Origin: Geobacter sp.
Lineage (GTDB): Bacteria > Desulfobacterota > Desulfuromonadia > Geobacterales > Pseudopelobacteraceae
NCBI GenBank assembly: GCA_003151775.1
Contig: PLYK01000060.1
Coordinates: forward strand, 11,802 to 63,624
Length of the DNA stretch: 51,823 nt
Direction of reading: 5' to 3'
Position numbers and translations under genes: made by a program. Of the stretch, positions 1 through 51,823 are shown one piece after another. Under the pieces are notes generated by a model that was not told the origin of the DNA, searched no databases, and saw only the letters and a program-made list of their open reading frames with translations. Numbering within the stretch: the stretch's first letter is position 1; every line of letters starts with the position of its first letter.

Positions 1-65
1 GCTACGTCGAGGATTTTGTGATTGAGCTGCGGTCAAAGATGGCCGGAAGATGAGATGCAAGATGT

Positions 66-665
66 TCAAGTTATTGTTGCTAGCCTCCTTAGTGTGGATC
101 GGAGATAGCGTACCAAATAAGGCACGCCAAACATCGCACCAAGGACAATGATCATTGTGGTATTTGGGTCTCGAATGTAAGAGTTCAGGTGCAACGTAGT
201 CAGCGCGATGACGCCAAAATATAGCATGTCACCGGCGATGGCGAAGGCCCAGCCGGTAAGGAAGCCGTGGCCGGCAGCAAGCGCCGTGGCGCGGCCTGTC
301 ATTGGATCCACTCCGAAGGAAATCATTACGAGCGAAAGGGGGCCTGCGCCGGCGCCTCCGAAATGTGCCGTGCTGCGAGCCGTCGCAGCCTTTAGAGCCG
401 CGCCGAAACGAGCCAGAAAGGGGACTCTCCCCATCACCGCAGCAAGAAGCCGAAGGATCGGTTCAAAGGCAAGGGCCAGGAAAATATCGGAAACCAAATA
501 GAGCACTGTGACGATGGGCCAGGCCAAGCCTTTGGCGCTGGCGAGCAAAACACCGGCGGGGATTCCGCCCCCGACAGGAATGATGAATAGCTTCAGCACG
601 GAAAGCATGATGGAGGTTGACTGGCCAGAGCCGAGAATTTGGCTGGACTGCGGGAAAAGGGACAT
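66..665 (-). CDS. Integral membrane protein of unknown function
   Basis: I do not recognise a definite family. The 199-residue product is strongly hydrophobic, with about four to five likely membrane segments (near residues 18-42, 48-75, 110-130, 134-158 and 168-188). A short basic loop near residues 80-98 contains several Ala, Arg and Lys residues. Glycine-rich stretches around residues 30-40 and 100-108 recall small export or permease proteins, but that is a loose impression. The ATG is preceded by a GGAG four bases upstream. Its 3' end lies near the window edge and the next gene, rlpA, is more than 400 bases away, so it is probably transcribed alone. Confidence 0.6.
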   Translation of the reverse strand: MSLFPQSSQILGSGQSTSIMLSVLKLFIIPVGGGIPAGVLLASAKGLAWPIVTVLYLVSDIFLALAFEPILRLLAAVMGRVPFLARFGAALKAATARSTAHFGGAGAGPLSLVMISFGVDPMTGRATALAAGHGFLTGWAFAIAGDMLYFGVIALTTLHLNSYIRDPNTTMIIVLGAMFGVPYLVRYLRSTLRRLATIT

Positions 666-1080
666 GGGACTCCACGTGTGGCGATGACAATTATGAGGTT
701 ATGCTGCAAGTCTGCATGTTGCTATCGTAACAGAGATGGGAGGGGTGGTGTCAACGAAATGTGGAGATCGCTGGCTACCACCCCCGCCCCCTCCTAAACT
801 AGGAGGGGAGGAAAAACGCCCAGATTTTCCCCCTCCTTGATAAGAAGGACCCTCTGGGGCCTAAAGGGACTATTCCAAAATAGTTAATGTTCCAAGGTAC
901 TATCCAGAGAATTGCTGTATTTCTGTAATGCTCTAATTTTTCGTGATATTTCGTGTCTTTCGTGGACCTAAGAGCCGTTTTCAGGTTAATTTATTCCGTC
1001 TTGTACTGTAGCAATGTCAGCCTCCGTCATTTGGGTTTACATATCTATAGCACATCCAAGGTGCATAGTACCTGAGACAC
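666..1080. other. Non-coding stretch with degenerate repeats
   Basis: I see no convincing gene in this gap between the membrane protein and rlpA. It holds a small hairpin at 788-808 (arms CCCCTCCT and AGGAGGGG around a 5-base loop), followed at about 826-845 by a second pyrimidine-rich segment. At 930-968 there is a low-complexity TTCGTG-type segment of a sort common between genes in such genomes. At 1067-1080 a partial copy of a GAGACAC repeat seen elsewhere in the window touches the rlpA stop codon. Confidence 0.5.
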
Positions 1081-1824
1081 TCAATCCAATGCCACCGCAT
1101 ATGATCCTGAAATCAGCTTGTCGGAAGAACGTTCCCGTACTTGCTCTGCCTCTTTCAACGACGCATAGTTTCCTGCCCGCACCCTGTAGTAAAGGGTCCC
1201 GTTTACAACCGCCTCTTTGATGGAGGCGACACCGAATCGTTGCCTTACATCATCAGCCATCCTATGGGCGTTTTCCAACTTGCTGAAGGCGCCCACCTGG
1301 ATGCCGAACGAGCCTCTGTCATAGCTCGATGGGGCTCGATATGCCTTCTTGTCATGAACAGATTCGTCGAGATATCCAAGTGCTTCAATTCTTACCGAAA
1401 CAGTACCGTTTTCGATAAGTCCGATTTCTTTGGCCGCGGAATAGGAGAGATCAATGATTCGTCCGGTTACAAAAGGGCCTCGATCATTAATCCTAACTAC
1501 TGTTTCGAGGCCATTATTACGGTTACGCACTTTTACATATACCCCAAGCGGCAATGTCTTGTGAGCCGCAGTCATTGCATACATATCGTAAGAATCACCG
1601 TTGCTTGTCGTCTTGCCATGAAAATCGCTGCCGTACCAACTTGCAATGCCTGACTGCACAAAACCTTCGTGGCTGGAAAGCGGTTCATAGAGCTCGCCGT
1701 TTATTGTATAAGGCTTCTGGCCTTTGCGAGGCGACGATGAGTCGGTACGATACGCGTACTTCCCATTGCCACCGCAGGAGGCCAAAAGGATAAAGAAAAT
1801 CAATGCCACAATGATCTTGAACAT
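1081..1824 (-). CDS. rlpA: RlpA-like septal lipoprotein with SPOR domain
   Basis: This is a lipoprotein of the rare lipoprotein A family. Members bind denuded peptidoglycan at division sites, and some are lytic transglycosylases. With the ATG at 1824 the protein begins with a short signal peptide ending in the lipobox L-A-S-C. A double-psi beta-barrel domain follows (GIASWYG, then INDRGPF and GRIIDLSYSAA, which contain the family's conserved D-R-G-P and D-L-S motifs). The last 75 residues form a SPOR domain (FGIQVGAFS ... YYRVRAGNY). Upstream alternative starts are GTG 1839 and ATG 1830; ATG 1824 has an AGGA a few bases before it. Whether it is enzymatically active cannot be told from sequence. 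It appears to be a single-gene unit. Confidence 0.88.
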   Translation of the reverse strand: MFKIIVALIFFILLASCGGNGKYAYRTDSSSPRKGQKPYTINGELYEPLSSHEGFVQSGIASWYGSDFHGKTTSNGDSYDMYAMTAAHKTLPLGVYVKVRNRNNGLETVVRINDRGPFVTGRIIDLSYSAAKEIGLIENGTVSVRIEALGYLDESVHDKKAYRAPSSYDRGSFGIQVGAFSKLENAHRMADDVRQRFGVASIKEAVVNGTLYYRVRAGNYASLKEAEQVRERSSDKLISGSYAVALD

Positions 1825-1855
1825 ATGCATCCTGTTCACCGACTGTGGGTATTTT

Positions 1856-1880
1856 GGGGTCGTGTCTCAGGCACGACCCC
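1856..1880. repeat. Palindrome upstream of rlpA (GTCGTGTCTCA family)
   Basis: A perfect 9-bp inverted repeat (GGGGTCGTG / CACGACCCC) encloses TCTCAGG just upstream of rlpA. The GTCGTGTCTCA core recurs in a larger palindrome at 7082-7132, and a fragment (ACCTGAGACAC) lies at 1071-1081. It could act as a transcription terminator-like hairpin, but it has no T-run. I take it as a dispersed palindromic repeat. Confidence 0.65.
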
Positions 1881-1919
1881 TCATTACAGTTCTCTCTTTA
1901 TAACCATTTATCACTGATT

Positions 1920-2407
1920 TCAAGTATAAATAGGTATAATCGAAGATAGCCCGATTGGGACAAGATAAAGAATCGCCAACGTCATGCTTTTCCGCAGTTC
2001 GGCAGCGGCTTCTTCAGCTCGTTCAAGAAGGTATTTCAGGTCAAGGCAGACCTGGATGCGATGAACGCAGGGAATATCGGCAACAGGTTTTACACCATAG
2101 AAGATGTCGTGGTCTTTCGGGATGATCAGCCAGACATTGGCTCCTGAGGTGTTCTCCCGGAAGCCGAGCTGTTCAAGGATATGCGTGTCCGGCCACTCCT
2201 TGAGGTAGACACTCACGGTGCGAAATGCGGCAAACAGGTATACAACCATGCCGCACCCAGACCGGTAGCGGCATGATCGGCAGAAAGACCGTTCAGGGTG
2301 CTGCTGATCTTCCCCTGTATCTCTTCCCCGGAGCGTACGGCCACATGGCCGCGAATGATCTCATGTTCGTGGAAAATTACAGGGACATACCTATTTTCTG
2401 ACTTCAT
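1920..2407 (-). pseudogene. Frameshifted type IV TA AbiEi-like antitoxin remnant
   Basis: Two overlapping minus-strand frames make one recognisable protein fragment. The first (from 2407) ends with AATGLGAAWLYT. The second (from about 2249) continues with FAAFRTVSVYL, then GANVWLIIPKD, and an RIQVCLDLKYLLERAEEAA stretch. Read together they match my recollection of the C-terminal half of AbiEi-family (COG4861-like) regulators. The frame changes near 2240, where a 1-base loss or 2-base gain would join WLYT to FAAFRTV. The winged-helix N-terminus expected of the family is missing. Both ends coincide with AATAGGTAT-type repeat sequence (2381-2430 and 1928-1940), so repeat insertion probably truncated the gene. 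Confidence 0.7.
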
Positions 2408-2430
2408 TTTTTAATTGGTATGGTATCCCT
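2381..2430. repeat. TACCTATT / AATAGGTA palindromic repeat, copy 1
   Basis: The left arm AGGGACATACCTATT (2381-2395) and right arm AATTGGTATGGTATCCCT (2413-2430) form an imperfect inverted repeat. It includes the start codon of the AbiEi-like remnant. The same family appears as a complete palindrome at 6052-6105 and as single arms at 1928-1940 and 4714-4730. Such GGGACACCATAC-type palindromes resemble REP sequences mobilised by REP-associated tyrosine transposases. No transposase gene is in the window. Confidence 0.65.
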
Positions 2431-2585
2431 CAATTATTCGTTCCTCAATTACTCCTGACCTGCCGGGCGGTTTAATGCCCGGTCAAGGTCTGTGCCCTTG
2501 TTGGCCTCTCGTTGGTTCCGTAGTTCCGTGAATAGGGATCGGCCTTCGCCTGAAATTGGGTCCTCCGCGTGCTGGAATCCAGATT

Positions 2586-2699
2586 CTACGGAGCTTTTTT
2601 CGGTTGCTTATCCTGCTTCTTCTTTTCCTCTTGATCCTTTTTGACTATTTTCTGTTTCTCATCCTTGTCCTTATCCTTTTTCCCACCTTTGTCTCCCAT
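2586..2699 (-). CDS. Small lysine-rich basic peptide, 37 residues
   Basis: This short gene encodes a peptide starting MGDKGGKKDKDKDEKQK and ending QPKKAP. It is almost entirely Lys, Asp, Glu and Gln. A clear AAGGAG ribosome-binding site lies seven bases before the ATG. Similar tiny Lys-rich proteins are annotated as hypothetical in several proteobacteria, to my recollection. No function is established that I know of; the composition suggests a disordered nucleic-acid- or polyanion-binding peptide. The complementary strand has a hydrophobic open frame that is only a shadow of this Lys-rich sequence. Confidence 0.65.
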   Translation of the reverse strand: MGDKGGKKDKDKDEKQKIVKKDQEEKKKQDKQPKKAP

Positions 2700-2833
2700 T
2701 GTCCGGCTCCTTTCCGTTTGCATTCGTTGTGTTGCCATGAGGAGTGTAGCCATACGGCTAGATACTATTTTTATGCTGGTGAAGGCCTTCAGATGATTAT
2801 ACCAGATTTATTTATCTATAAGTTTTTTACCCG

Positions 2834-3763
2834 TCACAGCCCCCGGAGGGTTTCCAGCCATTCCTGAATGAAGAGATCGATATACTCCCGGCTGACGGCG
2901 CTCGAATGTGGCGTGATAACCGCGTTTTTCCTCCCCCAGAGCGGCGAAGAGGGAGGTAGCGGCTCCTCTGCAAAGACATCCAGGGCGGCACCCGCAAGGG
3001 GGCCATTCTCCAGGGCTGTTACCAGGTCCTCCTCCCGGTAACAATTGCCGCGTCCCAGGTTATACAGGTAGGCCCCCGGCTTCATGGCAATGAAGTGCCG
3101 CGCGGTGAGAATACCGTCGGTTTCCTTTCCACCCGGCAGAACCAGGACAACGTGATCGGCGTAAGGGAGTTCCTCTTCCAACCGGTCGAACGTGATCATC
3201 CGGTCGATGCCGGTGGTTTCCGCCGATCCGGCCAGATTGCGTTTGACGCCGGTTACGTGCGCTCCAAAAGCCTTCAGCAATCCTGCCATCGACAGCCCGA
3301 GCGATCCGCAGCCTATTATCATCACCCGCTGGCTGAAGAGCGCCACGCAATCGCTATAGCCCAAGCGCCCCCAGACCCGGTTGTTTTGATCATCGAGCGA
3401 GGTGCCGATGCGCCGGTTGAAAAAAAGCATCATCGAGAGGAGGCTTTCGCGCATGATCCGGCCGTGGAAGCTCCCGTAGATGGTCTTCACCCGGCCGGAC
3501 GGATCTTCCGCAATCCAGTCGTGCCCGGCCGCGGGGGTAAACAGCACCTTAAGCCTGGAGGCCCGTTCGTACCAGTCGTGCTTGAATACCCACACCAAGG
3601 CACATTCGGCTTCGGGGAGCTTCTCCATAAAGTCGCCGTTCCCCTCGGCGACGATAATACGCGTCTCCGGTAGAGCCTCTCGAATCTGATCGACATGGCG
3701 TGATTTGAGCGTGAAGGCGTCCATGCTGTTGTGAAGATGGATCAGGAGATTGTTTATTTTCAT
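2834..3763 (-). CDS. D-isomer-specific 2-hydroxyacid dehydrogenase
   Basis: This is an NAD(P)-dependent oxidoreductase of the D-2-hydroxyacid dehydrogenase superfamily, 309 residues. The dinucleotide-binding motif IIGCGSLGLSMA lies near residue 150. The family's catalytic region is visible as LYNLGRGNCY (around residue 236), AALDVFAEEPLP (around 260) and NAVITPHSSA (around 283, with the catalytic His). The N-terminal half is a divergent catalytic domain, so the substrate cannot be assigned. Relatives reduce 2-oxoacids such as glyoxylate, hydroxypyruvate or phosphonopyruvate-like compounds. It stands alone on the edge of the accessory island. Confidence 0.88.
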   Translation of the reverse strand: MKINNLLIHLHNSMDAFTLKSRHVDQIREALPETRIIVAEGNGDFMEKLPEAECALVWVFKHDWYERASRLKVLFTPAAGHDWIAEDPSGRVKTIYGSFHGRIMRESLLSMMLFFNRRIGTSLDDQNNRVWGRLGYSDCVALFSQRVMIIGCGSLGLSMAGLLKAFGAHVTGVKRNLAGSAETTGIDRMITFDRLEEELPYADHVVLVLPGGKETDGILTARHFIAMKPGAYLYNLGRGNCYREEDLVTALENGPLAGAALDVFAEEPLPPSSPLWGRKNAVITPHSSAVSREYIDLFIQEWLETLRGL

Positions 3764-3845
3764 GGCGCGCTTTTCTCGTTCGTCAACCCATTATTGGATA
3801 ACTGCAAGAGGAAGAATGTAGTGATTCTGGGGCACACATTGGGGT

Positions 3846-4124
3846 CTAGCAAGCGTAGCGGGTGAGAATGATATCGTCTATTTCCCGTCCAGCTCCTGAG
3901 CCAATATCGACCATTTTGCTGACGTCCGCAAAATGGTCCGAAAGCTCATGTCCAGCCGTTTGACAGGAAATCTTGGTCTTGTCGATGACCTGCTCGAAGT
4001 TGCGCCACTGGGTATAACCCAAAAGTCCTTGCAGTTCACGAGCATACCAGTATTCTTCGTCATCAATCTGATGAGCAAACTCTTCGAAATTCTTATGCAG
4101 TTCAATGATGACTTCGTTTTTCAT
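3846..4124 (-). pseudogene. dinD: Truncated dinD (N-terminal third)
   Basis: The 92-residue frame is the beginning of a DinD protein: MKNEVIIELHKNFEEFAHQ, then YWYARELQGLLGY and HFADVSKMVDIGSGAGREI. It stops at RYAC, exactly where family members continue into the YLIAQN region. DinD is an SOS-inducible protein reported to inhibit RecA filament activity in E. coli. The remaining two-thirds are absent, so this is a 3'-truncated copy. It is the last piece in a row of gene fragments and contains a 28-bp palindrome at 3910-3937. A second, full-length and quite divergent DinD lies at 8006-8866. Confidence 0.8.
3910..3937. repeat. Palindrome inside truncated dinD
   Basis: The arms ACCATTTTGC and GCAAAATGGT (10 of 10 paired) flank TGACGTCC, whose inner GACGTC is also self-complementary. 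The palindrome is therefore 28 bp with one mismatched pair. It lies on the codons for D-H-F-A-D-V-S-K-M-V. The intact DinD has a palindrome at the same codons with different, paired bases (8628-8655). Confidence 0.85.
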
Positions 4125-4153
4125 GTCGCCTCCATTGGTTGTAATCCGTCTAT

Positions 4154-4177
4154 CGTTTTGCTGACGTCAGCAAAACG
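4154..4177. repeat. Perfect 24-bp palindrome between hsdS and dinD remnants
   Basis: The left half CGTTTTGCTGAC is followed by its exact complement, centred on GACGTC with no loop. It lies about 30 bases upstream of the dinD fragment start and just after the HsdS stop codon. Its inner 20 bp is a mismatch-free version of the palindrome inside the dinD fragment. There is no T-run, so it does not look like an intrinsic terminator. It could be an operator for a dimeric protein. Confidence 0.8.
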
Positions 4178-4182
4178 TTCCG

Positions 4183-4275
4183 CTACACCTCCACCCGTAT
4201 TTTCCCGGTCAACAACTGCTGCATCAGCCCCTTCTTCTGCTCCCGCAGGGCGTCGAGTTGGGCGCGGAGGATATC
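4183..4275 (-). pseudogene. hsdS: C-terminal remnant of type I restriction subunit S
   Basis: A minus-strand frame without a start codon reads ILRAQLDALREQKKGLMQQ, then LLTGKIRVEV and a stop at 4183-4185. This is the C-terminal coiled-coil tail typical of HsdS, the DNA-specificity subunit of type I restriction-modification enzymes. Everything upstream is replaced by a BRO-family gene fragment in a different frame. Only about 30 residues remain, so the system is dead. It shows that a type I locus once stood here. Confidence 0.75.
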
Positions 4276-4487
4276 ACACTCGCGGTCGGTTTCGAACCGT
4301 GACAATTTGTCACGGTTTCATTGCCTTCTTTTTTCAGCCGCTCTTTCAGCTTCCGCCAATACGCGCCAGGATCGGTACTTGCCGTGAGTACCGCAACAAC
4401 ATCAACGATGGCGAAGTACCATTTTTGCGCACATGCATCCCACTCAGTGCGAACCTGTTTCGATTCGAACAGTTTTACGTTGCTCAT
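4275..4487 (-). pseudogene. Truncated BRO-family N-terminal protein
   Basis: The frame starts with ATG after a GGAG and reads MSNVKLFESKQVRTEWD, then YFAIVDVVAVLTASTDPGA and YWRKLKERLKKEG. This is the N-terminal module of prophage antirepressor/BRO-type proteins often found inside restriction loci. The family resemblance ends after NETVTNCHGSKPTAS, at about 4275. The frame then runs out of register through the HsdS tail to a stop at 4224. The junction is a deletion scar joining two unrelated gene pieces. Confidence 0.75.
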
Positions 4488-4499
4488 ACAACTATCTCC

Positions 4500-4713
4500 T
4501 TAAAGAGAACCATTTCTCGAAAATAAGTAATAGCCGCTACCCATCAGAATAATATGATCCTGCGTGCTAAACTCAACCATCGCCAAGTCATTCTTGATCT
4601 ACCTTCATAATGCGCACGTCGTCTTCCGAAGGCTCCGCTACACCGCCGGGTGGTTGTTGGCAAAAATCAGGGAGGTTGCTTTGCATTTAAGCGCCTCTTC
4701 CACTATCCGAAAA
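4500..4713 (-). pseudogene. radC: Decayed radC fragment (JAB/MPN domain)
   Basis: The minus strand reads RIVEEALKCKATSLIFANNHPA, which corresponds to the RadC metal-site region whose usual motif is HNHPSG. The frame is then broken. It resumes as AEPSEDDVRIMKV in a second frame and DHIILMGSGYYLFS in a third, matching the conserved DHIIIG and FSF end of RadC. At least two frameshifts and one in-frame stop are needed, so it is non-functional. Its upstream edge coincides with the AATAGGTAT-type repeat arm at 4714-4730. Confidence 0.7.
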
Positions 4714-4730
4714 AATAGGTATGATGTCCC
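4714..4730. repeat. Single arm of AATAGGTATG-GTGTCCC repeat
   Basis: The 17 bases match one arm of the palindrome at 6052-6105 with one difference (GATGTCCC against GGTGTCCC). It marks the point where the radC remnant begins, just downstream of the Shedu-like gene. Confidence 0.6.
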
Positions 4731-4765
4731 GAATGGCGCCAATGCCGAGCCGCTGGGATGAATTG

Positions 4766-5920
4766 TTAGGTTTCATACTGTTGAACGATGAACCTGGCGC
4801 GTTCATATAGTTCATCGAAAGTGATGATCTCGGGACTTGTAGTGTTTCGCCTGAATAGTTCGAATGAGCGGTAACGTTCCTGGTTGATGCCGTGGTCACC
4901 GACGAACTCTTGCAGACTGCCTACAACTAAAAATGATTTTGGTGAGTAGTTGAAAGCCTCCTCGCCCGTTGGGTTTCCAACATCGTCCACAAGTGAGAGC
5001 TTATTGCGTATCGTTTCTGTAGCAAGCGCGACCGTGCCCTGTACCTGTGATATGCCACCGGAAAGTTCAGACGAAGGAGCCCAGCAACCTTGGCGATATG
5101 ATTGGCCTTGAAGTAATGGCGTCATGTGGGTTTTGATCTCAACTAAACATATACTTGAGATAACTCCGCGAGTACGAAGCAAGGCATCGACCCTCTTGCC
5201 ATGCTCAGTGACCGTATGCCCGTGTACTACCTGCTCAAGCTTCTTATCATCCAGCCCTGATAGATGAATGTAGCTAAGTCCATAGCCGAAGATCCATGGG
5301 TTCTTCTCAAAGAATCTCTGCCATACTGCTTCATTGGAGCACTGCTTTCTATTCTTTACGTCATTGAAATAAAAGGGGTCTTCAAGGAGCCTTTGGAACA
5401 CCTGCAGTTGGCGTTTGCGAAAGCCAACTGCCACCAAATCATCTTTGGTGATTTCCGAGCGCAAAATCTCTGCAAATAACTCTTGGTTGTCATGAAAAAT
5501 GGCTTGCGCCTGAACGTTTGAGAGAACAATTTTCCGTAGGTCTTCGTCGGTGATTTTCATTGCGCCGCTGTTTTTGAACGGCATAGCCTGTATATGATTT
5601 AGAAACTCAACTAATTTTCCAATCTCGTCGCCGATGAATGAAAAACTGGCGTTATGCGGCTTATTTGATGCTAATGTGTAGCCTTGTATACTGAGAACAA
5701 AGATTCCTCGGTCGTCCTCAAAAAACTTCGCTGTTATGCAAGACTGTGCATTATCCTTATGCCGTAGGACAAGCTCGTCTTTTATCTTAGCGAACGCATA
5801 CGTACACGGTTGTTCAATAAGCTTAGTCGCAATGCGAACCTTGAGTTCAGAATCGTCGAACGAGTCAAGACTGGGACTGATGTAAGTTTTTCCAGCTTTC
5901 GGATTTTGATAGTTGTCCAT
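4766..5920 (-). CDS. sduA: Shedu-type anti-phage nuclease (DUF4263)
   Basis: The product (about 384 residues) matches the Shedu immune nuclease family, single-protein phage-defence systems with a PD-(D/E)XK nuclease domain. Seen in the C-terminal half are a conserved block with FFEKNPWIFGYGL, then KRVDALLRT with the likely metal-binding Asp near residue 245. VEIKT (Glu and Lys of the E-x-K motif) lies near 261. ELSGGISQVQ, PKSFLVVG, SFELFRR and ITFDELYERA follow. The N-terminal 130 residues are variable, as expected for the sensing region. ATG 5920 has a weak GGA before it; TTG 5932 is an alternative start. Codon usage is AT-richer than in the flanking housekeeping genes, consistent with horizontal acquisition. 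Confidence 0.85.
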   Translation of the reverse strand: MDNYQNPKAGKTYISPSLDSFDDSELKVRIATKLIEQPCTYAFAKIKDELVLRHKDNAQSCITAKFFEDDRGIFVLSIQGYTLASNKPHNASFSFIGDEIGKLVEFLNHIQAMPFKNSGAMKITDEDLRKIVLSNVQAQAIFHDNQELFAEILRSEITKDDLVAVGFRKRQLQVFQRLLEDPFYFNDVKNRKQCSNEAVWQRFFEKNPWIFGYGLSYIHLSGLDDKKLEQVVHGHTVTEHGKRVDALLRTRGVISSICLVEIKTHMTPLLQGQSYRQGCWAPSSELSGGISQVQGTVALATETIRNKLSLVDDVGNPTGEEAFNYSPKSFLVVGSLQEFVGDHGINQERYRSFELFRRNTTSPEIITFDELYERARFIVQQYET

Positions 5921-6051
5921 CTCATTATCCAATTAAGTACTTTTTGAAAGGTAATTATGGCTGTTATTGATTCTTTAACGTCTTATTGAATAATTTTTTA
6001 TAACTTTATTCTATATATGATGTCGTAATATTAAGATCACTAGGTATATTA

Positions 6052-6105
6052 AGGGACACTATACCTATTAATTAGCGTAGTCAGAAAAATAGGTATGGTG
6101 TCCCT
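6052..6105. repeat. TACCTATT / AATAGGTA palindromic repeat, complete copy
   Basis: The arms AGGGACACTATACCTATT (6052-6069) and AATAGGTATGGTGTCCCT (6088-6105) pair with one mismatch around an 18-base spacer. It sits in the gap between the TIR-like and Shedu-like genes. The arrangement resembles REP-type palindromes of the GGGACACCATAC class. It could also serve as a hairpin terminator for the TIR-like gene. Confidence 0.75.
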
Positions 6106-6155
6106 GTATTTCCTGTATTTTAGTGTCCATGTATTTTCTTTCATCATACGCCCCA

Positions 6156-6890
6156 TCATTTTAACGCCCTTAAAAGTATTGTAATATCATCACTACTCAC
6201 AACTTCCAAATTCCACCTTTTGGCCGCTTGCTCAAAAACCTGCTCTACAAGCTTCTTTGGTAGATTTGTTTCACTTGCAACATGCGAGAAATGGTATAAC
6301 TCCTTTTCCCCAACCTCGATTGCATCTTGCTGACCTAGCCATTTCTCTAAGATTTTTAGTGCATCATTTTTATCAATTATTTCTTCTTCAGTTGAGCTTT
6401 CTGATGAACAAATCATTTCCAACTCTTTACTTCTTGTTCCTATTCGATGCAAAACCTTCCTTATTTTGTTGCTTGCTGGTCCTAGGGAAGCAACCAAATT
6501 TCCGTCGATTCTTTTGGCTTCATAAGTGCCCGGTGTCATGCCGAGTAAATCTGTAGGCAAATGAAAATCCTCAAAACCTCTAGGAATCAAAATAAAACAT
6601 CTTTCTTTGCCAAGATGACCAATAAACAGACCCAGTTCGAAAATAACGTTATCTCTGGCAGTTAAAAATTCCTTACCGCGTATTTTTATCACATCATCGG
6701 GAGCAAATACAAATACACCAAAGTCAGCTTTTTCAAGATTATCTACTAAAGAATCAAGGGCATATTTTGAAAGATCAAAAATACCTTGAGTCCAAACTGT
6801 TACCTCTGCATCGTGCTCAAGGTTTTCTTGAATCCCATATGCTGTTTCTAAGCTCTCTATTGATGAACCTACAAAAAGACTTGGTTTCAT
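6156..6890 (-). CDS. TIR-like nucleotide-binding protein (CAP12/PycTIR type)
   Basis: The first 125 residues match the TIR-like nucleotide-binding domain found in CBASS and Pycsar effectors, which degrade NAD+ after binding a cyclic-nucleotide signal. Motifs seen are MKPSLFVGSSIE at the start, a VTVWTQGIFDLS stretch, and ARDNVIFELGLFIG with the conserved, probably catalytic Glu at about residue 85. LGKERCFILIPRG and DLLGMTPGTYE follow. The C-terminal 90 residues are charged and helical (KNDALKILEKWLGQQ, then LVEQVFEQAAKRWNLEV) and are not a known cyclic-nucleotide domain that I can recognise. No cyclase or CD-NTase gene lies nearby. It may be a self-contained defence protein sensing its trigger through the C-terminal region, but this is inference. 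Confidence 0.8.
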   Translation of the reverse strand: MKPSLFVGSSIESLETAYGIQENLEHDAEVTVWTQGIFDLSKYALDSLVDNLEKADFGVFVFAPDDVIKIRGKEFLTARDNVIFELGLFIGHLGKERCFILIPRGFEDFHLPTDLLGMTPGTYEAKRIDGNLVASLGPASNKIRKVLHRIGTRSKELEMICSSESSTEEEIIDKNDALKILEKWLGQQDAIEVGEKELYHFSHVASETNLPKKLVEQVFEQAAKRWNLEVVSSDDITILLRALK

Positions 6891-7030
6891 TATGGTACCC
6901 TCTCGAATTGAATAACTGTTTGCTAAATATGATGCGCTCGCAAAAAGTCACTGAAGCAATAAAAATGTCTCTAACAGGTGTCGCTTCCCCCTTCGGCAGG
7001 CAACAAAAACGATTACAGCGCAATTCTGGA

Positions 7031-7072
7031 AGCCGTTTTCTTCTCACGGCTGATTTTCTAATTTATAGGAGC
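7031..7072. repeat. Left inverted end of a 966-bp unit
   Basis: A hairpin (AGCCGT ... ACGGCT, 7031-7051) overlaps CTGATTTTCTAATT, then TAT and AGGAGC. The same arrangement, on the opposite strand and without the TAT, occurs at 7952-7996. Together they bound the unknown gene at 7303-7893. Confidence 0.6.
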
Positions 7073-7081
7073 GCATTTGGT

Positions 7082-7132
7082 GGTCGTGTCTCAACGGGGT
7101 ACAGGTACGTTGTACCGAATTGAGACACGACC
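7082..7132. repeat. Large palindrome of GTCGTGTCTCA family
   Basis: The arms start GGTCGTGTCTCAA and end TTGAGACACGACC. They continue inward to TACA/TGTA with a few mismatches, giving 22-base arms around a 7-base spacer. The core repeats the palindrome at 1856-1880. A further GACCCCTATT lies just to the right. Confidence 0.75.
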
Positions 7133-7302
7133 CCTATTTTTTCCCGACCCCTATTGTTTCCTCTTAGGAGCAAACATTTGGACTCAACCCCTGACATAAG
7201 AAATTTTGGGGAAATTGACTCATGTCATGGGCTAGACCCCTCCGACTGTGACTAGAATGCAGGAATTTGAGAGCAAACACGGCGTGGTTTCTTCTGATTC
7301 AC

Positions 7303-7893
7303 CTAGCCCAGAAGTGATGAAACATAGGCTAACTCTGCTGTTAAAGCAGCTTTAAGATCAATTGCATTTGTGAAGGTAAATAGTTTTTTGTTTCTTATGT
7401 CAAGTAAAGACATGACTATATCCTTGTCGGCGGCTTTTTTAATGGAGTAATGCATTAAAAAAGTAATTATATCGACTCTATTTTTAGTTAATTTTTCAGT
7501 TTTGAAATAAAACTTTACTAGATTTTTTATGCCGTTAATTTCTAAGCCACGTTCAGGATTAACGCTTACAGCTACTCCATGACGCTCAAAAGTACCTGTT
7601 ACGGGTTCAAACCATGAAATATCTTTTTTGCCCCACCATGAATGATACGCTTCTGCGATTTCTGTATAATTGGCTACTTTATTCGGGTGGTTTGCCTTGG
7701 ATACTCCTTGTTTGATTTGAGCCTTTGGTAAAGAATTCCGATGAACTTCAATTATATGTTCTCTCATTCCCCTCCAGTAGTCAAAAGCCGGGTGATAATC
7801 ATCCCGGTTTTTGATTTCTAAAACTTTATTTACTTTTGGAATGCCGGAGGAAGAAACGATGTCTACGAAGTCAGTCAAAGAAATTTTATTCAT
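7303..7893 (-). CDS. Hypothetical protein, 196 residues
   Basis: I do not recognise the family. An AAAGGAG six bases before the ATG supports the start. The protein is soluble, with Trp- and His-rich stretches in its first half (YHPAFDYWRGMREHIIEVHR, YHSWWGKKDISWFEP) and a Lys-rich second half (FYFKTEKLTKNRVDIITFL). It ends in a helical segment rich in Ala and Leu. The coding sequence is AT-rich. It lies inside a unit bounded by matching inverted ends (7031-7072 and 7952-7996), between a TIR-like effector and DinD. A role in defence or in a mobile cassette is possible from position only. Confidence 0.7.
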   Translation of the reverse strand: MNKISLTDFVDIVSSSGIPKVNKVLEIKNRDDYHPAFDYWRGMREHIIEVHRNSLPKAQIKQGVSKANHPNKVANYTEIAEAYHSWWGKKDISWFEPVTGTFERHGVAVSVNPERGLEINGIKNLVKFYFKTEKLTKNRVDIITFLMHYSIKKAADKDIVMSLLDIRNKKLFTFTNAIDLKAALTAELAYVSSLLG

Positions 7894-7951
7894 TGTCCAC
7901 TCCTTTTGTCTTAGAATCTTGTATTATTGCGGCCCGTACTGCTTTAATCGG

Positions 7952-7996
7952 GCTCCTAATTAGAAAATCAGACCGGCCCTGTTTTTGCTAAGGGCC
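7952..7996. repeat. Right inverted end of a 966-bp unit
   Basis: Read on the minus strand this is a hairpin (GGCCCT ... AGGGCC, 7975-7996) followed by CTGATTTTCTAATT and AGGAGC, mirroring 7031-7072. It lies just beyond the stop of the intact dinD and could also end its transcript. On the plus strand the hairpin is followed by TTTT. Confidence 0.6.
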
Positions 7997-8005
7997 TTTT
8001 GGGTC

Positions 8006-8866
8006 TCAATCCTCTATTTCTTCTTTTTGCTCTAAGAACTTTTGCTTTTGCTTCTCTATTTTTTTGATGCTATCGTGTGCCGGTAGTTTCTCAGGCATAG
8101 TGCCACCCAATTCCTTTATTGTTTGGCGAACTTTCGCACCTACTTCATAATGAGCCGAATTAGCTGATGTTTTACCTTTTATAGATTCTCTTTTTAATTT
8201 TTCCTCTGCCTGTGTGGCGCGGAAGAGATTTGCAGCAAGTTCGGTTGATCCCATATGATCTAATATTTTTTGGCTTTTCTTGAGACCCTTATATTTATGG
8301 ATATCTTTAGCACCCAGACCACCGTAAAGCCCTTTATAACCATGATCTTGAAAGATTGCATAGTCGAGGGGTTCAATTACTCCCGCTTCTTTAGCTGCTC
8401 CTGCAAGTTGAATGTTGTGAGTTCTTAATTCATCCCTTAAAAACAATCTCTTTTCGTCTTCAATGGCAAGGGTAGCAACTTCTTGTTTTCTTGTTTGGAT
8501 TGCAAAGTATGTTTGACCTAATGCGACAATTTCTTTAGAAGAATCAGCATTTTGTATGGTTAAATAACATGCATACCGAGACAAAGCCATTGAGAGCAGT
8601 TCCCTTTTTGCCCTCGAACCAATAGTGACCATTTCGTTTATTTCCACGAAATGGTTTTCAACGATAATTCCTGTTTCTTTACAAACATTTATTGCTTTTT
8701 CAATAACAGGAATGAAATTCTTATACTCTCTATATTCTAGAATCCTTGCCAGCTCACGAGCCGACCAATATTCAGCTCCTTCGTTATCGTATTTTTTAAT
8801 TTTTTCAAAAGGTGAATCTGGATCACCGGTTATGATTGGTCTTCTCGTCCTTGTTATTTTTCTCAT
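8006..8866 (-). CDS. dinD: DNA-damage-inducible protein D
   Basis: This is a full-length DinD-family protein (286 residues, close to the usual size). The N-terminal BRO-like region contains YWSARELARILEYREYKNF, NHFVEINEMVTIGSRAKRE and LSRYACYLTIQNADSSKE. The middle has FAIQTRKQE and IFQDHGYKGLYGGLGA, and the C-terminal part has KILDHMGSTELAANLFRATQ. E. coli DinD is LexA-controlled and reported to counteract RecA-mediated strand pairing. An AAAGGAG lies upstream of the ATG. I see no clear LexA box. Its gene is AT-rich compared with neighbouring gyrB. It carries an internal palindrome at 8628-8655 at the same codons as the truncated copy. Confidence 0.87.
   Translation of the reverse strand: MRKITRTRRPIITGDPDSPFEKIKKYDNEGAEYWSARELARILEYREYKNFIPVIEKAINVCKETGIIVENHFVEINEMVTIGSRAKRELLSMALSRYACYLTIQNADSSKEIVALGQTYFAIQTRKQEVATLAIEDEKRLFLRDELRTHNIQLAGAAKEAGVIEPLDYAIFQDHGYKGLYGGLGAKDIHKYKGLKKSQKILDHMGSTELAANLFRATQAEEKLKRESIKGKTSANSAHYEVGAKVRQTIKELGGTMPEKLPAHDSIKKIEKQKQKFLEQKEEIED
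8628..8655. repeat. Palindrome inside intact dinD
   Basis: The arms ACCATTTCGT and ACGAAATGGT are perfect complements around TTATTTCC. They cover the codons for N-H-F-V-E-I-N-E-M-V. Compared with the truncated dinD palindrome at 3910-3937, two positions differ in each arm and both differences are matched in the opposite arm. Confidence 0.85.
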
Positions 8867-9095
8867 AGTTTATTTCTCCTTTAAAGTTGATGAGATGCGG
8901 TATTCTTGGACAATAGCCGCTTTCACTGCATCTTGGGAGGTAACAATAGGAGCGACATTAAGATCGGCAAAAAATCTTCGCACACCCAAAACAAAAGGCC
9001 GCCCGATCAACCTAAGTTGACCACCACGGCCTTTGCCATACAAATGAAAGACTCCGTCCCGGACGAAATCATTCTCACTCCCTACGCAATGAATC
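8867..9095 (-). other. Start-less open frame between gyrB and dinD
   Basis: A minus-strand frame is open from just after the gyrB stop to 8874. It reads HLYGKGRGGQLRLIGRPFVL, then VRRFFADLNVAPIV, SQDAVKAAIVQEY and a stop four bases before the dinD ATG. It has no ATG or GTG start with a ribosome-binding site. Its last residues resemble a similar start-less tail upstream of the 196-residue gene (AVRAAIIQD). It is probably a gene remnant. I cannot name the family. Confidence 0.4.
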
Positions 9096-12609
<3,514 letters not shown>

Positions 12610-12622
12610 CCGTCTTTTTCCG

Positions 12623-13744
12623 CTAGAGCCTCATCGGCATGATCACTGCCAAGAAGCTGTCCGAATGTTCCGGCACAATGATGGAGGGGGAGAGCTCATC
12701 CCTGAATTTCATCTCCACGCTCTCGGTTTCAGCCACGGCCAGCACGTCCAGGAGATAACGGGCATTGAACCTGACAGCGATCGGGTCGCCGTCGTACGCC
12801 ACGTCGATATCCTCCATGGCGTCGCCCAGCTCGGGATTGCTCGAGGATATTTTTACCCCGCCGGAGGTTATCTCCAACATGATTCCTTTGAATTTTTCGC
12901 TGGAGAGTATGGCCATCCTGCGGACGGAGTGGGTGAAATTCTCCCTGTTGAACGTGACGATGCGGTCGTTGGCCGCGGGGATGACCCGGTTATAGTCCGG
13001 AAATTCGCCATCCACCAGGCGCATGACCATGTAGGAATCGCCCCGTTTGATCACCGCGCTGTTGTCCATGAAGCCGAACATCAAGGCGCCGCTGTCCTCG
13101 TCGGTGATCTTTTTCATCTCATACACACCCTTTTTGGGGAGGATGACCCCTTTCAAAAGCTCGGGACCGGCGGTTCCCTTGAGCGCCCCGGTGGCAATGG
13201 ACAGACGGTGACCGTCGGTGGCAACCATTTTGAGGAAGTTTTCGCCGTTGGCGTTGACCTCGACCCTGGCGAATATGCCGTTTAAGTTGTATTTGGTCTC
13301 GTCATTGCAGATGGCGTAGGAGGTCCTCTCGATCATCCCCTTCAGCAGGGAGTTCTCTATCTCGAAGAGGTTTTCTTCCTTGATGTCGGGAAAATAGGGA
13401 AACTCGTCAGGCGAAAGCCCGACGATGTTGAATTGCACCTTGCCGCATTTGATCTCCACCCAGTCGTTGTCTTTTGTAGAAAAGACGATCTCCTGGTTGG
13501 GGAGTTCCTTGACGATCTCGTACAGCTTCTTGGCTCCGACCGTAATCTTCCCGGCCACGGTCACTTCGGCGGGATAGGCGCTTTTCATGCCCACTTCCAG
13601 GTCGGTGGCCGTTACGTGCAGCATGGAATCCGTTGCTTCCAGGAGGACATTTGACAGAATCGGCATGGAAGTCCGTTTTTCAACGATACCCTGGATCTTC
13701 TGCAGCGATTTGAGGAACAGTTCCTTATCGATTTTAAATTCCAT
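12623..13744 (-). CDS. dnaN: DNA polymerase III beta subunit (sliding clamp)
   Basis: DnaN forms the ring clamp that tethers DNA polymerase III to DNA. The 373-residue protein has the three-domain clamp pattern. Visible features include ILSNVLLEA near residue 24, KIKCGKVQFNI-like strands, ATDGHRLSI near 175, and the C-terminal VIMPMRL, typical of the family's last strand. The start has a GGAGTGG in good position. A 210-base gap with DnaA boxes separates it from dnaA. Confidence 0.97.
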   Translation of the reverse strand: MEFKIDKELFLKSLQKIQGIVEKRTSMPILSNVLLEATDSMLHVTATDLEVGMKSAYPAEVTVAGKITVGAKKLYEIVKELPNQEIVFSTKDNDWVEIKCGKVQFNIVGLSPDEFPYFPDIKEENLFEIENSLLKGMIERTSYAICNDETKYNLNGIFARVEVNANGENFLKMVATDGHRLSIATGALKGTAGPELLKGVILPKKGVYEMKKITDEDSGALMFGFMDNSAVIKRGDSYMVMRLVDGEFPDYNRVIPAANDRIVTFNRENFTHSVRRMAILSSEKFKGIMLEITSGGVKISSSNPELGDAMEDIDVAYDGDPIAVRFNARYLLDVLAVAETESVEMKFRDELSPSIIVPEHSDSFLAVIMPMRL

Positions 13745-13868
13745 CTGCCACTCCTTGCTGGTAAAGGTTTTTTTAAATCTTTAAACCTTTGTTGTTGTTG
13801 TTGGTCCTGTTGATATGGTTAAAATAGCATAACATTCGGATATGATGCATGATTTTTACGTGCAACCG

Positions 13869-13934
13869 TGTTGATAACCATCGGTCTCACGGGCCGGTTA
13901 TCAACATGACGGTTGTTATGCACAGATATCCACA
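13869..13934. promoter_or_regulatory. DnaA-box cluster between dnaA and dnaN
   Basis: Four near-consensus DnaA boxes (TTATCCACA or its complement) lie close together: TGTTGATAA at 13869, TTATCAACA at 13898, TTATGCACA at 13916 and ATATCCACA at 13926. Each has one mismatch. They may control dnaN transcription, form part of a split origin with the cluster at 15356-15467, or both. Confidence 0.7.
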
Positions 13935-13954
13935 ATCCGTCAACAGGGTTGTCG

Positions 13955-15316
13955 TCATTTCAAAATGCCACGCCGGATGTCATCGACGACCTTGAAAAAT
14001 TTCGGGTCCTCTTGCAGCGCCTTCTCGATCTTCTTGGTAGCGTAAATAACCGTCGAATGGTCCTTGCCGCCGAACTTTGAACCGATATCGGGATAGGAGG
14101 CCTTCGTCATGTCCCGGCAGAGCCAGATGGCTATCTGACGCGCGTGGACAAGATTTCTTTGCCGCTTTTCCGATTTCATGTCGGCTATCTTGAGACCGAA
14201 CTGGTCCGCTACGGTTTTTTGTATCAGCTCGATGGTGATCTCCTTGCGCCGGTCGCCGAGGATGTCCTTAAGGCTTTCCCTGGCCATCTCAAGGGTGATG
14301 GGGATGTTCTGCAGGCTGCTGTAGGCGCCGAGTCTGATCAGCATCCCTTCCAGTTCGCGGATGTTCCTCGTGTCGCTGGAGGCGAGAAAATAGGTGACAT
14401 CGTCGGGGAGGCGGATCTTTGTAACTTCCGATTTTTTCTTGAGAATGGCTATCTTGGTTTCAAGGTCAGGAGGTTGAATATCGGCTATCAGACCCCATTC
14501 GAAGCGTGAACGGAGCCGCTCCTCCAGATCGGATATCTCACGGGGGAACTTGTCGGAGGTGATGACTATCTGTTTATGGGCCTCGTGAAGCGCATTAAAG
14601 GTGTGGAAAAATTCTTCCTGGGTCCCGGTTTTCCCGGATATGAACTGGATATCGTCGATGAGGAGGACATCGACGTTTCTGAACCGGCTTCTGAACAGAT
14701 CCATCTTTTTGAGGCGGAGATGATTCACCATCTCGTACATGAACTTCTCCGCCGAGCAGTAACAGACGTTCAAAGCGGGCGATGCGCTGCGGATGATGTG
14801 CCCGATTGCGTTCAAAAGGTGGCTTTTGCCGAGGCCGACGCCGCCATAGATGAAGAGCGGGTTATAGGTATCGGCCGGATTGTTGGCCACCGCCATGGCG
14901 GCGGCATGGGCAAAGTGGTTGCCGGTGCCGCTGACAAACAGGTCGAAGGTATATTTGGAATTCAAGGGGGTAAAGGCGGAATCCAACTGGGCGCTCTTTG
15001 CCTGTTCAGCCTCTTCCTGGTGCCCCTTGATGATGAGATCTTCCGGCAAAACGGTTTCGGATTCGCTGTTTTGATCCCTGACGACAAAGGCGATGGACAG
15101 GTTTTGTCCCGAGGTGACCGATAAAGCGCCAAGGATGACCTTATGATAGTTCTCTTCCAGCCAATCCTTGAAAAAAGAAGTCGGAACAGAGAGATAGACG
15201 GTAGTGCCCTCGATATGGCTGTAGTTTACCGGTTTGATCCAGGTGGCAAAATCTCGCTCGGAAAGAACTTTTTCGAGATTTTCGGCGGCTTGTTGCCAGG
15301 CTTCTTGCATGTTCAC
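13955..15316 (-). CDS. dnaA: Chromosomal replication initiator DnaA
   Basis: DnaA binds DnaA boxes and melts the origin. Domain I covers about residues 1-90 and domain II is a short linker. The AAA+ domain has Walker A FIYGGVGLGKSHLLNAIGH near residue 153, Walker B VLLIDDIQFISG near 215, and LEERLRSRFEWGL (arginine finger region). The C-terminal helix-turn-helix ends with GGKDHSTVIYATKKIEK, the DnaA signature. The length (453) is normal. It is the first minus-strand gene beside the predicted origin. Confidence 0.98.
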   Translation of the reverse strand: MNMQEAWQQAAENLEKVLSERDFATWIKPVNYSHIEGTTVYLSVPTSFFKDWLEENYHKVILGALSVTSGQNLSIAFVVRDQNSESETVLPEDLIIKGHQEEAEQAKSAQLDSAFTPLNSKYTFDLFVSGTGNHFAHAAAMAVANNPADTYNPLFIYGGVGLGKSHLLNAIGHIIRSASPALNVCYCSAEKFMYEMVNHLRLKKMDLFRSRFRNVDVLLIDDIQFISGKTGTQEEFFHTFNALHEAHKQIVITSDKFPREISDLEERLRSRFEWGLIADIQPPDLETKIAILKKKSEVTKIRLPDDVTYFLASSDTRNIRELEGMLIRLGAYSSLQNIPITLEMARESLKDILGDRRKEITIELIQKTVADQFGLKIADMKSEKRQRNLVHARQIAIWLCRDMTKASYPDIGSKFGGKDHSTVIYATKKIEKALQEDPKFFKVVDDIRRGILK

Positions 15317-15349
15317 ATCACATTCTCATAATCATGGGGAGTGGAGGCA

Positions 15350-15520
15350 GCGGGGTTATCCACAGTGGTCACATAAGACTAATTACCTAATGGTATGAAC
15401 TGCTTTTCCTTGCCGACCCTTATGGTAATCAACAGTTATCAACATCATTTTCAACACCTGTTGATAACTTTAAATGTAATCAAATCAGTCATTTAAATAT
15501 ACTTTACTGAATATTCGGGG
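15350..15520. other. Predicted chromosomal replication origin (oriC)
   Basis: This lies between dnaA and rpmH, exactly where gene orientation switches from all-minus to all-plus. It contains a perfect DnaA box TTATCCACA at 15356-15364, TTATCAACA at 15436-15444, its complement TGTTGATAA at 15459-15467 and a weaker TAATCAACA at 15426. An AT-rich stretch at about 15468-15515 could be the unwinding element. The pair at 15436 and 15459 faces each other as an inverted repeat. The rest of the 15317-15676 gap holds the rpmH promoter. Confidence 0.8.
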
Positions 15521-15610
15521 CTTTTTGAGGCTGAGGCAGATTAACAGAGGCCGGGCCATTTTTCAAGGCAAATCACTTGTCGGCGGGCGCTCTAGGCAGT
15601 AATAATTTTC

Positions 15611-15640
15611 TTGACAATTTCAAGGTGATATGGTTAATAA
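15611..15640 (+). promoter_or_regulatory. Candidate sigma-70 promoter for rpmH
   Basis: TTGACA at 15611-15616 is a perfect -35 element. A TTAATAA stretch 17 bases later gives an acceptable -10 region. The rpmH start lies about 37 bases further on, with GAGGAG before it. Confidence 0.55.
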
Positions 15641-15676
15641 GCCATTTCCTGATAAATATTTTAGAGGAGTGGTGAT

Positions 15677-15826
15677 ATGAAAAGAACATTTCAACCCAGC
15701 AACACCTCCCGCAAGCGCACCCACGGTTTTTTGGTACGGATGTCCACCAAGAATGGTCGTCTCGTCATCAAGCGCAGAAGGGCAAAGGGCCGCAAAAGAC
15801 TGTCCGTTGGCATTGCAACCAAGTAA
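15677..15826 (+). CDS. rpmH: 50S ribosomal protein L34
   Basis: The 49-residue basic protein [19 protein letters not shown] ... [12 protein letters not shown] is a textbook L34 of the large ribosomal subunit. A GAGGAG ribosome-binding site precedes the ATG. It is the first gene on the right side of the origin and overlaps the rnpA frame, as in many bacteria. Confidence 0.97.
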
Positions 15827-16214
15827 CCGGTTTGCGGGGGAGCGGGACGGCGATGTTTTTCCCAAGTCGGTACGGCTGCGGAAGCGCTTCGAATTCCTCA
15901 GGCTTTCCAACTCTCCTCACAAGTTTGCTAACAGGGGCTTCCTTGTCGTATGGCTTAAGAACGGCGGAAGCCAGGCACGCCTGGGGGCCACGGTCAGTAA
16001 AAAGGTCGGTTGCGCCGTGGTCCGCAACAGGATCAAGCGCTACATCAGAGAATCATTCAGGCAGATGCGGCTTCCGTTACCGGGTGTTGACATCAACGTT
16101 GTGGCGCGGCGCGACGCTGCGGCAATGGATTTCAGCACTGTTCAGCGAGAACTTGAAAAGGCCTTCAGGCATATCGGCACATCCCCATGCAAAAGCGCGT
16201 TGCGCTCATCGTAA
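15813..16214 (+). CDS. rnpA: Ribonuclease P protein component
   Basis: RnpA is the protein cofactor of RNase P, which matures the 5' ends of tRNAs. The recognisable core is [16 protein letters not shown], then [20 protein letters not shown] and IRESFRQM, the RNR motif of the family. There is no ATG between the rpmH stop and the conserved core. The nearest start is TTG 15813, inside the last codons of rpmH and without a clear ribosome-binding site. A second choice is ATG 15753, which would overlap rpmH by 74 bases. I chose TTG for length (133 residues). The 3' end overlaps yidD by 28 bases. Confidence 0.88.
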
Positions 16215-16399
16215 TCAGGCTGTACCAGAAGCTGCTGTCGCCGCTTCTTCCGCAGACCTGCCGGTTTTATCCCTCCTGTTCCGAGTATTCCCGCGAATCT
16301 ATTGTACGGCATGGAGTTGCCAGGGGAGCTTGGCTTACCCTTATCAGGCTCTGCAAATGCCATCCCTTTCATCCGGGTGGGTTTGATCCGGTACCTTAA
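16187..16399 (+). CDS. yidD: Membrane protein insertion efficiency factor YidD
   Basis: The 70-residue protein has the hallmark YQKLLSPLLPQTCRFYPSCS, then EYSRESIVRHG and CHPFHPGGFDPVP, with its conserved Cys residues. YidD assists insertion of proteins into the inner membrane and almost always lies between rnpA and yidC, as here. It is translationally coupled to rnpA through overlap. Confidence 0.95.
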   Translation: MQKRVALIVIRLYQKLLSPLLPQTCRFYPSCSEYSRESIVRHGVARGAWLTLIRLCKCHPFHPGGFDPVP

Positions 16400-16423
16400 C
16401 TAAAGAGCACAACTGGAGCTTTT

Positions 16424-18028
16424 ATGGAAAAGCGCGCATTTCTGGCAGTCATTCTTTCGATAGCGGTTTTCTACGCTTATTCCATGGTCTTTGGCCCTGA
16501 AAAAAAACAACTTCCGCCAAAAGCCTTTCAAAACGCGAACTCCGCCGCTGCAACGGCGCCCTCCGCCGGTGAGCCGGCGTTGCTTTCGGCCGCCGCCGCA
16601 GCGAATGGCGCCCCGCCAGAGGGCGCCCGGCCCGCACAGGACGTGACCGTGGACACGGGTCTCTACACGGCGGTATTCTCTTCCCGCGGCGGGAGTCTCA
16701 AGAGCATGACCCTCAAGAACTACCGCGAGCAGAATACACCCGCAGCCAGTCCGGTTGTGCTCGGTATTCACGCCGATCCCTCCCTTCTCAGCTTCTCGAC
16801 CAGGGCGACCGGGATCAACCTTCCGGACGGCGCCATCTTTCTGCCGGACGTCGGCAAGATTCAGCTTGGCCCCGGCGAAAGCCGGCAGTTGACGTTCAAT
16901 TACGTCTCGGGCCAGGGCTTTACCGTGCGCAAGGTCTACACCTTCGCCGGCGGCTCCTATGGCATCAAGCTGGATACCCAGGTATTCAACAACTCCCCGG
17001 CCCCCCTGGTGGGATCCATCCAGCAGGTGATGACCTACCCGGCCGAGCACAAGGTAAAGGAAAGCCGTCTCGATACCTCCGGGTCGTACATCTATAACGA
17101 CGACGGCCTCAAGTCCGACAAGGCCAAGGATGTTGCCGCCGCGTCGAAGAAATACGACCGGAACATCCTCTGGGCGGGCTTTGCCGATAAATACTTCCTG
17201 AGCGCCATTCTGGCCGAGAAGGGGAGTATCGCCTCCGTTGAATTGAAAAAGAACGCCGCCGGGTTCATGGAGTCGACCGTATCGGCCCCGCAGTTCACCG
17301 TCAACCCGGGACAAGCGGCCACGGTGACGCAGCGCCTGTTCGTCGGCCCCAAGGATATCGACATCCTCAAGGCCCAGGGCAATTCCCTGGAGCAGTCCCT
17401 TGACCTGGGCTGGTTCTCGGCCATCGCCAAACCGCTGCTCTATACCCTCAAGTTCTTCTATCGCTATGTGGGTAACTACGGCATTGCCATCATCATCATC
17501 ACCGTCATCCTCAAGGCGCTGTTCTTCCCGCTGACCCACAAGAGCTACAAGTCCATGAAGGGGATGCAGAAGATCCAGCCGGAGATGAACAAGATCCGCG
17601 AGAAGCACAAGAACGACCGCGACGCCATGAACAAGGCGGTCATGGAGCTGTACCGCGACCACAAGGTCAACCCGCTGGGGGGGTGCCTGCCGATGGTCGT
17701 CCAGATCCCGGTGTTCTTCGCCCTGTACAAGGCGCTCATGTTCTCCATCGAGCTGCGCCACGCGCCGTTCTTTTTCTGGATCACCGACCTGTCCGACAAG
17801 GACCCCTATTACGTCACCCCCGTCATCATGGGGATCACCATGTTCGTGCAGCAGAAGATGACCCCCTCCCAGATGGACCCGGTCCAGCAGAAGATGATGC
17901 TGGCCCTGCCGGTGGTGTTCACCTTCATGTTCCTGAGCTTCCCCTCCGGCCTGGTTCTGTACTGGCTGGTGAACAACATCCTGACCATCGGCCAGCAGAT
18001 GTACATCAACAAACAGGTCAAAGATTGA
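16424..18028 (+). CDS. yidC: Membrane protein insertase YidC
   Basis: YidC inserts and folds inner-membrane proteins, with or without SecYEG. The 534-residue product has an N-terminal membrane anchor (about residues 5-22), an Ala/Pro-rich linker, and a large periplasmic beta domain to about residue 340. The conserved five-helix core follows, with [41 protein letters not shown] and [13 protein letters not shown]. Length and layout are those of gram-negative YidC. A GGAG precedes the ATG and a terminator follows at 18057. Confidence 0.97.
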
Positions 18029-18056
18029 CGAACGCCGTCGGTTAAGGCACAATCGG

Positions 18057-18086
18057 AGCGCCCCTGCATAGGCAAGGGCGCTTTTT
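18057..18086 (+). terminator. Intrinsic terminator after yidC
   Basis: A 7-bp GC-rich stem (AGCGCCC / GGGCGCT) with a 12-base loop is followed directly by a run of five T. It lies 28 bases after the yidC stop and probably ends the rpmH-rnpA-yidD-yidC transcript. The endonuclease Q-like gene starts just after it. Confidence 0.8.
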
Positions 18087-18107
18087 GCTTTAAAGGAAAC
18101 GACCTTC

Positions 18108-19442
18108 ATGGACTACATTGCCGACCTTCATATCCATTCTCCCTACTCACGGGCCACCAGCCCGGAGAGCAATCTGGCCGGCCTGGCCGGCTGGGCGAGG
18201 GTCAAGGGGATCCAGGTGGTCGGCACCGGCGACTTTACCCATCCCGGCTGGTTCCGGCGCCTCAAGGAGGAACTGGAGCCGGCCGAAGCGGGCCTGTTCC
18301 GGCTGAAGAACGAGGCCATGATCCCTTCGCCGCTGCCGGGGGCGACCCCCCTTGCCGGGCCGGTGCGGTTTCTCCTCTCCGCCGAGATCAGCAGCATCTA
18401 CAAGCGCCACGGCGTGGTGCGCAAGGTCCACAACCTGCTCTACGTGCCGGACTTCGCCTCCGCCGAGAGGCTGAACGCCAAGCTGGCCGGCATCGGCAAT
18501 ATCGAGTCCGACGGTCGCCCCATCCTGGGGCTTGATAGCCGCGACCTGCTGGAGATCCTGCTGGAGCAGGCGCCGGAGGGTTTCCTGGTGCCTGCCCACA
18601 TCTGGACCCCCTGGTTCTCCCTGTTCGGCTCAAAATCCGGCTTCGACGCCATCGAGGAATGTTTCGACGACCTCACGCCCCACGTCTTTGCCCTGGAGAC
18701 CGGGCTTTCCTCCGACCCGGACATGAACCGGCTCATATCCGGCCTGGACCGTTTCGCACTGATCTCCAACTCGGACAGCCACTCCCCCTCCAAGCTCGGA
18801 CGCGAGGCCAATCTCTTCTCCACCGGCCTGGATTTTTTCGCCCTGCGGGACGCCATCAGGGGGAACCGGCGGGAGACCTTCCGTGCCACGGTGGAATTTT
18901 TTCCCGAGCAGGGGAAATACCATGCCGACGGCCACCGGGCCTGCCATGTCTGTCTCTATCCCGTGGAGAGCCGCAGGCTGGGGCTGGCCTGCCCGGTCTG
19001 CGGCAGGCCTTTGACCGTGGGTGTCCACCACCGGGTCATGGAACTGGCAGACCGGGAGGAGCCGCTCTACCGTGCAGACTCGCCGGAGGTGTTCAGCCTC
19101 ATCCCCCTGCCCGAGGTGCTGGGGGAGATCATCGGGGCCGGTCCCGCCTCCAAGGGGGTCATGGAGCAGTACGGCCGCACCATCGGGCGTTTCGGATCGG
19201 AATTCAACCTGCTCCTGCACGCCTCCCTGGACGAGATCCGCGAGGCTTCGCCGGTCCTGGGAGAGGCCGTTTTGCGCATGCGCGCCGGCCGGGTCATCCG
19301 CACGCCCGGTTTTGACGGCGAGTACGGCGTGATCAGGCTCTTTGAGGAGGGGGAGGCACAGCGATTGTTCGGCCTGGGTAGCCTGTACGGCGATGGACCG
19401 GCGCCCCGGCGCCGGAGAAAGAGGCGGGAGTGTCCGTTTTGA
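18108..19442 (+). CDS. Endonuclease Q-like PHP-domain protein
   Basis: The N-terminal PHP metallo-phosphoesterase domain begins MDYIADLHIHSPYSRATS, with the metal-binding H-x-H motif, and has GTGDFTHPGW, LLSAEISSIYK and LISNSDSHSPSKLG. Near residues 280-306 a Cys-rich knuckle (HVCLY, then LACPVCGRPL) resembles the zinc site of endonuclease Q. EndoQ, known from archaea and some bacteria, cleaves 5' of deaminated bases such as uracil and hypoxanthine. The C-terminus is Arg/Lys-rich. The gene lies between yidC and mnmE, an unusual place for a repair nuclease. Activity on damaged DNA is inferred from the family. Confidence 0.8.
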   Translation: MDYIADLHIHSPYSRATSPESNLAGLAGWARVKGIQVVGTGDFTHPGWFRRLKEELEPAEAGLFRLKNEAMIPSPLPGATPLAGPVRFLLSAEISSIYKRHGVVRKVHNLLYVPDFASAERLNAKLAGIGNIESDGRPILGLDSRDLLEILLEQAPEGFLVPAHIWTPWFSLFGSKSGFDAIEECFDDLTPHVFALETGLSSDPDMNRLISGLDRFALISNSDSHSPSKLGREANLFSTGLDFFALRDAIRGNRRETFRATVEFFPEQGKYHADGHRACHVCLYPVESRRLGLACPVCGRPLTVGVHHRVMELADREEPLYRADSPEVFSLIPLPEVLGEIIGAGPASKGVMEQYGRTIGRFGSEFNLLLHASLDEIREASPVLGEAVLRMRAGRVIRTPGFDGEYGVIRLFEEGEAQRLFGLGSLYGDGPAPRRRRKRRECPF

Positions 19443-19463
19443 TGCCTAAAGAGAAAATCGACC

Positions 19464-20834
19464 ATGTATATTGAGGATACCATCGCCGCCATCAGCACCC
19501 CGCAAGGTGAGGGGGGCATTGGCATTGTGCGGGTCAGCGGCAACCGGGCCGAGGCCATCGGCCTGCGGCTCTTCCGCTTCCGCAAGGGAGACGCCTTCTC
19601 CAGCCATTTCCTGCACTACGGCGCTCTAGTGGCGCCGGATAACGGCGCAGTGCTCGACGAGGCCATGGCGGTCCTGATGCGGGCGCCCCATTCCTACACC
19701 CGCGAGGATGTGCTGGAACTGCACTGTCATGGCGGGATGCTGGTGGTGGAGCGTATCCTGGCTTCGGCCTTGGCCTGCGGCGCACGCCTGGCCGAGCCGG
19801 GCGAGTTCACCCGCCGGGCCTTCATCAACGGCAGGATCGACCTGGTGCAGGCCGAAGCGGTCATGGACGTGATCGCCGCCAAGACCGAGGCGTCGCTGGC
19901 ACTGGCACAACGCCAGCGCGCCGGTGCGCTCTCCGCCAGGATAGACGCCGTCCGCCAGGCCCTGACGAGGAGCCTGGCCTTTATCGAGGCCTCCATCGAT
20001 TTCCCCGAGGAGGACATCGGCGAGACCGACACCGCTCTCCTTTTGTCGGGCGTCAACGGCGCTCTTGACGAGATCGGCAGCCTGCTGGACGGTTTCGACG
20101 AAGGACGCATCCTGCGGGAGGGGATTTCGGTGCTGATCGTCGGCAAACCCAATGCCGGCAAGTCCAGCCTGCTCAACCGTCTGCTCAAGGAAAACCGCGC
20201 CATCGTAACCCACGTCCCCGGCACTACCCGGGATATCATCGAGGAGACCGTAAACCTGGGCGGGCTTGCCGTTCGCCTTTTGGACACGGCCGGTATCCGC
20301 CACACGGATGACGTCGTCGAGCGCGAGGGGATCAACCGCGCCCTGGACAAGATCCCCCAGGCCGACCTGGTGCTGTTCGTACTCGATTCTAGCCGGCCGT
20401 TCAATGTGGAGGACCGGCAGATCCTGGATGCCGTGGCGGGGAAGACGGCCATTCTAGTATTGAACAAGTGCGATCTGCCCCTTACCCTGGAACTCCCCGC
20501 CGAAATGGGAGAGTTGCCCCGCGTCGCCCTGTCGGCCGGCACCGGCGCGGGCATCGATGGCCTCCGCGAGTTGATCCGCACGACCTTCCTGCGCGGAACG
20601 GCGCTCGACAGCCGGGAATTCGTGGCCATCTCGCGGGCCCGCCATCGCGACGCCCTGACCTCTGCCCGCTCGGTCCTTCGGCAGTTTCTTTCCGGCCTGG
20701 AGGGGGGGCGTGAGCTGGAAACCCTGGCCATCGACCTGCGCGATGCCTTGTCCGCCGTGGGCCAGGTCACCGGCGAAACCACGACGGACGATGTGTTGGA
20801 CGTGGTATTTTCATCATTCTGTATTGGGAAATAA
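19464..20834 (+). CDS. mnmE: tRNA modification GTPase MnmE
   Basis: MnmE works with MnmG to add the carboxymethylaminomethyl group at wobble U34 of certain tRNAs. The N-terminal folate-binding domain starts [20 protein letters not shown]. The inserted Ras-like G domain has [15 protein letters not shown] near residue 225, the [10 protein letters not shown] switch and NKCDLP. The C-terminus ends in the catalytic motif FCIGK. Length (456) is typical. It is followed within 40 bases by mnmG. Confidence 0.97.
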
Positions 20835-20840
20835 TGCCCG

Positions 20841-20856
20841 TGTTTCACGTGAAACA
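20841..20856. promoter_or_regulatory. parS-like centromere site 1
   Basis: The 16-bp palindrome TGTTTCACGTGAAACA matches the bacterial parS consensus bound by ParB, differing at most at one position from the B. subtilis form. It lies between mnmE and mnmG. ParB nucleates here to organise the origin region for segregation. Confidence 0.88.
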
Positions 20857-20870
20857 TGGGGAGGATATCG

Positions 20871-22778
20871 ATGCACTGTCATGAAACAATCTATGACGTG
20901 ATCGTGGTCGGGGCCGGCCATGCCGGCTGCGAGGCGGCTCTGGCCGCTGCCCGCATGGGGTGTTCCACGCTGCTTTTGACCATCAACCTGGACGCGATTG
21001 CGCTCATGTCCTGCAACCCCGCCATCGGCGGCCTTGCCAAGGGGCACCTGGTCAGGGAGATCGATGCCCTGGGGGGCGAGATGGCCAGGAACATCGACGC
21101 AACCGGTATCCAGTTCCGCATCCTCAATACCCGCAAGGGGCCGGCGGTGCGCGCTTCCCGCGCCCAGGCCGACAAGCAGCTCTACCGGCTGCGCATGAAA
21201 CGGGTGCTGGAGCAGCAGGACAACCTGTACCTCAAGCAGGGCGAGGTGACGGGGCTCTACCTGGAAGAGGATGAGCTTAGGGGTGTGGATACCCGTTCCG
21301 CCATCCGCTTTCTCGGCAAAACGGTCGTGCTGACCACCGGCACCTTCATGCGCGGCCTGATCCACATCGGTCTGACCAACTACCCTGGGGGCAGGGCAGG
21401 CGATCTCCCTTCGGTGGGGCTTTCCGACCAGTTGCGGCAGCTCGGATTTCTGGTGGGGAGGCTTAAGACCGGCACACCGGCGCGTCTCGACGGCCGGACC
21501 ATAGACTTCTCCCGGCTTAAGCCCCAGTACGGCGACGATCCGCCAGTGCCGTTCTCCTTCTCCACAGAGCGCATCACCATGCCCCAGGTGCCGTGCCATA
21601 TCGCCTATACCAACCCGCGCTCCCACGAGATCATCCGCTCCGGCCTGGACCGTTCGCCGCTCTACTCCGGGATTATCGAGGGCATCGGCCCGCGCTACTG
21701 TCCTTCCATCGAAGACAAGGTGGTGCGTTTTCCCGACAAGGAACGCCACCAGACCTTCATCGAGCCGGAAGGGCTGGAGACGGTGGAGGTCTATCCCAGC
21801 GGCATGTCCACCTCGCTGCCCATTGACATCCAGATACCCTTTTACCGCTCCATCGAGGGGCTGGAGCGGGTCGAGATCATGCGGCCGGCCTATGCCATCG
21901 AATACGATTACGTCGATCCGATCCAGTTGCACGCCTCGTTGGAGACCAAGCTGATCCGCAACCTCTACCACGCCGGCCAGATCAACGGCACCTCGGGTTA
22001 CGAGGAGGCGGCCGGGCAGGGATTGATGGCAGGCATCAATGCCGCGCTCCGGGTCAAGGGGAAAGCCCCCCTCGTGTTGGGCCGCAGTGAAGCCTATATC
22101 GGGGTGATGATCGATGACCTGGTGACCCTGGGCACGAAGGAACCGTACCGCATGTTCACCTCGCGGGCGGAGTACCGCTTGCTGCTGCGTGAAGACAACG
22201 CCGATGTGCGGCTGCGCGAGAGTGGACATGGCATCGGCCTTGTGAGGGACGATGTTTTCGGCCGATTTCTGAAAAAGAGGGAGATGATTGCCGCTGAATA
22301 CGAACGGATCTGTTCCGGCCGGCTGGTTATGGATGAGCGCGAGCAGGGGTTTCTTTCCCGGCACGGCCTGGCCGACGTCCAGAAGGGGACAACCCTCGAA
22401 CAGTTGCTCAGGCGCCCTGAGATCACCTATGGGGAGCTGGCGGAATTCGACGATGTTTCACGTGAAACGCCCCCTGATGTGAGCGAGCAGGTGGAGATCC
22501 AGGTTAAGTACCGCGGCTATATCGAGCGGCAGCTTGAACAGGTGGAGCGGGCGCGTAAGCTGGAGGGCACGCTCCTGCCCGAGGGGCTGGATTATTTTTC
22601 CATCAACGGGCTCACAACCGAGGTGCGTGAAAAGCTGGCCAAGAACCGGCCCGACACCCTGGGGCAGGCTTCGCGCATCCCCGGTGTGACACCGGCGGCC
22701 ATGTCGGTGCTTTCGATTGTGTTGAAAGCGAAAAACTGGAAAAACAACGGGCGGGGAACCGGGTCGGTGAAACAGTGA
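20871..22778 (+). CDS. mnmG: tRNA modification enzyme MnmG (FAD-dependent)
   Basis: MnmG (GidA) is the FAD-binding partner of MnmE in wobble-uridine modification. It opens with YDVIVVGAGHAGCEAALAA, the dinucleotide-binding motif, followed by SCNPAIGGLAKGHLVREIDA. Further blocks are TRKGPAVRASRAQADK, YCPSIEDKVVRF and GQINGTSGYEEAAGQG, all hallmarks of the family. I place the start at ATG 20871 because GGGAGG lies six bases before it; ATG 20856 is part of the parS-like site. The gene contains a second parS-like site and overlaps rsmG by four bases. Confidence 0.97.
   Translation: MHCHETIYDVIVVGAGHAGCEAALAAARMGCSTLLLTINLDAIALMSCNPAIGGLAKGHLVREIDALGGEMARNIDATGIQFRILNTRKGPAVRASRAQADKQLYRLRMKRVLEQQDNLYLKQGEVTGLYLEEDELRGVDTRSAIRFLGKTVVLTTGTFMRGLIHIGLTNYPGGRAGDLPSVGLSDQLRQLGFLVGRLKTGTPARLDGRTIDFSRLKPQYGDDPPVPFSFSTERITMPQVPCHIAYTNPRSHEIIRSGLDRSPLYSGIIEGIGPRYCPSIEDKVVRFPDKERHQTFIEPEGLETVEVYPSGMSTSLPIDIQIPFYRSIEGLERVEIMRPAYAIEYDYVDPIQLHASLETKLIRNLYHAGQINGTSGYEEAAGQGLMAGINAALRVKGKAPLVLGRSEAYIGVMIDDLVTLGTKEPYRMFTSRAEYRLLLREDNADVRLRESGHGIGLVRDDVFGRFLKKREMIAAEYERICSGRLVMDEREQGFLSRHGLADVQKGTTLEQLLRRPEITYGELAEFDDVSRETPPDVSEQVEIQVKYRGYIERQLEQVERARKLEGTLLPEGLDYFSINGLTTEVREKLAKNRPDTLGQASRIPGVTPAAMSVLSIVLKAKNWKNNGRGTGSVKQ
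22454..22469. promoter_or_regulatory. parS-like centromere site 2 (inside mnmG)
   Basis: TGTTTCACGTGAAACG within the mnmG coding sequence differs from site 1 only in the last base. parS sites are often embedded in genes near the origin. The codons read V-S-R-E-T, so the site is compatible with coding. Confidence 0.83.
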
Positions 22779-23428
22779 TTCGTAACGCGCTTGAACAAGG
22801 TGCACGGGAGATGGGCCTGGATATTTCCGGGGAAACAATCAGAACGTTTGAGCTGTTTATCGACCAACTCAAAAAATGGAACCGCAAGATCAATCTCACC
22901 ACCATAATCACCGATGATGAGATTGCGGTGAAGCACATCATCGATGCACTGGTGTTGGCCGGTTGCGTGCGCGATGGCGAAAGGGTGCTGGATATGGGTT
23001 CCGGGGCAGGGGTGCCGGCCATTCCCTTGAAGATCGTCAAGCCGAAGGTCCGGGTTACCTCCGTGGATGCGGTCGGGAAAAAGATCCTCTTCCAGCGGCA
23101 TGTGGCCCGCCTCTTGGGGTTCCAGGGCTTCGAGGCCATTCATGCGCGGGTGGAGGATCTGAGCAATTCCCATGCCCACGGTTTCGACCTGATAGTATCG
23201 CGGGCCTTCTCGCGCCTGGAACAGTTTGTCGCTCTTGCCGCGCCGCTGTTGGCAGAGGCCGGGCGGCTGATCGCCATGAAGGGGCCGGGCGCTGCCGATG
23301 AGATCCGGGCGGACGGGGAACGTCTCGCAACACTGGGGTTTGAAATCGTGTCCGTCACCCCCTACCGGTTGCCGTTCAACAAGGGCGAACGCAACCTGAT
23401 AGGGATTGCACCCCGCAAAGCCGCTTGA
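22775..23428 (+). CDS. rsmG: 16S rRNA (guanine527-N7) methyltransferase RsmG
   Basis: RsmG (GidB) methylates G527 of 16S rRNA with S-adenosylmethionine. The SAM-binding motif VLDMGSGAGVPAIPLKI lies near residue 72. ISGETIRTFELFIDQLKKWN and LIVSRAFSRLEQFV are also characteristic. The GTG start overlaps the mnmG stop (GTGA), suggesting translational coupling. In many relatives parA and parB follow directly, but here they do not. Confidence 0.95.
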   Translation: MIRNALEQGAREMGLDISGETIRTFELFIDQLKKWNRKINLTTIITDDEIAVKHIIDALVLAGCVRDGERVLDMGSGAGVPAIPLKIVKPKVRVTSVDAVGKKILFQRHVARLLGFQGFEAIHARVEDLSNSHAHGFDLIVSRAFSRLEQFVALAAPLLAEAGRLIAMKGPGAADEIRADGERLATLGFEIVSVTPYRLPFNKGERNLIGIAPRKAA

Positions 23429-23644
23429 AATGGGCACTCAGAGGATAAAATTTCAAAAACGGCCGTTGCCGCCGTTATTGATCCGCACCCAGGCCTGGGG
23501 GTCCCCTGGCGGCCCAAGCGCCTTGTAGGGCAAATTTGGGCGTTCTGCTTCAGGGCCTGTCCGGATCGGGTGTTTTGACTCAGAATGGTGTTGCAGATGG
23601 GGCGATTCTGCACTAAAGTGACGGTAGAGAGCAGGAACGTTGCC

Positions 23645-24046
23645 ATGGACATACGCATCTACTACGAGGACACGGACGCCGCCGGCGTGGTCTACCATGC
23701 CAGCTATCTCAGATTCTTTGAACGGGCCAGAACGGAATACTTCCGTGAACGCGGCCTGGGGGTGGCGGAGCTCGCCAACGACGGGTTCGTCTTCCCGGTC
23801 ATAAGGATGGAGATCGATTTCAGGGCCCCTGCCCTGCACGACGAGCTTCTGTCAATTATTACCCGTCCGGAGCGGGTCGGCGGCTCATCCTTCACTGTCA
23901 GGCAACAGGCCGTGCGGCCATCGGACGGCAGGCTTCTGGTGGAGGCGGTAGTCATCCTTGCCTGCATCAATCCGCAGTGCAAGGCGCGACGGATTCCGAA
24001 CCATGTCAGGCGCATGCTGGAAGAGGGTGCGGTGCGGGAAGCATGA
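23645..24046 (+). CDS. YbgC-type acyl-CoA thioesterase
   Basis: This is a hot-dog-fold thioesterase of the 4-hydroxybenzoyl-CoA/YbgC family. The N-terminal motif YYEDTDAAGVVYHASYLRFFE contains the catalytic Asp and the VVYHA helix start of the family. Substrates are likely short or medium acyl-CoAs; the actual one cannot be read from sequence. I start it at ATG 23645 with AGGAA upstream, giving 133 residues. The stop overlaps the mqnC start (ATGA), so the two are probably coupled. The 216-base gap before it (23429-23644) holds only GC-rich sequence with short inverted repeats. Confidence 0.88.
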   Translation: MDIRIYYEDTDAAGVVYHASYLRFFERARTEYFRERGLGVAELANDGFVFPVIRMEIDFRAPALHDELLSIITRPERVGGSSFTVRQQAVRPSDGRLLVEAVVILACINPQCKARRIPNHVRRMLEEGAVREA

Positions 24047-25113
24047 TGGTGTTGCAATCGGTTGATACCGCAGGCCTTCAGCGCATCGAGCGCGGGGAGG
24101 CGTTGCGGCTGTTCGAAGGCGCCGAACTGCTGGAGCTGGGGGTCTATGCCGACAGAATACGCCGCAAGCTCCACCCGGAAGGGATGGTGTCGTTTGTCGT
24201 TGACCGCAACGTCAATTACACCAACATCTGCGAATCGAAATGCGCCTTTTGCGCCTTCTACAGAGACAGAAAAGCTTCGGACGCCTACGTGCTCTCCCAG
24301 GAGGAGATCTTCGTCAAGATCGACGAACTGGTGAAGCTGGGCGGCACCCAACTCCTCATGCAGGGGGGGCTCAACCCCGATTTGAAGATCGGCTTTTTCG
24401 AGCAATTGTTCCGCGAGATCAAGGCGCGCTTTCCTTCGGTGCAGAATCACTCCCTTTCGCCGGCCGAGGTGGTCTGTATAGCGAAGAACTCGGGGCTTGC
24501 GCTGGATGAAACCCTGGAACGGCTCAAACAGGCCGGCCTCGATTCGATCCCCGGCGGCGGGGCCGAGATCCTGGTGGATGAGGTTCGCGGCGGCATCTCG
24601 CCCAACAAGATCGGCTGGCGCCAGTGGGCGGAGGTGATGTCCAGGGCTGCCAGGCTCGGCATGCCGACCACGGCCACCATGATGTTCGGCAGCCGGGAGA
24701 AGCCGGAGGATATCGTCGAGCATCTTTTCCGGGTGCGGGAGATCCAGGATGGGGGCGGTTCGTTTACCGCCTTCATCCCCTGGACCTACCAACCGGGGAA
24801 TACCGAACTGGGGGGCGACACCGCCACCGGGGTGGAATACCTGAAGGTGTTGTCCCTGGCCCGCATCGTGCTGGACAATATCCCCAACATCCAGGCCAGT
24901 TGGGTCACCCAGGGCGCCAAGATGGCTCAGGTAGCCCTCTTTTTCGGGGCAAACGATCTGGGGGGCACCATGCTGGAGGAAAACGTCGTTGCCGCGGCAG
25001 GGTGCAGTTTCCGCATGTCCCGGGAAGAGATGATCGAACTCATTCGCGGGGCCGGCTTCCGTGCCGTTCAACGCACCACCACCTACCACATCATAAAGGA
25101 GTTTCCGGCTTGA
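24043..25113 (+). CDS. mqnC: Dehypoxanthine futalosine cyclase (radical SAM)
   Basis: MqnC cyclises dehypoxanthine futalosine in the futalosine route to menaquinone. The radical-SAM cluster motif appears in CESKCAFCAFYRD near residue 65. NYTNIC, LGGTQLLMQGGLNPDL, HSLSPAEVV, GLDSIPGGGAEILVDEVR and ASWVTQGAKMAQVALFFGAN strongly match MqnC rather than CofH or MqnE. Start ATG 24043 overlaps the thioesterase stop, and ATG 24046 is equally possible. The stop overlaps the RNase D start. Other mqn genes are not in the window. Confidence 0.93.
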   Translation: MMVLQSVDTAGLQRIERGEALRLFEGAELLELGVYADRIRRKLHPEGMVSFVVDRNVNYTNICESKCAFCAFYRDRKASDAYVLSQEEIFVKIDELVKLGGTQLLMQGGLNPDLKIGFFEQLFREIKARFPSVQNHSLSPAEVVCIAKNSGLALDETLERLKQAGLDSIPGGGAEILVDEVRGGISPNKIGWRQWAEVMSRAARLGMPTTATMMFGSREKPEDIVEHLFRVREIQDGGGSFTAFIPWTYQPGNTELGGDTATGVEYLKVLSLARIVLDNIPNIQASWVTQGAKMAQVALFFGANDLGGTMLEENVVAAAGCSFRMSREEMIELIRGAGFRAVQRTTTYHIIKEFPA

Positions 25114-26264
25114 CATATCTAAACCGGCAGGCCGGAACGTGTGAAATCGTCACCACCGCACCACGCCTGAAAGAACTGGCGGCACATCTCTGCCGCCACC
25201 GAGAATTGGCCGTAGACCTGGAGATGGATTCGCTCCACCACTATTGGGAAAAGGTCTGCCTGATCCAGGTCTCGACCCGCAGCGAGAGCTGGCTGATAGA
25301 CCCGCTGGCGCTGAAGGATCTGTCCCCCCTGGCCGCGCCGTTGGGCAATCCCGCCATCCTGATCGTGATGCATGGCGCAGATTATGATATCCGCTCCATG
25401 CACCGGGATTTCGGCATTGAGGTGAAAAGCCTCTTCGACACCATGATTGCGGCACGCTTTCTGGGTATTGCCGAGTTTGGCCTTGCTGCCTTGCTCAGGG
25501 CCCGCTTCGGCATCGAACTGGACAAGAAGTACCAGAAGGCCGACTGGAGCAGGCGACCGCTCACCCCGGAGATGTGCGCCTACGCCACGGCCGATACGGC
25601 CAACCTGCTCCCCCTGTACGACCAACTGCGCGGCGAACTGGCCGAAAAAGGCCGCCTCACCTGGCAGGAGGAGGAGTGCAGCCTGGTGTGCCGGGCGCGG
25701 GTAAACGAAAAAGAGGGGCCGCTGTTTCTCTTCTGCAAGGGGGCGGGAAAGCTGAAAGGTCGCAGCCTGGCAGCGCTCGAAGAGTTGCTGCGCTACCGTG
25801 ACCGCCAGGCCCGGGCGCTGGATCGCCCCCCCTTCAAGGTCATGTCGGCCGAGACGCTCCTGGAGGCGGCAGAGAAGAAACCGCGTTCATTGTGCGAGTT
25901 GTCCGACATCAAGGGCATGACCCCCAAGCAGCTCCATCGCCACGGTCAGGCCCTGCTGGCGGCGGTTACAGCCGCCCTGGAACTGCCCGAGGAGCGGTTG
26001 CCCCGTTTCCCGCGCATCCGGAGGGAAGACCCGTCCGAAGGGGCCAAGGAGCGGCTCAAGCGGCTCAAGTCATGGCGCGAAAGATCGAGTGCGGCCCTGA
26101 GGCTTGAACCGGGGGTGGTTTCACCCAACTGGCTTCTGGAGGCAGTGGCGGATATGAACCCCGCCTCTCCCGCCGACCTGGACGGAATCGCCGGGATGCG
26201 GGAGTGGCAGAAAGGGCTCTGCGGAAGAGAGCTGATCGAGGTGCTTGAAGCCGATGGCAAATGA
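25110..26264 (+). CDS. rnd: Ribonuclease D
   Basis: RNase D is a 3'-5' exonuclease acting on tRNA and other small RNA ends. The DEDD catalytic motifs are visible as AVDLEMDS near residue 32, MHGADYDIRSM near 88 and YATADTANLLPLY near 158. An HRDC domain follows around residues 208-290 (LEELLRYRDRQARALDRPP). The TTG start at 25110 overlaps the mqnC stop and has AAAGGAG eight bases upstream. The C-terminal region contains a second HRDC-like helical segment. It overlaps the next gene by 11 bases. Confidence 0.9.
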   Translation: MTYLNRQAGTCEIVTTAPRLKELAAHLCRHRELAVDLEMDSLHHYWEKVCLIQVSTRSESWLIDPLALKDLSPLAAPLGNPAILIVMHGADYDIRSMHRDFGIEVKSLFDTMIAARFLGIAEFGLAALLRARFGIELDKKYQKADWSRRPLTPEMCAYATADTANLLPLYDQLRGELAEKGRLTWQEEECSLVCRARVNEKEGPLFLFCKGAGKLKGRSLAALEELLRYRDRQARALDRPPFKVMSAETLLEAAEKKPRSLCELSDIKGMTPKQLHRHGQALLAAVTAALELPEERLPRFPRIRREDPSEGAKERLKRLKSWRERSSAALRLEPGVVSPNWLLEAVADMNPASPADLDGIAGMREWQKGLCGRELIEVLEADGK

Positions 26265-27207
26265 AACACGCACGGAACAACCCTACCTGAGCATCGTCGT
26301 GCCGGTCTACAACGAGGAGGGCAATCTGGGCCCCCTGATGGAACGGCTCTATCCGGCCGTACAGGGGACCGGCAGGACGTTCGAGATCATCTTCATCAAT
26401 GATGGTTCCGGTGACCGCTCCCTGGAGATCCTGCGGCGGATGGTGCAGCAGTACCCTGGGGTCAAGGTGATCGAGTTCAACGGCAACTTCGGCCAGCACA
26501 TGGCCATCCTTGCGGCCTTCGAGTCGTCCCGGGGGGATATCGTCATCACCCTGGATGCCGACCTGCAGAACCCGCCCGAGGAGATCCCGCGTCTGGTGGC
26601 GGAGATCGAAAAGGGGCACGACGTGGTCGGCACCATCCGCCGGAAACGCCGGGATTCCTTCTTCAGAAAGTTCGCCTCGCGCGCCGTGAACATCACAACC
26701 AACCGGATCACCGGCATGCAGATGCAGGACTACGGTTGCATGCTGAGGGCCTACCACCGCTATGTGGTGGACAATATCAATCGCTGCCGGGAATCGACCA
26801 CCTTTATCCCGGCCCTGGCCCAGACCTTTGCCTCCAATCCCACCGAGATCGAGGTGGGACACGCCGAGCGGGTGGAGGGGGAGAGCAAGTATTCCTTCTA
26901 CAAGCTGATACGGCTCAATTTCGACCTGATGACCGGGTTTTCGGTGGTGCCGCTGCAGATCTTTGCCCTGTTCGGCATCGGCACAGCCGCCTTTTCGCTG
27001 GTCTTTGCCCTGTTCCTGCTGGTGCGGCGCTTCATCGTCGGCTCGGAGGTGGAGGGGGTCTTCACCCTGTTCGCCATCCTGTTCTTCTTCATCGGCATCA
27101 TCATCTTCGGCATCGGCATCGTGGGCGAATACGTGGGCAGGATCTACCAGGAAGTGCGCAAACGTCCCCGATACGTGGTGAGGCGGACCTACGGTTTTGA
27201 AGAGTAG
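26254..27207 (+). CDS. arnC: ArnC-like glycosyltransferase family 2 membrane protein
   Basis: This is a polyprenyl-phosphate glycosyltransferase of the ArnC/DPM1 type. The GT-A domain has LSIVVPVYNEEGNLGPLMER, IIFINDGSGDRSLE and ITLDADLQNPPEEIP with the metal-binding D-x-D. The C-terminus carries two membrane helices (about residues 230-255 and 265-292). ArnC transfers formylated 4-amino-4-deoxy-arabinose from UDP to undecaprenyl phosphate for lipid A modification. The two ArnA-like genes downstream support that substrate. I chose ATG 26254; TTG 26245 is an alternative. Confidence 0.85.
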   Translation: MANETRTEQPYLSIVVPVYNEEGNLGPLMERLYPAVQGTGRTFEIIFINDGSGDRSLEILRRMVQQYPGVKVIEFNGNFGQHMAILAAFESSRGDIVITLDADLQNPPEEIPRLVAEIEKGHDVVGTIRRKRRDSFFRKFASRAVNITTNRITGMQMQDYGCMLRAYHRYVVDNINRCRESTTFIPALAQTFASNPTEIEVGHAERVEGESKYSFYKLIRLNFDLMTGFSVVPLQIFALFGIGTAAFSLVFALFLLVRRFIVGSEVEGVFTLFAILFFFIGIIIFGIGIVGEYVGRIYQEVRKRPRYVVRRTYGFEE

Positions 27208-27269
27208 CCCGAATAAGATATTCTGCCTCCTTGACCTGACGAAAAACCGACATCCCATGGGAATAAACT

Positions 27270-28172
27270 GTGCAAGCTGACAAACTGATCGTCTGCGCCT
27301 ACCATAATGTGGGCTATCGCTGCATCGAAGAGTTGGTGCGCCAGGGGGCGGAGATCGCCCTGATCTTCACCCACGAGGACTCGCCCACGGAGGAGATCTG
27401 GTTCAAGTCGGTGCGGGAGTTGGCGGATGACCACGGGATCCCGTATCTGACCACGGATATCTCCCTCCCTAAGAACGTGGAACGGGTGCGGACCATTGGG
27501 CCGGATTTCCTCTTCTCCTTTTATTACCGTAACATGATCACGCCGGCGGTGCTGGAGATTCCGAGGCGGGGCGCGTTCAACCTGCACGGCTCTTACCTGC
27601 CCAAGTACCGAGGCCGGGCGCCGGTCAACTGGGCGGTAATCAACGGCGAGCGCGAAACCGGGGCAACCCTGCACCACATGGTGGATAAGCCGGACGCCGG
27701 CGCTATTGTGGATCAGGAGCGGGTGGAGATCGCGTTCACCGACACGGCGCTCGATGTCTTCATCAAGGTTACCGAGGCGGCGGTGACGGTCATTGCCCGC
27801 GCCTGGCCGCTGCTCAAGGAGGGAAGGGCGGCGAGCAATCCCATGAACCTGGCCGAAGGCGCGTACTTCGGCGGCCGCAAGCCTGCCGACGGCCGGATCG
27901 ACTGGGCGTGGAGCGCTGTCCGGATATATAACCTGATCCGCGGCGTGACCCACCCCTACCCCGGCGCGTTCAGCCACCTGGATGGCAGGAAGGTCATCAT
28001 CTGGTCCGCCTGGCCGGTGGAAGGGAGCGGGGACCCGGGGCGTATCGTGTCGCAACGCCCGCTCCTGGTCGGCACCGGTGAAGGGCTGCTGGAGATCCGG
28101 TCGCTTAAGGCCGGGGATGGGGACGAGGTGTCCGCAGCGGATTTTATCACGAATGCCGAGCAGTTTACCTGA
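27270..28172 (+). CDS. ArnA-like formyltransferase (separate gene)
   Basis: The protein matches the N-terminal formyltransferase half of bifunctional ArnA, which formylates UDP-4-amino-4-deoxy-L-arabinose. Catalytic Asn, His and Asp are in FNLHGSYLPKYRGRAPVNWA near residue 102 and PDAGAIVDQ near 141. The C-terminal subdomain contains GRIDWAWSAVRIYNLIRGV. The start is GTG. Unlike E. coli ArnA it is not fused to the decarboxylase; that domain is the next gene. Confidence 0.88.
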   Translation: MQADKLIVCAYHNVGYRCIEELVRQGAEIALIFTHEDSPTEEIWFKSVRELADDHGIPYLTTDISLPKNVERVRTIGPDFLFSFYYRNMITPAVLEIPRRGAFNLHGSYLPKYRGRAPVNWAVINGERETGATLHHMVDKPDAGAIVDQERVEIAFTDTALDVFIKVTEAAVTVIARAWPLLKEGRAASNPMNLAEGAYFGGRKPADGRIDWAWSAVRIYNLIRGVTHPYPGAFSHLDGRKVIIWSAWPVEGSGDPGRIVSQRPLLVGTGEGLLEIRSLKAGDGDEVSAADFITNAEQFT

Positions 28173-28224
28173 GATCCGAAACCCGCCGGCTCCGTGACGG
28201 AGCCGCCATCAAGGAGAAAAGAGC

Positions 28225-29265
28225 ATGAAAGTACTGATCCTCGGCGTTAACGGTTTTATCGGCAACGCCCTCACCCACCGCATCCTCACCACCACAGATT
28301 GGGAGGTCCACGGCCTGGACATGGCCTGCGACAAGCTTGAGCGCTCCCTGAGCGACCCCAGGTTCCATTTTCTGGAGGGGGACATCACCATCAACAAGGA
28401 GTGGATCGAGTACAATATCAAGAAGTGCGACGTCGTGTTGCCGCTGGTTGCCATCGCGACGCCGGTGACCTACGTCAAGGACCCGCTGCGGGTCTTTGAA
28501 CTGGATTTCGAAGAAAATCTCAAGATCATCAGGTTGTGCCACAAGTACAGGAAACGGGTCATATTTCCCTCCACCTCCGAGGTGTACGGCATGTCGCCCG
28601 ACCGGGAATTCGACGAGGACAACTCGCCCCTCATGCTGGGGCCGATCGCCAAGGAGCGCTGGATCTACTCCTGTGCCAAACAGATGCTCGACCGGGTGAT
28701 CTATGCCTATGGCATGCATGAAGGGCTCCGGTTCACCCTGTTCCGCCCCTTCAACTGGATCGGCCCCAAGCTGGACAGCATCCATACCGCCAAGGAGGGG
28801 AGCTCCCGGGTCCTGACCCAGTTTTTGTACGACATCCTGGCGGAGGAGCCGATCCAACTGGTGGACGGCGGCAACCAGCGCCGTTGTTTCACCTTCATCG
28901 AAGACGGCATCGACGCCCTGATGCGGATCATCGAGAACCGGGACGGCTGCGCCGACGGCAAGATCTTCAACATCGGCAATCCGGCCAACGACCTGTCCGT
29001 CAAGGAACTGGCCCACAAGCTGCGCGATATGGTGGCCGAATTCCCGCTCTACCGGGAAAAGGCGGAGAAATGCCGGATCGTGGAGACGTCGTCCGAACAG
29101 TTCTACGGCAAGGGGTACCAGGATATGCTGACACGCGTCCCCTCGGTACGGCGCGCCAAGGAATGCCTGGGATGGGAGCCGGTGACGAGCGCCGACGACG
29201 CCCTGCGCAAGACGCTGGAGTTCTACCTGGTGGATGAGCGGGAGAAGCTGTCGGAATTCCTGTAA
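28225..29265 (+). CDS. ArnA-like UDP-glucuronate decarboxylase (separate gene)
   Basis: This is a short-chain dehydrogenase/epimerase-family protein corresponding to the C-terminal half of ArnA. That half oxidises and decarboxylates UDP-glucuronate to UDP-4-keto-pentose. The NAD-binding motif is [17 protein letters not shown]. Catalytic residues lie in [11 protein letters not shown] and [14 protein letters not shown] (YxxxK). [30 protein letters not shown] and [10 protein letters not shown] are further ArnA hallmarks. It lies 52 bases after the formyltransferase, with GGAG before the ATG. The arnB, arnD and arnT genes are not in the window. Confidence 0.9.
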
Positions 29266-29287
29266 ACCGGGGATGAGTTGCCGAATT

Positions 29288-29630
29288 GCCGCAGAGCCAT
29301 GGAGACGCGGAGATAGAAATCGGCTATTACTCAGCGTTGTCCGGCTTGGTTTTTGCATTAAAATTAATACCCCGCCTTATCCCCTCACCCGGCCTTCGGC
29401 CACCCTCTCCCGGTGGGAGAGGGGCTGATCAGTATCCCTTCTCCCTTGGGGAGAAGGTGCCCCGGAGGGGCGGATGAGGGGGATTTTGACGTGTGCAATA
29501 ACCTAACCGGACATTTCTAATTATTACCGTATGTTGATCGTTTGGAATCCAAAATGGAACATTGCGTTTCCCATATCGTTCATGCTGGAATGAACCCCGT
29601 GATATCTCCGTGTCTCTGTGGCTCTGTGGC
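29288..29630. repeat. Composite intergenic repeat block
   Basis: This occupies most of the 387-base gap between the arn-like genes and gspH; I see no gene there. Outer inverted copies of an ATCTCCGTGTCTC-type sequence lie at 29288-29314 and 29604-29630 (4 mismatches in 27). Between them, 29379-29483 holds two back-to-back hairpins, CCCTCTCCC/GGGAGAGGG at 29403-29423 and CCTTCTCCC/GGGAGAAGG at 29437-29457. ATCCCCTCA and TGAGGGGGAT lie at the edges. It resembles REP/BIME-type extragenic elements common in GC-rich proteobacteria. Confidence 0.65.
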
Positions 29631-29652
29631 TTTGTGGCAAGTAAGTTGAATA

Positions 29653-30156
29653 ATGTCTGACCGCCGCGGTTTCACGCTGATAGAGATCGTCGTGGTGCTG
29701 GTGATCATCGGCATGGTGATGACGCTGGTCATCCCCCGCCTGCCGAACTCCGAGCGGGAGGACCTGAAGATATCGGCACGGACCCTGGCCTCGACGCTGC
29801 GCTACCTCCAGGACCGGGCAGCCACCACCGGAACCACCTATTATCTGCACATGGAGCCGGGCACGGACAACGTCAAGGTGATGCAGGCCACGCCCGACGG
29901 GAGCGAAAAGGAGCCTGACGACCCCTTCCTGCAACAGCGGCCGACCAAGGAAGGTGTCCAGGTCGCGGATGTGGTCATCACCCGCCTGGGCAAACTGATC
30001 GAGGGACAGGTGCGGCTCGACATCGGGGCCGGCGGTCTGCGGGATTTCGTCATCATTCACCTCCGCTCGCCGGCCGGCACGTTCTGGACGGTGATGGGAT
30101 TTCCCTCCAGCGGCAAGGTCAAGGTCTACCAAGGCTACCAGGAAGATGCTCTATGA
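29653..30156 (+). CDS. gspH: Type II secretion pseudopilin GspH
   Basis: The protein starts MSDRRGFTLIEIVVVLVIIG, the type III signal for prepilin peptidase, which cuts after Gly and leaves FTLIE with the key Glu at position 5. The remaining 150 residues form a globular minor pseudopilin. Length (167) fits GspH. It heads a block of four pseudopilin genes with stop-start overlaps. The major pseudopilin GspG and the machinery genes are not in the window. Confidence 0.82.
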   Translation: MSDRRGFTLIEIVVVLVIIGMVMTLVIPRLPNSEREDLKISARTLASTLRYLQDRAATTGTTYYLHMEPGTDNVKVMQATPDGSEKEPDDPFLQQRPTKEGVQVADVVITRLGKLIEGQVRLDIGAGGLRDFVIIHLRSPAGTFWTVMGFPSSGKVKVYQGYQEDAL

Positions 30157-30491
30157 GAGGTTTTACCCTGCTTGAGGTGATGGTGGCCCTGGCCATCATG
30201 GCGAGCGTCATTCTGACGGTGCTGGGTGCGGTCAATTACCACCTGACGATCATTGCCAACGAGCAGGACAGCACCGCCCTGATGATTTTGGCGCGAGCCA
30301 AGCTGTTCGAGTTGGAGATGCAGGGTATCCCCCAGAAGAGTGAAGGGACCCTGGCCCCGGCCCATCCGGAACTCTCCTGGCAGGCCGAGCAGTTTCCCAC
30401 CGACCTACCCGTGCTCCAGAAACTGGTGCTGCGGGTATGGCGAACGAGCGACAAGCGGGAGGTGGTGCTTGAGCGCTATCTCACGAAATAG
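30153..30491 (+). CDS. gspI: Type II secretion pseudopilin GspI
   Basis: A 112-residue minor pseudopilin beginning MRGFTLLEVMVALAIMASV, with the Gly-Phe cleavage site and Glu5. GspI nucleates the tip complex with GspJ and GspK. The ATG overlaps the gspH stop (ATGA). The size matches the family. Confidence 0.85.
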   Translation: MRGFTLLEVMVALAIMASVILTVLGAVNYHLTIIANEQDSTALMILARAKLFELEMQGIPQKSEGTLAPAHPELSWQAEQFPTDLPVLQKLVLRVWRTSDKREVVLERYLTK

Positions 30492-31101
30492 GGGGTTTAC
30501 CCTCTTGGAAGTGTTGATCGCCGTGGTCCTGCTGGGGATCCTTGTTGCCGCACTGTACGGGAGCTATTTCACGGTATTGAAGGCCAGGGAGCGGTCTGCG
30601 CAAGGGATGGAGGAACGCCGGGAGCTGGGTGGTACCCTTGACCTCCTGCGGCGTGAGATCGATGCGGCCCGCTACATCAGCAACGACCAGCGGCTCAAAT
30701 TCGTCGTCGAGGACCGGGACAGTTTCGGCCGGCCGGCCTCCAACCTGGAATTGACGACCCTGGCGCCCCCGGCACCCCTTGTCGCCGGGCGCAAGGAATC
30801 GGGCGTCATCGATGTGCAGTACCGCATGGTGGAGCAGGAGAAGGAACAACTGATCCTGACCCGCAAGGAGCAGGACCTCCTGCTGGCATCGACGACCGTG
30901 CCCGCCTACCCGCAGATGGAGCGGATCAGCTCCTTCCTGGTGGAATGCAGCACCGACGGCTCGAAATGGGTCAAAAGCTGGGACACGGCCCTGAACGGCC
31001 GCCTGCCGAAGTACGTGCGCATCACGGTGCAGGTGGAGGAGCAGGAGGGTCAACTGGTTCAATTTTCCGTCTATGCGGCCCCCAGGGTGACCGGCTCATG
31101 A
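30469..31101 (+). CDS. gspJ: Type II secretion pseudopilin GspJ
   Basis: The mature part starts GFTLLEVLIAVVLLGILVAAL, a clear prepilin-type helix. No ATG is close. The best start is TTG 30469, giving the leader MSAISRNRG, because GGGAGG lies about six bases upstream. This makes it overlap the end of gspI by 23 bases and gives 210 residues, normal for GspJ. The C-terminal part is a beta-rich pseudopilin domain. The stop overlaps the gspK start. Confidence 0.83.
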   Translation: MSAISRNRGFTLLEVLIAVVLLGILVAALYGSYFTVLKARERSAQGMEERRELGGTLDLLRREIDAARYISNDQRLKFVVEDRDSFGRPASNLELTTLAPPAPLVAGRKESGVIDVQYRMVEQEKEQLILTRKEQDLLLASTTVPAYPQMERISSFLVECSTDGSKWVKSWDTALNGRLPKYVRITVQVEEQEGQLVQFSVYAAPRVTGS

Positions 31102-32003
31102 GGGGCGAAAGGGGGTTTGCCCTGGTCCTGACCCTGGTGGTCACCGCCCTGATGGTGGCGGCGGCGGTGGAACTGATCCGCCAGGTGTACGTGGATACGT
31201 CGCTCAACCGCAGCTTCCGCGACGGCCAGCAGGCATCGCTCCTGGCGGAATCGGGGGCCTACGGCGGCATCAAGCTGCTCCAGATGGTGATTTCAGGCCA
31301 GACTTATACGTCGCTCTCCGACAAGTGGGCCGTGCCGTTCAAACAGGAGGACGAGACCGGCCGCATCGAGATCACGATCTCCGAGGAGAGCGGCAAGATC
31401 AACCTCAATGCGCTGATACAGCCTAACAACGAGCCCGACTCGAACGTCATGGGGATGTTGCAACGACTGGGCACGCCACTGCAGATACCGGTAAGCGTGT
31501 GGAACGCCCTGGCGGATTGGATCACCACCGTGCCCCGGGCGGGGGGCGTCGAAAGTCCCTATTACAAAACCCTGAACCCGCCCTATTCTGCCCACAACGG
31601 GAAGATGACGACCGTGAACGAGCTTTCGCTGGTCAAGGGCTTTACAACGGACATGGTCGCCAAGCTCGGGCCGTTCGTGACCATCTATGCCAACCAGACA
31701 GGGAGCATTCCCGGCCAGACCGTCAACGTGAATACCGCCCCCAAGGAGGTCCTCATGGCCCTCGACAGCAGTATCGACAGCCAGAAGGCGGAGCGGATCA
31801 TCGAGCAGCGGAATCTGGCGCCGTTCAAGACCGTCGGCGAGCTGTCGTCACGTGTTGACCCCCTGCTTGCCACGATAACCGGCGTGACATGCCAAGGGAC
31901 CGTCTTCCGGATCACGGCACGGGGTTTCGTCAAGGACGCGGCCCGCACCGTCGAGGCCGTGGTCAGGACAGACGGCACGATACTATCATGGCAGGAGTAC
32001 TGA
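31098..32003 (+). CDS. gspK: Type II secretion pseudopilin GspK
   Basis: The 301-residue protein starts MRGERGFALVLTLVVTALMV and lacks Glu5, as is typical of the GspK tip protein. Near residues 95-110 SGKINLNALI, and later VNVNTAPKEVLMAL and RIIEQR, match the helical GspK insertion with its SAM-like helix-hairpin-helix repeats. The ATG overlaps the gspJ stop. Position as the last and largest of the four pseudopilins fits GspK. Confidence 0.87.
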   Translation: MRGERGFALVLTLVVTALMVAAAVELIRQVYVDTSLNRSFRDGQQASLLAESGAYGGIKLLQMVISGQTYTSLSDKWAVPFKQEDETGRIEITISEESGKINLNALIQPNNEPDSNVMGMLQRLGTPLQIPVSVWNALADWITTVPRAGGVESPYYKTLNPPYSAHNGKMTTVNELSLVKGFTTDMVAKLGPFVTIYANQTGSIPGQTVNVNTAPKEVLMALDSSIDSQKAERIIEQRNLAPFKTVGELSSRVDPLLATITGVTCQGTVFRITARGFVKDAARTVEAVVRTDGTILSWQEY

Positions 32004-32030
32004 GGACCGTGGCGCCGGGTCCAGGAGATT

Positions 32031-34307
32031 ATGGCTCTACCGACTGACATCCAACGCCAAGTGTACGACCTGCTCTCCAAGTCGTCAAACCTCTCGTTCG
32101 TAAGCGCCGAACAGGAACCGGGGGCACGGGTCAGTTTCGTTCCCGGCCAGCAGGTAAGCGCCCAGGTGCTGACAACGCTGCCGAACAACCTGACCCAGGT
32201 GCAGATCGGCGCGGAGCGCTTAAACCTGGCCCTGCCGATGGCGGTCCGTCCGGGGCAGACCCTGGAGATGACCTTTGTCTCGGGGGAGCCCCGCTCGACC
32301 TTTGCCGTTGCCCGCCAGGACGCCGCCGCCCCGCCGGTCAGTCTGTCGGACGCGTCCCGGCTGTTGAGCCTGCTGGTGGACAGCGAAGAGATCGTTGACC
32401 CGCAACTGCGGGCCTCCTTACAGAGTATCGGCGATATGCTGCGGCGCTCATCGGGAGAGGCCGGCGTTCTTGCCAACCTGATGGACGAGGCCCTTACCTA
32501 TGGGGCGGCACGCGAAGGGAGCACCGGGCCAACCCTGCTGCCGGATCTCCCTCTCCTGCAGGGTCGTGCCGGACAGGGAGCCGGGATGGCGGCGGGAGAC
32601 CAGGTCGTCCCCCCCGAGCAGGCGCGCCTGTCGTCCTTTGAGGCCAATGCGGCCCAGATCCTCCGGAGTATCGCCCGCACCGCCCAATTTGACCTGACCG
32701 AGGCGGCTAACCCGCCGGTAACGCCGCTTCCCCTCAAGTCGGGAGAGGAGGTTGACGCGGCGGTGGTCGGCACCTTGCCAGGAGGCCGGGTGATTGTCCA
32801 GCTTGCGGGGACGTCGCTGGAACTGGTTGTCCCCCGGCCGGTTCAAAGCGGGGACATCCTCCGTCTAACCTTCATCACGTCCGACCCCCGGCCGCTGTTT
32901 GCGCTGCAACGGCCCGCCGCCGGCGTCCCCAGCTCCCTCAGCGAGGCCGGTCGCTGGCTGAGCGCGCTGGAGCACAGCGAAGGGGGCGTTACGGAACAAC
33001 AGATGCACGTGCTGGAGCGGCTGAACACGGTACTGGAAAGCCTGCCGCCGGATTCGCCGGCCTTTACCGCGATTCTGGACGAGGCCATCACCTATCAGAC
33101 GGTCATGCGCGGACGCCAGCCCGCCGGACCACCGTCACCACAGCCGGACCTTGCGCTCCAGGCGGGAGCAGCACTCCAGGCGAATGCAGCACTCCAGTCG
33201 GGCGCCGTGCCGGGCCAGCAGGCCGCCCTCCAGCCCGGAAGCGGCATCGTCCTCAGCGACGACATGGCCAAACTGCTCCAGGCGTTGATCAAGGGAAACC
33301 GCCTGGCTCTCCTTGAGGCCATCAACCAGCAGGCCTCCGGGACCGGATTTCCGTCCGGCCAGCAGTTCAAGGGCGAAATTATGACCTCCCTGGGTGGGGG
33401 GCGCTTCGTGGTGCAGGTAGCCGGTCAATCCCTGGAATTCACGCTGCCCAAGGGCATCAGGCAAGGCGACATGGTCACGCTCTTCTTCGTCTCCGACGAA
33501 CCGCAACCCACCTTCCTGATGGCCCGCTTCGGGAAGCCCGGCGATGCGCTGGTCAGCGAAACCGGCCGCTGGCTGAGCGGATTTCTCGGCGCTGCCGGTG
33601 AGCAACTGCCGGCCCTGGAGACCCTGGGGATCTTGAAAACCCTGTTCTCCGAGCCGCCGACCGATGCCTCCCAGGTAAGCCGGTTTCTAAAGCAGGGGTT
33701 GCAGGAAGGGGGCCTGTTTTACGAATCCCACCTGGCGCGCTGGTTTGGCGGCGACTATCCCCTGGAAGATCTTTTACGGGAACCACAGGGCCAGTTGTCC
33801 TCACTACGCCGCCCGCCCGGACTGGAGATGGCCAATCCGGGACAGGACGCGGCTCTGGCAGGCTTGAAAAGCGGATCGATGGAGGTCATGGAGGCTGCGC
33901 TCAAGATGGCCGGCGCCGCCGTGGCCCATGAAGGAATCGTGGACCAGCAGGCCCTGCCGATTGTCAAGGAGCAATTGACGGCGTTGCAAATCGGACAAAT
34001 CCTCTTTCGCGGGGACATGGTTCCGGGCCAACGGATGGAGTGGACGGTGCGGGAACGCGAAGCGCGCCGGAATGCGTCCGGGGAGCAGGAGCGCTCCTGG
34101 GAGACGTCGCTCACGCTGGATATGCCGAAGCTGGGGAATGTCACGGCCAGCCTGAAGCTTGACGGCGCCAGGGTCAGCATCGAACTGGGCGCACCAAAAC
34201 CCGGCTCGGCGGAACGTCTGAAGGCGGGCATTGCCCGTCTTGCCGAGCAGCTTGAGGCGTCCGGGCTTTTGCCAAAGGAGATCGGTATAACAGATGAAAT
34301 CCCGTAA
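32031..34307 (+). CDS. FliK-like protein with three internal repeats
   Basis: The 758-residue protein has a module repeated three times, near residues 38-120, 238-318 and 445-520. Each unit contains a LTTLPNNLTQVQIG-, VGTLPGGRVIVQLAG- or MTSLGGGRFVVQVAG-like strand, then L-x-L-P, G-x-x-L-x-x-x-F and a SEAGRWLS-like helix. The second half of repeats 1 and 2 ends with a DEALTYG or DEAITYQ helix. A conserved FYESHLARWFGGDYPL block is near residue 563. The last 130 residues resemble the C-terminal domain of FliK (hook-length control). The gene overlaps an FlhB C-domain gene, the natural partner of FliK. A separate, more classical FliK is at 47719. Confidence 0.75.
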   Translation: MALPTDIQRQVYDLLSKSSNLSFVSAEQEPGARVSFVPGQQVSAQVLTTLPNNLTQVQIGAERLNLALPMAVRPGQTLEMTFVSGEPRSTFAVARQDAAAPPVSLSDASRLLSLLVDSEEIVDPQLRASLQSIGDMLRRSSGEAGVLANLMDEALTYGAAREGSTGPTLLPDLPLLQGRAGQGAGMAAGDQVVPPEQARLSSFEANAAQILRSIARTAQFDLTEAANPPVTPLPLKSGEEVDAAVVGTLPGGRVIVQLAGTSLELVVPRPVQSGDILRLTFITSDPRPLFALQRPAAGVPSSLSEAGRWLSALEHSEGGVTEQQMHVLERLNTVLESLPPDSPAFTAILDEAITYQTVMRGRQPAGPPSPQPDLALQAGAALQANAALQSGAVPGQQAALQPGSGIVLSDDMAKLLQALIKGNRLALLEAINQQASGTGFPSGQQFKGEIMTSLGGGRFVVQVAGQSLEFTLPKGIRQGDMVTLFFVSDEPQPTFLMARFGKPGDALVSETGRWLSGFLGAAGEQLPALETLGILKTLFSEPPTDASQVSRFLKQGLQEGGLFYESHLARWFGGDYPLEDLLREPQGQLSSLRRPPGLEMANPGQDAALAGLKSGSMEVMEAALKMAGAAVAHEGIVDQQALPIVKEQLTALQIGQILFRGDMVPGQRMEWTVREREARRNASGEQERSWETSLTLDMPKLGNVTASLKLDGARVSIELGAPKPGSAERLKAGIARLAEQLEASGLLPKEIGITDEIP

Positions 34308-34566
34308 AGATGAAGAACGCCGCGCCGCGGCCCTTGCCTACAAGCAGGGCTACTATGCCCCGGTGGTCGTCGCCAGGGGCAAGGGGGTGCTGGCCGAGGC
34401 GATCATCGCCTGCGCACGTGAAGCGGGGGTTTATGTCCACGAATCGCCGGAACTGCTCAACCTGCTGATGCAGGTGGACACCGACCGGTTCATCCCGCCG
34501 GAATTGTACCGCGCCGTGGCGGAGGTGCTGGTCTGGCTGTACGGAATTGAAGGGGAACGGCAGTGA
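34294..34566 (+). CDS. FlhB C-terminal-domain protein
   Basis: The 90-residue protein corresponds to the cytoplasmic C-terminal part of FlhB after its autocleavage site: ALAYKQGYYAPVVVARGKG, then VHESPELLNLLMQ and FIPPELYRAVAEVLVWLYG. Free-standing paralogues (FlhX/FlhB2-like) are known in some bacteria and can partly replace the cleaved FlhB tail. It overlaps the FliK-like gene by 14 bases. FliK-FlhB contact sets export specificity, so the pair probably acts together. Confidence 0.85.
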   Translation: MKSRKDEERRAAALAYKQGYYAPVVVARGKGVLAEAIIACAREAGVYVHESPELLNLLMQVDTDRFIPPELYRAVAEVLVWLYGIEGERQ

Positions 34567-34596
34567 AATACCGTTTTTCATATCGAGGAGGGAGTA

Positions 34597-36006
34597 ATGC
34601 AGATCAAATTCGGAACCGACGGCTGGCGTGGCATTATTGCCCGTGATTTTACCTTTGACAACCTTTCCCGGGTGGCCCAGGCCACCATGGATTACCTCAA
34701 TCGCGACGGCTCAGGCGACAAAGGGTTGGTGATCGGCTATGACCGGCGTTTTCTTTCCCGCGATTTTGCCCGGCGGGTGGCCGAAGTGGCGGCCGGGAAC
34801 GGCATACGCGTCCGTTTGACCGACGGTTATGCGCCGACGCCGGCCGTGTCCTGGGCGGTTTGCGAATCGGGCGCCGGGGCGGGCATCATGATCACGGCAA
34901 GTCACAACCCGCCGGAATACAATGGGTTCAAGGTAAAGGAGCGTTTTGGCGGCTCGGCCCGCCCCTCCACCACAAAGGTGCTGGAGGAGATCGTTGCCTT
35001 CAATACGGCCAACGACCACCGGGTGGTGGCAACCTCCTTCGAGGAGGCCGTGCAAAAGGGGATGATTGAAATATTCGATCCCTGTGTGGGATATTTTCGC
35101 CAGATCGGCCGTTACGTGGATCTTGAACTGATCGCCAGGGCCGCAATTCCGGCTGTGGTCGACCCGATGTACGGCTCCGGCTCCGGCTTCCTCCCCCGAC
35201 TCCTGGCCGGCATCGATGAGATCCACACCATCGAGAACCCCTTGTTCGGGGGACAGCCTCCCGAACCGATCGGTGAATATCTTACGGAGCTTTCCTCACT
35301 CCTCAGGGGCGGCAAATACCGGGTAGGGCTGGCTTTGGACGGTGATGCCGACCGGATCGGGGCGGTCGACGAGAACGGTGATTTTTTCTCGTCCCACTGC
35401 ATCTTTACCGTCATCCTGCGGCACCTTGTCGAGCACAAACATCTGCGCGGCGGCGTGGTCAAGACCGTCTCCACAACCCGCATGGTGGACCTTTTGGCCC
35501 GGAAATACGATCTGCCGCTGTTTGAGACCCCCATCGGCTTTAAACACATCTGCGAACTGATGCTGACGGAGGATATCCTCATGGGAGGCGAGGAATCGGG
35601 CGGCCTGGGCGTCAAGGGACACATCCCGGAACGGGACGGCATCCTGCTGGGGCTTTTGTTGCTGGAGGCTGTGGCGGTCAGCGGGAAAGGCCTGCGCCGG
35701 CTCCTTGACGAAACCATGGATGAGATCGGGCATTTCTCCTACCGGCGTATCGACCGGCGTATCGAGCCCGGCGTCAAGGAACAGCTCATTGCCCGTTTGA
35801 ACGCCCAGACACCTGCTGAGATTGACGGCAGGCGGGTGGCTGCCACCAACTTCAGCGACGGCTTCAAGTTTATCTTCGAGAACGGCGACTGGCTTTTGAT
35901 CCGCCCCTCGGGCACCGAGCCGGTCCTGCGGCTCTATAGCGAGGCCGGGACGCCGGAGCAGGTGGACCGGTTGCTGCGTGCGGCGGAATGCCTGGCAGCG
36001 GTTTGA
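34597..36006 (+). CDS. Phosphoglucomutase/phosphomannomutase family protein
   Basis: An alpha-D-phosphohexomutase of 469 residues. The phosphoserine loop is GIMITASHNPPEYNGFK near residue 98, and the metal-binding loop is LALDGDADRIGA near 248. The sugar-binding loop is GGEESGGLGVKGHIPERDG near 330, and the phosphate-binding loop is LIRPSGTEPVLRLYSE near 435. It interconverts hexose 1- and 6-phosphates for polysaccharide or nucleotide-sugar synthesis; glucose or mannose preference cannot be told. GGAGGGAG precedes the ATG. It follows the FlhB-like gene and may be cotranscribed. Confidence 0.92.
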   Translation: MQIKFGTDGWRGIIARDFTFDNLSRVAQATMDYLNRDGSGDKGLVIGYDRRFLSRDFARRVAEVAAGNGIRVRLTDGYAPTPAVSWAVCESGAGAGIMITASHNPPEYNGFKVKERFGGSARPSTTKVLEEIVAFNTANDHRVVATSFEEAVQKGMIEIFDPCVGYFRQIGRYVDLELIARAAIPAVVDPMYGSGSGFLPRLLAGIDEIHTIENPLFGGQPPEPIGEYLTELSSLLRGGKYRVGLALDGDADRIGAVDENGDFFSSHCIFTVILRHLVEHKHLRGGVVKTVSTTRMVDLLARKYDLPLFETPIGFKHICELMLTEDILMGGEESGGLGVKGHIPERDGILLGLLLLEAVAVSGKGLRRLLDETMDEIGHFSYRRIDRRIEPGVKEQLIARLNAQTPAEIDGRRVAATNFSDGFKFIFENGDWLLIRPSGTEPVLRLYSEAGTPEQVDRLLRAAECLAAV

Positions 36007-36072
36007 GACTGCACGGTCCGGCCAAGCTCACCACGCAACCGACGGAAAAATATGCGGCATGAAATTAATAAC

Positions 36073-36160
36073 TTGACATCTCGGCACATTGTTTTTTTAT
36101 ATCAAATATATTGCATGAATTATGGTATTTATGTGATATTTAAGTTCCACGTATAATTTT
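36073..36160 (+). promoter_or_regulatory. Candidate promoter region for the che genes
   Basis: The 200-base gap between the mutase and cheY is AT-rich. TTGACA at 36073-36078 is a good -35 element, with TTTATA/TTATAT about 17-18 bases later. A second TATAAT-like sequence lies near 36152. I see no clear FliA (sigma-28) or sigma-54 promoter. A GAGGAGG ribosome-binding site precedes cheY. Confidence 0.45.
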
Positions 36161-36207
36161 GTACACACTACGTCCGACAGAATACACGAAAGAGGAGGAT
36201 TACTGGC

Positions 36208-36573
36208 ATGGCAAATATTCTCATCGTTGACGATTCTTCCACAATGCGCAAGATCATTTCACGTTCACTCAGGCAGGCAGGCCTGATGGTCGATGAAATA
36301 TATGAAGCAAGCGACGGCATTGAAGGGCTTGGTGTGCTTGCCTCCGGCAAACCGGTTACACTGATCCTCTCCGATATCAACATGCCCAACATGGACGGCC
36401 TGGAATTCATCAAACAGGTCAGGGCCAACGGTAATCCGGTCCCGATTGTCATGATCACCACGGAGGGAGGGGAGGAGATAATCAAGGAAGCCATCGCGAG
36501 CGGGGCCAGCGACAGCATCAAAAAGCCCTTTACCCCTGAACAGTTGCAGGAAAAACTGGGTGGGCTGATATGA
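36208..36573 (+). CDS. cheY: Chemotaxis response regulator CheY
   Basis: A single-domain receiver of 121 residues. The acidic pair is in LIVDDSSTMRK, the phospho-accepting Asp is in LILSDINMPNMDG, the Thr is in VMITTEGG and the Lys is in SIKKPFTPE. Phospho-CheY binds the flagellar switch (FliM/FliG). It overlaps cheX (ATGA), which makes a dedicated phosphatase pair. Flagellar genes follow 4 kb downstream. Confidence 0.92.
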   Translation: MANILIVDDSSTMRKIISRSLRQAGLMVDEIYEASDGIEGLGVLASGKPVTLILSDINMPNMDGLEFIKQVRANGNPVPIVMITTEGGEEIIKEAIASGASDSIKKPFTPEQLQEKLGGLI

Positions 36574-37076
36574 GCCTTAACGCCGACATCGCCGATAGAA
36601 CCAGATTTACGGAAGAACAGCTTGCCAGGTATGTGATCGATGCCACCAAGAACGTTTTTTCCACGATGATCATGATGGATCCGTCGGACGATTATCCTCT
36701 CAAGGACCCGATTCACCGCTTTCAATGCAGCATCACCGGGATGGTTGGATTCGCGGGCATCTATTCGGGGGTGATTTCCATACACTGCCCGGTTGCCCTG
36801 GCTCTTCAGATTACCTCCAGCATGCTCGGCATGGAATGCGAGGATGTCAACGAAGACTTAAACGATGCCATCGGTGAAATCGCCAATATGCTGGGCGGCA
36901 GCGTAAAACAGGTCCTTTCCAAGGGAGGAATGGATGTAAAACTCTCGATTCCAACGGTTATCTCCGGCGAAGATTATACTATCAACTCGCTTTCCGACAT
37001 CGACTGCGTCGTCATTCCTTTCAGAGTCAACGACAACAGGTTTCTCGTCGGACTTACCCTGAAAAAAGAAGACTAA
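36570..37076 (+). CDS. cheX: CheX-type CheY-P phosphatase
   Basis: The 168-residue protein matches the CheX/CheC/FliY phosphatase fold. The active helix contains DAIGEIANMLGGSVKQVL with the E-x-x-N pair that attacks phospho-aspartate. CITGMVGFAGIYSGVISIHC-like strands are also typical. It should dephosphorylate CheY-P. Its ATG overlaps the cheY stop, suggesting coupled translation. Confidence 0.87.
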   Translation: MSLNADIADRTRFTEEQLARYVIDATKNVFSTMIMMDPSDDYPLKDPIHRFQCSITGMVGFAGIYSGVISIHCPVALALQITSSMLGMECEDVNEDLNDAIGEIANMLGGSVKQVLSKGGMDVKLSIPTVISGEDYTINSLSDIDCVVIPFRVNDNRFLVGLTLKKED

Positions 37077-37146
37077 CCGCGCTTTGCGGCCGCAGATGCG
37101 ATGGTTACGGCGCAAGGTGTGATCCAGGACCGAAAGACAATCTCTG

Positions 37147-38241
37147 ATGGATGGATATACCACGTTACATGAGATGTTGGCCTCTGCCCTGAAGCAGGCT
37201 GGCGAGGAAAGCGGCATGCTATTGGGGCAGGAGCTTGCCATCACCCTTTCGGATTCCCTTGCCACCAGCAAAACGTCCTACTTCGGCGGTCTGGAAGATG
37301 CCTGTTTCGTGATCGGCGTCGAGTCGCGGGAGGCCTACACCGGTCTGTTTTATCTACTGTTCTCCCTGCGTGACGCCATCGTAATGAGCAGTATCCTGCT
37401 GGGCATACCCCCGGCACGCATCCAGGAAAAGAAGCGCCTGTGCATCATTGAAAACGACGACATAGATGCCTTTGCAGAGATCGCCAACATGATCAACGGG
37501 GCGTTCAATACCGTTTTTCAGGGCAGTCTCCCCAACAGGGTGCATCTGAAGTTGCTTGCGCCCAAAAAGTTCATCCCTGACGTCGATGAGTTGACTGAAA
37601 CCGAGCCGCTCCCCGAGGGCGACTTCCTCATGTTCCGCTCGAAGCTGGAGATGCCGAACCAGGAGTTGAACTATCTGGATGTGCTCATACCCGTCGAATT
37701 GGGCAACCAGTTTGATCCCCCCAGCGAGGAACCGCCGGCGCCGTCCGCTGAGGAGGAGGGCGCCCGGCCCGCTCCTGCCGAGGAGACCTTGGCAGAACCG
37801 CAAACCAAGGTTGAGGAAGGCGTTGCCGCCGCCGCTTCGTTGGAAGCCGGCCCGGCTGAGGATGGAATTGACAGCGTCGTGGTGCTGGGAGACGATCACG
37901 AGGAACGCAGCCAGATGGTGACGGCTGCCGGTTCAAGCGGCTACCAGGTGGTTGAGGGGACACTCAATGCCGACATCAAGGATCTCTTCGCCGGCCGCAA
38001 CGTTCGGCTGGTGCTGATTGGCTCACATGATGCGAATGACCGCGAACTGGCGGTCTGCATCAAGGTCAACGCCATCCGTCAGTATTCTCCGCCCCCAATT
38101 ATCATGAGTGCCCAGCGCTGGACCAGGACGGCCGTATTGAAAGCATTGAAATATGGCGCCAGGGAGATTATCATCAATCCCTGCAGCGAAGAGGAACTGA
38201 TTGCCAAGGTGCGCAGGTTCTGTAAGCCGCCGGTGCAGTAG
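37147..38241 (+). CDS. CheC-like phosphatase domain fused to a degenerate receiver
   Basis: The first 185 residues resemble a CheC/CheX phosphatase domain, with DAFAEIANMINGAFNTVF (Glu111 and Asn114 as the phosphatase pair). A Pro/Ala/Glu-rich linker (about 190-238) joins a receiver-like domain to residue 364. That domain keeps an acidic pocket (VVVLGDDHEER) and a Ser at the switch position (IIMSAQ). The phospho-accepting Asp is replaced (VLIGSHD), and the conserved Lys is Asn (IIINPCSEEEL). It is probably a non-phosphorylatable partner domain that recruits or regulates, for example by binding CheY or a switch protein. It follows cheY-cheX. Confidence 0.75.
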   Translation: MDGYTTLHEMLASALKQAGEESGMLLGQELAITLSDSLATSKTSYFGGLEDACFVIGVESREAYTGLFYLLFSLRDAIVMSSILLGIPPARIQEKKRLCIIENDDIDAFAEIANMINGAFNTVFQGSLPNRVHLKLLAPKKFIPDVDELTETEPLPEGDFLMFRSKLEMPNQELNYLDVLIPVELGNQFDPPSEEPPAPSAEEEGARPAPAEETLAEPQTKVEEGVAAAASLEAGPAEDGIDSVVVLGDDHEERSQMVTAAGSSGYQVVEGTLNADIKDLFAGRNVRLVLIGSHDANDRELAVCIKVNAIRQYSPPPIIMSAQRWTRTAVLKALKYGAREIIINPCSEEELIAKVRRFCKPPVQ

Positions 38242-38271
38242 CGGCCAGTGACGGTCAGGGAGATCCCATCA

Positions 38272-40395
38272 ATGTTGACTTCTCGGTGCGGCTTTTATGC
38301 GCTGACGCGCGGCAGGGTTGTCGCGAATGCCGTACCGGTAGTGCTGCTGGCCATTTTTGTTGCCGCGGCGATTATCCCGTATTCTGCCCAGGCCTCCATC
38401 CCCAATCGTGTTTTTCGGGCCGAAATCCACCCCAAACAGGGTTATACACGTATAATTCTGCTACTCAAAGAAAACCCGCAATTTTCCATTGTACCTCTGC
38501 CCGGCAATAGATTACGCCTGACGCTTCAGGAGACGGACGGCCCGCTTTTTCGTAAATACCTGCGCTATTCGGATCAAAGCATCGGCGGTTTGGTGTTCTC
38601 CAGGCGGGGGGCGGACCTGCAAGTCACGTTTCAAGCGGCATCCGGGACAGGGTGGCGCGATGTCAGCGTAGACGGCACCTGCGCCATTGCCTTGGATGTC
38701 GGTAAAAAATTCAGCCCGGAGTCTCCCCGCCTGTTCACTGCCGGACGTGAAAAAATCTGGAACGGCGTGGGGAAACTGGTGCGGGATTTTGATCCGCCCT
38801 TGAAAATAGATATCCCCTTTTTGCCGACCGACCGGCAGATCCTGAAGAATATCCTTAATAACACCGACCAGTTGGCTTTCATTGCCGCTGAGGCGGCACT
38901 CTACAAAGGGTCTCTGACCGAAGCCGAGGATTCCTTCACCCAGTTTGCCTCCCGGCAGAGCGCGGTGAGACCGCTCGCCCTCTACCGGCTCGGCGAGACA
39001 TGGTACAAGTTGCAGAAATATCCCCAGGCGTTGACCGCCTTTCGCGAGGCCGAAAAGATCTGGCCGGCATTCCTTGCCTACAACCCGAGTGTTACGTTTT
39101 ATTATGGGGATAGCATCGCCCGGAGCGGTGACCTTGCCGGCGCCCGCGTGCTTCTTGCCCGCCTGATCGCCCGGCTCGCGGACAAGAAGTTCGCTCCCAC
39201 CCTGCTGGTGCGTCTGGCCGACATCCTGACCCGCCAGGGTCACGACCCGGAGGCGCTGGCCATCTATCGCACGGTGGCCGATAATTTCCCGGATAACAAG
39301 GCCAGGCAAATGGCGCGGATGCGTTTGGCCGACCGCGATTTTCTCCGTGCCACCCCGTGGGACTATCGGCGCCTGAGTGATCGCTACCTGGATATCTCGC
39401 GCCAGAGTAACGATGTGGATATGCGCGAAGAGGCCCTTTTCAAGCATGTCCTGTTGCTTTCCATTCATGGCGGGGCGTCCGATGCCTTGCAGCAGCTCGT
39501 GCTGTTTCAGAGAAGATTCCCGCGCGGGGTCTACGTTACAGTGTGCCGAACCATCCTGGAGGTGCTGGTTGCCCAGGTGTACCAGGAAAACAACTGGGAC
39601 AAGGATGCCCCCGGCTTGATCAGGTTTGTAGAGGAGCAGCAGGACTACCTGGCCGCCTGCATGGATGTGCCCGATTTTCTCCGGCATGTTGTCAAGGCTT
39701 ACGACGAGGTGGGCCGGCCCATTGAACTGGTCAAATTCTTAAGCACCCTGCTTGATCATCAATGGGCTGCCGCCAGTGCGCCCTATCTCTATGACAAAAT
39801 CGCCTCCAATGCGGATCTTCTCGGCGATAGCGTCCTGACCGAGAAGACATTGCGCACATTCTTGCGGAAATTCCCCACCCATCCCCAGGCTCGGCTTATG
39901 CTGGAGCGTTTGGGCAGGGTGTATTTCATGGGCGGTAAATACCAGGAGGTCCGGGATACCCTGTTATGGCTGCTCAACAAGAAAGAACACGCCCAAAAGA
40001 GCGAGAGCTACTACTATCTCGGCCGCTCTTTGTGGGAGCAGAAAGGGTTTGGTCAGGCGATTACGGCCATGGATCTCTATATTGCTACGGCCGGCCGGGA
40101 GGAAAAGGACGCTCAATATCTGCCAGACGCCTATTCAGTGGCCGCCTCGGCCCGTCTGGCTTCGGGGGACAAGAAGGGCGCCCTGCGCATGCTTGACGCC
40201 GGCATCAAACTGCCCGGCGGCGGGCGCAAAGAGGAATTTCTCTACAAGGCGGGCGAGATCAATGCCCTTGAGGGGAAGAAGCAGGTCGCCCGTTCGTATT
40301 TCGAACAGGTGGTGATAAAAGGCAACGACGAGGATTGGAAAAGGCTGGCGCAACAGGCCATAGAGTCGTTGGAGCCGGGGCCCGTCAAGCACTAG
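38272..40395 (+). CDS. TPR-repeat envelope protein, function unknown
   Basis: A 707-residue protein with an N-terminal hydrophobic signal/anchor (about residues 16-40 ending SAQA). A beta-rich AMIN-like segment follows (RVFRAEIHPKQGYTRIILLL). From about residue 215 to the end there are many tetratricopeptide-type helical pairs, for example ALYRLGETWYKLQKYPQALT, ALAIYRTVADNFPDNKARQ and YYYLGRSLWEQKGFGQAITA. TPR proteins scaffold assemblies. Its place between chemotaxis and flagellar genes suggests a motility- or envelope-linked role, but this is only context. I chose ATG 38272 (AGGGAG nine bases upstream) over GTG 38248. Confidence 0.8.
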   Translation: MLTSRCGFYALTRGRVVANAVPVVLLAIFVAAAIIPYSAQASIPNRVFRAEIHPKQGYTRIILLLKENPQFSIVPLPGNRLRLTLQETDGPLFRKYLRYSDQSIGGLVFSRRGADLQVTFQAASGTGWRDVSVDGTCAIALDVGKKFSPESPRLFTAGREKIWNGVGKLVRDFDPPLKIDIPFLPTDRQILKNILNNTDQLAFIAAEAALYKGSLTEAEDSFTQFASRQSAVRPLALYRLGETWYKLQKYPQALTAFREAEKIWPAFLAYNPSVTFYYGDSIARSGDLAGARVLLARLIARLADKKFAPTLLVRLADILTRQGHDPEALAIYRTVADNFPDNKARQMARMRLADRDFLRATPWDYRRLSDRYLDISRQSNDVDMREEALFKHVLLLSIHGGASDALQQLVLFQRRFPRGVYVTVCRTILEVLVAQVYQENNWDKDAPGLIRFVEEQQDYLAACMDVPDFLRHVVKAYDEVGRPIELVKFLSTLLDHQWAAASAPYLYDKIASNADLLGDSVLTEKTLRTFLRKFPTHPQARLMLERLGRVYFMGGKYQEVRDTLLWLLNKKEHAQKSESYYYLGRSLWEQKGFGQAITAMDLYIATAGREEKDAQYLPDAYSVAASARLASGDKKGALRMLDAGIKLPGGGRKEEFLYKAGEINALEGKKQVARSYFEQVVIKGNDEDWKRLAQQAIESLEPGPVKH

Positions 40396-40425
40396 TGTCC
40401 CATGACTGACCGCACGGGACACTAG
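40392..40425. terminator. Hairpin after the TPR gene
   Basis: A perfect 10-bp inverted repeat (CTAGTGTCCC / GGGACACTAG) with a 14-base loop begins inside the last codons of the TPR gene. It lacks a T-run, so it is at best a weak or factor-assisted terminator. The rest of the 238-base gap before flgB has no feature I can support. Confidence 0.45.
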
Positions 40426-40633
40426 AGGCAGGGGGCAGCGGGAACTGTCAAGAATCGGACCCAGTCAAAAAACTGACACGAAACGGTTGAAGATTGCGCA
40501 CGGGATGTCTTGTCGTGCGTGCTACAATGGCGGCATTCCAGGCAGGCGGATGCCCGCAGTGGGGAAGGATTTGAAATGGGTATGTATTTTGCAGAAAGAA
40601 GCCAGCATGCTTTTTTGGAAGGGAAGGACTACA

Positions 40634-41056
40634 ATGCCGATTGACGGAATTTTTGGCACAACCATTGATTTGCTGGGTAAAAACATCGACCTGCGGGCCA
40701 AAAGCCAAAACCTGATCTCTTCGAATATCGCCAACGCGGAAACCCCCAACTATATCCCTAAATCTCTGGACTTCGAGCAGGAATTGCAGGGTGCGGTCAA
40801 AAATGGCGGCAAAGGGACGCCGGCCATCACCAACCCGCGGCATCTGCAGTTGAAAGGGGCCGCAGCCCGCCTCCAGTCCGTGACCGGGCACGTCGTCGAA
40901 ACCCCTGCCAAGACCCCCGGCAACGACGGCAATGCGGTGGAACTGGAAAATGAGATGGGCAAGCTGCTCGAGAACCAGATCATGTACAACGCCTCGGTCC
41001 AGATGCTCTCTAAAAAGTTCGGTGATTTGACTACAGCAATCAAGGGAGGCATCTAA
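40634..41056 (+). CDS. flgB: Flagellar basal-body rod protein FlgB
   Basis: FlgB forms the proximal rod. The protein starts MPIDGIFGTTIDLLGKNIDL and contains the rod signature SSNIANAETPNYIPKSLDFE. The C-terminal helix has LLENQIMYNASVQMLSKKFG. I chose ATG 40634 with GGGAAGGA upstream (140 residues, normal); longer in-frame starts run into sequence without family resemblance. It overlaps flgC by one base and opens the flagellar cluster. Confidence 0.93.
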   Translation: MPIDGIFGTTIDLLGKNIDLRAKSQNLISSNIANAETPNYIPKSLDFEQELQGAVKNGGKGTPAITNPRHLQLKGAAARLQSVTGHVVETPAKTPGNDGNAVELENEMGKLLENQIMYNASVQMLSKKFGDLTTAIKGGI

Positions 41057-41496
41057 TGGATTTTTTCAGCTCAATGAATATCAGCTCCTCGGCCCTTACG
41101 GCTGAGCGGACCAGGATGAACCTGATCTCCGGCAATTTGGCCAACGCCAGTTCAACCAGGACCTCCGAGGGAGGGCCGTACAAACGTAAGGATGCGGTCT
41201 TTTCCGCCGCCCCTGTGGAGAGCCCTTTCAACCGGGCGTTGGACAGCGCTGCCGGCCAGCAGGCGCGCCAGGTGGAGATTACGGAGATCGTAGAGGACCA
41301 GAATCCTCCGCGCATGCAGTACGAGCCCGGCCATCCCGATGCCAATGCCCAGGGCTACGTGGCCATGCCCAATGTGAACGTTGTTGAGGAGATGGCTGAC
41401 ATGATCAATGCAAGCCGCAGCTATGAAGCCAATGTAACGGCTGTTCAGGCCGCCAAGAGTATGGCGCTCAAAACGCTCGAAATCGGCAGCAAGTAG
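41056..41496 (+). CDS. flgC: Flagellar basal-body rod protein FlgC
   Basis: FlgC is another proximal-rod subunit. MDFFSSMNISSSALTAERTR and NLISGNLANASSTRT are the N-terminal rod motif. The C-terminus has MADMINASRSYEANVTAVQAA and KSMALKTLEIGSK. Length (146) is typical. It shares the flgB stop region and precedes fliE. Confidence 0.95.
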   Translation: MDFFSSMNISSSALTAERTRMNLISGNLANASSTRTSEGGPYKRKDAVFSAAPVESPFNRALDSAAGQQARQVEITEIVEDQNPPRMQYEPGHPDANAQGYVAMPNVNVVEEMADMINASRSYEANVTAVQAAKSMALKTLEIGSK

Positions 41497-41548
41497 TTTG
41501 AAGCCGAGTAGTGTATCTTAACCGGTTCAACCCTCCGGGAGGTTTAGT

Positions 41549-41851
41549 GTGGAAATAAATGGTATTGGAAGCGGCATCGGCCTCGGTGCGGCATTCCCTG
41601 ATGTCAGCGGGGCAAAATCGACTTCTGCGGTCGAGGGGGCCGGAAAATTTTTCAGCGAACTCGTTTCCAAGGTGAACAATATGCAGACCCAGTCAGATCA
41701 GGCCATTCAGGGGCTTGCCACCGGAGAAAACAAGAATCTCCATGAGGTGATGATCTCCATGGAAAAGGCCAGCATCTCCTTCCAGTTCCTGTCGCAGGTG
41801 CGTAACAAGGCTGTCGAGGCCTATCAGGAAGTGATGCGCATGCAGGTCTAG
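41549..41851 (+). CDS. fliE: Flagellar hook-basal body complex protein FliE
   Basis: FliE joins the MS ring to the rod. The 100-residue protein has the conserved C-terminal part [19 protein letters not shown] and [16 protein letters not shown]. The start is GTG, with GGGAGG six bases upstream. It lies between flgC and fliF, the standard order. Confidence 0.94.
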
Positions 41852-41913
41852 GGCACGTGATTTCCAGTCAACAGATTCGTCGTGCGGGGTTGATCTGAGA
41901 GAGATCCCGTTTC

Positions 41914-43530
41914 TTGCAAGTACGTGAAAGGATGTTAGCGTTCTACATGCCCGAAGGATTACAGAGACTTATAGAGCCTTTCATGGTGCTGTCCCCCGGC
42001 AAACGCATGCTCATTGCCGGCATAGCGTTTTTGTCGGCGTTGGCCTTCGCTGTCCTGATCTTCGTCTTCAATCGAACCGACTACCGGCCGCTCTTCACCA
42101 ATCTCAGCGCGGAGGATGCCGGGGAAATCGTAAAAAAACTGAAGGACGCCAAGACCCCTTACCAGATTACGGCAGATGGCAAGGGGATTCTCGTCCCATC
42201 CGATAAGGTCTACGAGATGCGTCTTTCTTTGGCTTCAGAGGGATTGCCGCAGGGCGGCGGCGTCGGCTTCGAAATATTTGACCGCAAGAATTTCGGCATG
42301 ACGGAGTTCGTCCAGAAGATCAATTACCAACGCGCCCTTCAAGGGGAGCTTTCCCGCACCATTTCCCAACTCAACGGTGTCGAGCAGGCGCGCGTTCACC
42401 TGGTAATGCCGGAAAAATCACTTTTCCAGGAAAATGAAAAGCCCGCCACCGCCTCCATTGTGCTCAAGATGAAGTCGAACCGTCCCCTGAGCGATAACGA
42501 GGTCCAGGGGGTGGTACATCTGGTCGCTTCTTCGATCGAGGGGATGGACCCTGAGCATATCACCGTCCTCGACAGCCGCGGCAAGATCCTCAGCAAAGGG
42601 GGCAGCAGCGATCCGGCTACCCGCATGACCGCTTCCATGCAGGATACCCAGAGCGTTTACGAGAAAAATGTTGAAGAGCGTATCCAGTCGCTGTTGGACC
42701 GTATTGTCGGATCGGGGAAATCTGTAGCGCGGGCGACAGCGACCTTTGACTTCAAGCAGGTGGAGCGGGTTGACGAGAAATTCGATCCGGAGACGGTTGC
42801 CGTCAGGAGTGAACAGCGCACCGAGGAAAAGGGCGCATCCAGCAGCACGATCGCCGGTGTCCCCGGGGTACAGACCAATCTCGGCAAGCCCCCCCCTAAG
42901 CCCGCCTCGGCTTCCGGCGGCGGCTCAAAGAACGATGAAACCCTCAACTATGAAGTGAGTCGGTCAACCTCCAAAACCATTGAACCGGTTGGGACCCTGA
43001 GCAAGATATCCGTGGCCGTCCTGGTGGACGGCAAGTACGATATGCCCGCAGCCGTCAAGGACGGACAGGTCGGCAAGGCCAAATATATCCCCCGCTCTCC
43101 CGACGAGTTGCAAAAGATCGAAACCCTCGTAAAGAGTGCGATCGGCTTCAACGCCGAACGGGGGGACCAGTTGAGCGTACAGAACATCCCCTTCCAGGAC
43201 ATGGGCGATACCGGCGCGGCCGAAACGTCCGCCTGGTGGAGCAGCCCTTTCTTCATGGCGCTCTACAAAAACCTTCTGATCGGTCTGGGGTTCCTGGCAA
43301 TGGTCTTATTTGTCATCAGGCCGCTTCTCAAATCGCTCAGAGTGATAAAACCGCCTGTATTTGAGACGTTTGAACCGATCAGCGAGGTGCCCGATAAACT
43401 CTCTTCCTCCGAAAGGACCCAGATAGCCGTGCAGATGGCCGAACAGCAGACTCTTATCGAAACGGCCAAAAAGGATCCCTACCAGGTTGCCCAGATACTT
43501 CAGAACTGGTTGGGCGAAGAGAATAACTAA
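41914..43530 (+). CDS. fliF: Flagellar MS-ring protein FliF
   Basis: FliF builds the membrane MS ring on which the flagellum assembles. The first membrane helix is MLIAGIAFLSALAFAVLIFV. The YscJ/FliF domain contains FNRTDYRPLFTNLSAEDAGEIV in two halves, MTEFVQKINYQRALQGELSR and ARVHLVMPEKSLF. The second helix near residue 445 (LLIGLGFLAMVLFVIRPLL) precedes the FliG-binding tail. The start is uncertain: TTG 41914, ATG 41932 and ATG 41947 are all possible, none with an ideal ribosome-binding site. Confidence 0.93.
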   Translation: MQVRERMLAFYMPEGLQRLIEPFMVLSPGKRMLIAGIAFLSALAFAVLIFVFNRTDYRPLFTNLSAEDAGEIVKKLKDAKTPYQITADGKGILVPSDKVYEMRLSLASEGLPQGGGVGFEIFDRKNFGMTEFVQKINYQRALQGELSRTISQLNGVEQARVHLVMPEKSLFQENEKPATASIVLKMKSNRPLSDNEVQGVVHLVASSIEGMDPEHITVLDSRGKILSKGGSSDPATRMTASMQDTQSVYEKNVEERIQSLLDRIVGSGKSVARATATFDFKQVERVDEKFDPETVAVRSEQRTEEKGASSSTIAGVPGVQTNLGKPPPKPASASGGGSKNDETLNYEVSRSTSKTIEPVGTLSKISVAVLVDGKYDMPAAVKDGQVGKAKYIPRSPDELQKIETLVKSAIGFNAERGDQLSVQNIPFQDMGDTGAAETSAWWSSPFFMALYKNLLIGLGFLAMVLFVIRPLLKSLRVIKPPVFETFEPISEVPDKLSSSERTQIAVQMAEQQTLIETAKKDPYQVAQILQNWLGEENN

Positions 43531-43559
43531 AAATATGCATGAGGCGGACGGGTGTATAC

Positions 43560-44564
43560 ATGACGGGAACGATGACCGGATCTGAAAAAGCTGCCATCCT
43601 GCTGCTCTATCTGGGTAACGATGTTACCAGTAAGGTTTTTGAGCATATGGATGACGACGAGATAAAAAAGATCAGCAAGAGCATGGCCCACTTGGGTCAT
43701 GTGCCACGAAGCGCCATCATGCAGGTGGTGGAGGATTTCACCGGCGTTATTAACCCTGAGGCCGGGATTTTTTCCCAGGGAGAGGAATTTGTCCGCAAGA
43801 TCCTTGTAAAGGCGCTTGGCCCTGTCAAAGCCGATATGCTCATGGAGGAGTTGCAGGCCTCCAGTTACGGCGACCTGGTGGATATTCTGGGCAACATGGA
43901 TTCCAAAAGCATCGCCAACTTCCTGTCCCAGGAGCATCCCCAAACCGTTGCGGTCATCCTGGCCAAGCTGAAATCCAAGCAGACCAGCGAGATAATCAGC
44001 CTGCTCCCCCAGGAGTTGCAGGCCGAAGTCGTTCTGAGGATTGCCGATGTCGAACAAGTCTCGCCGGATATTCTCCAAGAAATCGATGACGTAATACGAC
44101 GGGAAATCAAGTCCATGGGAGGTGTTCAACGCTACAAGGTGGGCGGCGTTGAGAAGGTCGTGGACATGTTCAACCATTTTGACCGCAGCAAGGAGAAGCA
44201 GATCCTTGACAAGCTGGACGTGCTCAGCCCGCCCCTTGCAGAGATCATCCGCAAACACCTGTTTACCTTCGAAGACATCTTCAAACTGGATGACCGCGGT
44301 ATTCAGGCCATCATGCGCGAGGTTTCGAACGACACCCTGACCCTGGCCATGAAAACGTCCCCGGACGAGGTCAAGGACAAGATCTTCAGGAACATCTCCA
44401 GCCGTGCAGCGGAAATGATCAAGGAGGATTTGGAAGTCATGGGACCGGTGCGGCTCTCGGATGTCGACAAGGCCCAGTCAGAGATCATCAAGGTTGTGCG
44501 TAAGATGGAAGAGGAAGGTAAGATTGTACTGGCCGGACGCGGGGGAGACGATGTCCTCGTCTAG
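43560..44564 (+). CDS. fliG: Flagellar motor switch protein FliG
   Basis: FliG is the rotor protein that interacts with the stator to generate torque. The N-terminal domain starts MTGTMTGSEKAAILLLYLGN. The middle domain has EHPQTVAVILAKLKSKQTSE with its EHPQT motif. The C-terminal torque domain has FTFEDIFKLDDRGIQAIMRE and ISSRAAEMIKEDLEVMGPVR. I prefer ATG 43560 because family members begin just before the T-G-x-x-K-A motif; ATG 43539 is also in frame. It overlaps fliH by 14 bases. Confidence 0.94.
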   Translation: MTGTMTGSEKAAILLLYLGNDVTSKVFEHMDDDEIKKISKSMAHLGHVPRSAIMQVVEDFTGVINPEAGIFSQGEEFVRKILVKALGPVKADMLMEELQASSYGDLVDILGNMDSKSIANFLSQEHPQTVAVILAKLKSKQTSEIISLLPQELQAEVVLRIADVEQVSPDILQEIDDVIRREIKSMGGVQRYKVGGVEKVVDMFNHFDRSKEKQILDKLDVLSPPLAEIIRKHLFTFEDIFKLDDRGIQAIMREVSNDTLTLAMKTSPDEVKDKIFRNISSRAAEMIKEDLEVMGPVRLSDVDKAQSEIIKVVRKMEEEGKIVLAGRGGDDVLV

Positions 44565-45291
44565 GATCTTGAAATCCGCCCAGTTCGACGGGACCGTCCT
44601 GGCGGAGTTCGACTTCGGCCAGGCGGGCCAACACAACGGCGGGGCCACTGTGACCGGTTTCGTCCCGATGGGGATATTCGACTCGTCTGAGATCGATACG
44701 GCGCGTGAAGCGCCGGTCTCCGACGTTTCTCCGGAAGCTGTGGAACCTGCCGGGGTTGTCATGACCGAGGAAGAGTTGGACCAGCAACTCCGCGATGCCT
44801 TCAACAGCGGCCTCCAGGAAGGGAAAAACCTAGCCGAACGTGGTTTGGTCAATGTTTTCAGGTCGCTGCGGGGTGCTGCCGAGGGGATTCGTAACCTGCG
44901 GGACAAGGTCATGCGGGAATCGGAGGATGAGCTTCTCAATCTCGTCATGATGGTTAGCCGCAAGGTGATCCTGAGAGAGGCGAGAGCGGACCGGTCCATC
45001 CTTGAGAGTATGATCCGATCCGCTGTTGCTGGTCTCTCTGAGCGCGACAGGATAACCGTCCGCCTTAATCCTGATGACTACGCGATGATTACCAGCGGAC
45101 ACGGGGAATTTTTCCGCCAGGAGTTGAAGAGTGACCAGATGCGCTTCAATGCCGATGCTGCCGTTTTGCCGGGCAATTGCCAGATAGATACCGAGATGGG
45201 AACCATGGATGCCAGCATTGATGCCCAACTTGACGAAATCCTCCGGCGCCTTTTTGAGGAACGAAGCCAGGCCCCGGCTCCCGACGCCTGA
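44551..45291 (+). CDS. fliH: Flagellar export stator protein FliH
   Basis: FliH binds and controls the export ATPase FliI. The 246-residue protein has a variable N-terminus. A central helix (EEELDQQLRDAFNSGLQEGK) follows, and a C-terminal domain has VSRKVILREARADRSILE, then ITVRLNPDDY, all FliH/YscL-like. The start overlaps the fliG stop with GGAG close to the ATG. Position before fliI supports the call. Confidence 0.87.
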   Translation: MSSSRILKSAQFDGTVLAEFDFGQAGQHNGGATVTGFVPMGIFDSSEIDTAREAPVSDVSPEAVEPAGVVMTEEELDQQLRDAFNSGLQEGKNLAERGLVNVFRSLRGAAEGIRNLRDKVMRESEDELLNLVMMVSRKVILREARADRSILESMIRSAVAGLSERDRITVRLNPDDYAMITSGHGEFFRQELKSDQMRFNADAAVLPGNCQIDTEMGTMDASIDAQLDEILRRLFEERSQAPAPDA

Positions 45292-45303
45292 CCCGGGAGC
45301 CCC

Positions 45304-46617
45304 ATGTCGCCACTCAATATGAAGAGATACCGGGCAGCGCTGGAATCGGTCAAACCGGTCAAGCTGCACGGCAAGGTCACCCAGGTAGTCGGGTTGGTGA
45401 TTGAAGGATATTGTCCGGACACCTCGGTCGGGGCCATTTGCGAGATCAAGCCGCAGGGAGGGGACCCGATCCCGGCTGAGGTCGTCGGTTTCCGCAACAA
45501 CAAGACCCTCCTTATGCCGTTGGGGGAACTGCGGGGCGTGGGGCTGGACAGCCTGATCTCCATGCGGCGGGAAAAGGCCTCAATGGGTGTGGGGCCGCTG
45601 ATGCTGGGCCGGGTGATTGACGGTCTTGGCAACCCCATTGACGACAAGGGGCCGGTCAGGGTGGAGGAGGAGTACCCGATCTACGCAGCGCCTGTCAACC
45701 CGATGACACGGCCTCCCATAAGGAAGCCGCTTGACCTGGGTATTCGCAGCATCAACGGGCTTCTGACCTGCGGCCAGGGACAGCGGGTCGGTATAATGGC
45801 CGGCTCAGGAGTCGGGAAATCGACGCTTTTAGGGATGATCGCCCGCTATACCGAAGCGGATGTCAACGTGATCGCCCTGATCGGTGAAAGGGGCCGCGAA
45901 CTCAGGGAGTTTATCGAGAAGGATCTCCAGGAACAGGGGCTCAAGAAATCGGTGGTGGTCGTCGCAACCTCGGACCAGCCGCCGCTTGTCCGCATGCGGG
46001 GCGCCTATATCGCCACCACCATTGCCGAATACTTTCAGAAACAGGGCAAGAAGGTGCTGCTGATGATGGACTCGGCCACCCGCTTTGCCATGGCCATGCG
46101 CGAAGTCGGCCTGGCTATCGGCGAGCCGCCGACCACCAAGGGGTACACGCCGTCGGTCTTTGCCGCGCTGCCCAAGCTGCTGGAGCGTACCGGCAATTTC
46201 CCCGAAGGCAGCATTACCGGACTGTATACCGTGCTGGTCGAGGGGGATGACTTTAACGAGCCGATTTCAGACGCCATGCGCAGTATCCTGGATGGCCATA
46301 TCGTTCTCTCGCGAAGCCTGGCGGCGCGCAACATCTATCCGCCCATCGATGTACTGGCCAGCGCCAGCAGGGTCATGGCCGACGTGGCGCCGCGCGAGCA
46401 TCTGGATCTGGCCGGCAGGTTTAAGGAAACCATGGCAACGTACCGCCAATCGGAGGACCTTATCAATATCGGGGCCTATAAGGCAGGCAGCAATCACGGT
46501 ATAGATTATGCAATAGCACGCTATGACGGCATGGTGGCCTATCTCAAGCAAGCTGTCCAGGACCCGGTCTCCATGGCCGATGCCGTCCAAGGTCTCAAAA
46601 GGCTTTTCGATGCCTGA
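45304..46617 (+). CDS. fliI: Flagellum-specific ATP synthase FliI
   Basis: FliI is the hexameric ATPase of the flagellar type III export apparatus. Walker A is GIMAGSGVGKSTLLGMIARY near residue 165. ALIGERGRELREFIEKDL and LLMMDSATRFAMAMREVGLA (Walker B region) match, and the RSILDGHIVLSRSLAARNIY block is diagnostic. Length (437) is typical of FliI and smaller than F-type beta subunits. Confidence 0.97.
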   Translation: MSPLNMKRYRAALESVKPVKLHGKVTQVVGLVIEGYCPDTSVGAICEIKPQGGDPIPAEVVGFRNNKTLLMPLGELRGVGLDSLISMRREKASMGVGPLMLGRVIDGLGNPIDDKGPVRVEEEYPIYAAPVNPMTRPPIRKPLDLGIRSINGLLTCGQGQRVGIMAGSGVGKSTLLGMIARYTEADVNVIALIGERGRELREFIEKDLQEQGLKKSVVVVATSDQPPLVRMRGAYIATTIAEYFQKQGKKVLLMMDSATRFAMAMREVGLAIGEPPTTKGYTPSVFAALPKLLERTGNFPEGSITGLYTVLVEGDDFNEPISDAMRSILDGHIVLSRSLAARNIYPPIDVLASASRVMADVAPREHLDLAGRFKETMATYRQSEDLINIGAYKAGSNHGIDYAIARYDGMVAYLKQAVQDPVSMADAVQGLKRLFDA

Positions 46618-46640
46618 ACGTCAGATGGGAGTGTGCATTC

Positions 46641-47084
46641 GTGAAAGGTAGCGGCTTCAAACTGGAGCAGGTACTCAACTACCGTTGCGAGATGGAAAAG
46701 ATGCGCAAGCAGGAGTTTGCCAGCGCCAAGCGGGACTTTGAGCATGCCGATGACCGGCTCAGGCGGGAAAAAGAACGTGTGGAAAACCTTTCAGAGGAAT
46801 TCTGCCACCGTCAGGTAGAACTGGAGAGCATCCAGGAGATCCGCATGTATGTTGATTTCTTTGCCCGAAAGCGTGTGGACATCAATATCCAAAAGGAACG
46901 GCTCGACCAGCTTGGCAACATCGTGAACGATCGACGCGCGTTTTTGCTGGACGCGACCAAGGATAAAAAGGTGCTGGAATCGCTTAAAGAACAGAAGGCG
47001 AAAGAGTTTAAACTGATGATTGAACAGAAGGAACAGACGTTTATGGACGAAATATCCATCCAGAAAATGGGTAATAAACTCTGA
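46641..47084 (+). CDS. fliJ: Flagellar export chaperone FliJ
   Basis: A 147-residue, highly charged coiled-coil protein (FKLEQVLNYRCEMEKMRKQE ... KFARKRVDINIQ-like middle). FliJ couples the FliI ring to the export gate. The start is GTG with no perfect ribosome-binding site. Its stop overlaps the next gene's ATG (TGATG). Sequence conservation in this family is low, so the call relies partly on position after fliI. Confidence 0.87.
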   Translation: MKGSGFKLEQVLNYRCEMEKMRKQEFASAKRDFEHADDRLRREKERVENLSEEFCHRQVELESIQEIRMYVDFFARKRVDINIQKERLDQLGNIVNDRRAFLLDATKDKKVLESLKEQKAKEFKLMIEQKEQTFMDEISIQKMGNKL

Positions 47085-47647
47085 TGATCCGTCGAGTCAG
47101 ATTGTTGACAACGTCATTGGTGGTAGCCGGCTTGGCTTTGGCAATACTGGTTCAGGACTCCCCCCATGCGGTTGCCGAGAGCGGGGTGGCCGCCGGGAAG
47201 GGGCCGGAGGCGGGCAAGGAAACGCCGCAGGGACAGCAGCAGCCGTTCAGCGCCTCCCATGCAGCCCGTGAGGAGAAGGCCATTCAGGATGCGCGCCGCC
47301 AGCAACTGGCCGAAAAAGAGGCGGCTCTGGCTGCCAAGGAGCAGGAGCTGAAAAAGCTCAGCGCCAAGCTCGAAGCCCAGGTAAAGGCCCTGGAGGAGAG
47401 CAAAAAAAGGGTTGATGAGAGCATGAAGGCTCAGAAAAAACAACAGGATGAAAAAGTGCAGAAGATGGTCAAACTGTTCAAGACCATGCGTGGAGAACAG
47501 GCCGGCCAGTTGATCGACAGTCTGCATGAAGACCTGGCCCTGGAATTGCTGAACCGGCTGGACACTAAGACGGTGGCGAAACTGGCCCCTTTCATCAACC
47601 AGCCGCGTGTCGTCAAGTGGATAAGCGAAAATCTACAGGGAAAATAA
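47084..47647 (+). CDS. MotE-like flagellar helper protein (MgtE N-domain)
   Basis: A 187-residue protein with an N-terminal signal anchor (LLTTSLVVAGLALAILV). A long Lys/Glu/Gln coiled coil covers about residues 70-130. The C-terminal 55 residues are of the MgtE_N type (MVKLFKTMRGEQAGQLIDSL, then LALELLNRLDTKTVAKLA). Proteins with this plan, next to fliJ and fliK, include MotE, a chaperone for stator protein MotC in alphaproteobacteria. The role here is inferred. It overlaps fliJ by one base. Confidence 0.75.
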   Translation: MIRRVRLLTTSLVVAGLALAILVQDSPHAVAESGVAAGKGPEAGKETPQGQQQPFSASHAAREEKAIQDARRQQLAEKEAALAAKEQELKKLSAKLEAQVKALEESKKRVDESMKAQKKQQDEKVQKMVKLFKTMRGEQAGQLIDSLHEDLALELLNRLDTKTVAKLAPFINQPRVVKWISENLQGK

Positions 47648-47656
47648 AGAATCGGC

Positions 47657-47690
47657 TTTTATGGGCAGATAACTGTCCATGCCCATAAAA
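47657..47690. repeat. Perfect hairpin between motE-like gene and fliK
   Basis: The arms TTTTATGGGCA and TGCCCATAAAA are exact complements around a 12-base loop. The hairpin ends about ten bases before a full AAAGGAGGTGA ribosome-binding site of fliK. It lacks a following T-run. It could attenuate transcription, protect mRNA ends after processing, or control fliK translation. Confidence 0.7.
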
Positions 47691-47718
47691 AATCTACTCA
47701 GAAAGGAGGTGAAACAAA

Positions 47719-49626
47719 ATGGATACAGGACAGATAAGTTTGATGCCGGCGAATGTCGGTATGCCGACGCCGGCCGGTGCACAACCACCCTCCCTCACAA
47801 CATTGCTGTCAGAGCCGGGAGAACAGGCTGGCGGGCCGTTCGCCGGGTTGCTGGAGGGAATGACGCCCCCGAAGACCCCACAGGGGGCGGCGGCGCCCGT
47901 TTCCGTCGGCAAAGGTGTTCCGGCGCCGGAGAAAAACGGCGAGACCGACTCGACAACGGCGGTGCAGGATGGTGTGTCCGGGTTGATGGCAGGATTGCTG
48001 AATGCGCTTGACGCGGCCGTCAAGCCGTTGGCAACGGGTACGAAACAGAGTAACGGGGCGCCGGTAACGGCGAACAGGCCGGACAGGAAACCACAGGACG
48101 TGGTCCTGAATGCAGCCGGGATGCAACCCCCCCCTCTGCTGACTCAGGCAGATGGCGGCAGGATGCCGCAGGCCGGAGGTTTGGTTGTGCAACAGCCGGT
48201 TGCTGCATCGGTGGCCGACGCCGCAGTCACATCGCTTTCGAACAATGGCGGCTCTTTGGGTATCGTTGTTGCGACGAACGCAGCTGCGGGTGGCGGGCTG
48301 AATCCGCCCGAAAGCTTGTTGAACCCCAGCCGGTCCGCCATGGCGGCGAACGGCCACTTGCAGGGTGCGTCAACAGATTCCACAGCCCTTTTTGTGGTGC
48401 CGAAAGGAAATGAACCACAGCATACTTCACAAAAGGAACCGGACAGCACGGCTCTTTCAACCTTGACCTTGCCTTCACGGCTGGTTTCGGCCATTGTCGA
48501 GCAACAGAACCCGGCGGCCGTGAGCAGCACCCTTTCCACAGAACGTGGTACAGCGCCAAGCAAACTAATCGGAAGCGTCAGCGGCGCCGCAGCTCCGGTT
48601 TCCGGATCACCCGGCCCTGGTAATGGGGTTGCTGAAGTCCGCACAACAGGGCAGGCTCGAGATGTTTTATCGGCGCAGAATACGCCGGTAGCGGAAATCC
48701 CTGCAGCATCTACGGCAATGACAGTGCAAACGGAGCCGCAGCAGGATGCCGGTCCCGTAAAATCAGGCGTGATGCCGGTACAGGTCGCGCCGTCGCCGGC
48801 TTCTTCGCAACAGCCGGACCAAGCAGTAACAGCAAATAACCATACCCTTGAAGGAACCATGCCTGTTCAGGCGGCTTTTGTGCCTGCGGCAGGGAAAATG
48901 GGTGTGGAAGCCGGTGTAGAAGCTGCCCAGACGCGGCCTGAGAGCGCGGCAACGGCAAAGCCGGTGCAAAGCATTACGGTTGAGGCGGTAAAACTCGCCG
49001 AAGCCGGGTCATCCGGGGGAGAATTGAGCACCGGCGACGACAAGGGTACGGCCGGCAACTTCATGAACGGCCAGTTCCATGCCACCTTGATGCACCAGCA
49101 GGGGAACGCTGACGGTGCAAGCGCAGCAAGCAACGTCCCCGTTCCGGTTCAAAACGATGCACAGCAGTCCGGCCTGCCGGAGCAGATTATGCAGCAGGTC
49201 AGGGATCGTTTGGTGAATCACGAGGTCAAAGCGGGCAACGATCAGATCGTGCTCAGGCTTTCACCGGAAAACCTCGGCGAATTGAAGGTGAACCTGACCA
49301 TGGACGGGCAGAGCTTGAAGGTCCAGATCGTTGCGGAAAACCACATGGTGCGTGATGCGCTGCTGCAAAATACCGGTTCGCTCAAGGAGTCGCTGGCGCG
49401 GCAGAATATCAGCATGGAGTCGTTTGACGTGACGACCAATGGCCGCGGGGCAGGAAACCCCGGCCAGGGGCAGCAGCAGAACGGCTGGCGCGAGTTTGCC
49501 CAGCAGAAGCAGGAGAACACCTGGCAGTCGTCCGGCGGTTACCGCCTGCCGGATACGACGACAGTTCCAGGCCAGTTGGCGTATCAAACGCCATCGCAGC
49601 ATACGATGGTCGATCTCCATTTTTGA
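47719..49626 (+). CDS. fliK: Flagellar hook-length control protein FliK
   Basis: FliK measures hook length and switches export specificity through FlhB. The 635-residue protein has a long Ala/Pro/Gly/Gln-rich disordered N-terminal part. A conserved C-terminal domain follows (IVLRLSPENLGELKVNLTMD, then LKVQIVAENHMVRDALLQN and LKESLARQNISMESFDV). An ideal AAAGGAGGTGA precedes the ATG. It lies just before flgD, as expected. A second FliK-like gene with a different plan is at 32031. Confidence 0.9.
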   Translation: MDTGQISLMPANVGMPTPAGAQPPSLTTLLSEPGEQAGGPFAGLLEGMTPPKTPQGAAAPVSVGKGVPAPEKNGETDSTTAVQDGVSGLMAGLLNALDAAVKPLATGTKQSNGAPVTANRPDRKPQDVVLNAAGMQPPPLLTQADGGRMPQAGGLVVQQPVAASVADAAVTSLSNNGGSLGIVVATNAAAGGGLNPPESLLNPSRSAMAANGHLQGASTDSTALFVVPKGNEPQHTSQKEPDSTALSTLTLPSRLVSAIVEQQNPAAVSSTLSTERGTAPSKLIGSVSGAAAPVSGSPGPGNGVAEVRTTGQARDVLSAQNTPVAEIPAASTAMTVQTEPQQDAGPVKSGVMPVQVAPSPASSQQPDQAVTANNHTLEGTMPVQAAFVPAAGKMGVEAGVEAAQTRPESAATAKPVQSITVEAVKLAEAGSSGGELSTGDDKGTAGNFMNGQFHATLMHQQGNADGASAASNVPVPVQNDAQQSGLPEQIMQQVRDRLVNHEVKAGNDQIVLRLSPENLGELKVNLTMDGQSLKVQIVAENHMVRDALLQNTGSLKESLARQNISMESFDVTTNGRGAGNPGQGQQQNGWREFAQQKQENTWQSSGGYRLPDTTTVPGQLAYQTPSQHTMVDLHF

Positions 49627-49642
49627 AAGAGAGGTGATTTTC

Positions 49643-50305
49643 ATGGTTAACAGCGTAACTTCAACACCCAGCACGCCATCGGCTCAGGCCGCAATGCAAA
49701 AGGACATGGGCCTGACCTCGACTGATTTCCTGAACATGTTCGTAGCCCAGTTGAAGAACCAGGATCCCACGGCGCCCCAGGACCCGTCACAGATGATGAG
49801 TCAGTTGGCCCAGATGACGCAGGTGGAACAGGCCTACGACACGAACACCAATTTAACCAGTCTGTTGACGGCCCAGAATAACTCCTCCTCCATGAACAGC
49901 GTATCGTTTATCGGAAAAACCGTCACGGCGAACGGCAACAGCGCGGCGTTCGGCGGGACAACGGCGGCAACGCTTCAGTACAATCTTGCCGGTCCTTCGG
50001 CATCATCCACCGTCACGATCACCGATTCGACGGGAAAAACGGTCAGGACCGCCATAGTCCCGGCGCAGTCTGCGGGGAATAACAGCTTTACGTGGGATGG
50101 GCGCGACAACAGCGGGACACTGCTTCCGGCCGGGGCCTACAACTTTTCCGTATCGGGCACGTCGGCCAGCGGTTCGGCCGTGACGGCAACCACCTACACG
50201 ACAGGGCTCGTTGACGGCGTGGCATTTGTCAACGGCGTCCCGACCCTCACCATCGGCTCCGCCTCCGTGGCGTTGTCGAATGTTCTAAGCGTAAAGGGGG
50301 TGTAA
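49643..50305 (+). CDS. flgD: Flagellar hook assembly protein FlgD
   Basis: FlgD caps the growing hook. The N-terminal motif is DFLNMFVAQLKNQDPTAPQD, followed by SQMMSQLAQMTQVEQAYDTN. The C-terminal FlgD Ig-like and Tudor domains contain SFTWDGRDNSGTLLPAGAYN. I chose ATG 49643 with GAGAGGTGA upstream, giving 220 residues; an upstream in-frame extension has no family resemblance. Confidence 0.94.
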   Translation: MVNSVTSTPSTPSAQAAMQKDMGLTSTDFLNMFVAQLKNQDPTAPQDPSQMMSQLAQMTQVEQAYDTNTNLTSLLTAQNNSSSMNSVSFIGKTVTANGNSAAFGGTTAATLQYNLAGPSASSTVTITDSTGKTVRTAIVPAQSAGNNSFTWDGRDNSGTLLPAGAYNFSVSGTSASGSAVTATTYTTGLVDGVAFVNGVPTLTIGSASVALSNVLSVKGV

Positions 50306-50313
50306 CCAGAAAA

Positions 50314-50700
50314 ATGGTAGACCAGATTTTTTTCCCAAACCCCGTCCAGCCGGGCAGGCAGGAACGCCCTCAGCCGCAGAAACCGACGAGCGGACAGGTT
50401 TCGGATTCTCCCTTTGCCCGGGTACTGGATGAAAAGCTTCCGGCCCAAGGGATAAAGTTTTCGCAACATGCCCAGGAGAGGCTTAATTCACGCAACATCG
50501 TCCTTTCCGCCAACGACATCGCCAACCTTGAAGGGGCTGTCAACAATGTGGCCCAGAAGGGGGGCAAGGAATCCCTGGTCTTGATGAAAGACGCGGCGCT
50601 GGTGGTCAGTATCAAGAACCGCACAGTGGTGACCGCTATGGACAGAAGCCAGATGCAGGGAAATGTTTTTACGAATATCGATTCAGCAGTCATTATCTGA
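50314..50700 (+). CDS. Flagellar operon protein (TIGR02530-type)
   Basis: The 128-residue protein resembles the small 'flagellar operon protein' found between flgD and flgE in many bacteria (FSQHAQERLNSRNIVLSAND, then GGKESLVLMKDAALVVSIKN and RTVVTAMDR). Its function is not established to my knowledge. The position after flgD and before a hook gene fits. It starts eight bases after the flgD stop. Confidence 0.82.
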   Translation: MVDQIFFPNPVQPGRQERPQPQKPTSGQVSDSPFARVLDEKLPAQGIKFSQHAQERLNSRNIVLSANDIANLEGAVNNVAQKGGKESLVLMKDAALVVSIKNRTVVTAMDRSQMQGNVFTNIDSAVII

Positions 50701-50797
50701 CAACGCAACAGGGCTGGACCTCCCTGAGGAAGCCCATGAAACGCCGATCGATTGACGCGTTTCACAAAAAACTCAAAAAAACGAAGGAGGCATCATC

Positions 50798-51709
50798 ATG
50801 AGTCTTACATCAGCAATGTATACCGGCATCAGCGGTCTCTTGGCAAACGCCAACGCCCTTAACGTCGAAGGCAACAACCTGGCAAACGTCAATACCGTCG
50901 GCTTCAAGGAAGGCCGAACGCTCTTCTCCACCATGCTCTCCACGAGTATCGGGAATAATGCACAGGTCGAAAATTCACAGGTTGGCGATGGCGTGAAGGT
51001 ACAGGCGGTCCAAAACCAGTTTTCGGCCGGTGCATACCAGAGCAGCACGATTATTACCGACGTGGCCATCGAGGGCAGTGGGTTCTTCGCCCTGTCCGTT
51101 CCGGGTGCCACTTCGGCCACCGCTGCAACGGCCTACTATACTCGGGCCGGTTCATTCAGCGTCAACAGCACCGGCGGCCTGGTGAACCCTGACGGCTACG
51201 GGGTGCTCGATACGGCAGGCAAAGCCATCCAGATTCCGCAAACAGTCGCCGCCACGGCCGGCCCGCCCGCCACTCCCGCACTTACATTCCAGAGTGTTTC
51301 GGGTATAGACTCCAACGGCAACATCTCGCTCTTGTATGCGGACGCCACCGGCGCCACGTCCACACTCTACTATGCCGGAGCAGGAGCCGCACCCGCTGCT
51401 ACTACAGCGACAGCGGTCAAGATCGCCGAGGTCACCGTGCCCAACGCGCAGGGCATGAGTTCCCAGGCAGGTACGCTCTTCACCCTGACCAGCGCCTCGG
51501 GGACCCCGACAGCGCCGGCAGCCGGCGTCTTCACCAGCGCCAACGGCACCAGCGAAAAGTTCCTCTCCAACGAGCTCGAGGCCAGCAACGTGGATTTGGG
51601 AACGGAACTCGTGAACCTGCTTACCACCCAGCGGGCCTATTCCGCCAACTCCAAGACCATTACCACGGCGGACCAGATGACCCAGATAGTGTTGGAACTC
51701 GTTCGGTAA
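50798..51709 (+). CDS. flgE: Flagellar hook-basal body protein, FlgE-type but short
   Basis: The N-terminal rod/hook motif is MYTGISGLLANANALNVEGN, followed by NLANVNTVGFKEGRTLF. The C-terminal motif is NVDLGTELVNLLTTQRAYSA, then SKTITTADQMTQIVLELVR. The position after flgD points to hook protein FlgE. At 303 residues it is shorter than most FlgE (about 400 or more) and nearer FlgG/FlgF size, with an Ala/Thr-rich middle (about 105-240). GGAGG precedes the ATG. It could be a minimal FlgE or a FlgE paralogue, with a second hook gene beyond the window. Confidence 0.85.
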   Translation: MSLTSAMYTGISGLLANANALNVEGNNLANVNTVGFKEGRTLFSTMLSTSIGNNAQVENSQVGDGVKVQAVQNQFSAGAYQSSTIITDVAIEGSGFFALSVPGATSATAATAYYTRAGSFSVNSTGGLVNPDGYGVLDTAGKAIQIPQTVAATAGPPATPALTFQSVSGIDSNGNISLLYADATGATSTLYYAGAGAAPAATTATAVKIAEVTVPNAQGMSSQAGTLFTLTSASGTPTAPAAGVFTSANGTSEKFLSNELEASNVDLGTELVNLLTTQRAYSANSKTITTADQMTQIVLELVR

Positions 51710-51823
51710 TCAGGTGCCGGTAACGGCGCGGAGACGCGTCCCGTAATACTAAAAATTTTGGAAGGTTCCCCCTCTCTTGACGGGCCTGCGCGCTAAAGCG
51801 CTTCGGCGCGCAAGCGGGAGGGG
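51710..51823. other. Non-coding end of window with a GC hairpin
   Basis: After the hook-type gene I see no further gene start. The last bases contain a GCGCGC ... GCGCGC inverted repeat around AAAGCGCTT, probably an extragenic palindrome. The region continues outside the window. Confidence 0.4.

Follow-up and report, generated by a model that had tools for sequence, protein, structure and literature searches.

Gene content of the locus

The window (the whole stretch of 51,823 nucleotides of Geobacter sp. DNA that was analysed) encodes two FliK-like proteins. One is a classical FliK, whose gene adjoins flgD in a flagellar cluster; the other, designated FliK2, contains tandem modules, and its gene overlaps that of a small FlhB-like protein, FlhX. 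The features of the locus are as follows.

32031..34307, + strand: fliK2, encoding a 758-residue FliK-like protein with three tandem modules and a C-terminal switch domain (open reading frame, Pfam and profile)
32046..32501, + strand: module A of FliK2, residues 6-157; helix, small barrel, helices (profile and predicted model)
32502..32642, + strand: linker 1 of FliK2, residues 158-204; Gly/Ala/Pro/Gln-rich, low model confidence
32643..33095, + strand: module B of FliK2, residues 205-355 (profile and predicted models)
33096..33254, + strand: linker 2 of FliK2, residues 356-408 (model and composition)
33255..33704, + strand: module C of FliK2, residues 409-558 (profile and predicted model)
33705..33806, + strand: segment of FliK2, residues 559-592, with the motif FYESHLARW...EPQ (motif comparison among related orfs)
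34068..34289, + strand: Flg_hook / T3S4 specificity-switch domain of FliK2, residues 680-753 (Pfam, weak fold matches)
34274..34282, + strand: AAAGGAGAT, within the 3′ end of fliK2; probably the ribosome-binding site of flhX (judged by eye)
34294..34566, + strand: flhX, encoding a 90-residue stand-alone FlhB C-terminal domain; overlaps fliK2 by 14 nucleotides
47719..49626, + strand: classical fliK, 635 residues, in the flagellar cluster (Pfam, E 9e-21)

The first flagellar rod gene to be recognised, flgC-like, is at 41056, approximately 6.5 kb beyond the end of the fliK2-flhX pair, and pgm, cheY-like and cheX-like genes lie between them. Among 17 named loci, pgm is found downstream of the pair in 16 (far downstream in one of these) and cheY-cheX in 13, several of the loci being truncated. 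On the 5′ side, pseudopilin-type genes and genes resembling components J and K of type II secretion systems (29653-32003) end 27 nucleotides before fliK2; the J/K-like genes are upstream in only two of the 17 named loci, both of Oryzomonas. Elsewhere in the window, positions 6001-8000 have a GC content of 0.384, compared with 0.46-0.66 in the other 2-kb steps, which suggests a foreign or otherwise distinct stretch.

Three tandem modules in FliK2

The preliminary description had recognised the same module three times in the N-terminal part of FliK2, and a pairwise shuffle test and a profile search agree that the repeats are real. When one partner of each pair of segments was shuffled 1000 times, residues 1-200 aligned with residues 201-400 at a score of 221 (maximum of the shuffles 72) and with residues 401-600 at 129 (maximum 59), while residues 201-400 aligned with residues 401-600 at 193 (maximum 60), and none of the 1000 shuffles reached the observed score in any of the three comparisons. 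The segment 601-758 has no such similarity to the three repeat segments, its scores being reached by 111, 157 and 651 of 1000 shuffles. An iterated profile of 153 positions finds exactly three full-length copies in FliK2, at 187-196 bits each, and a profile comparison does not detect the module in the window's classical FliK. The extents first given for the repeat (38-120, 238-318 and 445-520) correctly cover the first helix and the central strands of each module but are too short: the full unit is approximately 153 residues long, with one additional helix ahead of the strands and helices behind them. The motifs share a theme, as described, but their wording varies by copy (TLPNNL, TLPGGR and SLGGGR), and the helix given as SEAGRWLS is a shared element that is not identical among the copies (SDASRLLS, SEAGRWLS and SETGRWLS).

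Purifying selection acts on all three modules, whose dN/dS is 0.11-0.32 in four within-genus comparisons, and the linkers between them, rich in glycine, alanine, proline and glutamine, are less constrained (dN/dS 0.20-0.68 in the same number of such comparisons). The motif FYESHLARW...EPQ that follows module C is present in 36 of 37 related orfs, including that of the window; the sole orf that lacks it corresponds to the N-terminal part of a gene that is split in two. Residues 410-487 also have a weak DnaJ-type match (NCBIfam, E 0.005, far under the cut-off) and DnaJ-type matches in the PDB (E 0.028 and 0.079), which may be due to chance.

Predicted fold of the modules

The modules are alike in structure prediction, as the preliminary description would lead one to expect. 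In the full-length model of 758 residues, which is of low confidence overall (mean pLDDT 51.8), six strands are placed in module A (21-27, 41-49, 55-59, 62-66, 77-84, 90-94) and in module B (220-225, 240-249, 253-258, 261-266, 276-283, 289-293), and the last five in module C (between 445 and 499), of which the first strand is unplaced. A separate model of module B, built from 51 aligned modules, has six strands after the first helix; the strands are confident (block means 82-91 for residues 21-90) and the later helices poor. Each copy is predicted from these models to hold a small OB-like barrel of five or six strands, together with helices.

Module residues of approximately 24-93 superpose on the barrels of NusA, S1 and IF5A at Z scores of 5-6.3. 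The best superposition on an OB-type barrel (Z 6.3, rmsd 2.7 over 64 residues) remains under Z 8, and the likeness to OB-fold, S1 and IF1-type barrels is perhaps just a common arrangement. The modules have no significant sequence match to OB-type barrels, and Foldseek found no match under E 0.001 for either the module B model or the full-length model. Nucleic-acid binding by the barrels was considered and set aside, since all that suggested it was a widespread fold with intermediate Z scores and an eIF-1a match that fell short of its cut-off. Many metallo-beta-lactamase chains in the full-length Foldseek search (E ~0.05-0.16) were taken as noise.

The switch domain and the overlapping gene flhX

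The annotation of FliK2 as FliK-like is upheld by its C-terminus, where residues 680-753 match Flg_hook (PF02120) with an E value of 1.4e-14 and 54.1 bits, above the cut-off of 29.8. Structure comparison of the full-length model with the PDB ranks the switch domain of PscP (5cuk) first (E 0.013) and the C-terminal domain of FliK (2rrl) fourth (E 0.047), both weak matches, and the C-terminal end matches 2rrl by sequence at E 0.12. The presence of a classical FliK at 47719, also reported previously, is confirmed by Flg_hook at E 9e-21. An injectisome needle-length protein was rejected as the identity of FliK2, which the YscP model TIGR02514 does not match at E ≤1 and whose HpaP match falls below the cut-off. 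The sequence of FliK2 is free of cysteine; since the same holds for FliF and FliG of the window, this depletion is weak evidence for export.

The strongest clue to the function of FliK2 is the overlapping gene flhX, which the preliminary description had missed. The start of flhX lies within fliK2, and the stop codon of fliK2 lies inside the 14-nucleotide overlap. FlhX matches positions 262-334 of the 335-position Pfam model PF01312 (59 bits, cut-off 24.4), without the membrane part, and it resembles solved structures of the FlhB C-terminal domain. Its score against the NCBIfam model TIGR00789 (FlhB-like) is 75.9 bits, below the cut-off of 117.35, and therefore the TIGR00789 name is not claimed; that cut-off is reached in none of 198 genomes of the phylum and in two of 14 control genomes. 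The NPTH autocleavage motif does not occur near the start of the domain in FlhX or in any of 70 distinct FlhX sequences. In those 70 sequences, the positions aligned to A286, P287, A341 and L344 of Salmonella FlhB are alanine in 66, proline in 69, alanine in 70 and leucine in 61, respectively; a 2026 study describes these four residues as the early-substrate pocket of Salmonella FlhB (PMC13344023).

History of the triplication

The number of repeats varies: 29 proteins, including that of the window, have three modules (705-790 residues) and six have one (324-657 residues). In a tree of 96 modules (L002 and both pieces of the split gene of G004 were left out), modules A, B and C each form one clade of 29 out of 29, with supports of 0.987, 0.995 and 0.739. 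Therefore the triplication preceded the radiation of the family, with no subsequent homogenisation of the copies; a recent duplication or assembly artefact was rejected because of the same pattern.

Three modules in a single orf are found in 20 of the 22 family genomes that have fliK2. One of the others, G011, has a single module, of which residues 1-100 are most similar to module A of a relative in the same genus (score 284, versus 115 for B and 109 for C) and residues 101-160 to module C (151, versus 23 and 48 for A and B). The start of A is thus joined to the end of C, the signature of contraction by recombination between copies. Five relatives from other families also have a single module, and these may be ancestral or contracted, the tree being compatible with either. 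The remaining family genome, G004, consists of one contig in which fliK2 is split near linker 1 into pieces of 238 and 514 residues (L011, L030), either by a real break or by a sequencing error.

Occurrence among relatives and across the phylum

In a set of 39 relatives, including the genome of the window itself, 27 genomes have fliK2, 33 have FlhA and 33 have FlhB-family proteins. A short FlhB-like protein is encoded directly after fliK2 in all 27, as located by genome coordinates (the loci L028, L030 and L044 end before flhX, L044 being cut by the end of a contig). All 27 genomes with the pair have FlhA and FlhB, and 26 have a second Flg_hook protein; the exception, G016, is fragmented and shows one. 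Six genomes that lack FlhA, 92-100% complete, contain no fliK2, no short FlhB-like protein and no FlhB-family protein. The earlier suggestion that FliK2 might serve a separate secretion path is made unlikely by this confinement of the pair to genomes with flhA (27 of 27, versus none of the six without flhA).

A sample of 198 genomes of the phylum was searched for FlhX, which was counted among the matches listed; for G045, G053, G059 and G210, which have long open frames, it was included by position. At least 74 genomes have FlhX among the matches listed, 73 of them with FlhA, whereas 42 have FlhA without FlhX among the matches listed and 82 have neither. In the phylum sample as a whole, FlhX is thus among the matches listed in 73 of 115 genomes with FlhA. 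Since the pair is missing from six of 33 flagellate relatives (one of which, G021, is only 74% complete) and no FlhX is listed for 42 of 115 genomes of the phylum with FlhA, it is dispensable for flagella. One assembly, G147, has FlhX but no FlhA match at 96% completeness; it is probably missing contigs, and otherwise is an exception to the flagellar link.

Thirty FlhX loci were taken from the phylum, seven of which have no suitable upstream orf in the available stretch; with L054 and L058 from the module search, 25 distinct upstream orfs were compared. Flg_hook is detected at E ≤0.01 in 20 of these (under the cut-off in some) and not in the other five. An N-terminal profile was built from 17 of the 25, chosen by eye; L075, L078, L086, L087, L095, L097, L098 and L101 were left out owing to a cut at the locus end, near-duplication, membership in other families or the lack of a clear module. 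This profile matches the module profile with 97.3% probability (E 2.4e-11), a result that holds for those 17 orfs. When the module profile was searched directly against the 198 genomes, 14 matched: four family members with three copies each and ten other genomes with one copy each (one at E 1e-9, nine at E 4e-4 to 0.01). FlhX is present at six of the ten non-family loci; two others, L057 and L062, were not seen beside FlhX or Flg_hook and may be chance matches. Judged by these sequence comparisons, other parts of the phylum have relatives with one module encoded next to flhX, and FliK2 is a tandem-module variant of a recurrent, poorly annotated FliK-FlhX pair.

FlhX-like matches were also obtained in 16 records of plasmids or chromids, three of which were inspected. 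In Cupriavidus metallidurans, the orf upstream of flhX scores 84 bits with the C-terminal profile; it contains the segment FYE[SA]HLA.W...EPQ and adjoins orfs that read, by eye, as flagellin and FliD. A profile search found no match to the module in this Cupriavidus FliK, and hence the module is not universal. In Acetoanaerobium, the module match is weak (E 0.043, probability 1.2%) and was not used; the 847-residue protein encoded before FlhX (L104, 1455-3998) shows weak internal repetition of its helical region, with a best window score of 74, whereas 60 coarser shuffles gave at most 61. In Bacillus velezensis, an FlhB-like gene, whose product we take to be the FlhX counterpart YlqH, and the gene of a preceding protein, presumably YlqG, are located between rnhB and sucC. 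The gene order is that of the fliK2-flhX pair, with the FlhB-like gene directly after, but the N-terminus of the YlqG-type protein matches the single-module profile weakly (E 3e-4, probability 39%), with one possible module only, and its sequence has no Pfam Flg_hook match at E ≤1 and no match to the C-terminal profile. The B. velezensis protein (L102, 2280-3983) is annotated as 'glycosyl transferase', yet it has no Pfam glycosyltransferase match at E 1.

Proposed function of the fliK2-flhX pair

A switch domain encoded next to a free FlhB C-terminal domain points to a probable accessory switch for flagellar export, and we consider it reasonably probable that fliK2 and flhX belong together as a coupled cassette, which provides the type III export gate of the flagellum with a second, accessory switch of substrate specificity. 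One study reports that Salmonella FliK measures the hook and acts on FlhB through its C-terminus, hook length being set by the length of the ruler (PMC6972891); another proposes that FliK ejects the cleaved C-terminal domain of FlhB and that the pause needed for switching comes from a folded region of FliK (PMC13344023). In the proposed cassette, fliK2 and flhX would be translationally coupled, and FliK2 would enter the export gate late in hook building, where its C-terminus would contact the FlhB C-terminal domain as that of FliK does. Its folded modules, having to unfold successively to pass the gate, would slow its transit and give the switch domain time to engage; alternatively, the modules might be cytoplasmic spacers. 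FlhX could serve as a decoy, as a partner or as a substitute for the FlhB domain ejected by FliK, while the classical FliK would remain the hook ruler. Given the low confidence of the full-length model, it is the barrel parts, with block means of 82-91 in the model of module B, that carry the idea of a brake, and the comparison with Salmonella FliK differs in that the folded region that matters there lies inside the switch domain, whereas the modules of FliK2 are all N-terminal to it. A more elaborate and rather speculative version would have the barrels act as timed brakes while FliK2 takes the C-terminal domain away from FlhB and the vacated dock is refilled, or blocked, by the uncleavable FlhX, so that the switch would be resettable or two-staged and the number of modules would tune the pause and not the length of the hook.

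Three other explanations were weighed. FliK2 might be the true hook-length ruler, or a second one, with the number of modules setting the length, as its FliK-type switch domain, the dependence of hook length on ruler length in Salmonella (PMC6972891) and the occurrence of three-module and one-module forms would permit. We regard this as improbable: nearly every genome with the pair (26 of 27) has a second Flg_hook protein, the classical FliK of the window, beside flgD, is a likelier ruler than FliK2, and the three-module proteins, all of similar length (705-790 residues), alongside one-module proteins of 324-657 residues would predict very different hooks among relatives. The pair might instead be a set of spare parts, FlhX for the C-terminal domain of FlhB and FliK2 for FliK. 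FlhX does retain the residues of the early-substrate pocket, and there is a precedent for the FlhB part in Helicobacter HP1575, which, going by the title of a 2006 paper by Wand, reportedly allows flagellar export once the FlhB domain has been deleted. However, the retention of three modules in one orf by 20 of 22 family genomes with fliK2, together with the separate clade formed by each positional copy, suggests that FliK2 has a task of its own, and a purely backup role appears unlikely.

Finally, FliK2 might work not with the flagellum but with the neighbouring genes of type II secretion or pilus type, which end 27 nucleotides upstream in the window. This is very hard to reconcile with the conservation of the locus, in which the J/K-like genes precede the pair in two of the 17 named loci while pgm follows it in 16 and cheY-cheX in 13, and with the tracking of flhA by the pair; a type II secretion partner was rejected on synteny.

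Relation to known systems and significance

FliK2 has in common with FliK (PF02120) a C-terminal switch domain that scores above the curated cut-off and an occurrence in flagellate genomes; it differs by the three predicted folded modules at its N-terminus and the overlap of its gene with flhX, and the genome of the window encodes a classical FliK besides. Stand-alone FlhB C-terminal domains are also described as FlhX or FlhB2 (HP1575 of Helicobacter, FlhX of Campylobacter), but the flhX gene studied here adjoins that of a FliK with tandem modules. One paper mentions a separate flhX-fliK locus in Nitratiruptor (PMC9321776). Among the open-licence papers listed on FliK (its paralogs, Geobacter FliK and, for its roles as ruler and switch, 10 of 35 papers), FlhX, FlhB2 and ylqG/ylqH, titles and abstract openings mention no tandem modules in a FliK, and a search of the open-licence literature yielded no paper on FliK and the OB fold.

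How type III export switches its specificity has been studied for a long time, and the proteins of the FlhX pair are poorly annotated even though FlhX is among the matches listed in 73 of the 115 genomes of the phylum sample that have FlhA. A FliK that has extra folded modules and is coupled to a spare C-terminal domain of FlhB lacking the cleavage motif offers a natural test of the model of ejection and pausing set out in PMC13344023, and its one-module and three-module relatives are natural variants for comparison.
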